From Mycobacteroides chelonae CCUG 47445 (GTDB lineage Bacteria > Actinomycetota > Actinomycetes > Mycobacteriales > Mycobacteriaceae), in the NCBI RefSeq assembly GCF_001632805.1, contig NZ_CP007220.1, forward strand, positions 744,001-808,000: DNA of 64,000 nucleotides, given 5' to 3'. Under the pieces are notes generated by a model. The model saw only the letters and a list, made by a program, of their open reading frames with translations, had not been told where the DNA came from and searched no databases. Position 1 is the first letter of the stretch; each line of letters starts with the position of its first letter. A program made the position numbers and the translations under genes. Below, piece by piece: positions 1 through 64,000 of the stretch.

Positions 1-300
1 ACTGGACTGCTTGCCATCGCGGCCGTCGGCATGATCGGCGCAGTGGGCTCCTCGGGGCTTGCTCACGCGGGTCCTACGGGGGTCGGTGATGCGAGTGCCG
101 TTATTAATGACCTGAAAGCCAAGGGCTACCGGGTGATCGTCTCCAAGAGCGGCGCTGCGACAGATTTGAGCAGGTGCGTTGCTTCCGTCGAGGAGCAGTC
201 CCCGGTCTACTCGGCGCAGCCGGCCCGGGACGTGCGGAATGCTCCGACAACTGTGTCGGTGATCGATCACAAGGTCGCTCTGGTCTCGATCACCTGCTAA
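1..300 (+). CDS. Small secreted protein, 5'-truncated by window edge
   Basis: The frame is open from base 1 and ends with TAA at 298-300, leaving about 99 visible residues; the true start lies upstream of the window. The visible N-terminus is hydrophobic (LLAIAAVGMIGAVGS) and ends in an AHA-like site, so it reads as the end of a Sec signal peptide. The mature part is about 80 residues with the pattern AVINDLKAKGYRV and two cysteines, one mid-protein (LSRC) and one as the last residue, which could form a disulfide. Small exported proteins of this kind are common in mycobacteria and have no assigned function. It converges with the PPE gene 21 bases away. Confidence 0.7.
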   Translation, partial: TGLLAIAAVGMIGAVGSSGLAHAGPTGVGDASAVINDLKAKGYRVIVSKSGAATDLSRCVASVEEQSPVYSAQPARDVRNAPTTVSVIDHKVALVSITC

Positions 301-321
301 GTGTCACCGAATGCCGCGCCG

Positions 322-1803
<1,482 letters not shown>

Positions 1804-1823
1804 TCCGCACCCTCCACCGCACT

Positions 1824-1854
1824 AATGACAACGATAACGATATTCATTTACATT
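1824..1854 (-). promoter_or_regulatory. Candidate Zur (FurB) box upstream of the His-rich PPE gene
   Basis: An imperfect 31-base palindrome runs from AATG to CATT, with inner elements AACGATATTCATT on the plus strand. It lies 21-51 bases upstream of the PPE start codon. Fur-family zinc regulators of actinobacteria bind AT-rich palindromes of the type AATGATTTTCATT, and mycobacterial Zur represses ESX-3, ribosomal-protein paralogue and PPE genes under zinc sufficiency. The match is by eye, about nine of fifteen symmetric pairs, so it is a candidate only. Confidence 0.5.
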
Positions 1855-2008
1855 AGCGTGTGGGATGCGAGGCGGTGCCGGTACCCCATAGGGGTTCGGT
1901 TTGTGTGGTCCCGGGTTCGACGGGGTTGATGCCAAAGACCCCGGAGAGCCGTTGTCGGCCAGCCGTGTTCAGAGACCTGGTGCGCTAGATCCGGCCGTCA
2001 GGCTTCGA

Positions 2009-2899
2009 TCAAATAAGCGCGCCCTGCAGACTTCGGCAAGCCTTGGCCACGAAGTCCTTTGACACCCCGGCCCATGGCACGAACCTGTCGAAGCCGTGGA
2101 AAGCGCCCTCCACGACTTCCAGCTCGCAGGGCACTCCGGCGGCACGCAGACGTTCGGCGTAGAGGAGGTCCTCGTCGTGAAACAGGTCGGCCGTCCCGAT
2201 GCCCAACCAGGCCGGCGCCACTCCGGTCAAGTCCGACCGCCTACCCGGTACGGCGACATTGCGGTCGGTGTCCGCAAGGTACGAGTCCCAGCCGAACCGG
2301 TTGCTTTTGGTGCTCCACATCCGCAGGTTGGTTTCGTCGACGTCGGTGCGCGCGGTGGTGCGGTCATCGAGCATCGGGTAGACCAGCAGCTGCGCCGCCG
2401 GTGCGACCTCGCCTCGATCGCGCGCCAGCAGCGCAAGGGCTGCGGTCAGTCCGCCGCCTGCGCTGGCGCCGCCAATGGCGATGCGTGTTGGGTCGATCCA
2501 GCCTTGCACCGATAGCCAGCGCAGCGCCGCATAGCAGTCTTCGACGGGTGTCGGATAGGGATGTTCGGGTGCCAGCCGGTAGTCGACCGACACGACGGGA
2601 AGCCCCGTTTCCCGCATGACCTTGCGGCAGAAGAAGTCATCCTGACGTGCCGTGCCCATCACATAGCCGCCGCCGTGAATCCACAGCAGAGCCGGGGACG
2701 GCTCGGTCAGGTTTTTGGGAACGTGTGCACGTACCGTCACGTCGTCGTTCACCGCGACGGTACGCACCCCAAATCTGGGAAACAGCCCCGAGGTGCGGAT
2801 CAATCCGCGCAGGGTGGAAAGGGTTCGGGGCAGGCCGACCTGTCGTGGAAATACCTTGGCCGCCAAACGGAGGTTGGGGTGAATGTCAGGTGACGACAC
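2009..2899 (-). CDS. Alpha/beta hydrolase, hormone-sensitive-lipase family esterase
   Basis: 296 residues from the GTG at 2899, a start that places the usual family N-terminus (SSPDIHPNLRLAA). An upstream ATG at 2974 would add 25 low-complexity residues. The oxyanion motif HGGGYVMG is at about residue 75 and the nucleophile motif GGASAGGG holds Ser146. A late Asp (GTADLFHDED) and His (AFHGFD) complete the triad. HSL-type esterases hydrolyse short- to medium-chain acyl esters; mycobacteria carry many (the Lip family). It is read toward the PPE gene from 205 bases away and is divergent from the SDR remnant. Substrate unknown. Confidence 0.9.
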   Translation of the reverse strand: MSSPDIHPNLRLAAKVFPRQVGLPRTLSTLRGLIRTSGLFPRFGVRTVAVNDDVTVRAHVPKNLTEPSPALLWIHGGGYVMGTARQDDFFCRKVMRETGLPVVSVDYRLAPEHPYPTPVEDCYAALRWLSVQGWIDPTRIAIGGASAGGGLTAALALLARDRGEVAPAAQLLVYPMLDDRTTARTDVDETNLRMWSTKSNRFGWDSYLADTDRNVAVPGRRSDLTGVAPAWLGIGTADLFHDEDLLYAERLRAAGVPCELEVVEGAFHGFDRFVPWAGVSKDFVAKACRSLQGALI

Positions 2900-3005
2900 A
2901 CAGTGAGTATGCCGGTGGGAGGCGCATAACGTGGCGGTTTGGCATGACGGGGAATGTTTCGGACCCGAGTCCACTTGACCCGTGCGTACCTACGGAAGGA
3001 CCACC

Positions 3006-3299
3006 ATGACTCCACCACTGAAGGGTCGGCGCGCGTTTGTCACCGGCGGATCGCGCGGAATAGGCGCAGCCATCGTGCGCAGGCTTGCCGACGATGGTGC
3101 GCGTGTCGTCTTCACGTTCTCGAGTTCACCGCAACCGGCCGCGGACGTCGTGGCCGATGTCAAGGAGGATGGTGGCTGGGCGCTGGCGGTGAAGGCCGAG
3201 CCTCGCGACATCGCCAGCTTGGTGAGCTATCTGGCATCCGATGAGGCCTGGTACATCACGGGAACCGCGATCAACATCGACGGGGGATTTACCGTCTAG
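3006..3299 (+). pseudogene. Short-chain dehydrogenase/reductase remnant with in-frame internal deletion
   Basis: 97 residues from the ATG at 3006, preceded by a good ribosome site (GGAAGGA at 2994-3000). The N-terminal cofactor motif TGGSRGIG and first beta-alpha units are intact. The normal SDR C-terminus is also intact (DIASLVSYLASDEAWYITG, then IDGGFTV). A typical SDR is about 245 residues; roughly 150 are missing between about residues 65 and 68, including the NNAG segment and the catalytic Ser-Tyr-Lys. The join is around bases 3193-3201 and keeps the frame. The product could fold only partially and cannot be a working oxidoreductase, so I call it a decayed gene although it has no stop or frameshift. 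Confidence 0.8.
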
Positions 3300-3327
3300 C
3301 GCTCGCGGGGTCGCTAGGGTCAGATGC

Positions 3328-3765
3328 ATGGCCACTAGCGATACCCGGGAAATCGTCATCGAGGCGACCCCCGCGCAGATCATGGATGTCATCGCAGACT
3401 TCGAGGTTCTGCCGAAATGGTCTTCGGCGCATCAGAGTTCGACGGTGCTGACCACGGGCGACGACGGACGACCGCACGAGGTGAAGATGAAGGTGAAGAC
3501 GGCGGGCATCACCGACGAACAAACCGTCGCCTACACCTGGGGCGCCGATACGGTCAGCTGGACCCTGGTTAAGGCCAGTCAGCAGCGCCGTCAGGACGGT
3601 AAGTACACCTTCACGCCCAAGGGGGACAAGACGCACGTGAAGTTCGAGCTGACCGTCGACCCGCTGATCCCACTGCCCGGGTTCGTGCTGAAGCGGGCCA
3701 TCAAGGGCGCCATGGAAACCGCCACCGATGGACTGCGCAAGCAGGTCCTCGCCACCTACCGGTAG
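3328..3765 (+). CDS. SRPBCC (START/polyketide-cyclase-like) protein
   Basis: 145 residues from the ATG at 3328. The sequence has the SRPBCC pattern: a first strand with IEATPAQIMDVIADFEVLPKW, a central antiparallel sheet (VKMKVKTAGITDE), and a long C-terminal helix (GFVLKRAIKGAMETATDGLR). This fold encloses a hydrophobic cavity that binds lipids or aromatic compounds. It resembles the SRPBCC proteins encoded around Rv0854-Rv0857 in M. tuberculosis, which fits the synteny that begins in this region. Ligand and function are unknown. Confidence 0.85.
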   Translation: MATSDTREIVIEATPAQIMDVIADFEVLPKWSSAHQSSTVLTTGDDGRPHEVKMKVKTAGITDEQTVAYTWGADTVSWTLVKASQQRRQDGKYTFTPKGDKTHVKFELTVDPLIPLPGFVLKRAIKGAMETATDGLRKQVLATYR

Positions 3766-3783
3766 ACCCTTCCCTCCCTGTGG

Positions 3784-3824
3784 ACTCCCTAGTATCGTTA
3801 TTGCAAATATCGAAACTAGGGAGT
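3784..3824. promoter_or_regulatory. Inverted repeat in the leader of the TetR-SDR-hydratase operon
   Basis: The arms ACTCCCTAGT (3784-3793) and ACTAGGGAGT (3815-3824) are perfect 10-base complements separated by 21 AT-rich bases. The right arm overlaps the likely ribosome site of the TetR gene that starts at 3834. It could be the autoregulatory operator of that TetR protein, or a hairpin that hides the ribosome site. Confidence 0.6.
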
Positions 3825-3833
3825 GCTGGGATA

Positions 3834-4433
3834 GTGGATAGACGCCAGGGGGGACGTCCCCGCGATCCCGACAAGGATGACGCGGTGCGCGAGACCGTGC
3901 GCCAGATGTTGGCGACCGAGGGATATCAGGGCACCACCATCCCCGCCGTGGCCCGCGCCGCGGGCATCGGTGCTCCCACGATTTACCGGCGTTGGTCCAC
4001 GCAGGCCGCCATGGTGGAGAGTGCGATCGCGGACCGCCCGTGGCCTGCGGCCCTCGCCGATCGCGGCGAATTCCAGGACTATCTGCCCGTTGTGGTGCGC
4101 GCTGTGGTCGAGTACTTTGCCGATCCTGCTACCCGCGCCGCGATGCCGGGACTCCTCGTCGAGTACCACCGCGAACCGGGTCAGTACGCGGATTTGGTCG
4201 CACGCACCGAAATGCCTCTGCGCGAAGCATTCCGGACGGCACACGCCGAGGCCGTCGTGGCCGGCCGGTGTGCGGGCCGGCCCGGGGCCGACGCGCTCTT
4301 CGACACCGTCGTGGGTATGGCTGTCTATCACGGCGTCTTGCGCGGCACCGCCGACGAAGCGCTCATCGAGCAGATTCTTGGTGTGGTTCGCGCGGCGAGC
4401 ATGATGGACCAGCGAAGAGTGAGGGAACGATGA
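3834..4433 (+). CDS. TetR family transcriptional regulator
   Basis: 199 residues from the GTG at 3834; earlier in-frame starts would put the inverted repeat inside the gene. The N-terminal helix-turn-helix is clear (TTIPAVARAAGIGAPTIYRRW at about residues 36-55, with W the usual end of the recognition helix). The C-terminal ligand domain has the AefR/TetR_C type layout. Its stop overlaps the SDR start by four bases (ATGA at 4430-4433), so it heads a TetR-SDR-hydratase operon. It probably represses that operon and responds to an acyl-CoA or related intermediate. Confidence 0.88.
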   Translation: MDRRQGGRPRDPDKDDAVRETVRQMLATEGYQGTTIPAVARAAGIGAPTIYRRWSTQAAMVESAIADRPWPAALADRGEFQDYLPVVVRAVVEYFADPATRAAMPGLLVEYHREPGQYADLVARTEMPLREAFRTAHAEAVVAGRCAGRPGADALFDTVVGMAVYHGVLRGTADEALIEQILGVVRAASMMDQRRVRER

Positions 4434-5200
4434 ACCGAGAAACTTTCTCCAGCCTGTTCGACCTCACTGGGCGTACGGTGATCGTGACCGGGGGCACCCG
4501 TGGAATCGGGCGATCTCTCGCCGAAGGTTATGCCTGTGCGGGTGCCAATGTGGTTGTTGCAAGCCGTAAACCGGAAGCGTGTACCGAGACGGTCGAGCAT
4601 CTGCGCTCCCTGGGTGGGCGGGCACTGGGCGTACCGACGCACACGGGCGACATCGAATCGCTGGAACACTTGGTTAAGGCCGCCGTCGAGGAGTTCGGCG
4701 GTATCGACGTCGTGGTGAACAATGCCGCCAATGCGCTCACCGAACCGGTGGGCGCATTCACCGTCGACGGGTGGGACAAGTCTTTCGGTGTGAACCTGCG
4801 GGGGCCGGTGTTTCTGGTGCAAGCCGCGCTGCCGCATCTGGTGACCAGTCGACATGCGGCGGTGCTCAACGTCGTCTCGGTGGGCGCCTTCATGTTTGGC
4901 CAGGGCGTCTCCATGTACTCGGCGGCAAAGGCCGCACTCGTCTCCTACACGCGGTCGGCGGCGGCCGAGCTCGCCTCGCGAGGGGTGCGTGTCAACGCAC
5001 TCGCCCCCGGCGCGATCGACACCGACATGGTGCGCAAGACCCCGCCCGCAGAGGTGGAACGAATGGCCAACGCCAACCACCTCAAACGGCTCGGACTCCC
5101 CGACGAAATGGTGGGTACCGCACTGCTTTTGACATCCGATGCGGGCAGCTACATCACCGGTCAGACCATCATCGCCGACGGAGGGTTGGTGGCCCGATGA
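4430..5200 (+). CDS. Short-chain dehydrogenase/reductase
   Basis: 256 residues. It has a classical SDR layout: cofactor motif TGGTRGIG, structural NNAA, catalytic Ser (NVVSVGAF), then YSAAK with Tyr and Lys, and a C-terminus ending ITGQTIIADGGLVAR. No residue of the active site is missing, in contrast to the remnant at 3006. It is translationally coupled to the TetR gene before it and the enoyl-CoA hydratase after it (both four-base overlaps). A 3-hydroxyacyl-CoA or alcohol oxidation step in the same pathway as the hydratase is the natural reading, but the substrate cannot be told from sequence. Confidence 0.9.
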   Translation: MNRETFSSLFDLTGRTVIVTGGTRGIGRSLAEGYACAGANVVVASRKPEACTETVEHLRSLGGRALGVPTHTGDIESLEHLVKAAVEEFGGIDVVVNNAANALTEPVGAFTVDGWDKSFGVNLRGPVFLVQAALPHLVTSRHAAVLNVVSVGAFMFGQGVSMYSAAKAALVSYTRSAAAELASRGVRVNALAPGAIDTDMVRKTPPAEVERMANANHLKRLGLPDEMVGTALLLTSDAGSYITGQTIIADGGLVAR

Positions 5201-6009
5201 TTCGCACGGAGCATCGCGACAACGGAATCCTGGTGGTCACGATCGATCGTCCCGAGCGCCGCAATGCACTCGATCCGCAGACGGTGGCCGAGCTGCACTC
5301 CGTGGTCGAGAAGACCGATGGCGACCCCAAGGTGCGGGTGGTGGTTCTCACCGCAGTTGGCGCAACATTTTGTGCCGGGGCCGATCTGAAGTCGCTGCCC
5401 ACTGATTTCACCAATATCGGGGCGACCTCCACGGCCGCGCTGCTCGGTGCCACCGACTCGGAGCTGGTGCGTACGCTGGCGGCTCAGGAGTTGATGGCCT
5501 CGCTGTTCGAACGGATTCACCGGATGCGTCAGCCCGTCATCGCTGCTGTCAATGGACACGCGGTCGGTGGCGGGTTCGCATTGGCGCTGGCTTGCGATAT
5601 CCGGTTCGCCTGTCCGGAGGCCTCATTCGGTGCCGTGTTTATTCGTCATGGGGTGTCCAACTGCGATATGGGAACCAGCTATCACCTGCCACGGTTGGTG
5701 GGTGCGGCCCGCGCCGCGGAGTTGATGTTGACCGGACGGGTGTTCGGTGCCGACGAGGCGCAACGGATCGGCTTGATCTTCGACGTGGCGCCCGCCGAAA
5801 CCCTCCTTGACGCGGCGACTGCGAAGGCCGAAGAAATCGCCGTGCACTCACCGTTGGCGGTATGGATGACGAAAGAGACGATGTGGCAGACGGTCGACGC
5901 GCCGAGCCTGCGTCACGCGCTGGATCTGGAGAACAGGACCCAGGTGATGTGCACTGCCACCGGCGAATTGCGCCGTTCGTTCGACGCTTTTCGGGAGGGG
6001 CGCACCTAG
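5197..6009 (+). CDS. Enoyl-CoA hydratase/isomerase (crotonase) family protein
   Basis: 270 residues. The crotonase fold signatures are present: RPERRNALD near the N-terminus, oxyanion-hole segments FCAGADLKSL and VNGHAVGGGFALALACD, and a C-terminal helical region (FDAFREGRT). At the position of the second catalytic Glu the sequence reads FIRHGVSNCDMG, so the exact reaction (hydration, isomerisation or other) is open. It is the last gene of the TetR-SDR-hydratase operon, and its stop codon overlaps the convergent TetR gene by four bases (CTAG). Confidence 0.9.
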   Translation: MIRTEHRDNGILVVTIDRPERRNALDPQTVAELHSVVEKTDGDPKVRVVVLTAVGATFCAGADLKSLPTDFTNIGATSTAALLGATDSELVRTLAAQELMASLFERIHRMRQPVIAAVNGHAVGGGFALALACDIRFACPEASFGAVFIRHGVSNCDMGTSYHLPRLVGAARAAELMLTGRVFGADEAQRIGLIFDVAPAETLLDAATAKAEEIAVHSPLAVWMTKETMWQTVDAPSLRHALDLENRTQVMCTATGELRRSFDAFREGRT

Positions 6010-6650
6010 TCCTCTGCCGGAGGTCCGGCCAGGATGGCGGTCACCATGTCGATGAGTTGCGCATTCATCTGCCCGTCGTCGAGATAGGTGCCGCTCAGGG
6101 ACATCAGTCGATTGGTGTGCGCGATGTCGCCGAGAACTACACAGGTCAATGTGACCGCCTGGGTGACCCCGAATCGGATTGAGGGCAGTGAGGCGTTCGG
6201 GCGCAGCCGCACGATCAGCTCCTGTAGTCGCGCGGCCTGAGGTTGAAAACTCACGCTCATCGGGATCAATGCGGGGTGCCCGCTGATGAGGAGCTTGCCG
6301 AGGGTGGAAAGCCATGCGGTTCCGCCCTCTTCGCCGATCTCGGATAACGGGACGACGATCGCCTCGGCGATGGCGCGCAGTGTCCCGGCCTTCTCGGCGA
6401 TGTCCAACAACGCGAACCGGCGCTTTTCGAGCTGATTCAGGTACTTATCGAGCAGCGCCTCGATGAGACGTTCCTTGGACCCGAAGTGATAGTGCACCGA
6501 CGCGACATTGGTGCCGGCCGCCGCCATGATGGCGCGCAGTGACACCGCATCCACACCACGTTCGGCGAACAGCCGCTCGGCGGCGCTGAGCAATCGCTGA
6601 TCGGTGGAATCATGTGCAGAGGTGGCTGTTTCAGATGCTATGTCGGTCAT
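6006..6650 (-). CDS. TetR family transcriptional regulator
   Basis: 214 residues from the ATG at 6650, which overlaps the upstream hydratase stop (ATGA at 6647-6650); a longer frame to 6776 runs inside that gene and is rejected. The helix-turn-helix is clear (VSLRAIMAAAGTNVASVHYHF, followed by GSKERLIEALLDKY). It is the last gene of the six-gene minus-strand operon, so it is probably a co-transcribed regulator of that operon. The ligand domain has no specific signature I recognise. Confidence 0.88.
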   Translation of the reverse strand: MTDIASETATSAHDSTDQRLLSAAERLFAERGVDAVSLRAIMAAAGTNVASVHYHFGSKERLIEALLDKYLNQLEKRRFALLDIAEKAGTLRAIAEAIVVPLSEIGEEGGTAWLSTLGKLLISGHPALIPMSVSFQPQAARLQELIVRLRPNASLPSIRFGVTQAVTLTCVVLGDIAHTNRLMSLSGTYLDDGQMNAQLIDMVTAILAGPPAED

Positions 6651-7432
6651 TGCCCGGTGAACCGCGCCTCTCTCTTCTCGCGGAATGCGGTCAACCCCTC
6701 GCGCGCATCGGCGGAGCTGATCACCTGGCGGGTCAGGCGGGCCTCGATCGCGCGGGCGTCTTCCTCGGCGATCCAACCGCTGTGCACCACGGCTTCCTTG
6801 GCATTGCGCACCGCCAGCGGGCCATTGCGCACCACGCGTTCGGCGAGGCTGCGCGCCTTGTCCAATGCGGTGCCCGCTGGGACCACGTGGCCCACCAGGC
6901 CGAAATGATAGGCCTCTTGAGCGGTGAGCGGCTCGCCCGTGAGGATCATCTCCATGGCCTTGGTGTAGGGAATCTGCCGTTTGAGCCGGACCATGGACCC
7001 GGCACCGGGCACCAGCCCACGCTGCACCTCCGGAAGACCGAACGTTGCCTGCTCGTCGGCAACACGGATATCGGTCTGCTGCAACATTTCACATCCGCCA
7101 CCCAGGCACGCGCCGTTGACCGCCGCGATGAGCGGCTTGGTCAGGGTATGGGTGAGTAGCAGTCCCTTGCCTATGGCGGCGGGGTCGAGTGGCGGCGCGG
7201 AGCCGTCCCGGACCATCCAGCCATCACTGAGATCGCCTCCTACGCAGTAGGCGCTACCGGCGCCCGTGATGATGGCCGCCCGGATGCCGTCGTCCCCGTC
7301 GATCTCGTCCCAGGCCTGGGCGAGCTGTCCCACCATGTTGGTGGACAGTGCATTTCGTCGATGCGGACGGTTCATGGTCAAGATGACGATCGGGCCGTCA
7401 CGCTCGACGATGAGTTCTCGATCTTCGATCAT
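6647..7432 (-). CDS. Enoyl-CoA hydratase/isomerase (crotonase) family protein
   Basis: 261 residues from the ATG at 7432, which overlaps the stop of the thiolase-like gene (ATGA). Crotonase motifs are RPHRRNALS, AYCVGGDLSDG, VNGACLGGGCEM, and LPEVQRGLVPGAGS, with Glu at the usual second catalytic position. The C-terminus ends TAFREKREARF as in true hydratases. It is better conserved at the active site than the hydratase at 5197, so hydration of an enoyl-CoA is likely. It sits between thiolase-like genes and a TetR gene in one operon. Confidence 0.9.
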   Translation of the reverse strand: MIEDRELIVERDGPIVILTMNRPHRRNALSTNMVGQLAQAWDEIDGDDGIRAAIITGAGSAYCVGGDLSDGWMVRDGSAPPLDPAAIGKGLLLTHTLTKPLIAAVNGACLGGGCEMLQQTDIRVADEQATFGLPEVQRGLVPGAGSMVRLKRQIPYTKAMEMILTGEPLTAQEAYHFGLVGHVVPAGTALDKARSLAERVVRNGPLAVRNAKEAVVHSGWIAEEDARAIEARLTRQVISSADAREGLTAFREKREARFTGQ

Positions 7433-8583
7433 GGTTTGTCGCACCCCACCACCCACAAAGCATGGAACTGCGATGCGCCGCCCATGGCATGGCCTATCGC
7501 GCGTCTGGCACCGTCGACTTGATGTTCTCCCGCCAGCCCGCGCACCTGCAACGCGGCCTCGGCGAACCGAAGCAGGCCGGTCGCGCCGGTGGGGTTGCCC
7601 GAGAGCACACCACCGGACGGATTGATCGGATGTCTGCCCTCGAACGCGGTGTGGCCCTCGTCGACGGCGCGCCAGCCCGATCCCTCGGGAGCCAGTCCGA
7701 TGTTCTCCATCCACATCGGCTCATACCAGCTGTAGGGGACGTAGAGCTCGGATACGTCGGCCTCGGTGGCCGGGTCGGTGATCCTCGCCTCGCGGTACGC
7801 CGCGGCGGCGCACTCCTGCCCGGCGCGTGGATTCACCTCATCGCGGCCCGCGAAATGTCCTGTCTCGGTGCGCCATCCGGTGCCGTGAATCCAGGCGGGC
7901 GGTCGCGATGCATGCGTCGCGAACAGTTCGGAAGAAATGACGACCGCACACGAGCCGTCGGATGACGGGCAGGATTCCAGGAACCGGATGGGATCCCAGA
8001 GCATCGGCGAGCTGCGTACCTCCTCGACGGTGATATCGGGTTTGTGGATATGTGCGTAGGGGTTACGGATGGCGTTGAGGCGATGATTAACCGCGACTTG
8101 CCAGCCGATGTGTTCCGGCGCGCCCGAGCGGCGGATGTATTCGCGGATAACGGGTGCGAAATGCCCACCCGCGCCAGCACCCAGCTGGGCGCTGAACGGT
8201 AGCGGCCGGGACAGTGCCCAGGTGAAGTTGCCTTCTGACTCTTTGGAATACGCGACAACCAACACCCTTCCGGCAAGTCCCGCCTGCACCAGATGTGCGG
8301 CATAGATGGCCGCATGCCCTCCGACGCTGCCACCGGTGAACACCCGGGTGACCGGCAGTCCGCGCGCGCCCATCGCGTCGGCGAGGTATAGCTCGGGGTT
8401 CATCACGCCGTCGAAGAGATCGGGGGTCTTGGCGAGCACAATCGCGTCGATATCACCGAACGTCAGCTCTGCGTCGGCCAGCGCACCGTCCACCGCCTCG
8501 CGCACTAGGGCCGCGATGCTGACCTCACGCTTCTTGGCCTGCTTGCTTTGTCCGACACCGACTACGGCGACGCGGGCGCTCAT
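7429..8583 (-). CDS. Thiolase-like protein (lipid-transfer/SCP-x thiolase type)
   Basis: 384 residues from the ATG at 8583, which overlaps the upstream stop by four bases. It has the thiolase superfamily fold with N-terminus VAVVGVGQSKQAKK. The canonical acyl-accepting Cys segment (CASG) is replaced by VFTGGSVGGHA. The usual GHPxGATG is GNPTGATG, and the last active-site Cys is missing (GHAMGGASQFHALW). This is the pattern of Ltp proteins, some of which (Ltp2 with a DUF35 partner) are retro-aldolases in steroid side-chain degradation rather than thiolases. A DUF35 pair is encoded upstream, which supports an Ltp/DUF35-type enzyme. Exact reaction unknown. Confidence 0.85.
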   Translation of the reverse strand: MSARVAVVGVGQSKQAKKREVSIAALVREAVDGALADAELTFGDIDAIVLAKTPDLFDGVMNPELYLADAMGARGLPVTRVFTGGSVGGHAAIYAAHLVQAGLAGRVLVVAYSKESEGNFTWALSRPLPFSAQLGAGAGGHFAPVIREYIRRSGAPEHIGWQVAVNHRLNAIRNPYAHIHKPDITVEEVRSSPMLWDPIRFLESCPSSDGSCAVVISSELFATHASRPPAWIHGTGWRTETGHFAGRDEVNPRAGQECAAAAYREARITDPATEADVSELYVPYSWYEPMWMENIGLAPEGSGWRAVDEGHTAFEGRHPINPSGGVLSGNPTGATGLLRFAEAALQVRGLAGEHQVDGARRAIGHAMGGASQFHALWVVGCDKP

Positions 8584-9650
8584 CCGCTCGCCTCCATGAG
8601 GCACACCAGATTGTGCTGCAGTGCAGCGCCGTTGGTGGCGTGGGCCAGTGCTCGTGTGGCGCGGCCCTGCATGATGGCGCGAGCCGATTCACCGATGCGG
8701 ATCAAGCCGGTGGCGGTGGCGGGCGCGCCTGCGAGCGGCCCACCGGATGGATTCACGAGCACGTTGTCGATGCCCAAGGTTTTGGTGAGTAGCGGTTCCA
8801 CGTAGCTGTACTCGGTATGCAGCTCGGCGACTTCCACACTGGCGACAGTGAAACCGGCCATGGCAGCAGCCTTCTCGGCGGCGATGCGTGCCGAGTCCAC
8901 TACCGCGAGATCCCGCGAGCCGGGGTAGTGCGTGTCCATCCGGTGATCGATCGCCCTGATCCACGCCGGACGCCGGGCCACGCGGCGTGCCACGTCACCG
9001 GTGGCCAGGATCAGTACCGCGGCGCCGTCACCGACCGGTGCCACATCGTGCGGACGCAGTGGCGAGGCGATGTACGGCTGATCTAGCAGCGATTCGACTC
9101 CCGGAGCACCTGCCCTGAGCGCGAAGGGATTCGACAACGCATCGGTCAGCGATTGGTTCACCACATCGGCCATCTCGCGCTCTGTGGTGATACCGGCCTC
9201 GACGACGGCCGTCGCCTGCAGACCGGCGATCGCATGCCGATGCGGATGAAGGGGGGTCAGGTAGTAGGGGTCCAGTGAAGCGGGCGCCACCTGGTCCAGG
9301 TCGGTGGGCAGCGCGCCGCGGCCGATGCCGTACACCAGGGCGATGTCGCCGTGGCCCAGCTGGAGCCATGACCAAGCCTCGTAACACGCCCACGCGGCGT
9401 CCATTTCGACATGGGATTCCGATATCGGAGGCCAGGCGCCGACCGCATCGAGGGACTCGATGTACGCGAAGGTACGGCCCTCGAAAAAGTCATGGCTGCC
9501 GGAGGCGTAGAAGTCGATGTCCTCGCGACGCAATTCTACCTGCTCGAGTGCCTCGCGGACTACGGGTAGCAGGATCTCGGCCATATCATCACGCAGATTT
9601 GCCGCAGTACAAGCTGATTGGGCAAAAGAAACCACGGCGACATCACGCAC
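8580..9650 (-). CDS. Thiolase-like protein, second subunit type
   Basis: 356 residues from the ATG at 9650. It has thiolase fold features (VAVVSFAQS start, VGDGAAVLILAT mid-protein, ELHTEYSYVEPLL, and a C-terminus VNPSGGPLAGAPATATGLIR). The GHP His and the last Cys of true thiolases are absent. It is only distantly similar to the neighbour at 7429, so the two may form a hetero-oligomer with one degenerate partner, as in other Ltp pairs. It overlaps the zinc-ribbon DUF35 gene by eight bases, which implies tight co-expression. Confidence 0.84.
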   Translation of the reverse strand: MRDVAVVSFAQSACTAANLRDDMAEILLPVVREALEQVELRREDIDFYASGSHDFFEGRTFAYIESLDAVGAWPPISESHVEMDAAWACYEAWSWLQLGHGDIALVYGIGRGALPTDLDQVAPASLDPYYLTPLHPHRHAIAGLQATAVVEAGITTEREMADVVNQSLTDALSNPFALRAGAPGVESLLDQPYIASPLRPHDVAPVGDGAAVLILATGDVARRVARRPAWIRAIDHRMDTHYPGSRDLAVVDSARIAAEKAAAMAGFTVASVEVAELHTEYSYVEPLLTKTLGIDNVLVNPSGGPLAGAPATATGLIRIGESARAIMQGRATRALAHATNGAALQHNLVCLMEASG

Positions 9651-10119
9651 GAGGCGCCTCTTTCGATACCGGCCGGAAGTAGCGGATGCTCTGCATGCTG
9701 GTACTGAGGTCCTCGTCGTTCACCCAGGCCGGCTCTACGGTCATGCCGATGTGAACGAGGTCTGGCGCGGTGTCTCCGATCATGTGCATGAGTCTGTTGT
9801 CGGCGCCGTGCAGCTGGATGTGCGCCACTGCATAGGGCGGCGCGAACACTTGTCCCGGAAAGGGGAAGCTTACGATGCAAAAAGTCTCCACCGTTCCGGT
9901 CCCCGGGAGGGGGAATGGTTCGCCCAGTTCCGTCAGGCATCGCGAACAGAATTGCGGCGCAGGACAGTACGTGCGTTCACAGCCAGGGCATCGGCGTGCC
10001 AGCAGGCGTCTGTGTGCCAGTCCGCGCAGGAAGATCGAACGACCGGATCCCGCCACATACGTGTAGTCCATGCGAAACGGACTGGCGATCGAGGAGACCG
10101 GTTCGGGTAGTGCGGTCAC
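9643..10119 (-). CDS. DUF35 OB-fold protein with zinc ribbon
   Basis: 158 residues from a GTG at 10119 that overlaps the upstream stop (GTGA). The N-terminal half holds four zinc-ribbon cysteines in the order RCPGCERTYCPAPQFCSRC, followed by a DUF35 OB-fold (TVETFCIVSFPFPGQVFAPP, and a late GMTVEPAW). DUF35 proteins bind acyl-CoA and act as partners of Ltp/thiolase-like enzymes; in cholesterol catabolism ChsH2's DUF35 part supports Ltp2 aldolase. The position directly before two thiolase-like genes supports the same arrangement here. Confidence 0.85.
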   Translation of the reverse strand: MTALPEPVSSIASPFRMDYTYVAGSGRSIFLRGLAHRRLLARRCPGCERTYCPAPQFCSRCLTELGEPFPLPGTGTVETFCIVSFPFPGQVFAPPYAVAHIQLHGADNRLMHMIGDTAPDLVHIGMTVEPAWVNDEDLSTSMQSIRYFRPVSKEAPRA

Positions 10120-10571
10120 TGCGGGCCCGCGGGTTCGAAGCAGGCGATATCGGTGATGGCGCCAACACGGTCCGGGCGCCATCGTGCGACGACGTGCAGT
10201 CCCGTTTTCATGGTCATGGGATTCCCGCCGACATCGACGGCGTGGAACATTGCGTTGGTGGTTCCGTCGATGCGGATAAGCGCCCATGCGAAATCGTCCC
10301 GCAACTCGTCTGTCGGCCGTGACCGTACCCAGGTCCATTGCAGGACAACGCCCTTCGGTTCGAGTTCTACCAACTCGCCGGTAGGGGCGGCATCGGCCGG
10401 GTCGAACTCGAGTGCCGGGCACAAGACCTGGCCATGGATTGTCCGCACTCCGAACAGTCGCCCGTCGCGTAGCCCGCCGAGGAAGGTGCCGATCTTGGGG
10501 CCGACGGTGCGCTCGAACCCGAACTCGATCGTGTACGACGCCCGCAGGGATTCGGAGGATTGGTCGCTCAC
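10116..10571 (-). CDS. DUF35-like OB-fold protein, no zinc ribbon
   Basis: 151 residues, ATG at 10571, first gene of the minus-strand operon. The body reads as an OB-fold similar to the DUF35 C-terminal half (GFERTVGPKIGTFLGGLRDG, then VLQWTWVRSR, FAWALIRIDG, MKTGLHVVARWRP). No cysteine pairs are present. It may complete a two-part DUF35 scaffold with the next gene. The family call is weaker than for its neighbour and rests partly on context. Confidence 0.65.
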   Translation of the reverse strand: MSDQSSESLRASYTIEFGFERTVGPKIGTFLGGLRDGRLFGVRTIHGQVLCPALEFDPADAAPTGELVELEPKGVVLQWTWVRSRPTDELRDDFAWALIRIDGTTNAMFHAVDVGGNPMTMKTGLHVVARWRPDRVGAITDIACFEPAGPQ

Positions 10572-10589
10572 AGCCCTCCCGACGCGGTT

Positions 10590-10616
10590 CTATCAATTGA
10601 TTGAATCGAGCGATAG
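10590..10616. promoter_or_regulatory. Candidate operator upstream of the DUF35/thiolase-like operon
   Basis: The pair CTATC (10590-10594) and GATAG (10612-10616) frame an AT-rich stretch that also contains TCAAT-TG-ATTGA (10593-10604), all within 45 bases of the operon start codon at 10571. This is a plausible site for the TetR protein encoded at the end of the operon. Seen by eye; no binding data. Confidence 0.4.
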
Positions 10617-10683
10617 GACCGTAACACGACAGTGATGGCGGCCACAGATTTACGTGGACACCAATGCGGCGAGGGGATGGCGG

Positions 10684-11649
10684 TTATCGCGGAGGGGGTG
10701 GCTTCAGGGCCTTTTCGAGCTGGGGTGTCAGTTGTTCGAGGGCATAGATCCGGGCCAGGGGGCCTCCGAGCCGAAGGGCATTCACCACTGGACTGTCCGC
10801 CGGGATGTAGACAGCGCGCCCCTCGGTGACGGCGCGCAAATCGGCGAGACCGTTCGTGGACTTCGCCTGCTGTTCGGTGGCTCCCACCACTACCAGGAGG
10901 TCCTCGTCGGCCTTGGCCTTCAGCTCGTTATCCGGCACCGGGCCGGAGTATCGCTGGCTGAGGAACCCCAGACCGTCGAACACCGCGCGGCGTGGGTCGC
11001 GGAAACCCAAGAGGAAGGTGCCTTGTCCGTCGGCGACCCAATCGACCACGGCCGTGCGGTTGACCCAATGCTGATGTCCGGCGCGTATCTGGTTGTACCG
11101 AGTCCCAACCTCTTCGGATCGCATGCGCGCCCGATCAGACTTGCCCAGGGCTCGCCCAATGGTGAAGAGCTGTGTATACCAAGGTGTTTCGGCGCGGTCG
11201 ACTCGATCCTCGGAGACCACGGTTGGCGCGATCTTGGCCAGCCTGTCGTAACTGGGTCTGTCGATATCGGCGCCGGTGGCCAGGATGACATCGGGTTTGA
11301 CGGCCGCGATGGCATCGAAGTTCAGCTCCGAGCCCGAGACGACGGGGGGATAGGAGACCTCCGGAACGACCCAGGGGTACATCGGATACTCCGGCTGGGT
11401 GGATCGGACACCGACGGGTCTAGTGCCCAACGACTGCACCAGGTCCTGGTCGTTCCATCCCAGGGTGACGACGCGATTGGGTCGTGTCGCGAGGAACGCG
11501 CCGCCGTACCTGTGGGGGATGCTGAGCGGGAAGCCGTCCGGAGTCAACGTCGGCGGCGCGGCGGGCGGCGGACTTTGGTTGCGAGAACACCCGGCAAGGG
11601 CCAGCAGCGTCAGCAGCGCGGCTATGACGCGCCATCCGGCTGTTGCCAT
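10684..11649 (-). CDS. Iron-siderophore ABC transporter substrate-binding lipoprotein (FecB-like)
   Basis: 321 residues from the ATG at 11649; the upstream in-frame ATG at 11763 would precede the signal sequence. A lipoprotein signal ends in LLALAGC with Cys21. The mature protein has the periplasmic-binding type III layout: RVVTLGWNDQDLVQSLG, AAVKPDVILAT, DRLAKIAPTVV, and a C-terminal GPLARIYALEQLTPQLEKAL. This matches FecB/FecB2-type siderophore or haem binders of mycobacteria (M. tuberculosis Rv0265c is the closest I can name). No permease or ATPase is adjacent, so it must work with a transporter encoded elsewhere. No IdeR box was visible in its 235-base upstream region. Confidence 0.87.
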   Translation of the reverse strand: MATAGWRVIAALLTLLALAGCSRNQSPPPAAPPTLTPDGFPLSIPHRYGGAFLATRPNRVVTLGWNDQDLVQSLGTRPVGVRSTQPEYPMYPWVVPEVSYPPVVSGSELNFDAIAAVKPDVILATGADIDRPSYDRLAKIAPTVVSEDRVDRAETPWYTQLFTIGRALGKSDRARMRSEEVGTRYNQIRAGHQHWVNRTAVVDWVADGQGTFLLGFRDPRRAVFDGLGFLSQRYSGPVPDNELKAKADEDLLVVVGATEQQAKSTNGLADLRAVTEGRAVYIPADSPVVNALRLGGPLARIYALEQLTPQLEKALKPPPPR

Positions 11650-11884
11650 ACCGAGCAAACTACCATCGGCCGGCGCCGATATACGAATGTGATCGCAATC
11701 GGCTCGGGGTGAATCGAACGGGCGGGCATGGGGTTGCACGCCTGCCACCTGCGGGAACGTCACCAGGCGGGATGTCGTTTGCTGGCCGTTGCCATTGACG
11801 CTGGGGTGGGACCTTCATACGTTTGCGCCGTTCCCAGCTCGTGCTACGGGTCAGAGCAACGTGCAACAGTCCAATAGGAAGCCG

Positions 11885-12874
11885 ATGATTAAGCATCTCA
11901 CCCGCCGCGCGACGGTCGCCCTCGTCGTGGCAGCCGCGGCGATGTCGCCTGCCGCCTACCCGGCAGTGGCCGATACGGCCACGCCGCTCAACGGCCTATT
12001 CGCGTTGACTCCCGGCAGCTGTGCGGAGGGTCGCGCCACGGGCTCCTATTTCCGCATGATCTTGCCCGCGGGTGACGCCTCCGGCCCCTATCTCGCCAAC
12101 GGCGATTCGACGTGCTCGGATAACACGGTCACTCTGCTGGCACCGGGTAGCGATGGTGGCCTGAAGTCCGGTGAATATCAGCCGCAGCCTGGCAACGCAT
12201 TCGATGGAAACGGAAATGCGTTGTCCGGCAGTATCACTCAGCCGGTGAAGTTCTATGGCGTGGGCTTTGCCACGGCGTCCAACCAGACCGATCCGCAGAC
12301 CGGCCAGGGCACTGCCACGCCCCAGATCACCGTCAGTGGCAACAAGCTCGGCGGTGACCTCAGTGCCTTCGGCGTGACCTGGAACAACCAGGTGTTCAAC
12401 CAGGGATCGCCGAAACCCGGTGGCGCATTTCCCGGTAAGACCACACCGGTGACCGGCACCTACGACCGCAACACCGGCGCATTCATCGTCGAGTGGACCA
12501 GTCAGATCGTGGGTGGTCCTTTCAACGACTTCACCGGACTATGGCATCTGGTCGGCAAGGTCGGGGGCAGCCCCGATGGCGCCGCAGTGGCCGAGCCGCC
12601 ACCTCCTCCTCCGCCGGGCGCCCCACCGGCAGCGGCGGATGCGCCTCCCGCCGTGGCCGCGCCGGCGGCCCCCGGGCAGGTCGTCGTGCAAGCTGGGCAA
12701 CAAGTGGTGGCACCGCCACCGCTGTCGGCCGGCCAGCAGCTCATCGCGCTGCCGGTTGACGACAATCCCCGCACCATCACTCCGCCATGGGTCATTGCCC
12801 TGTTGGTGTTCGTGGCGATCGGCGGCGGAATCCTGTTTGTGTTGGGGGAGCGGATCTTCAGCCGTGGCCGCTGA
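11885..12874 (+). CDS. Exported, C-terminally anchored protein of the paralogous envelope family
   Basis: 329 residues from the ATG at 11885, where a Sec signal begins (KHLTRRATVALVVAAAAMSP, cleavage near AVADT). Residues 35-235 form a Gly/Thr-rich, probably beta domain with GSDGGLKSGEYQ, QTDPQTGQGTATPQ and the closing VGGPFNDFTGLWHL. A Pro/Ala-rich stretch follows, then one membrane helix (WVIALLVFVAIGGGILFV) and a short basic tail. The domain is paralogous to the lipoprotein at 13871, which shares DGGL, DPQT, FNQGxPKP and VGGPFN-FTG-WHL. I do not recognise a function. It leads a four-gene operon, overlapping the next gene by 11 bases. Confidence 0.8.
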   Translation: MIKHLTRRATVALVVAAAAMSPAAYPAVADTATPLNGLFALTPGSCAEGRATGSYFRMILPAGDASGPYLANGDSTCSDNTVTLLAPGSDGGLKSGEYQPQPGNAFDGNGNALSGSITQPVKFYGVGFATASNQTDPQTGQGTATPQITVSGNKLGGDLSAFGVTWNNQVFNQGSPKPGGAFPGKTTPVTGTYDRNTGAFIVEWTSQIVGGPFNDFTGLWHLVGKVGGSPDGAAVAEPPPPPPPGAPPAAADAPPAVAAPAAPGQVVVQAGQQVVAPPPLSAGQQLIALPVDDNPRTITPPWVIALLVFVAIGGGILFVLGERIFSRGR

Positions 12875-13889
12875 GCGGTTGGCTGAGACGTCTCAGCCGG
12901 CCCTGCCTTCGTACGCCGACATCGTCGGTGAGGAGGCTGTGGTTGCGGAGGCCGGACCGGCCCCGCGGCCCCGGTGGCGGTTTGTCGCGCTCATCGCCCT
13001 TGGTGTGCTGCTGTTCGCGTTGCCGGTGGTCACCGGAATGTTCACACGTGCCGCGGGCGGTCAGCAGCTGCTGACCGAGTTCCGGCCCTACGTGTCGTCG
13101 GAGGTGATCGCCAAGTTCCGCGGTTACCTCGATACCGTCGACGCCGCTCGTACCGATGTGCAGGCGACTCAGTCGATCGCTGGAGGACGTTACGAGCGAC
13201 TGGATACCTTTGTGGCGCAGTATCCGTCGATTCGTCGGGACATGAACGGTCTGCTCGATGCGGTCGATGGTCAGGTGGGTAACTACGGGCAGTTGCGAGC
13301 CGTGGGCCCGTTCGACGTGTTGCCGTTCCTGCTGGCGGTGCCGGGACTGGTCTTGGTAGGTGCCGGTGTATGGGGGCTCCGCCGTACTGGCAGCGGTGAA
13401 AAAGCTTTCGGTGCACGGATTCTCGCGATCCTTGCGGCGGCGGTGCTCATCGCCGTGCCCTTCGCGGACGGACTGTTTTCCCGTGCCCCGGCGGGTGCGC
13501 AGCTCATTGACGCGTTCACCCCGATCATGACCCACGAGCGGGTGGCCGCGGTACAGCGGCACTTCGTGGTGCTGGTCGCTGCGGAAGGGGAGTTGGACAC
13601 CCAGTTCCTGGGTGATCTGCGGCAGCATGACTCGGCGCGCGCGGTTCCGGGTATCGACGCCTTCGTTTCGCAATGGCAGCCCATGACAGCGGATTTCGCT
13701 TCGCTGATCGGGGTGATGGCCGACAACGTCGACAATTTCGGCAGGGTGGTGGCGCTCGATCGGATCACGGCCCCGCTGGGATTCCGATCATTCGATTACT
13801 TCGGGTGGTTCTTCCTTGTGCCCGGTGTACTGGCGGCCGCTGCCGCTATTGACGTGAAAGGAGCCGCACGGTGGCCCAGAAAACGATGA
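12864..13889 (+). CDS. Four-helix membrane protein with a duplicated ectodomain
   Basis: 341 residues from the GTG at 12864. Hydrophobic segments lie near residues 42-63, 155-175, 188-207 and 318-335. Between helices 1-2 and 3-4 are two similar outward-facing regions of about 90-100 residues. The first begins GGQQLLTEFRPYVSSEVIAK and the second AGAQLIDAFTPIMTHERVAA, and each runs toward a helix with the VGPFD/GFRSFDYF pattern. So the protein is an internal tandem duplication. I do not know its function. It lies between the two paralogous exported proteins in one operon, so a membrane platform for them is a reasonable guess. Confidence 0.78.
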   Translation: MAAERLAETSQPALPSYADIVGEEAVVAEAGPAPRPRWRFVALIALGVLLFALPVVTGMFTRAAGGQQLLTEFRPYVSSEVIAKFRGYLDTVDAARTDVQATQSIAGGRYERLDTFVAQYPSIRRDMNGLLDAVDGQVGNYGQLRAVGPFDVLPFLLAVPGLVLVGAGVWGLRRTGSGEKAFGARILAILAAAVLIAVPFADGLFSRAPAGAQLIDAFTPIMTHERVAAVQRHFVVLVAAEGELDTQFLGDLRQHDSARAVPGIDAFVSQWQPMTADFASLIGVMADNVDNFGRVVALDRITAPLGFRSFDYFGWFFLVPGVLAAAAAIDVKGAARWPRKR

Positions 13890-14650
13890 CGCGCGGCACA
13901 TTTGGTGTAGCGCTGGCGGCCGTGGTGCTGGTGACGGCTCCGGCCTGTGGATCGGAGAAGCCTACCGAGTCTCCGCTCACCGGGTTGCTGGCATTGGAGC
14001 CCGGCAAGATCGAGGGGAACAAGCTCAGCGGCACCTGGTTCAAGATGGTGCAGCCGGGCGGCAACCCCCAAGAGGGTCCGTTCATGCCCAACGCGAATTC
14101 TCCTGTGCCGCAAGGGGCGGCCACTCTGCTCTCGCCGGGCGCGGATGGCGGTTTGGCGCTGGGTGACTACCAGGGTGAGCCGGATCCGGCGTTCGATGAG
14201 GCCACCGGGTACTCGCTGGCGGCCCGCGTCACCCAGCCGACGAAGTTCTTCAATATCGAGTTCGGCATCTCCACCAACAAGATCGACCCGCAGACCCAGC
14301 GCGAGCTCCCGGCGCCCTCGGCCACGGTGGCGGGCGACCAGATCTCGGCGGACGTGTCCGCATGGGCGGCCTCGTGGAACCGCCAGGAGTTCAACCAGGG
14401 CGCGCCCAAGCCGAAACCCAAGGAGCAGGCGCAGATTCCCGGTGAGGCTCGCGCCAAGCAGGTGTGGGAGTTCGTCGCCGGGCGTTGGGTCGGCCGCGAT
14501 TCCGTGGACGGCGAAAGCCCCAAAGCCACCGGTACATACGACAAGGACACTAAGAAGTTCACTCTCGACTGGACGAGCCTCATTGTGGGTGGCCCGTTCA
14601 ACAGTTTCACGGGAGTCTGGCACCTCGAAGGCGTGGTGAAAGACCGATGA
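13871..14650 (+). CDS. Lipoprotein, paralogue of the exported protein at 11885
   Basis: 259 residues from a GTG at 13871 with a strong ribosome site (GAAAGGAG about eight bases before). The signal ends VLVTAPAC, with the lipid-attachment Cys at about residue 26. The mature domain aligns with the protein at 11885: LTGLLALEPGK, GADGGLALGDYQ, NKIDPQTQRELPAPSATV, FNQGAPKPK, and VGGPFNSFTGVWHLEG. It lacks the C-terminal helix of its paralogue because it is lipid-anchored instead. It overlaps the membrane protein gene by 19 bases and the next gene by four. Function unknown. Confidence 0.8.
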   Translation: MAQKTMTRGTFGVALAAVVLVTAPACGSEKPTESPLTGLLALEPGKIEGNKLSGTWFKMVQPGGNPQEGPFMPNANSPVPQGAATLLSPGADGGLALGDYQGEPDPAFDEATGYSLAARVTQPTKFFNIEFGISTNKIDPQTQRELPAPSATVAGDQISADVSAWAASWNRQEFNQGAPKPKPKEQAQIPGEARAKQVWEFVAGRWVGRDSVDGESPKATGTYDKDTKKFTLDWTSLIVGGPFNSFTGVWHLEGVVKDR

Positions 14651-15693
14651 GTTCGACACCGGCAGAAGAGACGGCTCCGATAGCTGCTCCGATTGCTTCC
14701 GTTGGGGGCAGACCCACCAAGGAACGCGTATTCGGGATAGCCGTAAGGGCATTCGCTGCCATTACGGTGATCGGCAGCGTGGCCGCCATTACCCAGCTTT
14801 CGTATTCGCCTGCGCGTGCGCCCATCGTTGGATACCAGATCGTGAACCGCGACGGATCGATTCCCGAAGGTGCCATCCCGATCCCGGTGCCCCCACCGGG
14901 GCCGCAACTGATCGCGCCGCTGCCGCGCCCCCAGGTGCCTTCGCATCCACCGGGTCAGGCTGCCGGACCGTTTGGTGCACTGCCTTCGGTGACCGACCGC
15001 GGGCTTCCGATATCCGTCGCGCAGCCCTGCCCCTTCGGCTGGCCGGCGCCTGGCCCGGATGAGCAGGGCGGGCTGGCCTCGCTGATCGATGTGGCTCCGG
15101 CCGCGGGTGTGTTCTCGTCGGAGGCGTTCGCTCCGGCTACGGCGTATGAACCGATCCTGAAGATGATGGGCCCGGTGCTGGCGCGGATCTCCCCGCTGCT
15201 CTCGCGGCATCCGTGGGCGATCGACCAGTTTGTCACCCGGTTCCAGACAGTCATGGTGCGCGTTCTGGAGGCGATCCTGCCCTACTACGGCCCCTACCGG
15301 AACGACGTCCTGAAGGCCGAGGGCGATCTCGCAAAGGCGTTGACTCCCTTCCTGGAAAGCCTGTACAACACGCCGACTGCGCAATGCCTTGTCGCATGGG
15401 AGGCGCAGCGCATTCGGGACGCGCGCGGGGGCCGCCCACCGGCGCTGCGCCTGCACGACCTTGGCAAGGTGATCGATCTGTATCGCTCGACGCACTGGCG
15501 TGAGGGCGACGATGATCCGCCACCCCCGCCGCTTCCGGCCTACGAGTTCACTCCTGCGCCCGCGCCGCCACCGGCGTCGGATGCTCCGGCCGCCCCGAGT
15601 ACGTCGCGACCGGTGATCCCCAACTTCCCGACGCCGACCCCGGCCCCGGCGCCCACACAGACGTCGTCACCGGCCATCTCCTCCTCTCTCTAG
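14647..15693 (+). CDS. Pro-rich single-pass membrane protein, last gene of the envelope cluster
   Basis: 348 residues, ATGA overlap with the lipoprotein gene. One membrane helix (GIAVRAFAAITVIGSVAAI) follows a cytoplasmic N-terminus of about 30 residues. Then come a Pro-rich linker (PIPVPPPGPQL), a helical folded domain at about residues 115-290 (FEPATAYEPILKMM-like region, SRHPWAIDQFVTRFQ, PYYGPYRNDVLKAEG) with two cysteines (QPCPFGW and QCLVAWE), and a Pro/Ala/Thr-rich tail typical of cell-wall spanning segments. No known domain recognised. It likely acts in the envelope with the three genes before it. Confidence 0.75.
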   Translation: MSSTPAEETAPIAAPIASVGGRPTKERVFGIAVRAFAAITVIGSVAAITQLSYSPARAPIVGYQIVNRDGSIPEGAIPIPVPPPGPQLIAPLPRPQVPSHPPGQAAGPFGALPSVTDRGLPISVAQPCPFGWPAPGPDEQGGLASLIDVAPAAGVFSSEAFAPATAYEPILKMMGPVLARISPLLSRHPWAIDQFVTRFQTVMVRVLEAILPYYGPYRNDVLKAEGDLAKALTPFLESLYNTPTAQCLVAWEAQRIRDARGGRPPALRLHDLGKVIDLYRSTHWREGDDDPPPPPLPAYEFTPAPAPPPASDAPAAPSTSRPVIPNFPTPTPAPAPTQTSSPAISSSL

Positions 15694-15699
15694 CCGCAC

Positions 15700-15717
15700 T
15701 TCCCAACCAACGGGTTG
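15700..15717. promoter_or_regulatory. Shared 18-base motif upstream of far
   Basis: TTCCCAACCAACGGGTTG, 19 bases before the far start codon. The same 18 bases occur upstream of fadA at 20111-20128. The CCAACC/GGTTG arms are the style of TetR-family operators at fatty-acid catabolic genes. Confidence 0.5.
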
Positions 15718-15736
15718 AGTGGCTAGGGTGACCCTC

Positions 15737-16828
15737 ATGGGTGACACTGGCGTCAAGACAGGCCCTCTCGCGGGCGTAAAGGTGATCGAGCTCGGCGGTA
15801 TCGGCCCGGGGCCGCACGCGGCGATGATGTTGTCCGACTTGGGGGCAGACGTCATTCGGGTGCGCCGTCCCGGTGGTCTCGCCATCCCCGCCGAGGAGAC
15901 GGACCTGTTTCACCGCGGGAAGCGCCTGGTCAACCTGGATGTCAAGAAGGACCCCGAGGCGCTGCTGGCGCTTGTCGACAAGGCCGATGTACTTCTGGAT
16001 CCTTTCCGGCCCGGGGTGTGCGAGCGAATTGGGATCGGACCGGAGGAGTGCGCCAAGCGCAACCCGCGGCTGATCTTCGCCCGGATGACGGGCTGGGGTC
16101 AGACCGGCCCGATGGCCGACCGGGCGGGCCACGACATCAACTACCTGTCGCTGACCGGCGCTCTGGGGTCGATGGGCTACAAGGACCGTCCGCCGATGCC
16201 GCCGATGAACCTCGTTGCGGATTTCGGTGGTGGCTCAATGCTTTTGGTGCAGGGCATCCTGGCCGCCCTGTACGAGCGCGAGAAGTCGGGCAAGGGGCAG
16301 GTCATCGATGGCGCGATGGTCGACGGCGTCAGCCAGTTGGCTCAGATGCAATGGACGATGTACAACAACGGCCTACTGTTCGATGAGCGGGAGGCGGGGC
16401 TACTCGACGGTGGCGCCCCGTTCTACGGCACCTACGAGACCGCCGACGGCAAGTACATGGCGGTGGGATCCATCGAACCGCAGTTCTTCGCGATCTTGGT
16501 GCAGGGCCTGGGACTGGACCCCGAGAGCGTTCCGTTCCAGCTCGACAAGGCGCGCTACCCCGAGATGCGCAAGCTGTTCGACGACGCGTTCAAGACCAAG
16601 ACTCGCGACGAATGGACCGAGATCTTCATCGGTACCGACGCCTGCGTGTCACCGGTGCTCACCTGGGGCGAGGCCAAGCAGAATGCGCACCTTCGCGATC
16701 GCGGCACCATCACCGATGTGAACGGCGTGACCCAGGCCGCGCCGGCCCCGCGCTTCTCGCGGACGCCGAGCGGGCCCATCGAAGCGCCGCCGAAGGAGAC
16801 GACCGAGCTCGCCGATATCGGCTGGTGA
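15737..16828 (+). CDS. far: Alpha-methylacyl-CoA racemase family protein (CoA-transferase III fold)
   Basis: 363 residues from the ATG at 15737. N-terminus LAGVKVIELGGIGPGPHAAM and GADVIRVRRPGG are hallmarks of the CaiB/BaiF and racemase family. Residues matching the catalytic His and Asp of mycobacterial MCR are in AGHDINYLSLTGAL and MNLVADFGGGSM, and the Glu region in LLDGGAPFYGTYET. Length matches the racemase (about 360). In M. tuberculosis the gene beside dapC-fadA-fadB is Rv0855 (far), and this occupies the same place. It probably epimerises 2-methyl-branched acyl-CoA so that beta-oxidation can continue. Confidence 0.92.
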   Translation: MGDTGVKTGPLAGVKVIELGGIGPGPHAAMMLSDLGADVIRVRRPGGLAIPAEETDLFHRGKRLVNLDVKKDPEALLALVDKADVLLDPFRPGVCERIGIGPEECAKRNPRLIFARMTGWGQTGPMADRAGHDINYLSLTGALGSMGYKDRPPMPPMNLVADFGGGSMLLVQGILAALYEREKSGKGQVIDGAMVDGVSQLAQMQWTMYNNGLLFDEREAGLLDGGAPFYGTYETADGKYMAVGSIEPQFFAILVQGLGLDPESVPFQLDKARYPEMRKLFDDAFKTKTRDEWTEIFIGTDACVSPVLTWGEAKQNAHLRDRGTITDVNGVTQAAPAPRFSRTPSGPIEAPPKETTELADIGW

Positions 16829-16897
16829 CTTAGCCGAGATTGTCAGTACTAGGTACTGGTAGTCTCATCCCAAGCAATGACGCTATGAGGAGGCTCG

Positions 16898-17971
16898 ATG
16901 ACCACTGCCCGACACGCCGCCGAATCCCGGCTGGCCGCCGCCGTCACGTACGCGGGGCCGGAATGGATGGGCAAGGCCAATTGGCATTCGGTGGCCGAGA
17001 CCTATCTGTTCAAGGCGGTGGGTAAGCCGGGGCTCTATGCGCTGACCCGGTTGATGCTGGCCGTCAACCGCCGGTTCCCTGACGCTCTGCTGAATCGGCG
17101 ATACGACGGACTGGAACGTCTCATGGGCTGGGTGCCGGGCGTGTCCGGAACCCGCACGGAGTCTGTGCAGTTGCCGAACTGCGCGGCCGAATGGACGTGG
17201 AACGCCAAGAATGAGCCGGGGCCGGACGCGCCGGTGGTCATCTACTTCCACGGGTCGGCATTCATCGCGTTGGGGATCAACAGCCATCGCCCGTTGGTCA
17301 GCCATATCGCGCGTGACTCCGGTGCACGGGCGCTGAGCGTGGGCTACCGGTTGTGCCCGCGCAACCTGGTCGAAGATGCCGTCGCCGACGGTGTCGATGC
17401 GTACCGCTACGTATTGAGTCAGGGTGTCGCCCCCGAGAACATCGTGCTCGCAGGCGATTCGGCCGGAGGCTTCCTGGCGGCCATGACCGCCATCGCGGTG
17501 CGCGATGAGGGCTTGACACCGCCCGCGGGATGCGTGCTGATCTCGGCGGCGACCAACAACGACATGGAGCCGAAATATGCTGCCGCCAAGCGCGTCGGCG
17601 ATGCGATGTTCCCCGTCGACTTCTTGAAGATGATCAACGACGTGTTCCTGTTGCGCAACGGCGCACGCGAGCCGGGGCCGTGCCCGGCGGATGCCGACCT
17701 GACCGGACTGGGCCCGTTCCTGCTGCAGGTGGGTTCGCAGGAAGCGTTGCGGCCGGACTCTGAACTGCTGGCGGAACGTCTTGTCGCTGCGGGAGTTCCG
17801 GTGCGGTTGCAGATTTTTGACCGTGCTATTCACGTGTTCCAGGTGTTCGCGGCGACCAACCCGGACGCCCGGCGGGCGGTGGGGGAGATCACCGAGTTCG
17901 TGAAGGTCTTGCCAGGGTTGGCCAGAGCACGGCAGCGTCCCGACGCGATCGCGACGGGTCTAACCTCCTAG
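16898..17971 (+). CDS. Alpha/beta hydrolase (HSL-like esterase with variant oxyanion motif)
   Basis: 357 residues from the ATG at 16898, with a clear ribosome site (GAGGAGG). The nucleophile motif AGDSAGG has Ser188. Where the family has HGGG the sequence reads FHGSAFIALG (His118), so the oxyanion loop is altered. The Asp and His are in the late QEALRPDSELL and DRAIHVFQVF segments. Mycobacterial Lip-type esterases act on acylglycerols or cell-wall esters; the substrate here is unknown. The last 12 bases overlap the convergent dapC gene. Confidence 0.87.
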   Translation: MTTARHAAESRLAAAVTYAGPEWMGKANWHSVAETYLFKAVGKPGLYALTRLMLAVNRRFPDALLNRRYDGLERLMGWVPGVSGTRTESVQLPNCAAEWTWNAKNEPGPDAPVVIYFHGSAFIALGINSHRPLVSHIARDSGARALSVGYRLCPRNLVEDAVADGVDAYRYVLSQGVAPENIVLAGDSAGGFLAAMTAIAVRDEGLTPPAGCVLISAATNNDMEPKYAAAKRVGDAMFPVDFLKMINDVFLLRNGAREPGPCPADADLTGLGPFLLQVGSQEALRPDSELLAERLVAAGVPVRLQIFDRAIHVFQVFAATNPDARRAVGEITEFVKVLPGLARARQRPDAIATGLTS

Positions 17972-19138
17972 CCGCGCCAGGCGGGATATCGCCTCGTCGA
18001 TCACCGCGTCACGTTTGGCGAAGGTGAACCGCACCAGGTGATTCCATTGATCGGCTGTGTCTGTGTTGGGGTCGCAAAAGGCGCTTACCGGAACTGCGGC
18101 TACGCCAACGGTTTCCGGTAGGCGCCGACAAAGTTCGGCGCTGTCGCTGAATCCCAGGGGACGTGGATCTGCGCAGACGAAGTACCCGCCGTGGCTGCTG
18201 TGTACCTCGAAGCCCAGGCCGGTGAGCGCCTCAGCGAGGCGATCACGCCTGCGCTGCAGGGAGTCTCGTAGATTTTTTACCCAGGCCTGTTCGGTGTCCA
18301 GGGCTACCGCTACCGCCGGTTGAAACGGCGCACCGCCGACGTAGGAAAGGAACTGCTTGGCGGCCCGCACGCCCGTGATCAACTCTGGTGTGCCACAAGC
18401 CCAGCCGATCTTCCAGCCGGTGCAGTTGAACGTCTTGGCGGCGCTGGAGATCGTCACGGTGCGATCGGCCATCCCGGGCAGGCTGGCCATGGGCGTCTGG
18501 ATGCGCCCATCGAAGAGCAATCGCTCGTACACCTCGTCGGAAATGACCAGCAGATCGTGTTCGACCGCCAGCTCGGCGACCCGCGCCAACTCGGAGTCGG
18601 TGAACACCTTGCCCGTTGGATTGTGCGGGGAGTTGATGATCAGTGCCGCGGTCCGGGGTGTGATGGCGGCCGCGAGCGCGTCGGTGTCCAGTGCGAAGCC
18701 CGCTCCGTCGGGAACGAGTGACACCGGGACGCGAACGGCGCCTGCCATGGCCACCACGGCGGCATACGAGTCGTAGTAGGGCTCGATCAGAATGACCTCG
18801 GCGCCGGGTTCGACGAGGCCGAGGACCGCGCCCGCGATTGCTTCGGTGGCGCCGACAGTGACCAGCACCTGCGTATCCGGATCGAGTTCCTCCCCGTAGC
18901 GGGCGAGTCGATCGGCGGCGATGGCCCGGCGCAGCTCGGGGACACCCAACCCGGGCGGGTACTGATTGAGGCCCGAACGGATGGCCTGCTGCGCCGCGTC
19001 CAGCATGGACGCGGGCCCGTCTTCGTCAGGGAAACCCTGGCCCAGATTGATTGCGTCGTGTCGGACGGCGAGGGCTGACATCTCGGCGAAGATCGTTGCG
19101 CCGAAGGGGCGCAATCGTTTGACGGTCTTCGGGTTCAC
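17960..19138 (-). CDS. dapC: N-succinyldiaminopimelate aminotransferase (class I/II aminotransferase)
   Basis: 392 residues. Fold type I aminotransferase with INSPHNPTGK at about 169-177, SDEVYERL at 200-207, and the PLP-binding Lys235 in SSAAKTFNCTGWKIGW; Arg in HLVRFTFAKRD near the end binds the carboxylate. Length and position next to fadA match M. tuberculosis Rv0858c (DapC), which transfers an amino group from glutamate to N-succinyl-2-amino-6-oxopimelate in lysine and meso-diaminopimelate synthesis. Kynurenine/methionine aminotransferases have similar sequences, so the substrate rests on synteny. Confidence 0.88.
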   Translation of the reverse strand: MNPKTVKRLRPFGATIFAEMSALAVRHDAINLGQGFPDEDGPASMLDAAQQAIRSGLNQYPPGLGVPELRRAIAADRLARYGEELDPDTQVLVTVGATEAIAGAVLGLVEPGAEVILIEPYYDSYAAVVAMAGAVRVPVSLVPDGAGFALDTDALAAAITPRTAALIINSPHNPTGKVFTDSELARVAELAVEHDLLVISDEVYERLLFDGRIQTPMASLPGMADRTVTISSAAKTFNCTGWKIGWACGTPELITGVRAAKQFLSYVGGAPFQPAVAVALDTEQAWVKNLRDSLQRRRDRLAEALTGLGFEVHSSHGGYFVCADPRPLGFSDSAELCRRLPETVGVAAVPVSAFCDPNTDTADQWNHLVRFTFAKRDAVIDEAISRLARLGG

Positions 19139-19192
19139 GCTGGCTCGTGTTCGGTGTTACCCGGCTTCATGCCGGGCAGCCTACCGGCGGAC

Positions 19193-19600
19193 CTAGCAGC
19201 TGGGCGGTTCGAAGGACAGGTCGGTATCCGGTATCGGACAGAAGTAGTGACTGAATCCGGGATTGCCGCGGTCCCGGTTGTCCACGAAGACCTCCACATC
19301 CCGGTCCGCGCGGTACACCCGGTAGTACGTGGTGGTGTCCTCGAGGAAGAAATTGGCGACGATGGTGGTCAGCTCGGCACCGGTGCCCGCGGCGCGCGCT
19401 TGACGCATGCAGTTCAGATAGTTCGGTGGGATCTCGTGCGACGGCGGCAGCATGCGCAGCCGGCCACAATTCTGCAGCGGTGCGCGCTGCTCGAACGCCG
19501 TGTCGGGGGACAGTGGTTCCGGCTCGGCCTGTGCCACCGGCGAACACACGGCGGCGGCAACCGCCAGGGTCGCCGTCGCGATGCAGAGTCGTGTGAGCAT
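19193..19600 (-). CDS. Small secreted protein, YYRV/cysteine family
   Basis: 135 residues from the ATG at 19600, where a Sec signal starts (TRLCIATATLAVAAAVCSP, cleavage near AQAEP). The mature part has Cys in QNCGRL, LNCMRQ, HYFCPI and the final residue, plus the core ELTTIVANFFLEDTTTYYRV and DVEVFVDNRD. Four cysteines suggest two disulfides. A frameshifted paralogue lies immediately upstream. Function unknown; such small exported proteins are typical of mycobacteria. Confidence 0.8.
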   Translation of the reverse strand: MLTRLCIATATLAVAAAVCSPVAQAEPEPLSPDTAFEQRAPLQNCGRLRMLPPSHEIPPNYLNCMRQARAAGTGAELTTIVANFFLEDTTTYYRVYRADRDVEVFVDNRDRGNPGFSHYFCPIPDTDLSFEPPSC

Positions 19601-19683
19601 CGCTTCAGGCTTGTCGCCCACGGTGTGAAAGCGGGAGGTTTCGGCGAAATCTCGTCGCGCAGCACGGTAAACCGAATGCACGC

Positions 19684-19700
19684 CTGGGGTCTAACCCCAG
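19684..19700. terminator. Small hairpin after the frameshifted paralogue
   Basis: CTGGGG and CCCCAG arms with a five-base loop lie just past the stop of the pseudogene (minus strand) and before the next gene. No T-run follows, so termination strength is doubtful. Confidence 0.35.
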
Positions 19701-19704
19701 ACGG

Positions 19705-20087
19705 CTATCGATCCGGCTGCAATGCGGGGTCGGGGCAGCTGGGGTTTGGCCTGTAGTCGGTGGATGCGGCCCAGCAGAAGACATGACTCCAGCCGACATT
19801 GCTGAACTGGTCGCCGCTGTAGTCAATGAAGATCTCGACCTTCTGCTGCGGAGAGAACACCCGGTAGTAGGTGGTGACGGGATCGCCCTCGATCGTGGAT
19901 TGGACGATCTTGAGTTCGCCGCCACCGCCCGAGGCCCTGGCGTTGTCCATGCAGTCCCTTTGTGCGGCGGGCATAAGACGGTCCGTGCTTTTAGCGAGAG
20001 CCATGCGAACCACACCGCGAATATCGACAGAACGGCAATGGCGCCGATGACCATGCGTCTTAGCGGTAGAGACCGAGTCCGCAGCAC
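19705..20087 (-). pseudogene. Frameshifted paralogue of the secreted protein at 19193
   Basis: Two frames must be joined to make a sensible protein. The N-terminal frame starts at 20087 and encodes a signal anchor (RRMVIGAIAVLSIFAVWFAW, LSLKART). The C-terminal frame ends at 19705 and contains AAQRDCMDNARASGGGGELK, TTYYRVFSPQQKVEIFIDYS and WSHVFC, which aligns with the intact neighbour (YLNCMRQARAAG, TTYYRV, VEVFVD, FSHYFC). The switch happens close to 19985-20000, near the AAAAGCACGG run, and fits loss of one base. It is either a decayed duplicate or a base-calling error; the sequence alone cannot decide. Confidence 0.75.
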
Positions 20088-20110
20088 ACTTCGAGCGTAC
20101 CGGCGTCAGA

Positions 20111-20131
20111 TTCCCAACCAACGGGTTGGGA
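20111..20131. promoter_or_regulatory. Perfect palindrome upstream of fadA, shared with far
   Basis: TCCCAACC (20112-20119) and GGTTGGGA (20124-20131) are perfect 8-base arms around AACG. It shares 18 identical bases with the site before far. It lies about 140 bases before fadA and 24 bases before the divergent pseudogene, so either promoter could be the target. Confidence 0.55.
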
Positions 20132-20271
20132 GGGCTGCTTACCATGGGGACGCCACCCTGGTCTAACGTAAGGCTGTCTCGGCGAAACTGACCCGGAGTC
20201 AACCCGGCGTCACAAGGCTGCGGCACTTGCACCACATGCCCCATACGCACCCCCTATAAGGACGTATACCC

Positions 20272-21480
<1,209 letters not shown>

Positions 21481-21495
21481 GGAGAACCAGAACCA

Positions 21496-23655
21496 ATGAG
21501 CGCAAACACAATTCAGTGGGACAAGGATGCCGACGGCATCGTCACCCTCACCCTGGACGACCCCAACGGCTCGGCCAACGTGATGAACGACGACTACAAG
21601 CAGTCGATGGCCGCGGCCGTCAAGCGCCTTGTGGAAGAGAAGGATTCGATCACCGGCGTGGTGATCACCAGCGCCAAGAAGACCTTCTTCGCCGGCGGTG
21701 ACCTCACCAAGATCATCCAGATCCAGCCGGAGAACGCCCAGGAGGCCTTCAACGAGGTCGAGGAGATCAAGAAGGACCTGCGCACGCTGGAGACCTTTGG
21801 CCGTCCGGTCGTGGCCGCCATCAACGGTGCCGCCCTCGGCGGTGGCCTGGAGATCGCATTGGCCACGCATCACCGGATCGCGGCCGATGTCAAGGGATCT
21901 CAGATCGGCCTGCCCGAGGTGTCGCTGGGCCTGCTGCCCGGCGGCGGTGGCGTCACCCGCGTGACCCGCATGCTCGGCATCCAGAACGGCTTCGTCACCG
22001 TGTTGGCGCAGGGCACCCGTTTCAACCCGACCAAGGCCAAGGAAGTCGGCCTGATCGATGAGCTGGTTGGCTCCGTCGACGAGCTGATCCCCGCCGCCAA
22101 GGCATGGATCAAGGCGAACCCGGAGGCCGTGCAGCGTTGGGATGTCAAGGGATACAAGATCCCCGGCGGCACCCCGTCCACGCCGGCGCTGGCGGCCATC
22201 CTGCCGTCGTTCCCGTCGAACCTGAAGAAGCAGCTCAAGGGCGCGCCGATGCCGGCCCCGCGGGCCATCCTGGCCGCTGCGGTCGAGGGTGCCCAGGTGG
22301 ACTTCGATACGGCCAGCCGTATCGAGAGCCGCTACTTCACCAGCCTGACCACCGGCCAGGTCGCCAAGAACATGACGCAGGCGTTCTTCTTCGACCTGCA
22401 GACCATCAACGGCGGCGGGTCACGTCCGGACGGCATCGCCAAGCAGGACATCAAGAAGATCGGTGTGCTGGGCGCGGGCATGATGGGCGCCGGTATCGCC
22501 TACGTCTCGGCCAAGGCCGGTTACGACGTCGTCCTGAAGGACGTCTCGCTTGAGGCGGCTCAGAAGGGCAAGGGCTACTCGGAAAAGCTTGAAGAGAAGG
22601 CTCTTTCGCGCGGCAAGACCACCCCGGAGAAGTCCGCGGCGCTGCTGGCGAAGATCACCCCGGCCGCCGATCCTGCCGACCTGGCAGGCGTCGACTTCGT
22701 GATCGAGGCGGTTTTCGAGAACACCGAGCTCAAGCACAAGGTGTTCCAGGAGATCGAGGACGTCGTCGAGCCCAACGCGCTGCTTGGCTCCAACACCTCC
22801 ACCCTGCCCATCACCGGGCTGGCCGCGGGTGTGAAGCGCCAGGAGGACTTCATCGGTATCCACTTCTTCTCGCCCGTCGACAAGATGCCGCTGGTGGAGA
22901 TCATCCGCGGCGAGAAGACCTCGGACGAGGCGCTGGCCCGGGTGTTCGACTACGTGCTGGCGATCAAGAAGACCCCGATTGTCGTCAACGACAGCCGCGG
23001 CTTCTTCACCTCGCGCGTGATCGGCACCTTCGTCAACGAGGCCGTCGCCATGCTGGCCGAGGGCATCGAGCCCTCGACCATCGAGCAGGCCGGCAGCCAG
23101 GCCGGATACCCGGCTCCGCCGCTGCAGCTGTCTGACGAGCTGAATCTGACGCTGATGCAGAAGATCCGCAAGGAGACCGTCGAGGCCGCCAAGGCCGAGG
23201 GCAAGGAACTGCCGGACGACCCGGCGGGCCGTGTCATCGACACGCTGGTGGAGGCGGGCCGTCCGGGCCGCTTGGGTGGTGCCGGCTTCTACGATTACGT
23301 GGACGGCAAGCGCACCGAGCTGTGGCCGGGTCTGCGGGAGACCTTCAAGACCCGCAATGGCGCCGACGCTGCCAACCCGCCGCTGCAGGACCTCATCGAG
23401 CGCATGCTGTTCGCCGAGGCCATCGAGACGCAGAAGTGTTTCGACGAGGGCGTGCTGACCTCGACCGCGGACGCCAACATCGGCTCGATCTTCGGCATCG
23501 GCTTCCCGCCCTGGACCGGCGGTGTGCACCAGTACATCGTTGGGTACGAGGGTCCTGCGGGTAAGGGCAAGGCTGGATTCGTCGCTCGTGCAAAGGAATT
23601 GGCCGCCAAGTACGGCGACCGCTTCACCCCGCCTGCGTCGCTGCTGGACGCGTAG
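21496..23655 (+). CDS. fadB: Multifunctional fatty-acid oxidation protein (enoyl-CoA hydratase / 3-hydroxyacyl-CoA dehydrogenase)
   Basis: 719 residues from the ATG at 21496, ribosome site GGGAG just upstream. Residues 1-190 are a crotonase domain (FFAGGDLTKI, INGAALGGGLEIALA, LPEVSLGLLPGGGG with both Glu positions). From about 315 a Rossmann domain begins (IKKIGVLGAGMMGAGIAYVS), followed by the dehydrogenase signature (GIHFFSPVDKMPLVEII) and a C-terminal 3HCDH region. It hydrates enoyl-CoA and oxidises the 3-hydroxyacyl-CoA with NAD, and pairs with FadA in the same operon. A terminator follows directly. Confidence 0.97.
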   Translation: MSANTIQWDKDADGIVTLTLDDPNGSANVMNDDYKQSMAAAVKRLVEEKDSITGVVITSAKKTFFAGGDLTKIIQIQPENAQEAFNEVEEIKKDLRTLETFGRPVVAAINGAALGGGLEIALATHHRIAADVKGSQIGLPEVSLGLLPGGGGVTRVTRMLGIQNGFVTVLAQGTRFNPTKAKEVGLIDELVGSVDELIPAAKAWIKANPEAVQRWDVKGYKIPGGTPSTPALAAILPSFPSNLKKQLKGAPMPAPRAILAAAVEGAQVDFDTASRIESRYFTSLTTGQVAKNMTQAFFFDLQTINGGGSRPDGIAKQDIKKIGVLGAGMMGAGIAYVSAKAGYDVVLKDVSLEAAQKGKGYSEKLEEKALSRGKTTPEKSAALLAKITPAADPADLAGVDFVIEAVFENTELKHKVFQEIEDVVEPNALLGSNTSTLPITGLAAGVKRQEDFIGIHFFSPVDKMPLVEIIRGEKTSDEALARVFDYVLAIKKTPIVVNDSRGFFTSRVIGTFVNEAVAMLAEGIEPSTIEQAGSQAGYPAPPLQLSDELNLTLMQKIRKETVEAAKAEGKELPDDPAGRVIDTLVEAGRPGRLGGAGFYDYVDGKRTELWPGLRETFKTRNGADAANPPLQDLIERMLFAEAIETQKCFDEGVLTSTADANIGSIFGIGFPPWTGGVHQYIVGYEGPAGKGKAGFVARAKELAAKYGDRFTPPASLLDA

Positions 23656-23670
23656 GTACGGCTCAACGGC

Positions 23671-23715
23671 ACTACAGCCGCTCACCCTCCGGGGTGGGCG
23701 GCTGTAGTCGTTTTA
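23671..23715 (+). terminator. Rho-independent terminator after fadAB
   Basis: Arms at 23671-23687 (ACTACAGCCGCTCACCC) and 23692-23708 pair over 17 positions with one G-T wobble, closed by a TCCG loop. The sequence then runs CGTTTTA. It sits 15 bases after the fadB stop. Confidence 0.9.
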
Positions 23716-23989
23716 GGGCCCGTCCCGACGGGGCGGATGGGGCCCGCCCGATGCATGCCCCCGAAGATTCAGCAGATTTAGAATCGGTTACCAGAAGTGG
23801 CTGGCCCAGTGGCGTGGTCCACGCCACAACGATGGTGGCTGGAGTGGTGGCCCACAAAAAATCATCCAGATCTCGCGGGTTCTCTGTTGGCACTACAGAC
23901 ATAGTTATTGATACTTCGCGTAACCAGATATGAATGGCCAGGTCATGCGGCATTTCTATGTGGTCGTCATATTTGCGGAAACTGGGTTA

Positions 23990-24004
23990 CCGTAAGTCTT
24001 ACGG
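23990..24004. promoter_or_regulatory. 15-base palindrome CCGTAAG-T-CTTACGG
   Basis: Perfect 7-base arms around a central T, 193 bases before the PapA-like gene. A close relative (CCGTAA-G-TTACGG) lies immediately before the SRPBCC gene at 36409, and both are flanked by TA on the left and GAA on the right. Probably a repressor operator; the regulator is unknown. Confidence 0.6.
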
Positions 24005-24023
24005 GAAGTTGCTGCGATATGGC

Positions 24024-24038
24024 GTAACGCGGCGTTAC
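24024..24038. promoter_or_regulatory. 15-base palindrome GTAACGC-G-GCGTTAC
   Basis: Perfect 7-base arms around a central G, 19 bases after the palindrome at 23990. The centre-to-centre distance is 34 bases. Two different palindromes in one promoter region suggest two regulators or cooperative binding. Confidence 0.55.
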
Positions 24039-24197
24039 TCACAGTTCACTAGCTATTTCTTTGATGGAACGTACCTTTGCGAGATATTTATTCGCTACGC
24101 TGCTCGCGATGATTGATGTCTTTGCCGTCCGCACTGTCGCAGGCAAATCGAGCATGGTCACGCTCGTAGTCCAGATCGCTGAACAGGAATAGGGACG

Positions 24198-25589
24198 ATG
24201 GTTACACTTGGAACGATCCACGATTGGCGCCCCAAGCCGGGAACCGTCATTTCCTGGAGCGCTTCGCCAGGCGCCCGCCAGGCCGCCGCACAGGCTCCTA
24301 CCAGCACGGTGCCCCCCAGCTATCAGCAGGCCCAGCATGTGCGTTCGTACCGGGATCTGGCCCGTCAGGACCGCGAGATGGCCCGTTTGGGAATCGGCTC
24401 CTGGGATGTCCCGGGCATCTGCGATATCGATGCGATGACTGCGGCGATCAACGCGCATCTGCGACGGCACGACACCTACCACTCGTGGTTCGAGTTCGAC
24501 ACGGCCGACAACATCGTCCGGCATGTAATCGAGGATCCGGAGACCATCGGCTTCGTGCCGCAGGATCACGGGCTGCAGGGGCCCGACGAGATCCGCGCGC
24601 ATCTGCTGCGTACCTCGGGTACTCCGCTCTCGTGGGACTGCTTCACGTTCGGGGTGATTCAACGTGCGGACCACTTCACGGTGTACCTGAGCGTTGATCA
24701 TCTCCATACCGACGGCATGTCGACCGGCATCCTGTACGTCGAGATCCAGTTGATGTACGCCAGCCTGGTGCACGGGGCGGCACTGGAACTTCCGGCGCCC
24801 GCGGGATATCTGGATTTCTCTGCCCGTGAGCGCGCGCATAACCAGTCCATGACCCTGGACTCCTTCGAGGTGCGGAGCTGGCTGGGCTACGCGCGGGACA
24901 ACGGGGGCACCCTGCCCGACTTCGTCCTGCCCCTCGGCGACCGATCTGTGCCGAACGTCGGCGGCATGGTCGCGGCCCAGCTGCTCGACGCCGAGCAGAC
25001 GGTGGCATTCGAAAAGGCTTGTGAACAGGCGGGTGTGCGATTCAGCGGTGGTGTGTTCGCCTGCACCGCACTGATCGACCGCGAGCTCACCGGCGCAGAC
25101 GTCTTCTACGGCATCACCCCGTACGACACCCGCAGCACCGCCGAGGAGCAGATGTCGGTGGGCTGGTACGCGAGCTTCATTCCCTTCGTGGTGGATATGT
25201 CGGAGGACTCCTTTGCGCGGGTCGCGCGATCGGCGCAGAAGTCGTTCGACGAATGCCAGCCGCTGGCCAAGGTTCCGTTTGAGCGCGCCCTGGAGCTCGC
25301 CGGTCCTGAGTCGGGGTTGGCCGCCCCGGAATACGTGGTTCCGATGGTCTCTTTCCTGGATGCGCGCAAGATCCCGGTGAGTGCCGAATGGGATCGCATC
25401 AATGGCGGAATCTACGGGGACAGCCGTTCTTCCGATCAGGTGTGTATGTGGGTCAACAGGTTTGAGAATGAAACCAACCTGACCATCTCGTTCCCCGACA
25501 ACGCTGTCGCCCGTGAATCTGTGTCGCGCTATTTCGATGTGGCTCGCAGGGTGTATCAGCGTGTCGCGCAGTCACAGTTCGTTTCCTGA
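24198..25589 (+). CDS. PapA-type acyltransferase (condensation-domain superfamily)
   Basis: 463 residues. The N-terminus (GTIHDWRPKPGTVISW and STVPPSYQQAQHVR) matches the start of mycobacterial polyketide-associated proteins such as PapA1-PapA3. The catalytic HxxxDG motif is VDHLHTDG, His168 to Gly173. PapA enzymes move acyl chains from acyl-CoA or polyketide carriers to trehalose and related cores of surface lipids. There is no polyketide synthase, FadD or sulfotransferase beside it, so the acyl donor must come from elsewhere. It is the first of four co-directional genes ending with an MmpL exporter. Confidence 0.9.
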   Translation: MVTLGTIHDWRPKPGTVISWSASPGARQAAAQAPTSTVPPSYQQAQHVRSYRDLARQDREMARLGIGSWDVPGICDIDAMTAAINAHLRRHDTYHSWFEFDTADNIVRHVIEDPETIGFVPQDHGLQGPDEIRAHLLRTSGTPLSWDCFTFGVIQRADHFTVYLSVDHLHTDGMSTGILYVEIQLMYASLVHGAALELPAPAGYLDFSARERAHNQSMTLDSFEVRSWLGYARDNGGTLPDFVLPLGDRSVPNVGGMVAAQLLDAEQTVAFEKACEQAGVRFSGGVFACTALIDRELTGADVFYGITPYDTRSTAEEQMSVGWYASFIPFVVDMSEDSFARVARSAQKSFDECQPLAKVPFERALELAGPESGLAAPEYVVPMVSFLDARKIPVSAEWDRINGGIYGDSRSSDQVCMWVNRFENETNLTISFPDNAVARESVSRYFDVARRVYQRVAQSQFVS

Positions 25590-25640
25590 TTCCGCGGCAT
25601 CGCGGCCGCATTTGAGCAGCAGTGAAAGGTTGACACCGTC

Positions 25641-26840
25641 ATGAGCACAAGCCTTGATGTCGCGGTGAATGGAACCAGCTCACCGGATTTCGACAATGTT
25701 CGGCGCGCGTTTGCACTGAATTTCCTGGAGAACGACGAGCTGGGCGCGGCGGTCGCGATCTGGGTCGACGGTGAGCTCGTCGTCAATCTGTGGGCCGGAT
25801 GGGCCGACGAGGCCCGCACCCGTCCCTGGACCGAGGACACCTTGGCGCCGGTGTATTCGGGCACCAAGGGATTGATGAGCACCTGCGTTCACATGCTGAT
25901 CGAGCGCGGTGTGCTCGACCTGCATGCGCCGGTGGCGCGGTACTGGCCCGAATTCGGCCAGGCCGGTAAGGAATCCATCACGCTGGCCATGGTGCTCGGA
26001 CACCGCTCGGGTGTGATCGGGCCGCGCACCAGGTTGACGCCGGAGCAGGCCGCCAACTGGGACGAAGTGTGCGAGCACATCGCCAGAGCGACACCGTGGT
26101 GGGAGCCCGGCACCGCGCAGGGTTACCACATGGCGACGTTCGGGTTCATCCTGGGCGAGGTCGTCCGCCGCACCACGGGTAAGACGCTCGGGCAGTTTCT
26201 GCGTACCGAGATTGCCGAGCCGTACGGGCTCGACGTACACGTCGGGCTCCCGCACAGCGAGCACCACCGGTGCGCGGAGCTGGTCAACAAGCCGTTCCTG
26301 CGCGATGTGTTCCGCGGCGCGCCTGGGGAGTTCGAGTGCATGAGCGACCACCCACTGGCGGGCCCGCTCATCTCGGGCGACTTCATCCCCGATGATGAGA
26401 TAGCGCGCAAGGACATTGCGATGTGGCGGGCGCTGGAGTTCCCCGGGACCAACGCCCACGTTTCGGCGCTGGGCATGGCGACCTTCTACAACGCGATGGC
26501 GCTCGGCAAGCTGCTCAGCCACGATCACATGGATGTGGTGCGGGTGTCGCAGGGCGGGTTCGATCCCGACGTCGTGCTGGGACCCCGGGTGGCCAACCAC
26601 GGATGGGGCTTGGGCTACATGCTCAATCAGCGCTGCTATGCCGGGCCAAATCAGAAGACCTTCGGGCACGGCGGATCCGGTGGTTCATACGCCTTCGTCG
26701 ACCTCGAGCACCGCATCGGCTACTCGTATGTGATGAACCAGTTCGACGTGACCAAGGCAGATGCCGATCCTCGCAGTGTGCGACTGATCAACGAGCTTTA
26801 CGCCACGTTGGGGGTGTCACCGGCGGGAGAGTCGCTGTGA
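25641..26840 (+). CDS. Serine beta-lactamase-fold hydrolase / esterase (EstB/LipD-like)
   Basis: 399 residues. The class C beta-lactamase fold is indicated by the SxxK motif in VYSGTKG (Ser73, Lys76), a Tyr in the later GTAQGYHMATFGF segment, and an HGGSGG motif in place of KTG. There is no signal peptide, so it is probably cytoplasmic rather than a penicillinase. In mycobacteria such proteins act as lipases, esterases or acyl transfer enzymes. Placed between two condensation-type acyltransferases and overlapping the second (GTGA at 26837-26840), it may trim or transfer acyl chains during assembly of the same lipid. Confidence 0.87.
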   Translation: MSTSLDVAVNGTSSPDFDNVRRAFALNFLENDELGAAVAIWVDGELVVNLWAGWADEARTRPWTEDTLAPVYSGTKGLMSTCVHMLIERGVLDLHAPVARYWPEFGQAGKESITLAMVLGHRSGVIGPRTRLTPEQAANWDEVCEHIARATPWWEPGTAQGYHMATFGFILGEVVRRTTGKTLGQFLRTEIAEPYGLDVHVGLPHSEHHRCAELVNKPFLRDVFRGAPGEFECMSDHPLAGPLISGDFIPDDEIARKDIAMWRALEFPGTNAHVSALGMATFYNAMALGKLLSHDHMDVVRVSQGGFDPDVVLGPRVANHGWGLGYMLNQRCYAGPNQKTFGHGGSGGSYAFVDLEHRIGYSYVMNQFDVTKADADPRSVRLINELYATLGVSPAGESL

Positions 26841-28201
26841 CGGCCACGATTCCGGCCGTCGTCGCTCCGTCGCGCGCGAAATCCCTGTCGATCTCTCATC
26901 TGGACTTCGTTGATCAGGCCTCTTTCCTGGGTCTGCGGGCCACCGAGCTGTCCACGTTGGGGCAGATGGTCTGGATCTATGAACGCGATATCGACACCGA
27001 TCGGTTGCGCAGATTCCATGCCAACCTCGGCCTGGGATTGTTCGGGCGCCGAATCGAACGTTCCCGCTTGCCTTTCGGTCGCCATCGCTGGGTACTGGAC
27101 CCGGCGTGCCACCCCATCGACGTCGAGCTCGCACCACTGCCGCGCGCCGAACTGCAGGATTGGGTGCACCGGCATGCCCAGCTGCCGATCGATCCCGAGC
27201 ACGGCCCGTCCTGGCGACTCGGTGTCACCAGATTCACCGATGGTGCGACCGCGGTGAGCCTGGTGGTCTCGCACAGCATCGCCGACGGTGTGGGCATGTG
27301 CCGGGCCATCGCCGATGCCGCCAATGACGCGAACCTCCCGTTGGGTTACGGTGCACCGCGGTCGCGCAAGCGCATGCGCAGCGTGCGGGAGGACTTGCGT
27401 CGCACCAGGCATGACCTGCCGGATACCGCGCGGGCCTTTCGAAAAGCCACCAAGATGTTGAGCTCGCGGCGCCAGGACATCAAGCATGCGGGCCGGCCCG
27501 CTACCGAGGAGCACATCGAACAGATTCCGGCGGTGACCGTGTATCTGGACGAAAGCCATTGGGACACACACGCACGTGAGCGTGGCGGTACCAGCAATTC
27601 GCTGGTCGGTGCGTTTGCCGCTCAGCTCGCCACCAAGGTAGGCAGGCTCGGTCCGGATGGCCGGGTCACTCTGTCCATGCCGGTCAATGAGCGCACCGAG
27701 GGCGATCACCGTGCCAACGCCATGACATCGGTGATGTTCGCGATCGATCCGGCGGAACTGACCACCGATCTACGCGGAATCCGCAGAGCCACCAAGGAGG
27801 TGCTCTCCGGCCTGCGGGACGCCCCCGACGAAAAGTGGGCACTGCTCCCGCTGACGCCGTTCATCCCGAAGGCGGCTGCACGCCGGCTTGCCGATGTGGC
27901 GCTGGAGTACAACGACTATCCCGTCGGATGCTCGAATGTGGGGCCGCTGGATCCCGATGTGAATCGTCCCGACGGGACACATGCCGACTACGTGTTCTGC
28001 AAACTGGCCGAGCAACGGGTGCGGCCCGACAAGGTGCTGAGCACCTACGGGCAGCTCTTCCTCGCGTCCGGGAGGGTCAACGAGAAGATTTTCCTGGCCG
28101 TTGTCGGCTACCAACCCGATGTGATCGAATCACGCGCCGACCTGACCAATCTGCTGACCGAGACGCTCGAGGACTTCGGTATGCGCGGCGTGATCGAGTA
28201 G
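26837..28201 (+). CDS. Condensation/WES-type acyltransferase
   Basis: 454 residues from the GTG at 26837, coupled to the previous gene by a four-base overlap. The HxxxDG motif is VSHSIADGVG (His146 to Gly151). The N-terminal segment LSISHLDFVDQASFLG and C-terminal YPVGCSNVGPLDPDV resemble wax-ester synthase/diacylglycerol acyltransferase and condensation families. It is unlike the PapA protein at 24198 outside the motif, so the operon encodes two distinct acyl transfer steps. The acceptor is unknown. Confidence 0.82.
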   Translation: MTATIPAVVAPSRAKSLSISHLDFVDQASFLGLRATELSTLGQMVWIYERDIDTDRLRRFHANLGLGLFGRRIERSRLPFGRHRWVLDPACHPIDVELAPLPRAELQDWVHRHAQLPIDPEHGPSWRLGVTRFTDGATAVSLVVSHSIADGVGMCRAIADAANDANLPLGYGAPRSRKRMRSVREDLRRTRHDLPDTARAFRKATKMLSSRRQDIKHAGRPATEEHIEQIPAVTVYLDESHWDTHARERGGTSNSLVGAFAAQLATKVGRLGPDGRVTLSMPVNERTEGDHRANAMTSVMFAIDPAELTTDLRGIRRATKEVLSGLRDAPDEKWALLPLTPFIPKAAARRLADVALEYNDYPVGCSNVGPLDPDVNRPDGTHADYVFCKLAEQRVRPDKVLSTYGQLFLASGRVNEKIFLAVVGYQPDVIESRADLTNLLTETLEDFGMRGVIE

Positions 28202-28203
28202 TC

Positions 28204-31200
28204 GTGGCGGACAACACAGGTGGCATCTACGGACTGATCGCTCGGATCGTCCGGAAGGCCCCTGTCGCCGTCATCGGGGTGTGGATCGCTCTGGCTGCGG
28301 TCTTGGCGCTGACCGCGCCCTCTCTGCAGAAGGCCATCGAGGAGCACCCCGTCGATCTGCTGCCCAAAGATGCTCCCGTCATGGAGACCACGCGGCAGAT
28401 GGTCGAGTCGTTCCAGGAGTCGGGTGCGCAGAACATTCTGTTGATCGTCCTCACCAATGAGAACGGGCTGACTCCCGCCGACGAGCAGACCTATCGAATC
28501 CTCGCGGCCCGAATGCGTGAAGACACCCGCGACGTCAGCATGGTGCAGGACTTCATCACCAAACCGATGCTGCGCGAGATGATGTCGAGTACCGATGGCA
28601 AGGCGTGGTATCTGCCGGTCGGGTTGCAGGGCGAGCTTGCTACCCCCGAATCCGGCAAGGCCTACGTGGGCGCCCTGAAGATCATCAAGGAGGCGACCGC
28701 AGGCACCACCCTGAATGCCTTCACGACGGGGCCCACTGCCACCGTCGGGGATTTGACGGTGGTCGGAGAGCGTGACCTGCACAAGGTCGAAATCACCACG
28801 GCGGCTTTAGTTCTTCTGATCTTGCTGATCGTCTACCGCAATCCGGTGACGATGATGCTACCGCTGATCGTGGTGGGTGTCTCACTCGGCATCGCCCAGG
28901 CCGCCGTTGGTGGGCTGGCGCAGATGGGTCTGAGTATCTCGAACCAGACGCTGACCTTCATGACCGCGATGATGATGGGCGCGGGCGTCGACTACGCGGT
29001 CTTTCTGATCAGTCGATATCACGAATACGTCAAGCAGGGCATGGATTCCGACAGTGCGGTGACCGCAGCGCTGGAGTCCATAGGCAAGGTGGTCGCGGCG
29101 TCGGCGGCGACGGTAGCGGTGACCTTCCTGGGCATGGGCTTCACCAAGCTGGGGATCCTGTCCACCATCGGTCCGGCGCTGAGCGTGTCCATCCTGATCG
29201 CGTTCGTGGCGTCGGTGACCTTCCTGCCCGCGGTGCTGGTCCTGGTGGGTCGCCGAGGCTGGGTCAAGCCGAGAAAGGCGTATGCCAACAAGATTTGGCA
29301 CCGCTCGGGCATCAATATCGTCAAACGCCCTGGCGCACACCTGGCGGTCAGCCTGGTCATTCTGATCGTCCTCGCCACGTGCGGCGCAATGGTGAAGTTC
29401 GGGTACGACGACCGCAAGAACCTGCCGCCCTGGGCCGACAGCAATCTGGGCTATGCCGCGATCGAAAAGCACTTCCCGGTGAATTCGACCTTGCCGCAAT
29501 ACCTCTACATCAAGTCACCGCACGATCTACGCACTCCGCGCGGGCTGGCCGATCTGGAGCAGATGGCCGCGCGGGTGAGTCAGGTTCCCGGTGTGGACAA
29601 GGTGCGGGGCATCACGCGCCCCACGGGTGAGCCGCTGGAGGAAGCCAAGCTGTCCTATCAGGCTGGCGAGGTCGGCGGGAAGCTGGGCGATGCGTCGAAT
29701 CTGATCGATGCGCGCACCAGGGACTTGGACAAGCTCGCCGCGGGCGGACACACGTTGGCGGACAAGCTCGGTGAGGTCCGCAACTCGGTGAAGAACTCAC
29801 TGGGGACGGCGCGCGCACTGGTCGAGGTGCTGGCGCAGTTGCGCGGCAGCGGTAGGACGGGCACCCTCGCCGATCTGGACTCGGTGGACAAGCTGGTCAC
29901 CAGCATGCATTCCCTTGGCGAGGCCATCGAGGCCAACGCCCAGGGCGCCAGCGAGGTGTACGGCTGGATCGAACCCGTCGCTCGTGTGCTGGTCGGCAAC
30001 CCGGCCTGTGAGATGGACCCCGCGTGCCGCTCCTCGCGAGACGAGATGAACAAGTTCCTGGAGACCAAACAGGATGGCACCAGGGACAGGATCGTCGAGC
30101 TCGGCCGTGAACTGAAGGCCGTCGACAATGACAAGCAGATCAGTTCGACCATCGCCCGACTGCGCACCGCGCTCAACGCCATTGACACGAATCTGCGCCG
30201 GTTAGGTCTGTCCGACTCCTACGGCATCCAGCAGAAGTTCGCCGAAGTCCTGACCGGGGTCAATTCGCTGGCCGATGGCAGCGCACAGCTGGCCGAGGGT
30301 GTGCAGATGCTGGTGGACCAGACCAAGCAGATGGGCGGCCAGTTGGGCGATGCCTCAACGCTCCTGGTCGCCGCCAAGCGCGATGCGGCACCCGGATCGA
30401 TGTCCGGCTTTTACATCCCGCAGCAGGTACTTACCCAAGACTCCTTCAAGACCGCCGCGGCGGCGTTTGTCTCGGCCGATGGCCATGCGGTGCGTTATCT
30501 GGTCCAGAGCAACCTGAATCCGTTCAGTCCCGAGGCAATGGATCAGGTCCGCGCCATCCAGGATGCGGCCCACAGCGCACAACCCAACACCACACTGTCC
30601 GATGCGTCCATCTCGATGGCCGGGTTGTCGGCGATGTACAACGACATTCGCAACTATTACAACCACGACCTGCGATTCATCATCGTGTTGACGGTGATCG
30701 TGGTGCTGCTCATCCTCGTCGCTCTGCTGCGGGCCATTGTCGCGCCGCTGTATCTCATTGGTTCGGTGATCATTTCGTACGCCTCGGCGGTGGGTATCGG
30801 GGTGATCGCGTTCCAGTTCATCGGTGGACAACCGTTGAGTTGGAGTGTGCCGGGTATGGCGTTCATCGTGCTGGTGGCGGTGGGCGCGGACTACAACCTG
30901 TTGTTCATCTCGCGCATCCGTGACGAATCGCCCGACGGTATCCGTTCCGGGGTCATCAAGACGGTCAAGTCGACCGGCGGTGTGATCACCTCTGCCGGAG
31001 TCATTTTCGCCGCATCGATGTTCGGCCTGCTGATCGGAAACCTGCAGTCGATGGTCGAAGCGGGCTTCATCATCGGTATGGGCCTGCTCCTGGACACCTT
31101 CCTGGTGCGCACCATCACCATTCCTGCTCTGGTTGTGCTGTGTGGGCAGGCCAACTGGTGGCCCTCTGCGATCGTGGAACCTTGGTTCCAGAAGCATTTT

Positions 31201-31335
31201 TCGCGCTCGAAGGTTGACGACCAGGATGCGGCGCCGTCGGAGTCGGAGGAGCCTGAGTGTCCTAGCGGCGATCCGATACTCGAGGAGCCGCTGATTTCCG
31301 TTTCCCGCGAAGCCGAGCTCGCAGGCCGTCGATGA
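28204..31335 (+). CDS. MmpL family RND lipid transporter
   Basis: 1043 residues from a GTG at 28204, two bases after the previous stop. Two RND halves are visible. Each has an N-terminal helix and large extracytoplasmic loop (helix 1 near APVAVIGVWIALAAVLAL), then a five-helix bundle. The first bundle ends with MMMGAGVDYAVFLISRYHEY and the second with VAVGADYNLLFISRIRDE, the proton-relay Asp-Tyr pairs of MmpL proteins. The second loop holds a long helical region (residues about 470-780) with two cysteines (NPACEMDPACRSS). There is no large C-terminal cytoplasmic domain. It presumably flips the lipid made by the three genes before it toward the periplasm. Confidence 0.95.
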   Translation: MADNTGGIYGLIARIVRKAPVAVIGVWIALAAVLALTAPSLQKAIEEHPVDLLPKDAPVMETTRQMVESFQESGAQNILLIVLTNENGLTPADEQTYRILAARMREDTRDVSMVQDFITKPMLREMMSSTDGKAWYLPVGLQGELATPESGKAYVGALKIIKEATAGTTLNAFTTGPTATVGDLTVVGERDLHKVEITTAALVLLILLIVYRNPVTMMLPLIVVGVSLGIAQAAVGGLAQMGLSISNQTLTFMTAMMMGAGVDYAVFLISRYHEYVKQGMDSDSAVTAALESIGKVVAASAATVAVTFLGMGFTKLGILSTIGPALSVSILIAFVASVTFLPAVLVLVGRRGWVKPRKAYANKIWHRSGINIVKRPGAHLAVSLVILIVLATCGAMVKFGYDDRKNLPPWADSNLGYAAIEKHFPVNSTLPQYLYIKSPHDLRTPRGLADLEQMAARVSQVPGVDKVRGITRPTGEPLEEAKLSYQAGEVGGKLGDASNLIDARTRDLDKLAAGGHTLADKLGEVRNSVKNSLGTARALVEVLAQLRGSGRTGTLADLDSVDKLVTSMHSLGEAIEANAQGASEVYGWIEPVARVLVGNPACEMDPACRSSRDEMNKFLETKQDGTRDRIVELGRELKAVDNDKQISSTIARLRTALNAIDTNLRRLGLSDSYGIQQKFAEVLTGVNSLADGSAQLAEGVQMLVDQTKQMGGQLGDASTLLVAAKRDAAPGSMSGFYIPQQVLTQDSFKTAAAAFVSADGHAVRYLVQSNLNPFSPEAMDQVRAIQDAAHSAQPNTTLSDASISMAGLSAMYNDIRNYYNHDLRFIIVLTVIVVLLILVALLRAIVAPLYLIGSVIISYASAVGIGVIAFQFIGGQPLSWSVPGMAFIVLVAVGADYNLLFISRIRDESPDGIRSGVIKTVKSTGGVITSAGVIFAASMFGLLIGNLQSMVEAGFIIGMGLLLDTFLVRTITIPALVVLCGQANWWPSAIVEPWFQKHFSRSKVDDQDAAPSESEEPECPSGDPILEEPLISVSREAELAGRR

Positions 31336-31930
31336 CGATCGCGAGTCCGTCCTCGAAGTCGGCATCGAAGTCGGGTTCATAAAGCTCCGAGAAGACCTCC
31401 AAGATCGCCGGATACTTCTGGAGATCGAGCTTGGCGATTAGATTCTCTTCGGTGTACGGATTGGGACCCGGATACTCCGAGCCATCGCGAGCCTGTTGTT
31501 CGATGGTGAAACCGATTGTGTAGTGGTGGATCACGGGAGATAGCCGGGCCGCTTCGCGAACAGTGAATCCGGCCGACGTCATGGCATCGAGCATCGGCTC
31601 AAGCATGTCGGCGGCGTTGGTCACAAAGGTGCCTGCCAGGATCCGGGCGCCCTGGTGGTAGCGCAGCATCGCCTGCCGTAGTGCACGAGCGCCGTTGGCC
31701 AGGAAGATATCCCATGGCGCCGAAGTGTCGTCGAAGGCATCATGGGCATCGCGCATGATCGCCTCACCCATGAGGTCGATGAGTTCGCGCCGGTTCTTCA
31801 CATGCCAGTACAGCGCCGGTGCCTGCACGCCGAGGGATGCCGCCAATGCCCGCATGGTGAGGCCGTCGCTGCCCTTTTCGTCGAGCAGGGCCAGCCCGGC
31901 TCGCGCGATCGTCTCCCGATTCAAAATCAC
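31262..31930 (-). CDS. TetR-class regulator (TetR_C type), divergent from a flavin monooxygenase
   Basis: 222 residues. The helix-turn-helix is LTMRALAASLGVQAPALYWH, identical in style to the class of tetracycline repressors (PALYWHVKNRRELI). The C-terminal domain (PVIHHYTIGFTIEQQ, with His residues) is of the TetR_C type that binds tetracycline-like drugs. Its gene ends 74 bases inside the 3' end of the MmpL gene (convergent overlap), which is unusual. It is divergent from the monooxygenase at 31996, and the intergenic region holds two candidate operators. Confidence 0.88.
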   Translation of the reverse strand: MILNRETIARAGLALLDEKGSDGLTMRALAASLGVQAPALYWHVKNRRELIDLMGEAIMRDAHDAFDDTSAPWDIFLANGARALRQAMLRYHQGARILAGTFVTNAADMLEPMLDAMTSAGFTVREAARLSPVIHHYTIGFTIEQQARDGSEYPGPNPYTEENLIAKLDLQKYPAILEVFSELYEPDFDADFEDGLAIVIDGLRARLRGKRKSAAPRVSDRR

Positions 31931-31935
31931 GTTGA

Positions 31936-31955
31936 CACCTTAACATCGTTAAAGT
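31936..31955. promoter_or_regulatory. Candidate TetR operator 1
   Basis: ACCTTAAC-ATC-GTTAAAGT: 8-base arms with one mismatch around a three-base spacer, right beside the TetR start codon region. The same half-site (TTAAC/GTTAA with three-base spacer) recurs at 31976. Confidence 0.65.
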
Positions 31956-31975
31956 AATTATGGAGTCAATACCAA

Positions 31976-31986
31976 TAACGACGTTA
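31976..31986. promoter_or_regulatory. Candidate TetR operator 2, before the monooxygenase
   Basis: TAAC-GAC-GTTA, a perfect short palindrome with the same half-site and spacer length as operator 1. It immediately precedes the AAGGAG ribosome site of the monooxygenase at 31996, so binding would block that promoter. Confidence 0.6.
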
Positions 31987-31995
31987 AGGAGAATC

Positions 31996-33465
31996 ATGAC
32001 CGGGCATGCAGTGGTCATCGCAGGTGGAGGTCCAACCGGGCTGATGCTGGCCGGTGAGCTGGCTCTCGCCGGTATTGACGTTGCGGTGTTGGAACGCCGG
32101 GGCAGCCACGAAGAGGTGGGATCGCGTGCGGCGGGCGTGCATTCGCGCACCATTGAGGTGTTCGATCAGCGTGGGATCGCCGAGAGATTCCTCTCTCAGG
32201 GGATGACCGGCCAGGTCACCCATTTCTCGGGGATCTTCATGAGCATCGAGGATTTCCCCACCCGTCACCCCTACGCACTGGGCTTGCTTCAGCACTACAC
32301 CGAGAAGACCTTGGCGGCGTGGATCACCGAACTCGGCGTGCCGATCTACTACAACGCCGAGGTCGTCGGGTTTACCCAGGACGACTCCGGTGTCGATGTG
32401 GAGCTCGCCGATGGGCGCGCGCTGCGTGGGCTGTATCTCATCGGATGCGACGGCGGACGCAGCACCATCCGGAAGGCGGCAGGGATCGGATTTCCCGGCC
32501 ATGATCCGTCGTGTTCGGCGATGCTGGTGGACGCCGAGATCACCGAGCAGCCGCTTGAGTTCGGTCTGCTGCGCAAGCCGGGACAGTCGTTCCTCGGCAT
32601 CCTGCCCTTCGAAGAGGGGTGGTGCCGGTTGGTGTTCAGCACCGATCTTGACCGACTGGGCGTCGAGCCGACATTGGAAGAAGCGAAGGAAGCACTGATC
32701 GCCATCGCCGGAACGGATTTCGGGCTGCACAGTCCACGCTGGATGTCGCGATTCTCCGATATGACTCGTCAGGCCGACCGGTACCGCGACCGCCGCCTGT
32801 TCCTTGCCGGGGATTCCGCGCATATTCATTTTCCGTTCGGCGGACAGGGGCTGAACACCGGGGTTCAAGACGCGGTGAACCTGGGATGGAAGCTGGCGGC
32901 GGTGATCAAGGGGGAAGCCCCCGACTCGCTGTTGGACACCTACCACTGCGAGCGCCATCCGGTGGCCGAAAGGGTGCTGCACAACACCATGGCCCAAACA
33001 CCGTTGTCCGACGCCGGGCCGCGGATGGATGCACTGCGCGACATCGTGGCCGACCTGCTGGCGATGGACGAGCCACGCAAGCGCATCGCCGGCATGATGA
33101 GCGGCCTGGACATTCACTACGAGCTGGGCGAGGGGCATCCGCTGCTGGGGCGCCGCATGCCGGACCTGGACGTGGTCACCCCGGATGGGCTCACCCGTGT
33201 CTACCCCTACCTGCACACCGCCCGTTCTGTGGTGTTCAACTTTGGCGCGCCGCAGAGTCTGAACGTCGACGGATGGGCCGACCGGGTTCAGCTGGTTGAC
33301 GCGAAATACTCAGGTGCATGGGATCTTCCGGTGCTGGGTGAGGTTTCGGCGCCGGACGCGGTGCTGGTGCGACCTGACGGGTACGTCGCCTGGGTGGGGG
33401 AGGGGTCCGATGTCGGCCTCGGCGAAGCGCTCACCCGCTGGTTGGGATCTCCCGCCCCGGCGTAG
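31996..33465 (+). CDS. FAD-dependent aromatic-hydroxylase-type monooxygenase (TetX/Rox-like)
   Basis: 489 residues from the ATG at 31996 with AAGGAG seven bases before. FAD motifs in order are VVIAGGGPTGLMLAGELA (GxGxxG), GCDGGRSTIRKAAG (DG motif) and FLAGDSAHIHFPFGGQGLNT (GD motif). A thioredoxin-like C-terminal domain follows from about residue 385. This is the class A architecture shared by rifampicin monooxygenases, tetracycline destructases and polyketide hydroxylases. The divergent TetR_C regulator and operators recall the M. abscessus TetX/TetR pair that inactivates tetracyclines. Substrate unproved; other aromatic compounds are equally possible. Confidence 0.87.
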   Translation: MTGHAVVIAGGGPTGLMLAGELALAGIDVAVLERRGSHEEVGSRAAGVHSRTIEVFDQRGIAERFLSQGMTGQVTHFSGIFMSIEDFPTRHPYALGLLQHYTEKTLAAWITELGVPIYYNAEVVGFTQDDSGVDVELADGRALRGLYLIGCDGGRSTIRKAAGIGFPGHDPSCSAMLVDAEITEQPLEFGLLRKPGQSFLGILPFEEGWCRLVFSTDLDRLGVEPTLEEAKEALIAIAGTDFGLHSPRWMSRFSDMTRQADRYRDRRLFLAGDSAHIHFPFGGQGLNTGVQDAVNLGWKLAAVIKGEAPDSLLDTYHCERHPVAERVLHNTMAQTPLSDAGPRMDALRDIVADLLAMDEPRKRIAGMMSGLDIHYELGEGHPLLGRRMPDLDVVTPDGLTRVYPYLHTARSVVFNFGAPQSLNVDGWADRVQLVDAKYSGAWDLPVLGEVSAPDAVLVRPDGYVAWVGEGSDVGLGEALTRWLGSPAPA

Positions 33466-33466
33466 T

Positions 33467-34471
33467 GTGGCGCGGGTGGCCGAGACACTGGAGTTCGGAG
33501 TCTTCATCCCGCAGGGCTGGCGCCTGGATCTGGTAGGCATCGCGCCCGAACGTCAATGGGACGTCATGCGCGATGTGGTCCGCTATGCGGAGGACGGTCC
33601 GTGGGACTCGGTGTGGGTCTACGACCACTTCCATACCGTGCCGGTGCCCACCGACGAGGCGACTCATGAGGCGTGGACGCTGATGTCCGCCTTCGCAGCG
33701 GTGACCTCGCGAATCAAGCTCGGGCAGATGTGTACGGCGATGGGATACCGAAACCCGGTCTACCTGGCGAAGATCGCCGCGACAGTGGACATCATCTCGG
33801 GCGGACGCACCCAGATGGGCATCGGCGGCGGCTGGTACGAGCACGAGTGGCGTGCCTACGGCTACGGCTTTCCGGACGCCGCCGAGCGCCTCGGCCGATT
33901 GCGCGAAGGGGTGCGCATCATGCGTGACGCCTGGCAGGACGGGCGTGTCACCCTGGACGGCACCTATTACCAGGTCGACGATGCCATCGTGGCGCCCAAG
34001 CCACTGCAGCCCAACGGCATTCCGCTATGGATCGCCGGTGGCGGCGAGAAGGTGACATTGCGGATCGCGGCACGTTATGCCCAGTACACCAACTTCGGGC
34101 AGACTCCCGAGGAATTCGAACACAAATCGAAAATTCTTGCGGCGCACTGTAAGGACATTGGCACTGACTTCGATGCGATTGTTCGAAGCGCCAACATGAA
34201 CATCGTCATCGGTGCCGACGACGCCGAGGTAGCTGACCGGCTGGCGGCCATCAAGGCGCGGCTTGTGCCGGTTGTCGGCGAGGACATGGCCGATGTCACG
34301 GTCGGCAATCTGGCTGCGACCGCCGGAACTCCCGAGCAGATCGCAGAGCGTCTGGCCCAGTTCCGCAGGCTAGGTCTGGGCTATGCGATATGCAATTTCC
34401 CGGAAGCGGCGTATGACCGTTCTGGGATAGACCTGTTCGTGCGCGAAATAGTTGCCGACGTGCGTCATTGA
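33467..34471 (+). CDS. LLM-class F420-dependent oxidoreductase
   Basis: 334 residues from a GTG at 33467 (a second in-frame GTG at 33476 is equally possible). The luciferase-like TIM barrel is seen in LEFGVFIPQGWRLDL, SVWVYDHFHTVP, IKLGQMCTAMGYRNP, QMGIGGGWYEHEW and the C-terminal TPEQIAERLAQFRRLGLGYA. The GGGWYE segment is typical of F420-binding members of mycobacteria. It starts one base after the monooxygenase stop, so the two are probably co-transcribed and may act on the same xenobiotic or secondary metabolite. Confidence 0.88.
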   Translation: MARVAETLEFGVFIPQGWRLDLVGIAPERQWDVMRDVVRYAEDGPWDSVWVYDHFHTVPVPTDEATHEAWTLMSAFAAVTSRIKLGQMCTAMGYRNPVYLAKIAATVDIISGGRTQMGIGGGWYEHEWRAYGYGFPDAAERLGRLREGVRIMRDAWQDGRVTLDGTYYQVDDAIVAPKPLQPNGIPLWIAGGGEKVTLRIAARYAQYTNFGQTPEEFEHKSKILAAHCKDIGTDFDAIVRSANMNIVIGADDAEVADRLAAIKARLVPVVGEDMADVTVGNLAATAGTPEQIAERLAQFRRLGLGYAICNFPEAAYDRSGIDLFVREIVADVRH

Positions 34472-34611
34472 GTTAATTAGACGCTCTGTCTATTACGGAT
34501 TCATCGCCGGAGAATCTCGCTTGAACGAATGCTCTGGTGATTCGAATTAATCCGATAGTACTTTGCGCGTGAATCGTTTTACGCCTGCTATCGGACAGGG
34601 TGTTCACGCTC

Positions 34612-36366
34612 ATGAGAGTTCTACGGTTCTTGGTTGTCGTGTCCGTCCTAGTGGCCATCGGGATAACATTTCCATCTGTCTCGCAAGCAGATACGGCCAT
34701 CGAAGCAGAATCGATGTCCTATACCGGCGGCGGCGGAGGGGCCTGGGCGGACGGTAGTGCGTCCGGTGGCACCCTCCTGGGCCTATACGGTCAGAATGCT
34801 ATTGCCACAAACACGGTGTGGCTCCAAACTTCGTCGAGAATAGTTATTCGGGCGCGTGGGCAGCAATGTCTGGGCGCGCCGGTTATGCGCATCAGTGTCG
34901 ACAATGTCGAGGTGGGCAATTTCACCGTATCGGCAAATGGCCTGACAGATTACACGGTGGATTTGTCCATCGCCGAAGGGGCGCATTCCATCACCATTAC
35001 GAACAGCGCGGCGTACAGCACGTTCTTCTGCGGGCGAATGTTGGTGCTGGACAAGGTGACGGTGGTGTGGACCGCGCCCACCACCACGCCGACAACCACC
35101 ACGGCGACGCCCTCGGACTGCGCCGTGAATGAGTACCAGGCCAGCTACTACAACAACACCGCGTTGAGCGGTGACCCGGTGGTGCGACAGTGCGAGACAT
35201 CGGTAGGTGGCTACTTCCGAAGTGCCGCACCGGTATCCGGTGTCAACACGTCGAACTGGGGTGCCCAATATGTCGGAACGATCCACTTTCCGGTCAGTGG
35301 CAACTATGTGTTCAGTGCCGACACCGGGAACATGGCGGTGCGGGCGTGGCTTGACGGACAACTGATGATCGACAAGGGGGCAGTGAGCTGGGGCCGAAAT
35401 CTAGCCGCCAAGAACGTCACTGCGGGTGATCATGCGGTTCAGGTTGCCTTCTGGAAGTCGTCCGGCGATTCCTTCGAGTTCTTCTCGGTCTCGCAAATGG
35501 GGCCGGGACCGGCCAGCACCAACGGCAACTACTTCTCGGCAGACTCCTTCTGGAACACACCGATCCCCGCCGACGCCCAGATCGACTCTCGGTCCGACGG
35601 TTGGGTGGCGATGCTGGGAAACCAGAATGGCATCTCGCTGAACAGCAGCATGTGGACGCAACCCATCTACGTCGCGCCACCGGGCACCCCTACCCGCGCC
35701 ATCCGGATCACGAACTCGAACAAGAACCTGACGGTTCCGTACCTGCCGTCCTATAGGGCGAGTCCCGACGGTGACAGCGCGCTGATCATTGTGGATCAGG
35801 CGAGGGGGTGTGCCTACGAGCTGGAGATGTTCAACAATTCCTCCTCGGCGGTGGCCTCCGCCTCCTATCACGCGTACACGGGCACCGGCGGACACACGTC
35901 GGGGCCGGCGCATGCGGGCGGCGAGCTGTCCTGGCTGGCCGGGCTCATCAGATCGTCCGAGGTGAACGCGGGCGGCATCAACCACGCGCTGCGCTATGCG
36001 CTGCCCATCGGTTCACCCCGATTCGCCTATCCGGGCACCCGTTCCGACGGCACCACACCCGGCGGCATTCCGCAGGGGACCAGGATGCGGCTCGACCCGT
36101 CTCTGAATCTGGACCAGTTCGCCCTGACTCCGTTTCAGCGGATGGTGGCCGTGGCCTTGCAGAACTACGGGGGCTACAACGCCGATACCGCAGGGGTGCT
36201 CGCCGTCGCCACCGAGAACACCATGGCCTCGGCGCCTTTCAACCTGCCGCTTTCGGGGCTGCCGCAGGCCCTCGTCCAGCATCTGCAGTTCCTCAAACCC
36301 ACTGTGGCGTCTACTGACATCCGGTTGGACGAGCAGGCCGACCAGACCTGTGCGCAACAGCAGTAG
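34612..36366 (+). CDS. Secreted protein: carbohydrate-binding-like domain + PA14 domain + conserved C-terminal domain
   Basis: 584 residues from the ATG at 34612; a GTG at 34600 would add four residues. A signal peptide (VLRFLVVVSVLVAIG, cleavage near SQADT) is followed by a CBM-like jelly-roll at about 28-155 (IEAESMSYTGGGGGAW, SITITN, VLDKVTVVW). A Thr-rich linker comes next, then a PA14-like beta domain at about 172-300 (YQASYYNNTALSGDP, ISFPVSGNYVFS-type strand, VRAWLDGQLMID). The C-terminal 285 residues contain SFWNTPIPADAQID, GGHTSGPAHAGGEL, NHALRYAL and YPGTRSDGT. Shared with the lipoprotein at 36918. It is probably exported and binds or cleaves envelope or environmental glycan; catalytic residues unknown. 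Confidence 0.8.
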   Translation: MRVLRFLVVVSVLVAIGITFPSVSQADTAIEAESMSYTGGGGGAWADGSASGGTLLGLYGQNAIATNTVWLQTSSRIVIRARGQQCLGAPVMRISVDNVEVGNFTVSANGLTDYTVDLSIAEGAHSITITNSAAYSTFFCGRMLVLDKVTVVWTAPTTTPTTTTATPSDCAVNEYQASYYNNTALSGDPVVRQCETSVGGYFRSAAPVSGVNTSNWGAQYVGTIHFPVSGNYVFSADTGNMAVRAWLDGQLMIDKGAVSWGRNLAAKNVTAGDHAVQVAFWKSSGDSFEFFSVSQMGPGPASTNGNYFSADSFWNTPIPADAQIDSRSDGWVAMLGNQNGISLNSSMWTQPIYVAPPGTPTRAIRITNSNKNLTVPYLPSYRASPDGDSALIIVDQARGCAYELEMFNNSSSAVASASYHAYTGTGGHTSGPAHAGGELSWLAGLIRSSEVNAGGINHALRYALPIGSPRFAYPGTRSDGTTPGGIPQGTRMRLDPSLNLDQFALTPFQRMVAVALQNYGGYNADTAGVLAVATENTMASAPFNLPLSGLPQALVQHLQFLKPTVASTDIRLDEQADQTCAQQQ

Positions 36367-36393
36367 GGCCCGTTGTTTACAACCCAACCGATA

Positions 36394-36406
36394 CCGTAAG
36401 TTACGG
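36394..36406. promoter_or_regulatory. 13-base palindrome CCGTAA-G-TTACGG before the SRPBCC gene
   Basis: Perfect 6-base arms, ending three bases before the ATG at 36409. It shares TACCGTAAG and TTACGGGAA with the palindrome at 23990. At this distance the site must overlap the transcript start or a leaderless start codon. Confidence 0.6.
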
Positions 36407-36408
36407 GA

Positions 36409-36894
36409 ATGCCTTCGCTTGATGCAGTCGATGAAGCCTTCCTGTCCAGCGCTCCTGTGCGAGCCAGTCACACCATCTCGGTACCGGTGTCCGCCGACAC
36501 CGTGTGGCGTGAGCTGACCAACGACACCACATTGCGGTGGTTGGCGCCGGGTATCAGGGTCGTGTGGGGTAGCCCCCGAACCGGGGTCGGAGCGGTCCGC
36601 AAGATCGGGCCCGCCGTGGGACCCAAGGTGAACGAGCACTACTTCCTCTGGGAGGAAGGACGGCGGAAGGCTTTCTACGTGACGAGCTTGCCGGTGCCTG
36701 CGCCCGGCTTGTGTGCCTTCGCTGAGGACTACGTGGTGACGCCGACGGATCGCGGTGCCGACTTCACCTGGGCATGGGCCATCGACGGCACGGGACCGAT
36801 TCGTAATGCCACTCCCGCGGTGAACGCCATCGTCGGATTCTCGATGAAGCGCACTCAGCGGTACTTCGAGAAGATTGCCGCCGCCGGAAGGTAA
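36409..36894 (+). CDS. SRPBCC family protein
   Basis: 161 residues from the ATG at 36409. The fold pattern is present: HTISVPVSADTVWRELTND at the N-terminus, a central sheet (GVGAVRKIGP, FYVTSLPVP) and a closing helix (VGFSMKRTQRYFEKIAA). Such proteins bind hydrophobic ligands. It is set between two paralogous PA14-domain genes and carries its own palindrome at the start codon. Whether it belongs with those genes or is an independent insertion is unclear. Confidence 0.8.
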   Translation: MPSLDAVDEAFLSSAPVRASHTISVPVSADTVWRELTNDTTLRWLAPGIRVVWGSPRTGVGAVRKIGPAVGPKVNEHYFLWEEGRRKAFYVTSLPVPAPGLCAFAEDYVVTPTDRGADFTWAWAIDGTGPIRNATPAVNAIVGFSMKRTQRYFEKIAAAGR

Positions 36895-36917
36895 GAGTTC
36901 GCCCGTACAGTGAATCC

Positions 36918-38267
36918 GTGCGTGCGTTCGTTCTGCTTGCGGTGTTCCTGGTGGTGGCGGCGTGTGCGCCTGCCCGGAATGAGACGGACGCGGCGGCCCA
37001 GAACCCTTGCGATGTAGGCCAATACTGGACGCGGTACTACAACAACACCGATCATTCGGGCAGCGCGGTGCTCGCTCGATGCGAGTACTCGGTCGGCGGG
37101 AACTTCACGGGATCTCCAGCACTGGGCGTACAGGCCGACGGATTCTCGGCCGATGCCACCGGCTCGCTGCGATTCCCGGTGACGGGCCAGTATCAGATCG
37201 CCTCGATGAGCGGTGGTGTCGTCGCGCGTGTATGGCTGGACGGCGAGCTGATCTTCGATCATGCCGATACCCGTGACTGGGGGACCGATCTCGCCACACG
37301 CATCGTAGAGGCCGGTGTGCATGCGGTCCGCGTCAGCTATGCCGGTGCCAGCGGGCCCGCGGTGCAAGAGTTCTCGGTGTCTCAAGTCGCGCTTGGTCCG
37401 GCTTCGGTCAACGGCAACTACTTCGCGGCGAATTCATTCCTGAATCAGCCCCTCCCGCCCAATCCCGCGGTCGACCCGCGCTCGCCGAATTGGGTTGCCG
37501 CGCTGATGCATCACCCGGATGTCAAGGCAATCGACGTCAACGAGGACATCTGGACCACCGCCGTGTACCACGCGCCCGCGGGCACCCCGACCCGGACCGT
37601 CGCCGTCCGTAACAGCGGGAAGTCGATCGATGTCCCCTACCTGCCGCATTATCTGCCCACCCAGGACGCCGACGCCCATATCGCGATCATCGACGACACC
37701 ACCGGGTGTGAATACGAATTCCAGTCCTTCAAGCCGGATGCGATGTCGGCCATCGCCCAGGCCACCTACCGGGTGAACACCGGATCGGGCGGACACGTCA
37801 GTGGGCCCGCGCATTCGGGCGGCGAGCTGTCCTACCTGGCCGGGCTGATCACGCCGGAGGATGTGCAAGCCGGAGTGATTGATCACGCGCTGCGATTCGC
37901 CATCCCGATCAACGCGCCCACCTACGTGTACCCGGGTACCCGGTCGGACGGCACGGTCCTCGATGGGGTGCCGGAGGGGATCAGAATTCAGCTCGATCCG
38001 ACCCTGGATTTGCGAACACTGAACCTGAGCCCCTTCCAGCAGATGGTGGCGACCGCGCTGCAGAAGTATGGCGCGTTCGACGCCGATGTCGCCAAGACCT
38101 TCTCGCTGACGGCGCGCAGCGTGACCGACGGCACCCGGTACCCGACCCGGGTCGACGATCTGCCGCGCGAGTTGATCGGGCATCTTCGTTTCCTCACGCC
38201 GTCGACCAGCTCCACGGATATCCAGCTGGACACCGCTGCGGACCAGGGCTGCCGACAGCAGCACTAG
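36918..38267 (+). CDS. PA14-domain lipoprotein, paralogue of the protein at 34612
   Basis: 449 residues from a GTG at 36918. The signal ends FLVVAAC, so Cys16 is the lipid-attachment site. A PA14-like domain (about 30-165: YYNNTDHSGSAVLARCEYSV, LRFPVTGQYQIAS, VARVWLDGELIFD) is followed by the same C-terminal domain as its paralogue. Shared motifs are NGNYFAANSFLNQPL, GGHVSGPAHSGGELSYLAGL, DHALRFAIP and YPGTRSDGT. It lacks the CBM-like domain and is membrane-anchored, so the pair gives one secreted and one anchored version. Function unknown. Confidence 0.8.
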   Translation: MRAFVLLAVFLVVAACAPARNETDAAAQNPCDVGQYWTRYYNNTDHSGSAVLARCEYSVGGNFTGSPALGVQADGFSADATGSLRFPVTGQYQIASMSGGVVARVWLDGELIFDHADTRDWGTDLATRIVEAGVHAVRVSYAGASGPAVQEFSVSQVALGPASVNGNYFAANSFLNQPLPPNPAVDPRSPNWVAALMHHPDVKAIDVNEDIWTTAVYHAPAGTPTRTVAVRNSGKSIDVPYLPHYLPTQDADAHIAIIDDTTGCEYEFQSFKPDAMSAIAQATYRVNTGSGGHVSGPAHSGGELSYLAGLITPEDVQAGVIDHALRFAIPINAPTYVYPGTRSDGTVLDGVPEGIRIQLDPTLDLRTLNLSPFQQMVATALQKYGAFDADVAKTFSLTARSVTDGTRYPTRVDDLPRELIGHLRFLTPSTSSTDIQLDTAADQGCRQQH

Positions 38268-38294
38268 TCTGGTAACGCTGATACCCTTCTTTCG

Positions 38295-39440
38295 GTGTCG
38301 CGACGCTCTGTGGCTGCTTATGGCTCTTTTCTGGCCACGAGAAAATTCGGGGCGCTGGATGGCCTGCGGGCGCTGAGCGTCCTGGCGGTGATCTGGCACC
38401 ACACATCAGGGACGCCCGGTCCGAGGATCTCGCACAGCGGATTCATGGGCGTGGACCTCTTCTTCGCGATCAGTGGCTTTCTCATCACCACACTGCTGAT
38501 GCGTGAACGTGGTCGCACAGCGGACATCTCGCTGCGAAACTTCTATGCGCGCAGGGCGTTGCGAATCTTCCCGCTGTACTACGCGGTGCTGGCCCTGTAT
38601 GTCCTGCTGGTGTTCGCCACCGAACGCGGTACGCCGAAGGGCGAGCAATTCTTCCGGAACCTGCCCGCATTCCTGACCTACACCGTCAACTGGTTCGTCG
38701 ACCTATCCGCCGGTACCTCGGTGCCGTTCTACTTTTCGTGGTCGCTGTCCACCGAGGAACAGTTCTATCTGTTGTGGCCGCCCCTATTGGTCGGCGCGCT
38801 GCTCTTGGGCAAGGGAAGAATCGGGCCCTCGCTCGCAGTGCTGTTCGTCCTGGTCGTGGTATCGGTCGGTGCGGGCGTGTTCCTGGATACCCGGGTGCTG
38901 CCCTGGCGCATTCTCGCGAGCCTGTCCTTGCCCATCCTGCTCGGCGCCGCCTCCGCGATCGTAGTGAACACGCGTCGCGGCTACGCAGGAGTCTCCGCGG
39001 TGCTGGGGTGGTGGTGGTCCGCCCCGGCCGTGTTCGCGGTGATGATCGGCGCGCTGTGGTTCGGTGCGCCGCCTTGGTCGATACAGGTCATCATGGTAAC
39101 CGCGGTCACCGCCGTGACCATCCGCGAGGACACCCTGATGCACCCTGTGCTGACCTGGCGGCCGCTGGCATTCATCGGCGTCATCAGTTACGGGATCTAC
39201 CTGATGCACATGTTGTGCGCCAACGTCGTTCGCCGCGTGGTACACGAGGAGCAGGGGTTGACGCTGTGCGCCGGGACAACGATTCTCGTCATCGCAGTTG
39301 CCTATGTGAGCTTCCGGTACTTCGAGACACCCCTGCTACGTATCAAGCGCCGCTTCGAATCACCTGCGGAGCGTTCCGGTGACGAACTGTCCCGGACCGC
39401 TAACCAATCGCCGGTCCGAGCAGGTCGTCGGCATCGGTGA
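38295..39440 (+). CDS. Acyltransferase 3 (OafA/YrhL-like) membrane protein
   Basis: 381 residues from a GTG at 38295. The family signature is LDGLRALSVLAVIWHH with the catalytic His near residue 35, then GVDLFFAISGFLITTLL and FYARRALRIFPLYY, with about ten membrane helices and a WSLSTEEQFYLLWP motif. AT3 proteins transfer acetyl or succinyl groups to surface glycans or lipids. There is no SGNH domain. Its last 41 bases overlap the 3' end of ercc3 on the other strand. It may decorate a product of this accessory block. Confidence 0.9.
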   Translation: MSRRSVAAYGSFLATRKFGALDGLRALSVLAVIWHHTSGTPGPRISHSGFMGVDLFFAISGFLITTLLMRERGRTADISLRNFYARRALRIFPLYYAVLALYVLLVFATERGTPKGEQFFRNLPAFLTYTVNWFVDLSAGTSVPFYFSWSLSTEEQFYLLWPPLLVGALLLGKGRIGPSLAVLFVLVVVSVGAGVFLDTRVLPWRILASLSLPILLGAASAIVVNTRRGYAGVSAVLGWWWSAPAVFAVMIGALWFGAPPWSIQVIMVTAVTAVTIREDTLMHPVLTWRPLAFIGVISYGIYLMHMLCANVVRRVVHEEQGLTLCAGTTILVIAVAYVSFRYFETPLLRIKRRFESPAERSGDELSRTANQSPVRAGRRHR

Positions 39441-41052
39441 TCCGGTAGCCGTAACCCTGCTCGGCAAGGAATCGCTGCCGGTGGGCGGCGTATTCGGCAT
39501 CGAGGGTGTCGCGCGACACCACCGAATAGAAATAGGCCTGTCCGCCGTCTGCCTTCGGCCGTAGCAACCGCCCAAGTCGCTGCGCTTCCTCTTGACGTGA
39601 GCCAAACGTACCCGAAACCTGAACCGCTACAGCTGCTTCCGGCAGGTCGATGGAGAAGTTGGCCACCTTGGAGACCACCAGGGTGGCGATCTCCCCGCGA
39701 CGGAAAGCGTCGAAGAGCGCTTCGCGTTCGGCGTTCTTGGTGGAGCCCTGGATCACCGGGGCGCCGAGCTCGGCGCCCAGTTCGTCGAGCTGATCGAGGT
39801 AGGCGCCGATCACCAGCGAGGGAACTCCCGGATGGCGGGCCAGGATCGACTTCACCACGTTGATCTTCGTATGGGCTGTCGAGCACAGTTTGTAGCGCTC
39901 GTCGGCCTCGGCCGTCGCGTAGATCATTCGCTCGTTCTCGGTAAGGGTGACCCGCACCTCGATGCACTCGGCGGGGGCAATCCAGCCTTGTGCCTCAATG
40001 TCTTTCCACGGTGCGTCATAACGTTTGGGCCCGATGAGGCTGAACACGTCGCCCTCGCGGCCGTCCTCCCGTATGAGGGTGGCGGTCAGCCCCAGGCGGC
40101 GGCGCGACTGCAGGTCCGCCGTCATCCGGAACACCGGAGCGGGCAGCAGATGCACCTCGTCGTACACGATCAGGCCCCAGTCCCGGCTGTCGAACAGCTC
40201 CAGGTGGCGGTATTCGCCCTTGGTGCGCCGGGTGATCACCTGATAGGTCGCGATGGTGACCGGCCGAATCTCCTTGCGTTCACCGGAGTATTCGCCAATC
40301 TCCTCTTCGGTCAACGAGGTCCGCGCGATCAGCTCCCGTTTCCACTGCCGACCGGCGACGGTGTTGGTCACCAGGATCAGGGTGGTCGCCTGGGCCTTGG
40401 CCATCGCCGCGGCACCCACCAGCGTCTTACCGGCACCACAGGGCAGGACCACCACGCCGGAACCGCCCGCCCAGAACGAGTCGGCTGCCATCTGCTGATA
40501 GTCCCGAAGCTCCCAACCATCCTGAGCCAGGCTGATCGGGTGAGCTTCACCGTCGACGTAACCGGCGAGATCCTCTGCCGGCCAGCCGATTTTAAGCAGC
40601 AACTGCTTGACGCGGCCACGCTCGCTGGGGTGCACCTGCACGGTGTCGTCATCGATGCGGGTGCCGAACATGGGGGCGAGCTTCTTATGCCGCAGTACCT
40701 CTTCGAGGACGGCGCGATCCAGGCTCAGCAACGTCAGACCATGCGCCGGATGTTTGACGAGCTGCAGACGTCCGTAGCGGGCCATGGTGTCGACGATGTC
40801 CACCAACAGCGGTTGCGGTACCGCGTACCGGGAGAAGGTGACCAGGGCGTCGACAACCTGCTCGGCGTCATGCCCGGCGGCGCGGGCGTTCCACAGCGCC
40901 AGTGGCGTGATGCGGTAGGTGTGCACGTGCTCGGGGGCGCGTTCGAGCTCGGCGAAGGGGGCGATCGCCTGGCGTGCCGCATCTGCCTGGTCGTGGTCGA
41001 CCTCCAGCAGCACGGTCTTATCGGATTGGACGATCAGCGGTCCATCGGTCAT
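39400..41052 (-). CDS. ercc3: XPB/ERCC3-type DNA helicase
   Basis: 550 residues from the ATG at 41052; an ATG ten codons upstream is less likely. Superfamily 2 motifs are in order: LPCGAGKT (Walker A, about 203-210), VYDEVHLL (DEVH, about 298-301), GLTATLIREDGREGD (which includes the RED motif typical of XPB), and QEEAQRLGRLLRP (motif VI). It corresponds to M. tuberculosis Rv0861c, a 3'-5' helicase that also anneals strands. The partner gene at 41537 sits upstream as in M. tuberculosis. Confidence 0.95.
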   Translation of the reverse strand: MTDGPLIVQSDKTVLLEVDHDQADAARQAIAPFAELERAPEHVHTYRITPLALWNARAAGHDAEQVVDALVTFSRYAVPQPLLVDIVDTMARYGRLQLVKHPAHGLTLLSLDRAVLEEVLRHKKLAPMFGTRIDDDTVQVHPSERGRVKQLLLKIGWPAEDLAGYVDGEAHPISLAQDGWELRDYQQMAADSFWAGGSGVVVLPCGAGKTLVGAAAMAKAQATTLILVTNTVAGRQWKRELIARTSLTEEEIGEYSGERKEIRPVTIATYQVITRRTKGEYRHLELFDSRDWGLIVYDEVHLLPAPVFRMTADLQSRRRLGLTATLIREDGREGDVFSLIGPKRYDAPWKDIEAQGWIAPAECIEVRVTLTENERMIYATAEADERYKLCSTAHTKINVVKSILARHPGVPSLVIGAYLDQLDELGAELGAPVIQGSTKNAEREALFDAFRRGEIATLVVSKVANFSIDLPEAAVAVQVSGTFGSRQEEAQRLGRLLRPKADGGQAYFYSVVSRDTLDAEYAAHRQRFLAEQGYGYRITDADDLLGPAIG

Positions 41053-41116
41053 TCGGTCCAGGATAGTGATGCCCGGAGACATTGGCGGGTGCTGTACGCC
41101 CTGCTAGATTGCTGCG

Positions 41117-41515
41117 GTGACGACACCACAAGACCGCAGCACCCTGGCCGAGATTTGGCAGCGCCGGTTCGCGTTCTACGACCAGTACGCTGCGGCGCCG
41201 ACGAAAGAAGAGGCGAATGCCATCTTCCGGTCGGGATCGTTCTGGACACGTATCCGCTTGACCAGTAATTTCCTGGCCTTTTTCTTTGGCCCGATCTACT
41301 TCTTCGTCAAGGGGATGTGGCGCAAGGGCCTCGTGTTGCTGGGGATCACGGTGAGTGTCAGCGTCGCGTTGGGGGTCCTGGGGGCCTCCGACAGTGTGAC
41401 GCGCGCCTTCTCCTTTGGTTTTGCTGCGCTGTTCATGGGAATCGCCAACCAGGCCTACTACCTGCACTGGGTACGCAAGAGTGAGTCCTGGAATCCTTTC
41501 GAGGGTGTCCGCTGA
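41117..41515 (+). CDS. DUF2628 membrane protein
   Basis: 132 residues from a GTG at 41117, divergent from ercc3 (64 bases). Membrane helices lie at about 52-70 (FLAFFFGPIYFFVKGMWRK) and 72-110. The GPIYFF-KGMWRKGL pattern is the DUF2628 core. Function unknown; small membrane proteins of this family often sit near cell-envelope genes. It ends 22 bases before the convergent gene at 41537. Confidence 0.8.
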   Translation: MTTPQDRSTLAEIWQRRFAFYDQYAAAPTKEEANAIFRSGSFWTRIRLTSNFLAFFFGPIYFFVKGMWRKGLVLLGITVSVSVALGVLGASDSVTRAFSFGFAALFMGIANQAYYLHWVRKSESWNPFEGVR

Positions 41516-41536
41516 GGGGTTAACCAGCCGTCACGG

Positions 41537-43762
41537 TCAGGACGGCGGGGAAACCGCGGTGATGCGGTGAATCGCGAAGTCGCGGATTCGCCCGGCGGCG
41601 GTATCGAATGCCGACAGCTGCCCACCGCGCACGCTGATCGGATTGACCACACGCGATGACGCCACCCCGGCCGGGTCTACGTACCCGATCAACACACTGG
41701 TTTGAGCCTTGGCGGACTGTTGCAACAAGGCCACCGCATGCGACGGCTCGATGCGAACGCCGTCGTGATCGCCCGCCGCCCGTAATGCCTTGACCACCGC
41801 GGCAGCCGCGGGCTCGCTGAGCACCGGTGGCGTCCAACCCATCCGGTGCGGCTGCGGTGTCACCCGGGCGCGGTGCGCTCGCAGCGCCACGATCGTTCCG
41901 GTGGCATCCTCGGCGGCGGGGGCGAAGCCCGCCGAGCGCAACCTGGCCACCAACTCGGCCAACGGAGCCAAGGACACCGCGACCGTCGGGGCCAACAGTC
42001 GCAGCCCCAGATCGTCGGCCACGGCCGATGCCATCACCTGCGTCAGCAGGGCCACGTCATCGCAGCGCAGGAACGAGCTGGCCACCCCGGCCCGAAGCTG
42101 TCCATGCCGTCGCGCGACGTCGTCGATGAGATACGTCAGCGATTGGGGGACAGGGGTTTTGGAGCGTGAACCGAAGAAACTGTGTAACGATGTCGCCGAC
42201 CGCCCCGAGTCCAGCGCGCGGCGGATGCTCGCCTCGCTGACCCGAAAGACGCTGGCCGCCCCCGCCGATTCGAGGTCCGCCACCGCCGTCAGCTCCAGTT
42301 CCACCTCGCGTGTCAGCGGTCCCGGTGCGACGACCGTGAGGTCGGCCTGCACCAGGAAGTGATCGATGGGCGTGGGCAGCGCCTTGTCCATCGCGGCCAG
42401 CGTCGCGGCCTCATCGCCGGCACTGTCCAAGAAGGTGCGCACGTGCGTCGTCAAAGCGCCGCGCCCGATCACTCCCATTGTCGTCGCCTCGAACAAAAGG
42501 GCCGTTACCGGTTCCACGCCCAGCCGGCCGCCCCAACGTGGTCGGCGCCACCGCATCACCCGCGACATTTCCTCGGCCCGCAATCCTTGCCCGGGCTCCA
42601 GCTCGCCGAGGATCTGCAGCAGTAGCTTGCGATCATGCGGCGCTGCCGTCGAGCGCAGCGAATCAGAAAGCGCCGCAATGGGTTTATCCTCGCTGGTGCG
42701 CTTACCTATCAGATCCGGCCGCGCCGCCAGCATCAGCCAGGCCGACATGAGCCGTAACCAGCGCGTTGCGGTGGGCAGCTCGGCGAAACGGTCGGCCTGT
42801 ACGGTCGGCGCCCAATGCCAGCCCTCTGCATCGGTCTCGATATCGGGGTCACCGACCGCGATCAGCTCCGCGGCCGCCAGCACCTCCAGCAGTAGTCCCA
42901 TCCGGCTGTCGTCGATGCCCGTCGCCTTCGCGAGCCGTTTGACCTCGCGCACTCCCAAACCGCCGCTGCGCAGCTGCGGTGCCGGGTTGACCCCGAGCTC
43001 GTCGAGCAGCAGGCCAACCTCGCGCAGGAGATCGAGGGCGGCACCGGCGGCAGCGGCGTCGGCTTCGGCCTGGGTCGCCGTCGTGATGTCCACGACGGGG
43101 GGCTGCAGCCGGTCTGGCTCCTCACCGCGGAGCAGCTGTGCCGCGAATCTCGGCAACAGCACCGTCTCGTCGTCGATGCGCTGCAGCAGCCCGGCGGCCA
43201 GTAGCCGCTGCACCGGGCGATCCGGTGGCGCGTCGGGTGCGGCATCCCGGGTGCGGCCGATCGGGGATCCCGCGATGAGCGCCCGCAGCAGCTCCATCCC
43301 GCGTTCATCGGTCGCCTCCAGGGCGGCGCGCGCAGCGTCGTAGGAGGCCGGGGTCTGCTCGCTGATCACCTGACCAACCACCCAGGGCAGACCCAACCGC
43401 GTTTCTCCCGCCAGGTGCAGTTCGCGATCCCCCCACACCAGCGCCAGCTCGCGCAGCCGGTCCAGGGTGGCGCGCACCTGCAGTTCAGTGGCGCGACCGT
43501 CGACCTGGGTGAGCACCTCGGAGAGCGGAACACCCGTGATGTCCGCACGTGCCACTAGCAGCGCGTCCAGGACTGCCAGGGTCAAAAAGTCCAGGCTGTC
43601 GGTCGCTGCGCGCACCGATTGGCGTGAGAGTGCCCGGCCCGCCAGCGCGGCCAGCGAACCCGGGGGTGGCGAGGCCAAATCGGGTCGCAACTGGACCAGC
43701 CGCACCAACTGTTCGTCTGGCAGCTGGCGCAACCAGGTAGCCAACGCCGCATCCTCACTCAT
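41537..43762 (-). CDS. XPB-associated helicase-like (DRD/winged) domain protein
   Basis: 741 residues from the ATG at 43762. It has no Walker motifs. The N-terminal half is helical with winged-helix character (LPDEQLVRLVQLRPDLASPP), and the C-terminal third resembles the damage-recognition-like domain of XPB-type helicases (FLVQADLTVVAPGPLTREVE, YVDPAGVASSRVVNP). It corresponds in position and size to M. tuberculosis Rv0862c. The tight association with ercc3 suggests a DNA-repair partner, possibly a nuclease-guiding or regulatory subunit. Confidence 0.85.
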   Translation of the reverse strand: MSEDAALATWLRQLPDEQLVRLVQLRPDLASPPPGSLAALAGRALSRQSVRAATDSLDFLTLAVLDALLVARADITGVPLSEVLTQVDGRATELQVRATLDRLRELALVWGDRELHLAGETRLGLPWVVGQVISEQTPASYDAARAALEATDERGMELLRALIAGSPIGRTRDAAPDAPPDRPVQRLLAAGLLQRIDDETVLLPRFAAQLLRGEEPDRLQPPVVDITTATQAEADAAAAGAALDLLREVGLLLDELGVNPAPQLRSGGLGVREVKRLAKATGIDDSRMGLLLEVLAAAELIAVGDPDIETDAEGWHWAPTVQADRFAELPTATRWLRLMSAWLMLAARPDLIGKRTSEDKPIAALSDSLRSTAAPHDRKLLLQILGELEPGQGLRAEEMSRVMRWRRPRWGGRLGVEPVTALLFEATTMGVIGRGALTTHVRTFLDSAGDEAATLAAMDKALPTPIDHFLVQADLTVVAPGPLTREVELELTAVADLESAGAASVFRVSEASIRRALDSGRSATSLHSFFGSRSKTPVPQSLTYLIDDVARRHGQLRAGVASSFLRCDDVALLTQVMASAVADDLGLRLLAPTVAVSLAPLAELVARLRSAGFAPAAEDATGTIVALRAHRARVTPQPHRMGWTPPVLSEPAAAAVVKALRAAGDHDGVRIEPSHAVALLQQSAKAQTSVLIGYVDPAGVASSRVVNPISVRGGQLSAFDTAAGRIRDFAIHRITAVSPPS

Positions 43763-43825
43763 CGGTCACCAGCGTAGAGGCGGGTTGGGTTCGCCGTCGG
43801 CCCCCCGGCCTGCCACAATGGCTTT

Positions 43826-43999
43826 GTGGCTGAGAAAGAGCAATACGTCGACAACGGCTGGCCCGCACACGTGGACGGTGAGCACGCGGTCTCCGAACTC
43901 GCGGCCGACCGCACCGGAGCGCTGTCACCCTTCGGCGACATCGAGTTCCCGGTGGAGTCCGTGCCCTACGTGCACCCCGTCACCGTCATCAACAAGTAA
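43826..43999 (+). CDS. Small conserved-position protein upstream of moaC
   Basis: 57 residues from a GTG at 43826: it begins [20 protein letters not shown] and ends [11 protein letters not shown], stop TAA at 43997-43999. The frame ends two bases before the moaC start at 44002, so it is probably translated with moaC. Codon use is GC-rich at third positions as in the neighbours. M. tuberculosis has a small gene (Rv0863) at the same place, which supports it being real. Function unknown; the acidic, Trp/Pro/His-containing sequence has no domain I recognise. Confidence 0.75.
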
Positions 44000-44001
44000 C
44001 G

Positions 44002-44514
44002 GTGTCCGACGGTCTTCGCGACAGCGAGGGGTCCCTACCCGACCGTCTCTCCCACATCGACGAGCACGGGTCCGCGCACATGGTCGACGTGTCGGCCAAG
44101 CAGGCCACCGCACGCGAGGCGGTCGCGGCTGGACGCTTCGTCACCACCCCGGACGTCCTGAAGTTATTGGCTGACGGCACGCTCCCGAAGGGCGACGCCA
44201 TCGCCACCGCTCGTCTGGCTGCCATCATGGCCGCCAAGCGCACCAGCGAGCTCATCCCGCTGTGTCATCAGATACCGCTCACGGGCATCGACGTCGACTT
44301 CCAGATCGACGCGGCCAACGGATCCATACAGATCACCGCCACCGCGCGCACCAAGGACCGGACCGGGGTGGAGATGGAAGCGCTGACCGCGGTGACGGTC
44401 GCCGGACTGACACTGCACGACATGGTCAAGGCGGTCGACCCGGCATCGCGCATCGACGATGTCCGGGTACTGCGCAAAGAAGGCGGCAAGACCGGAACAT
44501 GGACCCGACCCTGA
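44002..44514 (+). CDS. moaC: Cyclic pyranopterin monophosphate synthase
   Basis: 170 residues from a GTG at 44002. MoaC signatures are MVDVSAKQATAREA, AAIMAAKRTSELIPLCHQIPL and TGVEMEALTAVTVAGLTLHD, MVKA. These include the Lys, His and Asp of the active site. It converts the MoaA product to cyclic pyranopterin monophosphate in molybdenum cofactor synthesis. Corresponds to moaC2 (Rv0864); mog overlaps its last 16 bases. Confidence 0.96.
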   Translation: MSDGLRDSEGSLPDRLSHIDEHGSAHMVDVSAKQATAREAVAAGRFVTTPDVLKLLADGTLPKGDAIATARLAAIMAAKRTSELIPLCHQIPLTGIDVDFQIDAANGSIQITATARTKDRTGVEMEALTAVTVAGLTLHDMVKAVDPASRIDDVRVLRKEGGKTGTWTRP

Positions 44515-44984
44515 GATCTGCGCGGGTGATCGTGGCCTCGACCCGGGCAGCCACCGGTCAATACCCCGACAAGACGGGGCCTGTGATCGCCGAATGGCTT
44601 GGTGCGCAAGACTTTCGTGTTGAAACGCCGACTGTCGTGCCGGACGGCGACGCGGTGGGGGAGGCCATTCGTTCGGCGTTGGCCGATCGGGTTTCACTCA
44701 TCATCACCACCGGTGGTACCGGGCTGTCGCCCACGGACGTCACTCCCGAACAGACCGCCGCGCTGCTGGACCATCAGATACCCGGCCTGGCCGACGCGAT
44801 CAGACGCTCGGGACTGCCGACCGTACCCACCAGCATTCTTTCCCGCGGCGTGTGCGGTGTCGCCGGCCGTACGTTGGTGGTCAACCTGCCCGGCTCCACC
44901 GGCGGGGTGCGCGACGGGCTTGCGGTACTCGAGAGCGTGCTGGGCCATGCACTCGACCAGATAGCCGGGGGTGATCACGTATGA
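44499..44984 (+). CDS. mog: Molybdopterin adenylyltransferase (MogA/MoaB family)
   Basis: 161 residues from the ATG at 44499. The MoCF_biosynth fold is clear: [40 protein letters not shown] and [16 protein letters not shown]. It adenylates molybdopterin before metal insertion. Overlaps moaC (16 bases) and moaE (four bases), so moaC-mog-moaE form one operon. Confidence 0.94.
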
Positions 44985-45409
44985 GCGCTAGCGTCACTCG
45001 AGCCCTATTGACCGGAGAACGCATCTCACTGATCGAGCACGAGCAACTCGTCGATCACGAATCAGCAGGGGCTACAGTCGGATTCGTCGGCAACGTGCGC
45101 GACCACGACGCGGGTAAGACCGTGCTGCGGCTGGAGTACTCGGCGCATCCGTCGGCTCAGCAGGTGCTGACCGATGTGGTGGACCGCATTGCCGCGGAGG
45201 CCGAGGGAGTGCGCGCGGTGGCGGTGAGCCACCGCATCGGGGCACTGACGGTCGGCGAGGCAGCCTTTGTGGTGGCGGTGAGCGCCGACCATCGTCGTCA
45301 GGCATTCACCGTCTGTCAGCGCCTCGTCGACGATGTGAAGGCTGCGCTGCCGGTATGGAAGCACCAGTTCTTCGCCGACGGTAGTGACGAGTGGGTGGGG
45401 TCGGCCTGA
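44981..45409 (+). CDS. moaE: Molybdopterin synthase large subunit
   Basis: 142 residues. MoaE motifs are [44 protein letters not shown] and [17 protein letters not shown], with the Lys residues that hold the MoaD C-terminus. It makes the dithiolene of molybdopterin with thiocarboxylated MoaD, encoded at 50022 on the opposite strand. Corresponds to moaE2 (Rv0866). Confidence 0.96.
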
Positions 45410-45496
45410 AAAATCCGGCCACCGATTGGGGTCTGGTACCTAAAAACCCAGATCAGGGCATTGACGGTCCAGTGGGTGCAGTAACTTCCTTGGTTC

Positions 45497-46804
45497 ATGA
45501 GCACTCCAGTGCAACCGAGACACCGCGATACGGCTCCCGCACCCCAGATTTTCCCGCATCCCGGTAAACGTCCGGCGCGGCCCGACGACGATCCCTTCCA
45601 TCTCCCACCTGACGGCTTCTGGGACACGGAGCCCGGAACAGTTCTGCGTGCCCGCCCGGCGGACGTCGGATTCCTGGGGCTGTTACGCCAGCGAGTGACG
45701 GCCTGGCAGTTGCTGTTTCGCACCACCGATCCGCATGGCGCGCCTGAAGTCTCGGTTACCACGGTGCTGGTGCCGGCGACTCATGACCCGCGCTCTCCGC
45801 GCCTGTTGGCGTATCAGTGTGCGATCAACTCCAGTCAGCGATCCTGCTTTCCCTCCTATTGCCTGCTACAGGGTGCACGGGGGCCCTTTGCCAACCCACA
45901 GATCGAATTGCTGCTGATGGCCGCCGGGTTGCGGCAGGGGTGGATCGTGAGCGTCGCGGATCACGGTGGACAGCCGGGCCGTTATGTGGTCGCGCGTCAA
46001 CCCGGCTACCACGTACTGGACGGTTTGCGGGCCACGCAACAGTTCGCTGAGCTGCGGCTTCCGTCCGACACGCCTATCGGGTTATGGGGATATTCCGGTG
46101 GGGGGCTTGCCAGTTCATGGGCGGCGGAGATGGCACCTGGCTATGCTCCCGAGCTCAACATCGTCGCGGCGGCGTTGGGCTCACCGGCCTCGGACCCCGG
46201 CAAGATCTTGGAGCGGGCCGACGGAGGATTGTTCGCCGGGCTGGGACTTGCGGCCATTTCTGCCTTGCGTGGAAGCTATCCGGCACTGGATTCTGTTTTG
46301 ACGCAACATCTTACGTCCAAGGGCGAGAAGATCATGACGACAGTGCGGGGACTTTCGACCGGACAGGCCGTCGGACGGTATGTGATGCGTAACCTCGACC
46401 GCTATGTCGACCTGCCCATCGCCGATCTCATGGCGCTGCCCGATGTCGCCGCCATGAGCGAAGATCTGCGTCTGGGCAAGGCGGCGCCAACCTGCCCGGT
46501 GTACATCTACACCGCGGTGCGCGATCAGCTCGTCGGTATCGACGAGGTGGATCGCCAGGCCGATTTCTATGCCACGCATGGCACCAACGTCACCTACCGG
46601 CGCGACCGACTCAGCGAGCATGTATCACTGGCTCTCCTGGGCGCACCTGCCGCCCTGCGCTGGCTGGCGCAACGCTTGGAAGGCATGGAGCCCGAATCTG
46701 GCACGCGCACTGTGGGATCCATGCTCGCTTCGATACCCGCGCTATGGACCATCTCGGTGATGTCCGCGGCCGCGGCCCGCGTACTTGCGGGCCGCCAACT
46801 GTAG
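45497..46804 (+). CDS. Secretory-lipase family (LIP) alpha/beta hydrolase
   Basis: 435 residues. The nucleophile elbow is GLWGYSGGGLASSW, preceded by GWIVSVADHGGQPG (oxyanion region) and followed by a late Asp (TAVRDQLVGIDEVDRQADFY) and His (SEHVSLALLG). This is the Candida LipA/secretory lipase family found in many mycobacteria. There is no typical signal peptide; the N-terminus is Pro-rich and polar. The substrate is probably a triacylglycerol or wax-like ester. It converges with the methyltransferase at 46807. Confidence 0.85.
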   Translation: MSTPVQPRHRDTAPAPQIFPHPGKRPARPDDDPFHLPPDGFWDTEPGTVLRARPADVGFLGLLRQRVTAWQLLFRTTDPHGAPEVSVTTVLVPATHDPRSPRLLAYQCAINSSQRSCFPSYCLLQGARGPFANPQIELLLMAAGLRQGWIVSVADHGGQPGRYVVARQPGYHVLDGLRATQQFAELRLPSDTPIGLWGYSGGGLASSWAAEMAPGYAPELNIVAAALGSPASDPGKILERADGGLFAGLGLAAISALRGSYPALDSVLTQHLTSKGEKIMTTVRGLSTGQAVGRYVMRNLDRYVDLPIADLMALPDVAAMSEDLRLGKAAPTCPVYIYTAVRDQLVGIDEVDRQADFYATHGTNVTYRRDRLSEHVSLALLGAPAALRWLAQRLEGMEPESGTRTVGSMLASIPALWTISVMSAAAARVLAGRQL

Positions 46805-46806
46805 CC

Positions 46807-47514
46807 CTACGCCCGTTCTGCGATCACCGTGTACACGGGGACGTACAGCAGCGGATCGTCGACATCTTGTTCCAGCCGGTCGAGTACTTTGGGGTCTCCA
46901 CGGTAGGTTCCGCGAATCGCGTTGAGGAACTCGGCCTTTGGTGCCGCCATCGTGGTCGGGTTCAGCTGCAGCACCGTCCACCCATTGGCGGTCAGCGTCT
47001 GTTCGATCTGCTCCGCCCGCAGTGCGTTCTGGAACGGTGTCGGCACGCCATGCACTCCACCGTGCGCGAAACACCATATGTACCAGCGTGCTCCGGGGCG
47101 CGTGGCGCGGTGCAGGGCACTCGCGTACTTCGCGTTTCCCTCATTGTCGAAGCAGTGATAGACGCCGCTGTCGATCACGGTGTCGAACCTCGACTCCCAG
47201 CCGTCGAGTTCGGTCGCATCGGCAACGTGGAAGTCGATGGTGACGCCGGCCGCGGCCGCCCGGCCCTTGGCTTGTTCGATTGCCGAGGGCGCGAAGTCCA
47301 GTCCGGTGACGTTAAATCCCTGTTGGGCAAGGTAAATAGCGTTATCGCCGAGCCCGCAGCCGATATCCAGGACGTCGCCGCGGACCGCGCCGAGTAGAGC
47401 CAGCTCTTTGATGCGAGGTTTGGCGTCCTTGGAGTCCCACGGGACGATGGGCCCGCCGTCCTTGATGCTCTCTCGGTACAGATCCTCAAATGTGTTCTGG
47501 GTGGGTGCGGTCAT
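46807..47514 (-). CDS. Class I SAM-dependent methyltransferase, copy 2
   Basis: 235 residues from the ATG at 47514. Motif I is DVLDIGCGLGDNAIYLAQQG, with the acidic motif II VTGLDFAPSAIEQAK and the DAT-ELDGW segment. The target-binding region DTVIDSGVYHCF is shared with the neighbour. The ending LLYVPVYTVIAER also recurs. It lies five bases downstream of its paralogue, so it is a tandem duplicate transcribed with it. Small-molecule methylation (thiol or halide/thiopurine-type) is possible; the substrate is unknown. Confidence 0.87.
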   Translation of the reverse strand: MTAPTQNTFEDLYRESIKDGGPIVPWDSKDAKPRIKELALLGAVRGDVLDIGCGLGDNAIYLAQQGFNVTGLDFAPSAIEQAKGRAAAAGVTIDFHVADATELDGWESRFDTVIDSGVYHCFDNEGNAKYASALHRATRPGARWYIWCFAHGGVHGVPTPFQNALRAEQIEQTLTANGWTVLQLNPTTMAAPKAEFLNAIRGTYRGDPKVLDRLEQDVDDPLLYVPVYTVIAERA

Positions 47515-47519
47515 GACAT

Positions 47520-48308
47520 TTAGCCTCTTTCTGCGACGATACTGAAAAACGGCATGTGGATGATGTCGTCATCCAGCTGTTGGAGACGCTCGAAGGTCTT
47601 CTGTGCTTGTTCTGCCACGCCCGGGCGCTGATAGCGCTCGCGCATATCGGCGGGCATCTGCTCGGGATCGACGCCGGCCAGCGCGGCACCAACGAATGCC
47701 GCTCGTGATCCGAGATAGGTTGTCCGGCCGAAGTATTGGATGTTCCAGTGGGAGTCTGACAGTACGTTCTTGATCTCTTCGGGGTCTTGCACGCCGAAGG
47801 GCATCGCGATGCCGTTTACGGTGCCGTCGCCAAAGCAGGCGACGAACCAGCGGGCACCCGGCCGAGTGGCCCGGTGCAGTGCGCTCGCGTACCGCTGATG
47901 ACCTTCGTGGTCGAAACAGTGGTACACGGCGCTGTCGATCACGGTGTCGAACCGCCCGTCCCAGCCGTCGAGCTTTGTCGCATCCGCCACCTGTAAATCG
48001 ACGGTCACACCCGCGGCGGCGGCCCGTTGTTTCGCCTGCTCGATGGCAGAGGGGGAGAAGTCCAGGCCGGTGACCGATAGGCCTTGCTGAGTGAGATAGA
48101 TGGAGTTCTCGCCGAGACCGCAGCCGATATCCAAGATCTCTCCGCGCAACGCGCCATACGCGGCGAGTTCTTTGATCCGCGGTTGCGCATCCCTGATATC
48201 CCAGGGCACGCCCGCGGCGGGGGCGCCCTCGAACATGGGTTTGCCGTTGTAGACCGCTTCGAATGTCTCTTGACTGGGAACGTCCGGGGGAGTGGTCGGT
48301 GCCGTCAT
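47520..48308 (-). CDS. Class I SAM-dependent methyltransferase, copy 1
   Basis: 262 residues from the ATG at 48308; a longer frame to 49433 runs through the terminator and rpfA and is rejected. Motif I is EILDIGCGLGENSIYLTQQG and the DTVIDSAVYHCFDHEG segment matches copy 2. It is longer than copy 2 by about 27 residues around ADMRERYQRPGVAEQAQ. It starts 86 bases after the rpfA terminator, so it has its own promoter. Confidence 0.87.
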   Translation of the reverse strand: MTAPTTPPDVPSQETFEAVYNGKPMFEGAPAAGVPWDIRDAQPRIKELAAYGALRGEILDIGCGLGENSIYLTQQGLSVTGLDFSPSAIEQAKQRAAAAGVTVDLQVADATKLDGWDGRFDTVIDSAVYHCFDHEGHQRYASALHRATRPGARWFVACFGDGTVNGIAMPFGVQDPEEIKNVLSDSHWNIQYFGRTTYLGSRAAFVGAALAGVDPEQMPADMRERYQRPGVAEQAQKTFERLQQLDDDIIHMPFFSIVAERG

Positions 48309-48393
48309 GCCCACCAAGGTACGCCTCGAAGCTGGGGCGTCAACCCTCTTGACACTGGGCCTACACTTCGCACCGAAAGGGTTACCCCGCAAC

Positions 48394-48430
48394 GACAATC
48401 GCCCCGGCCGCGAGGGCCGGGGCGATTGTC
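48394..48430 (-). terminator. Terminator hairpin downstream of rpfA
   Basis: Perfect 16-base arms (GACAATCGCCCCGGCC at 48394-48409, complement at 48415-48430) with a five-base loop, 11 bases after the rpfA stop. No T-run follows, which is common in mycobacteria. It separates rpfA from the methyltransferase pair. Confidence 0.88.
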
Positions 48431-48441
48431 TGGTGTATGAG

Positions 48442-49740
<1,299 letters not shown>

Positions 49741-49901
49741 TCGGTGCGCGGGTATGGACTCCGGATGACGGTACGTGTCGATCCGCGTCTCGTCATGTTG
49801 GACATTTCACGGTGTTTCGTCCACGGCGGGGTGGGTTTATTCCCGTCGCCGGTGAGGTCTGCGCAGGTTATTGCGTAGCTCCACCGCCCCGTATCCACGC
49901 C

Positions 49902-49917
49902 GTGACCGTACTGTGAC
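49902..49917. promoter_or_regulatory. MtrA-like direct repeat upstream of rpfA
   Basis: On the rpfA strand, GTCAC-AGTACG-GTCAC: two GTCAC elements spaced 11 bases apart, start to start. The mycobacterial MtrA response regulator recognises GTCACAgcg-like direct repeats and controls rpf and rip genes. Located about 160 bases upstream of the riboswitch. Candidate by eye. Confidence 0.6.
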
Positions 49918-49926
49918 CTTGGGATG

Positions 49927-49941
49927 TGTGTCGTAGATCAC
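49927..49941. promoter_or_regulatory. CRP-like site upstream of rpfA
   Basis: On the rpfA strand, GTGATCTACGACACA: it fits the mycobacterial CRP consensus GTGNNANNNNNCACA except one central position. In M. tuberculosis CRP (Rv3676) controls rpfA. Together with the MtrA-like repeat ten bases away it suggests a compact control region. The rest of 49741-50021 shows no gene. Confidence 0.5.
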
Positions 49942-50021
49942 GAAATTGTCTAGGCATCTCTATATGCAACTCTCAGAGATGCCTTAGAGCTTCCTTAGGA
50001 AATTGGCGGGCCAGCGCTCTT

Positions 50022-50270
50022 CTATCCGCCAGCGAACGGAGGCAGAACGTCCACGACAGACCCTGATTCCGGCCGGTGGGAGCGGTCGCGGACAGCCACG
50101 CCGTCATGAAGGAAGGAACAACGCGCCAATACGCGTTCCAGTTCCGGCCCCTTTGCGCCCAGCTGGCGCGTCAGATCGTCGAAAGAAGCGCCCGCGGGGA
50201 GCTCCACGGTCTCCTCGTCGATGCCTGCGGCGTTCGCGGCAGCGGCGAAGTATCGGACCCGGATGCTCAC
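50022..50270 (-). CDS. moaD: Molybdopterin synthase small subunit (ubiquitin-like sulfur carrier)
   Basis: 82 residues from a GTG at 50270, one base after the moaA stop. Beta-grasp fold with IRVRYFAAAANAAGIDEETV at the start and the diagnostic C-terminus VDVLPPFAGG, whose Gly-Gly is thiocarboxylated. Pairs with MoaE. Corresponds to moaD2 (Rv0868c). Confidence 0.95.
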   Translation of the reverse strand: MSIRVRYFAAAANAAGIDEETVELPAGASFDDLTRQLGAKGPELERVLARCSFLHDGVAVRDRSHRPESGSVVDVLPPFAGG

Positions 50271-51263
50271 CTAACCGCCGATCGCGCTCATGGGACGGTC
50301 AGGCTGCAGGAACGACGGGTCATTGATCCCGTGGCCCGGCTTCTTTCCCCACATGGCGGCCTGCCAGGCCGAGGCCACCACAGTGTCGTCGGCGCCCGAG
50401 CGGAGCAGCCCGCGCAGATCCGTTTCGGTGGTGGCGAACAGGCAATTGCGTACCTGACCGTCGGCCGTGAGCCTGGTGCGGTCGCAGTCCCCGCAGAACG
50501 GTCTCGACACCGATGCGATGATCCCGACCGTGGCGGGGCCACCGTTGACCAGCCAGCGTTGTGCTGGGGCGCTGCCACGGGGCGCCGGATCCGCGCTCAA
50601 CGTGAATTCCCGACTCAGGGCCGCGTGGACCTCGTCGGCGGTCACCATGTGAGCGCGGCTCCAGTGATGCCCGGCATCCAATGGCATCTGTTCAATAATC
50701 CGCAGCTCGAATCCGCGCTCCAGGCTGAACCGCAGCAGTTCGACCGAGTCCTCCTTGTACTGCTCGGGCGTCAGCACCGCATTGATCTTCGTCGGGGTCA
50801 GCCCGGCGGCGCTCGCGGCGTCCAGGCCGGCGAGAACGTCGGTCAGCCGGTCTCGGCGGGTGATCGCGGCGAAGCGATCCGCATCCAACGTATCCAGCGA
50901 CACGTTGATGCGGTCCAGCCCGGCGTCCCGTAGCGCGGCGGCCTTGCGGTCCAGGCCGATGCCGTTGGTGGTCAGCGCGATATCCGGACGTGGTGACAGC
51001 GCGGCCACCGCGGTGATGATTCGCTCCAAGTCCTTGTATATCAACGGCTCTCCGCCGGTGAATCGGACGCTACGGATTCCGAGTTCGATCACTGCGATGC
51101 CGATCAGCCGGATGTATTCCTCGGCGGTGAGCAGTGCGTCGCTGCGCAGCCAGTCCAATCCCTCTGCCGGCATGCAATACGTGCAGCGCAGATTGCACCG
51201 GTCGGTCAAGGACACCCGCAAGTCGGTCGCGATGCGGCCGAACGAATCGATTAACGGGGTCAT
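50271..51263 (-). CDS. moaA: GTP 3',8-cyclase (radical SAM)
   Basis: 330 residues from the ATG at 51263; upstream in-frame Met codons would add a low-complexity leader. The radical-SAM motif DRCNLRCTYC holds Cys23, Cys27 and Cys30. A C-terminal second cluster motif (RPFCGDCDRTRLTADGQVRN, NCLF) and the end GG are typical of MoaA. SAM-binding GGEPL follows. It makes the first Moco intermediate. moaA and moaD run opposite to moaC-mog-moaE. Confidence 0.97.
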   Translation of the reverse strand: MTPLIDSFGRIATDLRVSLTDRCNLRCTYCMPAEGLDWLRSDALLTAEEYIRLIGIAVIELGIRSVRFTGGEPLIYKDLERIITAVAALSPRPDIALTTNGIGLDRKAAALRDAGLDRINVSLDTLDADRFAAITRRDRLTDVLAGLDAASAAGLTPTKINAVLTPEQYKEDSVELLRFSLERGFELRIIEQMPLDAGHHWSRAHMVTADEVHAALSREFTLSADPAPRGSAPAQRWLVNGGPATVGIIASVSRPFCGDCDRTRLTADGQVRNCLFATTETDLRGLLRSGADDTVVASAWQAAMWGKKPGHGINDPSFLQPDRPMSAIGG

Positions 51264-51355
51264 AAGTCCAGCGTAGCGACCACTTGCGTGCGCCGAGTAG
51301 GATGACCAGTCACCGCGTCCTATTTGGGGCGCGTTAATCATGTGAGGTGAGTGCA

Positions 51356-51769
51356 GTGCCAACCGGCAAGGTCAAGTGGTACGACGCCGAGAAGGGCTTC
51401 GGCTTCCTGTCGCAGGAGGACGGCGAGGACGTGTACGTCCGGTCCTCTGCGCTGCCTGCTGGCGTTGAGGGGCTCAAGGCCGGTCAGAAGGTCGAGTTCG
51501 GCATGGCCGCGGGCCGCCGGGGGCCGCAGGCGCTGAGCCTCAAGTTGATTGACGCGCCGCCCTCGGTGCAGAAGACGCGCCGCGAGAGCAGCGGGCCGGT
51601 GAACCACAAGCACACCACCGATGAGCTGCACGGCATGATCGAGGACATGATCACCCTGCTGGAGGGCACGGTGCAGACCGAGCTGCGCAAGGGGCGCTAC
51701 CCGGATCGCAAGATCGCTCGCAAGGTCTCCGAGGTTGTGCGCGCCGTCGCCGCTGAGCTGGACGCCTGA
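51356..51769 (+). CDS. cspB: Cold-shock protein with C-terminal extension
   Basis: 137 residues from the GTG at 51356 with GAGGTGA about eight bases before; a GTG nine bases upstream is less likely. The cold-shock OB-fold is at residues 1-65 ([20 protein letters not shown], with RNP1-like KGFGF and [10 protein letters not shown]). The C-terminal half ([34 protein letters not shown]) is helical and specific to mycobacterial CspB (Rv0871). RNA/single-strand binding. The AlkD-like gene starts inside its 3' end. Confidence 0.93.
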
Positions 51770-52490
51770 CCTGACACCCCCTCGCGCCGAGGATGTGATC
51801 GCGGCCCTCGATGCCGTCGGCGACCCCGGCCGGGCCCAGAAATCGGCACGGTTCTTCAAGACAGGGCCGGGTCAGTACGGCGAGGGCGACGTCTTTGTCG
51901 GTGTGTCGGTACCCGAGCAGCGTGCGCTGGCGCGGCAATTCCGTGGCATCGGACGTGATGCGGTGGTGCGGCTGCTGGCCAGTGAGGTGCACGAGCACCG
52001 ATTGACGGGGTTGATTCTGGCGGTGTGGGAGTTCGCACATGCCGTCGGCGCCGAACGTGACGCGTGGGTGCAGATGTACGTGCAGCAGGTCCGCGGCGGC
52101 CGGGTGAACAACTGGGACCTGGTTGATTCCTCGGCTGAGCAGATTCTGGGGGAATGGCTTGTCGGCCAAGACTATTCACTGTTGCTGGGACTGGCGGCAG
52201 ACGATGACCTCTGGCGTCGGCGGGTGGGCGTCATAGGCACCTTCGCCTTCACCAAACGCGGTGACGCGCAACCCCTTCTCGCGGTGGCGCCGCTGGTGAT
52301 CGACGACCGGCGTGACCTCATCCAGAAGGCCTACGGCTGGATGCTGCGTGAAGTTGGAAAGCGTTGTGGAGCAGATGTTCTCATCAGTTATCTCGATGCG
52401 CACGCGGCGGCCATGGGTCGTACCGCACTCGGTTATGCGACCGAGCATCTTGATGCAGTGTCACGCGCGGAGTATCGAGCTCGGCGCTAG
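51735..52490 (+). CDS. AlkD-like DNA glycosylase (DNA alkylation repair)
   Basis: 251 residues if the GTG at 51735 is used (35 bases inside cspB); a start some 25 codons later is possible and the N-terminus is uncertain. The HEAT-repeat AlkD family is indicated by [43 protein letters not shown] with the active-site Trp-Asp, [10 protein letters not shown] and [17 protein letters not shown]. Such enzymes remove alkylated purines. In M. tuberculosis other genes (including fadE10) follow cspB, so this is an accessory insertion. Ends overlapping the convergent DUF2771 gene by four bases. Confidence 0.88.
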
Positions 52491-52999
52491 GTCTGCCAGA
52501 CCGTGGCAACGGACCAGATTGCATGGGTGACCTCCAGCAGGTCACCGGTCTCGGTCTGAACCACCGTCGGGAGCTTTATTTCCAGGCCCAACAGCCGCCG
52601 TCCCTCACCGTCGATCGTCGGGATGGTTACGGCGGTCCGATGGTCGCGGTACACGCTTGATTCGGCCCGTTTGTGGTCGATATCGTCCACCGGCGCATAG
52701 ATCCTGGACAGCATCCATGGCGCCTGGGCGATGCGCCCATCTACCGAAAGCTGCACGGGTTCATGAGCGTTGACGGCCAACTGGACGGTGGGTCCGGGCG
52801 GGTCGCACTGATCCAGCTTGTTCTTGTCGCAGTACTGATAGGGCGCGGCATGGATGACGGTGCCGTGGGTGAATGCGCTGATCTCGGGCCGCTCCGCCGG
52901 GCCTTCTCTATGTTCGTGCAGCTGCCAGGCGATGAACCCCACCATGGCGGCAGCGGTCAACACCAGGACGGCGGCAAGTGCCGCCAGTTTTGCCTTCAC
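52487..52999 (-). CDS. DUF2771 exported/membrane-anchored protein
   Basis: 170 residues. A single N-terminal membrane anchor (LAALAAVLVLTAAAMVGFIA) precedes a small beta-rich exported domain with two Cys (YQYCDKNKLDQCDPPG). The DUF2771 pattern VQLAVNAHEPVQLSV, LSRIYAPVDD and EVTHAIWSVATVW matches M. tuberculosis Rv0875c. Its start overlaps the MFS gene stop, so the two are co-transcribed. Function unknown. Confidence 0.85.
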   Translation of the reverse strand: MKAKLAALAAVLVLTAAAMVGFIAWQLHEHREGPAERPEISAFTHGTVIHAAPYQYCDKNKLDQCDPPGPTVQLAVNAHEPVQLSVDGRIAQAPWMLSRIYAPVDDIDHKRAESSVYRDHRTAVTIPTIDGEGRRLLGLEIKLPTVVQTETGDLLEVTHAIWSVATVWQT

Positions 53000-54663
53000 G
53001 CGACTACCTTGCCACCCTCTTGTTCGGCCATCACCGGGCGGTTACCGCCCAGGCCCGGAACGAGGGAGGCGCCACGGAAGCTGGCCAGCGTCTGCGCCAG
53101 ACCGAGGATGAGCACCGCGGATACCACCGTGAACCCCACCCATAGATCGGTGTAGATCATCACGCCGACGGCGCCACCGAGTACCCAGGACAGCTGCAGC
53201 AGCGCCTCGGAACGCCCGAAGGCCGACGCCCGGGACTCCTCGGGCAGGTCATCTTGCAGCGAGGCGTCCAGGGACGCCTTCGCGATGGCGCTGACTCCCG
53301 ATGTCACCAGCGTCGCGAACACCACGACCGCCAGCACCCCGGTGACCGCCGCCGCGAGCGCCACCACCGTGACCGCACCGGCGCACCGCACGACAAGCAG
53401 GGCCGGGCGGCCGAGCTTGAGCCGGGCGCTGGTGGCGTTGCCCGCGAAGTTTCCGATGCCGGCGGCGGCGCCGATCATGCCGAGCATCGCGAGCTGTTGA
53501 AAGCCGTGCGCGTCATGGGACTTGGCGACGAAGGCCGGGTACAGCGTGAGGAAACCGACCATCACCTTGATGGTGCTGTTGCCCCACAGTGCGGTGATGA
53601 TGTTGCGGCCCAGTGGCTGGCGGATCTTGTCCTGCTGCTTGTGGGAGCGTCGGAGCAGGATCGTCGGGTGTTCACCGTCGTCGCCGTGGTAGCCGAAGGT
53701 GGTGGGCACCTCACCGGCGGTCACCTCGACCCACTTGGGGATGCGCATGGACGACCAGGCGCCCACCGCCGCCGCGGCCATCACGGCGAAAAGCGCTCCG
53801 GGCAACTGGAACACCCGGGTGAACGTGAGCTCGAAGGCGCCGGCGATGGCGCCGCCCACGATGGTGCCACCGACCAATCCGAAGGTCGTGAGCCGTGAGT
53901 TGACGCGCACCAGGTCGATGGTCGGCGGCAGCACCCGCGGCGTCACGGCGCTTCGCAACACACCAAAGGACTTGGACAGCACCAGCATTGACAATGCGCA
54001 CGGATACAGCACCCAGGGAGGGAAGCTGCCGGTGGCGCCGTCATAGTTGGCGATCATGATGACGGCCAGCGCGATGCGTAGCCCGAATGAGGCCGCCAAT
54101 GCCGCCCGCCGCCCGTGTTGCAGGCGATCCAGCGCGGGGCCGATCAACGGGGCGATAACGGCGAACGGTGCGATGGTGATGAGCAGGTACAGCGCCACCT
54201 TGCTCTTGGACTCAGCGGTGGCCGCCGCGAAGAAGAGTGTGTTGGCGAGGGCTACCGCCATGGCGGCATCCACCGCGAAGTTGGCCATCACCGGATAGGT
54301 GAGCGCGGTCAGACCAGATTTGTCGGCGCCGTCGGCGGTCGCGGCCTTGTGGAACAACCCGTACATCCGGGAGCCCATCTCGCGGCTGCGCATCGCGGCC
54401 ACCCGGGTGACCGTCAGCTTCGGCGGGATTTCTCGCTCAGGACGGGGACGTCGTCGCGACTCATCCCGGCGTTCCTCGCCCAGCGGCGGCAGGTACCGGT
54501 TCGATGAGCCGCTCGCGCGACGCGGATCCCGCTTGGCGCCGCCCGTTGGATAGTTGGCCATACCGGGGTGGGAGTTTGCGTCGCGCGGATCCTGATTTCG
54601 GCGACGAGATGGGGAGTCACTACTGCCTTGGCGGTTCCCGAACCGCGCGTAGTCGTCCCGCAC
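52996..54663 (-). CDS. MFS-fold membrane protein (Rv0876c-like)
   Basis: 555 residues from the GTG at 54663, with a GAGGGA-type site about ten bases before; in-frame starts at 54681 and 54711 are possible. A long polar, Arg-rich N-terminus of about 90 residues precedes about twelve membrane helices. RMYGLFHKAATADGADKSGL begins the transporter part and APLIGPALDRLQHGRRAAL is a family motif. Corresponds to Rv0876c. Transport substrate unknown. Divergent from DUF3027 (37 bases). Confidence 0.85.
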   Translation of the reverse strand: MRDDYARFGNRQGSSDSPSRRRNQDPRDANSHPGMANYPTGGAKRDPRRASGSSNRYLPPLGEERRDESRRRPRPEREIPPKLTVTRVAAMRSREMGSRMYGLFHKAATADGADKSGLTALTYPVMANFAVDAAMAVALANTLFFAAATAESKSKVALYLLITIAPFAVIAPLIGPALDRLQHGRRAALAASFGLRIALAVIMIANYDGATGSFPPWVLYPCALSMLVLSKSFGVLRSAVTPRVLPPTIDLVRVNSRLTTFGLVGGTIVGGAIAGAFELTFTRVFQLPGALFAVMAAAAVGAWSSMRIPKWVEVTAGEVPTTFGYHGDDGEHPTILLRRSHKQQDKIRQPLGRNIITALWGNSTIKVMVGFLTLYPAFVAKSHDAHGFQQLAMLGMIGAAAGIGNFAGNATSARLKLGRPALLVVRCAGAVTVVALAAAVTGVLAVVVFATLVTSGVSAIAKASLDASLQDDLPEESRASAFGRSEALLQLSWVLGGAVGVMIYTDLWVGFTVVSAVLILGLAQTLASFRGASLVPGLGGNRPVMAEQEGGKVVA

Positions 54664-54700
54664 GCATCGATTGTCCCTCACGGTGAGAAGATGGTCAGCG

Positions 54701-55438
54701 ATGGACATCACTATCTCCGGCCGCGACGCCCTCTATACCTGTATCGACCAGGCTCGTACGGCCATTGTCGAGTTCAGTGGGGAGACCGTGGGCAAGTACC
54801 TCGGGGCCTCCTCCGAGAGCACGGATCTGCACGCGTTGACCCACCGCTTCGAAGCCGATCTGCCGGGATACCGCGGATGGCACTGGGAGGTGGTGATGGC
54901 CGCGGCACCCGGTGCCACCGTCGCGACCGTCAGCGAGGTGGTGCTTGTTCCGGGTACCGAGGCGCTGCGCGCGCCGAACTGGGTGCCCTGGGATGAGCGC
55001 ATCCGCCCAGGTGACCTGGGCCCGGGCGATCTACTCGCCCCGCCGCCCAACGATCCTCGCCTGGTACCCGGATACACCGACAGCGGAGATGCACAGGTAA
55101 CCGAGACTGCTGGTGAGATCGGGTTGGGGCGTAAGCAGGTGCTGAGCCTGACCGGGCGTGTCGACGCCGCGCAGCGTTGGTTCGACGGCGACTGGGGTCC
55201 GGACACCGAGATGGCGCGCGCCACCCGCCGAGTCTGCCGATCCTGCGGTTTCTACCTGCCACTGGCCGGCTCACTGGGTGTCGCCTTCGGGGCGTGCGCC
55301 AACTCGATGTCGGCTGACGGCCGCGTCGTGCACATCGAGTACGGCTGCGGCGCTCATTCCGATACGCCGCAGCCACTCAACGCAGCGATGCCGTTGTACG
55401 AGCCCTTTGACGACGGCGTCCTGGATCTGGCGGACTAG
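54701..55438 (+). CDS. DUF3027 protein
   Basis: 245 residues from the ATG at 54701. The N-terminus has a helical motif (DALYTCIDQARTAIVEFSGE, VGKYLGASSE). The core has PGYRGWHWEVVMAAAPGATV and NWVPWDERIRPGDLGPGDLL. The C-terminal part has Cys in CRSCGFYLPLAGSLG, FGACANSMS and YGCGAHS that could bind zinc. Matches actinobacterial DUF3027 (M. tuberculosis Rv0877). Function unknown. Its stop overlaps the convergent SRPBCC gene. Confidence 0.85.
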   Translation: MDITISGRDALYTCIDQARTAIVEFSGETVGKYLGASSESTDLHALTHRFEADLPGYRGWHWEVVMAAAPGATVATVSEVVLVPGTEALRAPNWVPWDERIRPGDLGPGDLLAPPPNDPRLVPGYTDSGDAQVTETAGEIGLGRKQVLSLTGRVDAAQRWFDGDWGPDTEMARATRRVCRSCGFYLPLAGSLGVAFGACANSMSADGRVVHIEYGCGAHSDTPQPLNAAMPLYEPFDDGVLDLAD

Positions 55439-55896
55439 ACGCCTTCTGCGGCCGCTTTGATCCTGGCCAGCGATGTCCGCATGCCCTCCAGCAGTGCCTC
55501 GTCGAACACCTCGGTGCCGCCGAGCATCAGATTCTGCAGGTTGGTGGAGATCGCCGAGCGCTTCTCGCCCATCACCCGACGTTCGGTCACTCTGGTGCCA
55601 CCGGCCGCGGTGGGCTCCAGCTCGTAGCTCCACTCGCTGAGGTTGTCTTTGACGTGCCAGGCCAGCCGCTTGTTGGGCTCGACAGCGGTCAGCACGGCGC
55701 GTGTCGGCCATACCTTCCAGCCCTTGCGGTTGTAGTTGACGACATTGGTGCCCGCCTGCACAGGTCCTCGCACGAACATCTTGCGGGTCTGTGGGCTCCA
55801 CCGCGGCATGTTGTCCAGATCGGCGATCAATCCCCATACCTTCTCTACCGGCGCATCGATCTCGACGGCGGTTTCCAGCAGTGATGCGTTGGGCAT
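55435..55896 (-). CDS. SRPBCC family protein
   Basis: 153 residues from the ATG at 55896 with AGAGGAG upstream. SRPBCC pattern: LLETAVEIDAPVEKVWGLIA, LDNMPRWSPQTRKM, KGWKVWPTRAVLTAVEPNKR, WSYELEPTAAGGTRVTERR, and a final helix (DEALLEGMRTSLARIKAAA). In M. tuberculosis a PPE gene occupies this position. Ligand unknown; may act as a lipid or polyketide intermediate binder. Confidence 0.85.
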   Translation of the reverse strand: MPNASLLETAVEIDAPVEKVWGLIADLDNMPRWSPQTRKMFVRGPVQAGTNVVNYNRKGWKVWPTRAVLTAVEPNKRLAWHVKDNLSEWSYELEPTAAGGTRVTERRVMGEKRSAISTNLQNLMLGGTEVFDEALLEGMRTSLARIKAAAEGV

Positions 55897-55937
55897 GAGA
55901 TTGCTCCTCTTTCCGGGATATTGCGGGGTTGATGCGG

Positions 55938-56183
55938 CTACAGGCCGGTTTGTGCGCCGCGTGAGCCGCGCCGCACTGCACGAACTTGTAGCAGGACGAT
56001 GGTGGTGCCCAGCGCGCCGGTACCCAGCCCGGCAAGCGTTATGGGACGCCAGCTCTCGAGCGCGGGAATGGTGAAGGCAAAGATGTTGGCAATGAGCCAC
56101 AGCACTGTGCCTGCGACGACAACCGGCCACGGATTGAGCAGTGCGGCCGGGAGCGGGGGCGGTTGGGGCGCGGGGGTGTCCAC
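55938..56183 (-). CDS. DUF2530 small membrane protein
   Basis: 81 residues. A Pro-rich N-terminus (TPAPQPPPLPAALLNPWPVV) precedes two membrane helices (VVAGTVLWLIANIFAFTIP and ITLAGLGTGALGTTIVLLQV) and a basic tail. Matches M. tuberculosis Rv0879c. Function unknown. Confidence 0.82.
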   Translation of the reverse strand: MDTPAPQPPPLPAALLNPWPVVVAGTVLWLIANIFAFTIPALESWRPITLAGLGTGALGTTIVLLQVRAVRRGSRGAQTGL

Positions 56184-56263
56184 TAGATGCGCAGCATACG
56201 TGGCACGAACTACACCGGGCTAGGTCCCTGTGAAAGCCCTGGACGTGCCGTAAGGTTTGGGCC

Positions 56264-56695
56264 GTGAGCGACCCTGATGCCCGGTTGGCCAGCGATCTGT
56301 CGCTTGTTGTCATTCGCCTGGCCCGGCATCTGCGGTTCCGGCGCGCGGATTCGCCGGTCTCGTTGACGCAGTTGTCGGCATTGGCGACGTTGCTTAACGA
56401 AGGGGCGATGACCCCGGGTGCGTTGGCCGCCCGCGAGCGCGTGCAGCCGCCGTCGATGACGCGCGTGATCGCCTCGTTGGCCGAGCTCGGGCTGGTGGAG
56501 CGCTCGGCGCATCCGACCGACGGCCGCCAGGTAGTTGTCTCGTTGTCGGAGGCGGGCGCCGATATCGTGCAGGCCGATCGCAGCGCCCGCGAGGAATGGT
56601 TGCGCGAGCACCTGGACGATTTCACCCCGGAGCAACGAGCGGTGCTGCGGCAGGCGACCGACCTGCTGTCGGCGCTGGTCAATGAAAACGGTTAG
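56264..56695 (+). CDS. MarR family regulator
   Basis: 143 residues from a GTG at 56264. The winged helix is [58 protein letters not shown]. Corresponds to M. tuberculosis Rv0880. It is 34 bases upstream of an MFS exporter that probably is its target; the gap contains AT-rich TAGTCTCTAAAATGATTCA. Confidence 0.9.
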
Positions 56696-56729
56696 CTGAC
56701 AATCTCGTTAGTCTCTAAAATGATTCACC

Positions 56730-58052
56730 GTGGCTGACCGCGGCGGGATATTCGTATCGCTGCGCACACGTAACTACCGGCTATGGATCAGCGGTCAGAT
56801 GGTGTCGCTCGTCGGCACCTGGATGCAGCGCGTGGCGCAGGACTGGCTGGTGCTGGACCTCTCGCACGGCAACGCCTTCCTACTCGGTGTGGTCATGGCG
56901 CTGCAGTTCGGGCCGACGCTGTTGCTCTCGGTGTGGGGAGGAATGCTGGCCGACCGCTATGACAAGCGGCGGATGCTCATGCTGACCCAGGCACTGATGG
57001 CGCTGTTCGCGTTGACCGTGGGGCTTCTGCAGGTCACCGGCCTTGTCCGGATCTGGCATGTGATGGCGGTGGCCTTCGCGATGGGATGCGCCGCGGCGAT
57101 CGAGGCACCCACCAGGCAATCCTTCACCATTGAGATGGTGGGTCCGGAGCATCTACCCAACGCAGTCGGGCTCAACTCCATGGTGTTCAACCTCGCCGGC
57201 ATCATTGGGCCGGCGATTTCGGGAGTGTTGATCGGACTCGTTGGTACCGGCTGGGTCTTCCTGCTGAACTTCGTCAGTTTCATTGGTGTGGGCATCGCGT
57301 TGTGGCGCATGCGGCCCGCGGAGCTACACCCGAGTGATCCGGTTCCGGCCGCAAAGGGTCAACTGCGCCAGGGATTTTCGTATGTGTGGCACCGCCGCGA
57401 TCTGTTCATGATCATGCTTACCGTGTTCCTGGTCTCGACATTCGGGCTGAACTTCTCGCTGACCCTCGCGGTGCTGGCGCGAGAGACCTTCGGTCGTGGC
57501 GCGGAGTCATACGGGCTGCTCTCGACGGCGCTGGCCGTCGGCACACTGCTAGGGGCCACGCTGGCTGCCCGGCGCACCGAGAAGGTGCGTATGAATTTGT
57601 TCTACAGCGCCGCTATGGCTTTCGGGGTGTCCGAGGCTGTCGTCAGCGCGATGCCGACCTATCTGTCGGTGGCCGTCGCGCTCATCCCGACGGGTCTGCT
57701 TGCGCTGACGTTCACCACGTCGGCGATGAATATCATTCAGCTGTCCGTGGATTCGCAGTTGCGGGGAAGGGTGATGGGCATTTACATGGTGGCTTTCCTG
57801 GGTGGCACCCCGCTGGGCAGCCCGTTGGTGGGCTGGCTGGCCGATCTGCATGGCGGACGGATGCCGCTGCTGATCGGCGGGGTGGTGTCGGTGGCTGCCG
57901 GGCTGACCTGTGCGGTGTATCTGCGCCGTCATACGTGTCCGGTTGTGGCCGAGGTGCTTCCGGAAGCCGGCCAGATACGTGCCGGGCTTGTTCCGCCTGC
58001 TCCGGTCGCCACCCCGGTGTGCGAACCGACGCCGCTGGCGAGGCGGGTGTAG
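56730..58052 (+). CDS. MFS efflux-type transporter
   Basis: 440 residues from a GTG at 56730. Twelve membrane helices are predicted by hydrophobicity. The start FVSLRTRNYRLWISGQMVSL, GTWMQRVAQDWLVLDL and the motif A GMLADRYDKRRMLM are typical of the MFS_3/enterobactin-exporter-like group. Follows a MarR gene in the same direction, so drug or siderophore efflux under MarR control is likely. This gene is not between Rv0880 and Rv0881 in M. tuberculosis as I recall. It ends directly before the next gene. Confidence 0.9.
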   Translation: MADRGGIFVSLRTRNYRLWISGQMVSLVGTWMQRVAQDWLVLDLSHGNAFLLGVVMALQFGPTLLLSVWGGMLADRYDKRRMLMLTQALMALFALTVGLLQVTGLVRIWHVMAVAFAMGCAAAIEAPTRQSFTIEMVGPEHLPNAVGLNSMVFNLAGIIGPAISGVLIGLVGTGWVFLLNFVSFIGVGIALWRMRPAELHPSDPVPAAKGQLRQGFSYVWHRRDLFMIMLTVFLVSTFGLNFSLTLAVLARETFGRGAESYGLLSTALAVGTLLGATLAARRTEKVRMNLFYSAAMAFGVSEAVVSAMPTYLSVAVALIPTGLLALTFTTSAMNIIQLSVDSQLRGRVMGIYMVAFLGGTPLGSPLVGWLADLHGGRMPLLIGGVVSVAAGLTCAVYLRRHTCPVVAEVLPEAGQIRAGLVPPAPVATPVCEPTPLARRV

Positions 58053-58865
58053 ATGCTGGTCATCGATATCGACAACGCTGCCGATCCCCGTTTGGACAGC
58101 TTCCGCGATCTCAACAGTGTCGACCGCAGGCCCGATCTGCCCAGCGGGAAGGGGCTGGTGATCGCCGAGGGTGTGCTGGTGGCGCAACGCATGCTGGCGT
58201 CGCGATTCGCACCTTTTGCCCTTTTGGGTACTGATCGTCGATTGACCGAGCTCGCAGCCGATCTCGAACCTGTCGATGTTCCCTACTACCGGGCGAGTCC
58301 CGACGTCATGGCGGAGGCCGTCGGCTTTCACCTCAACCGCGGGGTACTTGCCGCGGCGAGGCGACCCGTAGAACTGTCGGCGACCGAACTCATGCAGACC
58401 GCGCGCACGGTGGCGGTGTTGGAGGGCGTCAACGACCACGAGAATCTGGGTTCGATTTTTCGCAACGCCGCGGGAATGGGGGTGGATGCGGTGCTCTTTG
58501 GCAGCGGGTGCGCGGATCCGCTGTACCGGAGGGCGGTGCGGGTATCGATGGGGCACGCGCTGCTGGTGCCGTTCGCTCGTCTTCCCGAATGGCCGAAGTC
58601 GTTGTACAGATTGCGGGACAACGGATTCCGATTGTTGGCGATGACGCCTGCCGGAGACTCGCGGTCGCTGGCCGATGTGATTCCGCCGCTTCAGAACGAG
58701 AGGGTGGCGCTGATGGTGGGCGCCGAGGGCCCTGGGTTGACCGACGTGGCTTTGCGTGCCAGCGATTTCCGTGTGCGCATCCCGATGGCCAACGGCACCG
58801 ACTCGTTGAATGTGGCTACCGCCGCGGCGTTGGCGTTCTATGAGCGCGCTAGGCTCGCGCCGTGA
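58053..58865 (+). CDS. SpoU (TrmH) family RNA 2'-O-methyltransferase
   Basis: 270 residues, start codon immediately after the MFS stop. Knotted SPOUT motifs: motif 1 GVNDHENLGSIFRNAAGMG, motif 2 LMVGAEGPGLTDVALRAS, and motif 3 RIPMANGTDSLNVATAAALA. An N-terminal substrate-binding domain precedes. Corresponds to M. tuberculosis Rv0881. It methylates a ribose 2'-OH in rRNA or tRNA; the site cannot be told. Confidence 0.93.
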   Translation: MLVIDIDNAADPRLDSFRDLNSVDRRPDLPSGKGLVIAEGVLVAQRMLASRFAPFALLGTDRRLTELAADLEPVDVPYYRASPDVMAEAVGFHLNRGVLAAARRPVELSATELMQTARTVAVLEGVNDHENLGSIFRNAAGMGVDAVLFGSGCADPLYRRAVRVSMGHALLVPFARLPEWPKSLYRLRDNGFRLLAMTPAGDSRSLADVIPPLQNERVALMVGAEGPGLTDVALRASDFRVRIPMANGTDSLNVATAAALAFYERARLAP

Positions 58866-59173
58866 CCGGCGATAGGCAGCCCGCGCGACGGGCAAAGAGC
58901 TCGGCGGAATCCGATACCCCATGGGTCGAGGGCATCGTCTCGGCGATGTGTGTGGCCGTGGTGGTCGCGGTGGGCGTGGTGGTGCTGAGCCTCGGTCTTG
59001 CGAAGGTGCATCCGCTGTGGGCGGTCCTGCTCAATATTGTTGCAGTCGGTGGTCTTTCGCCAACATTATGGGGTTGGCGGGAACGCCCGGTATTGCGATG
59101 GTTCGTGTTGGGCATCGCGATAGGGATCGCCGGCGGATGGCTGGCGGCCGTGGTGACCGCCCTGATCGTCTAG
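58862..59173 (+). CDS. DUF2537 membrane protein
   Basis: 103 residues from a GTG overlapping the SpoU stop by four bases. A polar N-terminus of about 20 residues and three membrane helices (VSAMCVAVVVAVGVVVLSLG, PLWAVLLNIVAVGGLSPT, WFVLGIAIGIAGGWLAAVV). Corresponds to Rv0882. Function unknown. Confidence 0.82.
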   Translation: MTGDRQPARRAKSSAESDTPWVEGIVSAMCVAVVVAVGVVVLSLGLAKVHPLWAVLLNIVAVGGLSPTLWGWRERPVLRWFVLGIAIGIAGGWLAAVVTALIV

Positions 59174-59185
59174 AGCGCGGTCTCG

Positions 59186-59998
59186 CTAATTCTGGCCGCT
59201 GGAGCGAACCCCGAGCAGCACGTCTTCCCAGGTGGGTACCGCGGGCTTGCTCCGCCGTGAGCGGCGCGGCGCGGGAGTCGGCTGGGCGTCGTTGACTTCC
59301 TCGACCGGCTCCGGTTCGCGGACGGGCTCGGGCTGCGGTGCGGGGCGCTCGGTGAACAACTCCGGTTCGGGTTCGGGGAGAAGCGGAGCCACCGGCGCGA
59401 CAGTGCGCAGGCTGCGGGTGAACGTCGGGTCGATGAGCTCGCGGGCGGAATCATCGAGTGCGGTCACCGTGCCGCCGTGTGCTCCGGGAGTGAACCGGAA
59501 GTGCGCCTTGTTATCCGACCGGCCCGCACGCCATTGCAGCTGGACGGTCCACCGGCCGTCCTCCACCTTCCAGGCGTCCCACTCGATGGCATCGGGGTCA
59601 AGTCCCCGCGCGAACATTGCGCCGGCAACGGTATCGGCGAGCGAGTTGACCGTGGGGCCGTCGCTGCGGACGGGGTGGGCCGCGGTTGCCATCTCGGCAG
59701 CGCGCTGCCGTTCCAGCAACACGGGATGGGCGAACCGTTCGATCCGGGCGACATCGACTCCGGCGGCCGTGGCGACCTGCTGAACGGTGGCGCCTGCCCG
59801 GATGCGGGCCTGAATTTCCCGGGGTCGCAAGGAGCTCTCCATTTCGATCTGAATCTGCCCGAGGCGGGACAGATCACCCCGGGCGGCTGCACGGAGCCTG
59901 TCGTCGGCGTCGATGACGAACTTGTCGCTGCCGTTGGCGTCCTGGCAGACCACTCGCTTGCCGTCGGCTGATAGGCCGATGACTTTCAGTTCGCGCAC
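59186..59998 (-). CDS. sepH: SepH cell-division regulator (DUF3071)
   Basis: 270 residues from a GTG at 59998 with GAGGAGG before it. The N-terminal DUF3071 domain spans about 1-160 (VIGLSADGKRVVCQ, SLRPREIQARIRAGATVQQV with a helix-turn-helix-like motif, IERFAHPVLLERQRAAEMA). The C-terminus is Pro/Glu-rich and ends in the conserved basic/Trp segment VPTWEDVLLGVRS. Actinobacterial SepH activates FtsZ assembly at the division site. M. tuberculosis Rv0883c and M. smegmatis orthologues occupy the same place. Confidence 0.92.
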   Translation of the reverse strand: MRELKVIGLSADGKRVVCQDANGSDKFVIDADDRLRAAARGDLSRLGQIQIEMESSLRPREIQARIRAGATVQQVATAAGVDVARIERFAHPVLLERQRAAEMATAAHPVRSDGPTVNSLADTVAGAMFARGLDPDAIEWDAWKVEDGRWTVQLQWRAGRSDNKAHFRFTPGAHGGTVTALDDSARELIDPTFTRSLRTVAPVAPLLPEPEPELFTERPAPQPEPVREPEPVEEVNDAQPTPAPRRSRRSKPAVPTWEDVLLGVRSSGQN

Positions 59999-60310
59999 GA
60001 TGTCCTCCTCGCCCTGGCCTGGATGACCCAGTTCTTGGGACCTTAGTGCAGGTAGAGGGCCCTTCCGTGGTGACACGCGGGGGTGTGGGCTACTTGCTTT
60101 TACGGACAGTTCGCGCTATGTGACGCATGTGGCAGGTGTTGTTTGCCACTGGTATCGATGGCGTTGACCTGGCAGGGCGGGTCTGGGCGGTGGGCCGCCT
60201 CGCGCAGACCGAGACGGCCGGCACCTGAGAGGCGTCAGAACCGTGCTGTGTGGAGGTCTAGCCGGGTAGCGCGGATCTGTCGCGGTTACCCGGCTAGACG
60301 CCCATCTGCC
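59999..60310. other. Intergenic region between lpqH and sepH
   Basis: 312 bases, no supported gene. It presumably holds the sepH promoter (both genes run leftward) near 60000-60120 and the lpqH terminator at 60257-60298. A plus-strand frame through here has poor codon use and is rejected. Confidence 0.6.
60257..60298 (-). terminator. Terminator hairpin downstream of lpqH
   Basis: TCTAGCCGGGTA and TACCCGGCTAGA are perfect 12-base arms with further GCG/CGC pairing inside. It begins 13 bases past the lpqH stop. No strong T-run. Confidence 0.85.
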
Positions 60311-60772
60311 TTATGGGCAGGTGACCTCGATTTCGAATGGCTTGTTGGAGGGCTGCATCGGGTTGGCCATGTCCACAGCGATGGCGGTGCCCTCGATGTG
60401 GTACTTCTTGCCGTCCTTGGTGGCCTTCGCGTTCGCTCCGGGGGTGCCTTCGGAGAATGCCAGCGACTGCCCGTTAAGGCTGCCCAGGCCGGCGGACTTC
60501 ACCGTCGGAGAATCGCCTTCCGTCACCACGGCACCGAAGCCCTGAGCGCCGCTGCCGATGACGATGTTGACGTTGCCGTTTGAGGCCTGGCAGACGACGG
60601 CCCCCTCGATCTTCTGCTCCTTGCCGTCGATGACGACCTTGGCGGTGCTGTTGGTGGCGACGGCGCCGCCGTTGCCAGTCACCGTGGTGCTGGACTTATC
60701 GCTCGAACAGCCGACCAGACCTGCGGCGATAATCGCCGCGCCGCCAATGGCGACTACAAGCCCACGCTTCAT
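60311..60772 (-). CDS. lpqH: 19-kDa-type lipoprotein (LpqH family)
   Basis: 153 residues. Lipoprotein signal MKRGLVVAIGGAAIIAAGLVGC with Cys22. The LpqH pattern follows: a Ser/Thr linker, KVVIDGKEQKIEGAVVCQAS, NVNIVIGSGAQGFGAVV, and a closing CP (two Cys in the mature part). Mycobacterial LpqH is an exported, often TLR2-stimulating lipoprotein. Several paralogues occur per genome, so the symbol denotes the family. Confidence 0.88.
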   Translation of the reverse strand: MKRGLVVAIGGAAIIAAGLVGCSSDKSSTTVTGNGGAVATNSTAKVVIDGKEQKIEGAVVCQASNGNVNIVIGSGAQGFGAVVTEGDSPTVKSAGLGSLNGQSLAFSEGTPGANAKATKDGKKYHIEGTAIAVDMANPMQPSNKPFEIEVTCP

Positions 60773-60862
60773 TGCGTTCTCCTTATGTGTGATGAGGGGT
60801 GGAGCCGAACAGGAGAAGTATGGGGTCGTAAGGGGGTGTGGTCTGCGGAATCGCAGGTATAC

Positions 60863-61171
60863 CTACGTACCCAGATTTGAGATGTCGATGCCGGCCGACA
60901 GCAGAATCACCGCGACCACAGTCAGGGTGGTCAATGTGATGGGCCTGCCGCCGTGGCGCCAGTGCCCTCGCGCCAGCGCGTGATGGCGCACGGTGCTGAT
61001 GGCGGCGATTCCGAGTACAACCGCGGTCGCGATCAATGAGGCCACCGCGGTCTGCTTGTGGATGAGCGCGTGGGTCAGAAATACCGCTGCGGCTCCGGCG
61101 GCGGCCAACCCGGTGCGAAGCCAGGCCAGCGCCGTGCGTTCGACGGCGTGGGTCTCGGGGTCGCTCCTCAT
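60863..61171 (-). CDS. DUF202 membrane protein, second copy
   Basis: 102 residues from the ATG at 61171, coupled to the gene before it (ATGA). DUF202 pattern ERTALAWLRTGLAAAGAAAV with three membrane helices. Proteins of this family (YidH/YidG-like) have unknown roles, often as small transporters. Longer frames through here start inside the neighbour and are rejected. Confidence 0.82.
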   Translation of the reverse strand: MRSDPETHAVERTALAWLRTGLAAAGAAAVFLTHALIHKQTAVASLIATAVVLGIAAISTVRHHALARGHWRHGGRPITLTTLTVVAVILLSAGIDISNLGT

Positions 61172-61548
61172 CGGTAGAAGACGGCAATCGATGCCAGGAT
61201 CGCGACGAGTCCGATACTGACCGCGAGCAACGGCACCAACAGGGTGCCCTTGAGAGGCTGGTCCCGGTCCATCCGGTCTTTCACGTCGCGCCAATGAACG
61301 TATGCGCCAATGGACACCACCACAGCCAGGGCCAAGCAGGACGCCGCCAGTACATGCCGGACCCCGGCATGGTGAAACGGTTGGACGAGGGTTTGTACCG
61401 CTACACCACCGGCGAGTAGACCGAGGGCGGTCCGGATCCACGAGAGGAATGTGCGCTCGTTGGCCAGCGTGAAGCGGTAGTCGATCTCGTGATCTTTGTG
61501 CGGTTCCGTCACCCCGACCAACTTACCGAGCATGGAACGCGTCATCAC
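61168..61548 (-). CDS. DUF202 membrane protein (YidH-like), first copy
   Basis: 126 residues. DUF202 signature ANERTFLSWIRTALGLLAGG and three membrane helices. The start at 61548 overlaps the AraC stop (ATGA); a GTG at 61512 is an alternative. Two related DUF202 genes in tandem after a regulator suggest the three are one operon. Confidence 0.82.
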   Translation of the reverse strand: MMTRSMLGKLVGVTEPHKDHEIDYRFTLANERTFLSWIRTALGLLAGGVAVQTLVQPFHHAGVRHVLAASCLALAVVVSIGAYVHWRDVKDRMDRDQPLKGTLLVPLLAVSIGLVAILASIAVFYR

Positions 61549-62561
61549 GTCAGATGCGCTCGTGGAGGAGCGCCGTGCCAGCGTGTGTAGGCGTGTGTGA
61601 ATGCCGCGGGTTCGGAGTACCCCAGACGGTCGGAGACCTCTTTCACGGTGAGGCCGTTGGCGAGCAGTTCCTTGGCCAGGGTTTCGCGCACCTCGTCGAG
61701 TAGCGCCCGATAGGAGGTGCCCTCACGTGCCAGCCGCCGGTGCAGCGTGCGCTCGGCAATGTGCATGCCCGCGGCGATGCGGCCCATCGTGGGCACCCGC
61801 CCGGGGACTCGAAGCAGCTGGTGGCGGACCTCGCCGGCGATACCGTCACGGGAGCGCCGTTGTTCGAGAAGCTCCTCGCACTGGCGCACGCACAGGGCGG
61901 CCGTATGCGGATCGGCGGTCGGCAGCGGTGCCGCCAGCAGCTCGGTGGGGAACACCAGGGCATTTCGGGGCGAGTCGAATTCGACGGTGAGTAGTTCGGC
62001 CAGCAGGCGCAGGGGTGTGTCGGGGCCGCTCCGAAGCTGCACGCGTGCTCCTGCCGGCATCGCACCGCCGAACAGGATGGGGACGATGCCGGCGATCGCC
62101 GCCAGATCACGTTCCAGTAGAAAACGGCGAACATCGGGCGGAATGTCGCTCTCGTCGAGATCAAAAACGCTGTCCGCGTCACCGATGGTCAACGTGAAGC
62201 GGTGAAATGTCGAGCTGAGCTGGCTGAACCGTAATCCGGCCGCGAGGGCATCGCGCATAGTTGGGCTGGACAGCAGTGCGAATCCCAAGATTCCGGCGCT
62301 GGCGATCTGATAGCGGGTACCCACCTCGATCCCGAGTCCCACCGGATCTCCCGTGAGTGCCAACAAGTTCCGCACGATCTGCAGTTCCTGAGCTCCGCTT
62401 ACGACGGCGTCGGGTCCCACCAGATCGGTATCGGTGAGACCCGTTCCCGCCAGGCATAGGGCCGTGTCGAAACCGCGGTCCCTACCCGCTTCGACGAGGT
62501 TCCGTGTCGCGGTGGGTGAGCGTGGATAGTCCCAGAATGGGCGACCACCATCATCGGGCAC
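61545..62561 (-). CDS. AraC family regulator (VirS/OruR-like)
   Basis: 338 residues. The N-terminal arabinose-binding-like region (residues about 30-200, GIEVGTRYQIASAGILGFAL) precedes a C-terminal AraC helix-turn-helix (TMGRIAAGMHIAERTLHRRL, VKEVSDRLGYSEPAAFTHAY). This two-part layout is that of M. tuberculosis VirS, which controls the mymA operon. Here too the neighbours on the opposite strand are an SDR and a flavin monooxygenase. The divergent gap is about 70 bases. Confidence 0.9.
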   Translation of the reverse strand: MPDDGGRPFWDYPRSPTATRNLVEAGRDRGFDTALCLAGTGLTDTDLVGPDAVVSGAQELQIVRNLLALTGDPVGLGIEVGTRYQIASAGILGFALLSSPTMRDALAAGLRFSQLSSTFHRFTLTIGDADSVFDLDESDIPPDVRRFLLERDLAAIAGIVPILFGGAMPAGARVQLRSGPDTPLRLLAELLTVEFDSPRNALVFPTELLAAPLPTADPHTAALCVRQCEELLEQRRSRDGIAGEVRHQLLRVPGRVPTMGRIAAGMHIAERTLHRRLAREGTSYRALLDEVRETLAKELLANGLTVKEVSDRLGYSEPAAFTHAYTRWHGAPPRAHLT

Positions 62562-62632
62562 TGTCCGAATTTATCAAGTCTTTGGCGGGTGAAGTCATTC
62601 AATGGTCGACGCGCGATCAATACCTTCAGCCC

Positions 62633-63475
62633 ATGGCAAGGACGTCTGATCACATGTTCGGGCAGGTGGCGGTCATCACCGGCGGTGCCAATGGCATTGG
62701 TGCCGAGGTGGCGCGCCAGCTATCGCTGCGGGGAGCGTCGGTCGCGGTGCTGGATCGGGACGCAGCCCGGGCGGATGCGCTGGCCGCTGAATTGGGGAAC
62801 GGAGTGGCCGGGTTCGCCGCCGACGTGACCGATCCCGAATCCATCGCCGCGGCGATGGACGCCGTCGTCCAACGATTCGGTGGAATCGACATCGTGCTCG
62901 CGAACGTCGGTATCGCCGGCCCCATCGCGACGGTCGCGAGCGTTCGGCCGCAGGAGTGGCAGCAGGTGATCGATGTGAACCTGATCGGTGTGTTCCACAC
63001 CGTACGGATCGCTATTCCACACGTTCGGGCGCGACGCGGATACGTGATGGTGGTGGCCTCTGCGGCGGCCGGGCTTCCCGGTCCGACCTTCAGTGCCTAC
63101 ATGGCCGCCAAGTGGGGTGTCGAGGCGCTGGCGCGCGCATTGCGAATCGAGCTGTCCGAGAGTCGCGTTGGTGTCGGTATCGCGTATTTCGGGCTGATCG
63201 ACACCGAGTTGGGGAATTCGATAGCGCGTAACCACGGTCTCGGGGCCATCATGTCCAGCCTCCCGGATTTTGTTGGCAAGGCTGCACCCGTCACTGCCGC
63301 CGGTACGGCCATTGTCGATGGCATCGCACGGCGCAGCCGTCGGGTGTACGCACCACGCTGGGTGCCATTGCTACTGGATCTCAGGACGGCCGTCTATCAC
63401 CTGGACGGGTTGCTCGGTCGAAATAGGCGACTGCGAAAGGCAATTCGCGAAGCGGATGCGCAGGTAGCGGCATGA
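62633..63475 (+). CDS. Short-chain dehydrogenase/reductase (SadH-like)
   Basis: 280 residues from the ATG at 62633. Cofactor motif ITGGANGIGAEVARQL, the structural ANVGIAG, catalytic ASAAAGLPGPTFSAYMAAK (Ser, Tyr, Lys), and a C-terminal extension of about 60 residues. Divergent from the AraC regulator and overlapping the monooxygenase start by four bases. In the mymA operon an SDR (SadH) has the same context. Confidence 0.9.
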   Translation: MARTSDHMFGQVAVITGGANGIGAEVARQLSLRGASVAVLDRDAARADALAAELGNGVAGFAADVTDPESIAAAMDAVVQRFGGIDIVLANVGIAGPIATVASVRPQEWQQVIDVNLIGVFHTVRIAIPHVRARRGYVMVVASAAAGLPGPTFSAYMAAKWGVEALARALRIELSESRVGVGIAYFGLIDTELGNSIARNHGLGAIMSSLPDFVGKAAPVTAAGTAIVDGIARRSRRVYAPRWVPLLLDLRTAVYHLDGLLGRNRRLRKAIREADAQVAA

Positions 63476-64000
63476 TGCGCCGGTCACCCTCTGTCGCGAT
63501 CGTCGGAGCGGGCATGTCCGGTCTGTGTATGGCGGCGATGCTGCACCAGGCGGGCATCACCGATATCTCCATTCTGGAGAAGGCAGATGAGGTTGGTGGC
63601 ACCTGGCGGGACAATACCTACCCCGGCCTGAGCTGTGATATCCCTTCTCGTTTTTATCAATTCACCTTTGCGCCGAAGCCGGACTGGTCCAGGTTCTTCT
63701 CACCAGGGGGTGAAATCGGTGAGTATTTTCGGCGCTTCGCCACCGAGTTCGACATCCGCCGACGTATTCGGTTCGGCACCACGGTTACCGAGGCCCGATT
63801 TGAGGACGGCCGGTGGCGGGTGCGGACCGATCAAGGTGATGTCCTGGTTGTCGACTTCTTGATCTCGGCCACCGGTATCTTGCGGGAACCGCGATATCCC
63901 ACCATTAATGGGCTCGATGATTTCGACGGTCCGGTGATGCACTCGGCGCGCTGGGACCACTCCTTCGACCCCAAGGGAAAACGCGTCGCGGTAATCGGTA
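63472..64000 (+). CDS. Flavin-containing (Baeyer-Villiger type) monooxygenase, 3'-truncated by window edge
   Basis: The frame is open from the ATG at 63472 to the window end (176 residues visible); a full enzyme is about 480-500. The FAD motif is VAIVGAGMSGLCMAAML, followed by EKADEVGGTWRDNTYPGLSC. The BVMO fingerprint FDGPVMHSARWD is seen near residue 158, and an NADP-binding RVAVIG begins at the edge. This combination defines class B flavin monooxygenases such as MymA and EthA. Overlaps the SDR by four bases. Confidence 0.9.
   Translation, partial: MMRRSPSVAIVGAGMSGLCMAAMLHQAGITDISILEKADEVGGTWRDNTYPGLSCDIPSRFYQFTFAPKPDWSRFFSPGGEIGEYFRRFATEFDIRRRIRFGTTVTEARFEDGRWRVRTDQGDVLVVDFLISATGILREPRYPTINGLDDFDGPVMHSARWDHSFDPKGKRVAVIG

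What the first reader, a model, noticed from the sequence alone, without database searches (positions are those of the whole stretch)
24198..31335. Orphan lipid assembly and export operon: PapA, serine hydrolase, WES-like acyltransferase, MmpL
Four tightly packed genes encode two different HxxxDG acyltransferases, a beta-lactamase-fold hydrolase and an MmpL exporter. Known PapA/MmpL loci (sulfolipid, polyacyltrehalose, trehalose polyphleates, glycopeptidolipid) include a polyketide synthase or NRPS and a FadD; none is here. It could make and export an undescribed acylated glycolipid from acyl chains supplied in trans, with the hydrolase as a second acyl-transfer or editing enzyme.
Basis: partly seen in the sequence, partly recalled or inferred. 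Interest (0 to 1): 0.7.

Follow-up and report, generated by a model that had tools for sequence, protein, structure and literature searches.

The report
Known surface-glycolipid operon of Mycobacteroides
The four genes are the counterpart of an already published gene set of Mycobacterium abscessus whose exporter is needed for a surface glycolipid called GDND, so the locus is not new, although its three lipid-handling enzymes still have no proven job.

Summary
In detail: PapA, a beta-lactamase-fold esterase (LipP type), a second HxxxDG acyltransferase (WES type) and an MmpL lie head to tail at 24198-31335, and one Pks and one FadD query found nothing in the 64 kb window. The reading 'undescribed glycolipid' does not hold. 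Gene order, protein kind and the 463-aa PapA length match M. abscessus MAB_0852-MAB_0855, followed by the TetR gene MAB_0856c. [quoted passage not shown] I saw this in passages of later papers; the 2018 paper is not held. Best mechanism (inferred): PapA and WES each add one ordinary C18 acyl chain, which would explain the missing Pks, and MmpL exports the product. The LipP step is open. New here, and modest: in a tree of 58 PapAs, one clade of 23 shows no Pks hit near 23 of 23, the other shows one near 33 of 35. For 22 of the 23 a WES-type gene lies nearby. So Pks-free PapA/WES loci look like an old lineage in the genus. Three more distant genomes carry PapA and LipP side by side without a Pks hit. 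The UniProt name of MAB_0854 ('FadD28 and polyketide synthase') looks wrong.

The parts
24198..25589 (+). PapA-type acyltransferase (HxxxDG begins at H168); nearest solved structure by sequence Mtb PapA2; counterpart of MAB_0852
   Evidence: PF00668; PDB 6aef PapA2 E 1.1e-143; MAB_0852 listed as 'PapA2', 463 aa
25641..26840 (+). LipP-type beta-lactamase-fold esterase (S73-x-x-K), no N-terminal signal seen by eye; counterpart of MAB_0853
   Evidence: PF00144; best PDB 5gmx carboxylesterase E 4e-86; MAB_0853 listed as 'esterase/lipase LipP'
26837..28201 (+). WES/tgs-type HxxxDG acyltransferase (begins at H146); 4-base overlap with the esterase gene; counterpart of MAB_0854
   Evidence: TIGR02946 below cut-off; AlphaFold model with condensation/PapA5/WS-DGAT fold; H146 and D150 invariant in 46 rows
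28204..31335 (+). MmpL exporter; M. abscessus homologue P0005 94% identical; counterpart of MAB_0855 = mmpL8_MAB
   Evidence: PF03176, TIGR00833 over cut-off; P0005
31262..31930 (-). TetR regulator, convergent with and overlapping mmpL; counterpart of MAB_0856c; not found in 1 of 7 named loci, so not an obligate part
   Evidence: PF00440/PF02909; MAB_0856c TetR; missing in L004
23656..24197 (.). 542-base intergenic with an AT-richer stretch; likely promoter/regulatory region (in M. abscessus a GplR1 peak is reported within 500 nt of the MAB_0852 start site)
   Evidence: GC 0.45 at 23900-24099 against 0.555-0.69 in the windows over the four genes; conserved blocks in 8 aligned sequences; GplR1 table (definition)
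24024..24038 (.). palindrome GTAACG-CGG-CGTTAC, only exact copy of this pattern in the genome; candidate operator, not proven
20272..23655 (+). fadA-fadB, conserved upstream neighbours (fatty-acid oxidation), 542 bases before papA; probably not part of the lipid operon

Best explanation
This is the Mycobacteroides mmpL8/GDND operon. PapA and the WES-type protein each esterify one ordinary long-chain acyl group (C18:0 or C18:1, taken as acyl-CoA from general lipid metabolism) onto a glycosylated C19-diol core, and MmpL carries the diacylated glycolipid across the plasma membrane. LipP is cytosolic (no signal seen by eye) and most likely trims or edits acyl groups, or does an acyl transfer. Shown elsewhere: the M. 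abscessus counterpart of the mmpL is needed for GDND, and the four genes respond together to GplR1. Inferred here: which enzyme adds which chain, the LipP step, and that the product in this species is GDND. Source of sugar, glycosyltransferase and diol: not in the operon and not found.
For: Order and kind of MAB_0852-0855 as named in the GplR1 regulon table, MAB_0852 = 463 aa, MAB_0856c = TetR; window PapA is also 463 aa. M. abscessus homologues: MmpL 94%, WES 84% (P0136). GDND needs MmpL8_MAB and contains oleic and stearic acids (passages; the acids). Two intact HxxxDG enzymes for two acyl groups. PapA resembles PapA2, which adds palmitate in sulfolipid (passage). No Pks or FadD hit in the window with one query each. 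All four genes fall (log2 -1.9 to -2.3) without GplR1.
Against: The 2018 GDND paper itself is not held, so structure and locus are second-hand; reviews differ on whether MmpL8 acts in making or moving GDND. In the listings and passages that I saw no gene of the operon other than mmpL is tied to GDND by experiment. I saw no MAB_ sequence under its locus tag; orthology rests on order, kind, PapA length and identity to M. abscessus proteins whose tags were not shown. WES/tgs-type enzymes can also make storage lipid; one paper counts MAB_0854 as a tgs.
Confidence: 0.8

Rival explanations
1. The operon makes a different, still undescribed acylated glycolipid in this species, with GDND loss in the M. 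abscessus mmpL mutant being indirect or strain-specific.
For: One review calls GDND unique to M. abscessus; the window is another Mycobacteroides; LipP and a second acyltransferase have no assigned step.
Against: MmpL 94% identical to an M. abscessus homologue, same gene order; conserved in 7 of 7 named loci of relatives.
Confidence: 0.12
2. WES and LipP are a storage-lipid (triacylglycerol/wax) pair, synthase and lipase, that share the operon with PapA and MmpL by regulation only.
For: WES is called a tgs in one paper. LipP-like proteins occur in 170 of 248 genomes of the genus at E 1e-90, and 23 of 23 fetched stretches around such genes outside the cassettes showed no PapA, WES or MmpL (L051, L053, L058; 20).
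Against: 4-base overlap of LipP and WES genes and co-regulation of all four. WES-type genes lie with PapA for 22 of 23 PapAs of the Pks-free clade and also in 9 Pks-linked loci. Cassette LipPs form their own clade (99/96).
Confidence: 0.12
3. The chain is made by a Pks encoded elsewhere in the genome, and the operon is a detached part of an ordinary Pks-type pathway.
For: Two other PapA loci in this genome have a Pks (L044, L045), so Pks products are likely in the cell.
Against: Those loci have their own PapA; L044 also an MmpL. PapAs of the window's clade have no Pks hit nearby in 23 of 23 cases. GDND acyl groups are reported as ordinary oleic and stearic acids.
Confidence: 0.06

Closest known systems
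mmpL8_MAB locus of M. abscessus (MAB_0852-MAB_0855, MAB_0856c), GDND
   Same: Gene order, protein kinds, PapA length 463 aa, TetR gene on the other strand after it; homologues 94% (MmpL) and 84% (WES)
   Different: Another Mycobacteroides species; product not measured here
Pks-linked PapA-WES-WES loci of other mycobacteria (L028-L035, L047)
   Same: PapA, WES-type proteins and, in 6 of the 9 stretches, an MmpL, 39-54% identical
   Different: Carry a Pks (2095 aa in L031), often a glycosyltransferase, Gap or FadD; no LipP hit; PapA in the other clade
Sulfolipid (pks2/papA1/papA2/mmpL8) and DAT/PAT loci of M. tuberculosis (partly passage, rest recalled)
   Same: PapA2-type enzyme using a straight acyl chain, MmpL export
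   Different: Pks and the membrane acyltransferase Chp; here no Pks and a beta-lactamase-fold LipP instead
PapA-MmpL-Pks-FadD locus in the same genome (L044), probably trehalose polyphleate type
   Same: PapA plus MmpL (48% to the window MmpL)
   Different: Pks, FadD and Gap present; the name TPP is recalled, not tested

Membership tests
mmpL8_MAB/GDND locus | Order papA2-lipP-(tgs-like)-mmpL followed by tetR on the other strand | tested here: met
mmpL8_MAB/GDND locus | High identity to the M. abscessus proteins | tested here: met
   MmpL 94%, WES 84%; locus tags of these records not shown; PapA and LipP not compared with named M. abscessus records
mmpL8_MAB/GDND locus | GDND produced, and lost with mmpL | not testable with these tools
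   reported for M. abscessus in papers seen as passages
Pks-linked PapA/MmpL lipid locus (SL, PAT, TPP, LOS type) | Linked Pks and FadD | tested here: not met
   no hit in 64 kb with one Pks and one FadD query
Pks-linked PapA/MmpL lipid locus (SL, PAT, TPP, LOS type) | PapA in the Pks-linked clade | tested here: not met
   other clade, branch 100/100
WS/DGAT (wax ester/TAG synthase) | HxxxDG motif and condensation-type fold | tested here: met
WS/DGAT (wax ester/TAG synthase) | Over the curated family cut-off | tested here: not met
   TIGR02946 28.3 of 310 bits; no Pfam match at E 0.001
LipL or LipE (NCBIfam equivalogs) | Over the curated cut-off | tested here: not met
   177.7 of 650 and 87.8 of 750 bits
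LipP | Closest to the LipP-like esterase common in the genus | tested here: inconclusive
   62-71% identical proteins in the listed matches outside Mycobacteroides (capped list), but the cassette copies are a separate clade; the name LipP comes from the MAB_0853 annotation

The most novel reading that the evidence does not exclude
Mycobacteria have a second, old way of building acylated surface glycolipids: a Pks-free PapA clade paired with WES-type acyltransferases that uses ordinary fatty acyl chains, with LipP recruited in one branch as a third acyl-transfer or editing enzyme. GDND would be its one known product, and the related loci in other mycobacteria would make unreported lipids.
Probability: 0.35. 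Interest if true: 0.5.

Novelty: already known. Interest (0 to 1): 0.3.

Why it matters
GDND is tied to macrophage adhesion and phagosome damage in M. abscessus, yet I found no experiment that assigns its assembly enzymes. The anatomy gives a testable assignment (two acyltransferases, two C18 chains) and explains the missing Pks. The Pks-free PapA/WES clade points to further candidate lipid loci in other mycobacteria, and a misleading database name (MAB_0854) is flagged.

Tried and rejected
Rejected: that the lipid is undescribed. Rejected: that the 15-base palindrome at 24024 is the GplR1 site; the paper gives a 23-nt motif with outer TCTGG. The best matches to that motif upstream of papA have 2 of 10 fixed bases wrong in 10 of 11 regions and 3 in one; 9 of the 11 lie at the same distance (269) from papA. 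That is weak. Rejected for now: a leader peptide before papA; an open frame of at least 40 codons is there in 11 of 11 but without a conserved start. The palindrome is exact in 6 of 11, has 1-2 mismatches at the same place in 3, and is missing there in L004 (no TetR found) and L060 (has TetR), so a link to TetR is not cleanly supported. With up to 3 mismatches the window holds fewer matches (7) than shuffles (mean 17), so only the exact match is of interest. A paper search for 2-octadecanol-type glycolipids led nowhere.

Results against my reading: the MmpL tree does not follow Pks presence and the WES tree needs 3 changes, so the cassette genes do not share one history; the MmpLs of G416 and G257 do not join the Mycobacteroides MmpLs. 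In the PapA tree 2 of 35 in the Pks-linked clade (L090, L091) had no Pks hit in 20 kb. L056_PapA_3486 was counted as Pks-linked although its Pks lies about 8 kb away. 'No Pks' means no hit of one Pks query in the stretch fetched. PapA loci were chosen from top hits, not at random; L049 and L050 are short, so 'no Pks' is weaker there. Rows left out of the trees: L008 and L059, L065-L067 (window copy, or contigs of the same length as L005, L001, L003, L007), the short stretches L009-L027, and tblastn hits under half of the query or under 300 (PapA), 380 (WES) or 800 (MmpL) residues. LipP loci outside the cassettes: 23 fetched of the many listed.

Errors of mine: the query called LLM was taken out of frame, so its identities mean nothing and are not used; it was dropped. 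The 1166-aa MmpL line is the longest ORF, not the gene start.

Papers, passages only: PMC10194924, PMC6463170, PMC9846648, PMC10913753, PMC8928063, PMC6839843, PMC13001253, PMC12098619, PMC3602546, PMC8262987, PMC6928860, PMC9316637, PMC9401124, PMC10117111; PMC12455991 passages plus its section 10. Other papers were seen as listings only. Dubois 2018 was not seen; what I know of its abstract is recalled. That a Pks-free PapA/WES class is not described rests alone, in an open-licence library.

Full report
Anatomy. Four genes on the + strand: PapA 24198-25589, LipP-type esterase 25641-26840, WES-type acyltransferase 26837-28201, MmpL 28204-31335, with gaps of 51, -4 and 2 bases. A TetR gene (31262-31930, -) overlaps the mmpL end. 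Upstream, after 542 bases, lie fadB and fadA. WES is below family cut-offs, but its model (mean pLDDT 83.8, pTM 0.86) has an AzeD dehydratase (TM-score 0.62 by query length) as first PDB match, and condensation domains, plant HCTs, Mtb PapA5 and a WS/DGAT among the 50 listed. H146 and D150 are invariant in 46 rows, window included. PapA's best PDB sequence match is Mtb PapA2 (E 1.1e-143). The esterase's best is a carboxylesterase.

Host and conservation. The 7 named relatives found are all titled Mycobacteroides or Mycobacterium sp.. The order fadA-fadB-PapA-LipP-WES-MmpL is present in 7 of 7; TetR and the FAD monooxygenase follow in 6 of 7. Seven further unnamed copies keep the order, four of them on contigs of the same length as L001, L003, L005 and L007, so I count 11 distinct genomes with the window. 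Among 248 genomes of the wider genus, 8 (own included) hold an MmpL at 92% or more; the next is 60%.

What it is. Published M. abscessus genes match one by one. MAB_0852 'PapA2', MAB_0853 'esterase/lipase LipP', MAB_0854 and MAB_0855 'MmpL family' all fall in a GplR1 mutant, with a GplR1 peak near MAB_0852 (within 500 nt of a start site by the paper's definition). MAB_0852 is 463 aa, as in the window. MAB_0856c is a TetR. The M. abscessus MmpL homologue is 94% identical (P0005) and the WES homologue 84% (P0136). MAB_0855 is mmpL8_MAB, needed for GDND, a glycolipid with oleic and stearic acids, and for full intracellular fitness (passages). Lsr2 also controls mmpL8, in keeping with the low G+C (0.45) of the stretch at 23900-24099 (the AT preference of Lsr2 is recalled).

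Mechanism. Two intact HxxxDG acyltransferases and a diacylated product with C18 chains suggest one acylation each, from acyl-CoA, then MmpL export. This also accounts for the lack of Pks and FadD hits. The order of steps, the acceptor and the LipP role are inference. LipP has the S-x-x-K of beta-lactamase-fold esterases and no signal peptide that I could see by eye; hydrolysis, editing and acyl transfer are all open.

Comparison across the genus. Fetched loci with PapA fall into kinds. (a) The Mycobacteroides operon. (b) PapA-LipP without a Pks hit in G416 (L048, with WES and a divergent MmpL), G257 (L049, divergent MmpL; a WES lies on another contig, L046) and G399 (L050, two WES; the contig ends just past PapA, and no MmpL was found). 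(c) PapA with 2-5 WES and MmpL without a Pks hit, flanked by an acyl-CoA dehydrogenase (Pfam in L038; 92-95% tblastn matches in L039 and L041), a small NYN-like gene and a response-regulator-like gene (L038, L039, L041; the last two labels are by eye); L052 also has PapA, WES and MmpL and no Pks hit. (d) PapA with WES but without a Pks or MmpL hit in 20 kb (L036, L037, L092, L093). (e) Pks-linked PapA-WES-WES, often with FadD, glycosyltransferase, Gap and MmpL (L028-L035, L047). (f) Pks-linked PapA without WES (for example L040, L044, L045, L055-L057 and most of the stretches).

Trees. In the first PapA tree (38 rows) the Pks label needed one change: 17 with Pks, 21 without. I then fetched 20 more PapA loci as an out-of-sample check. 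Two (L092, L093) fell in the Pks-free clade, and neither has a Pks hit. Eighteen fell in the other clade, 16 with Pks and 2 without. Over 58 PapAs: 23 of 23 without a Pks hit (22 stretches; L037 holds two PapAs) against 33 of 35 with, branch support 100/100, 2 changes in all (for the window itself the label rests). For 22 of the 23 a WES-type gene lies in the fetched stretch; L049 has none in its 6.7 kb. The 14 cassette LipPs form one side of a branch against 23 others (99/96). In 23 of 23 stretches around those others no PapA, WES or MmpL was found (L051, L053, L058; 20 stretches of 9-12 kb). LipP-like proteins occur in 170 of 248 genomes at E 1e-90. The MmpL and WES trees do not follow the Pks split cleanly.

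Annotation point. MAB_0854 is given the UniProt name 'Fatty acyl-AMP ligase FadD28 and polyketide synthase', and what seems the same name, cut off in the listing, sits on the 454-aa Mycobacteroides salmoniphilum homologue P0129. A 454-aa HxxxDG protein is neither; another paper counts MAB_0854 as a tgs.

Verdict. Observation right, interpretation half right: the lipid is most likely the known GDND. The residual interest is the enzyme assignment and the Pks-free PapA/WES lineage.

Noticed in passing
26837-28201 (counterpart MAB_0854): Database name 'FadD28 and polyketide synthase' for a 454-aa HxxxDG acyltransferase looks like a misannotation.
   Followed up: partly
23656-24197: Intergenic with an AT-richer stretch, blocks conserved in 8 aligned sequences, a palindrome at 24024-24038 (single exact copy in the genome) and an open frame of 40 or more codons ending just before papA in 11 of 11.
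   Followed up: partly
31262-31930: The TetR gene varies far more than its neighbours: 96% in L003 but 69-70% in L001 and L002, whose other operon genes are about as close to the window; not found in L004. Looks like allele exchange.
   Followed up: no
34600-38267: Two PA14-domain proteins around a Polyketide_cyc2 protein, then an Acyl_transf_3 membrane acyltransferase (38295-39440); the first PA14 gene was found in 2 of 7 named loci.
   Followed up: no
L048:1-2393 (G416): About 5 kb from the Pks-free PapA/LipP cassette lie a UDP-galactopyranose mutase and a galactofuranosyltransferase gene.
   Followed up: no
G000:C1 about 2839183 and 3069468: Two of 7 EryCIII-like glycosyltransferase matches lie outside the two clusters (4.227-4.236 and 4.834-4.836 Mb); possible leads for the missing sugar step.
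   Followed up: no
L090, L091: PapA in the Pks-linked clade but without a Pks hit in 20 kb; a Gap-like gene is near.
   Followed up: no
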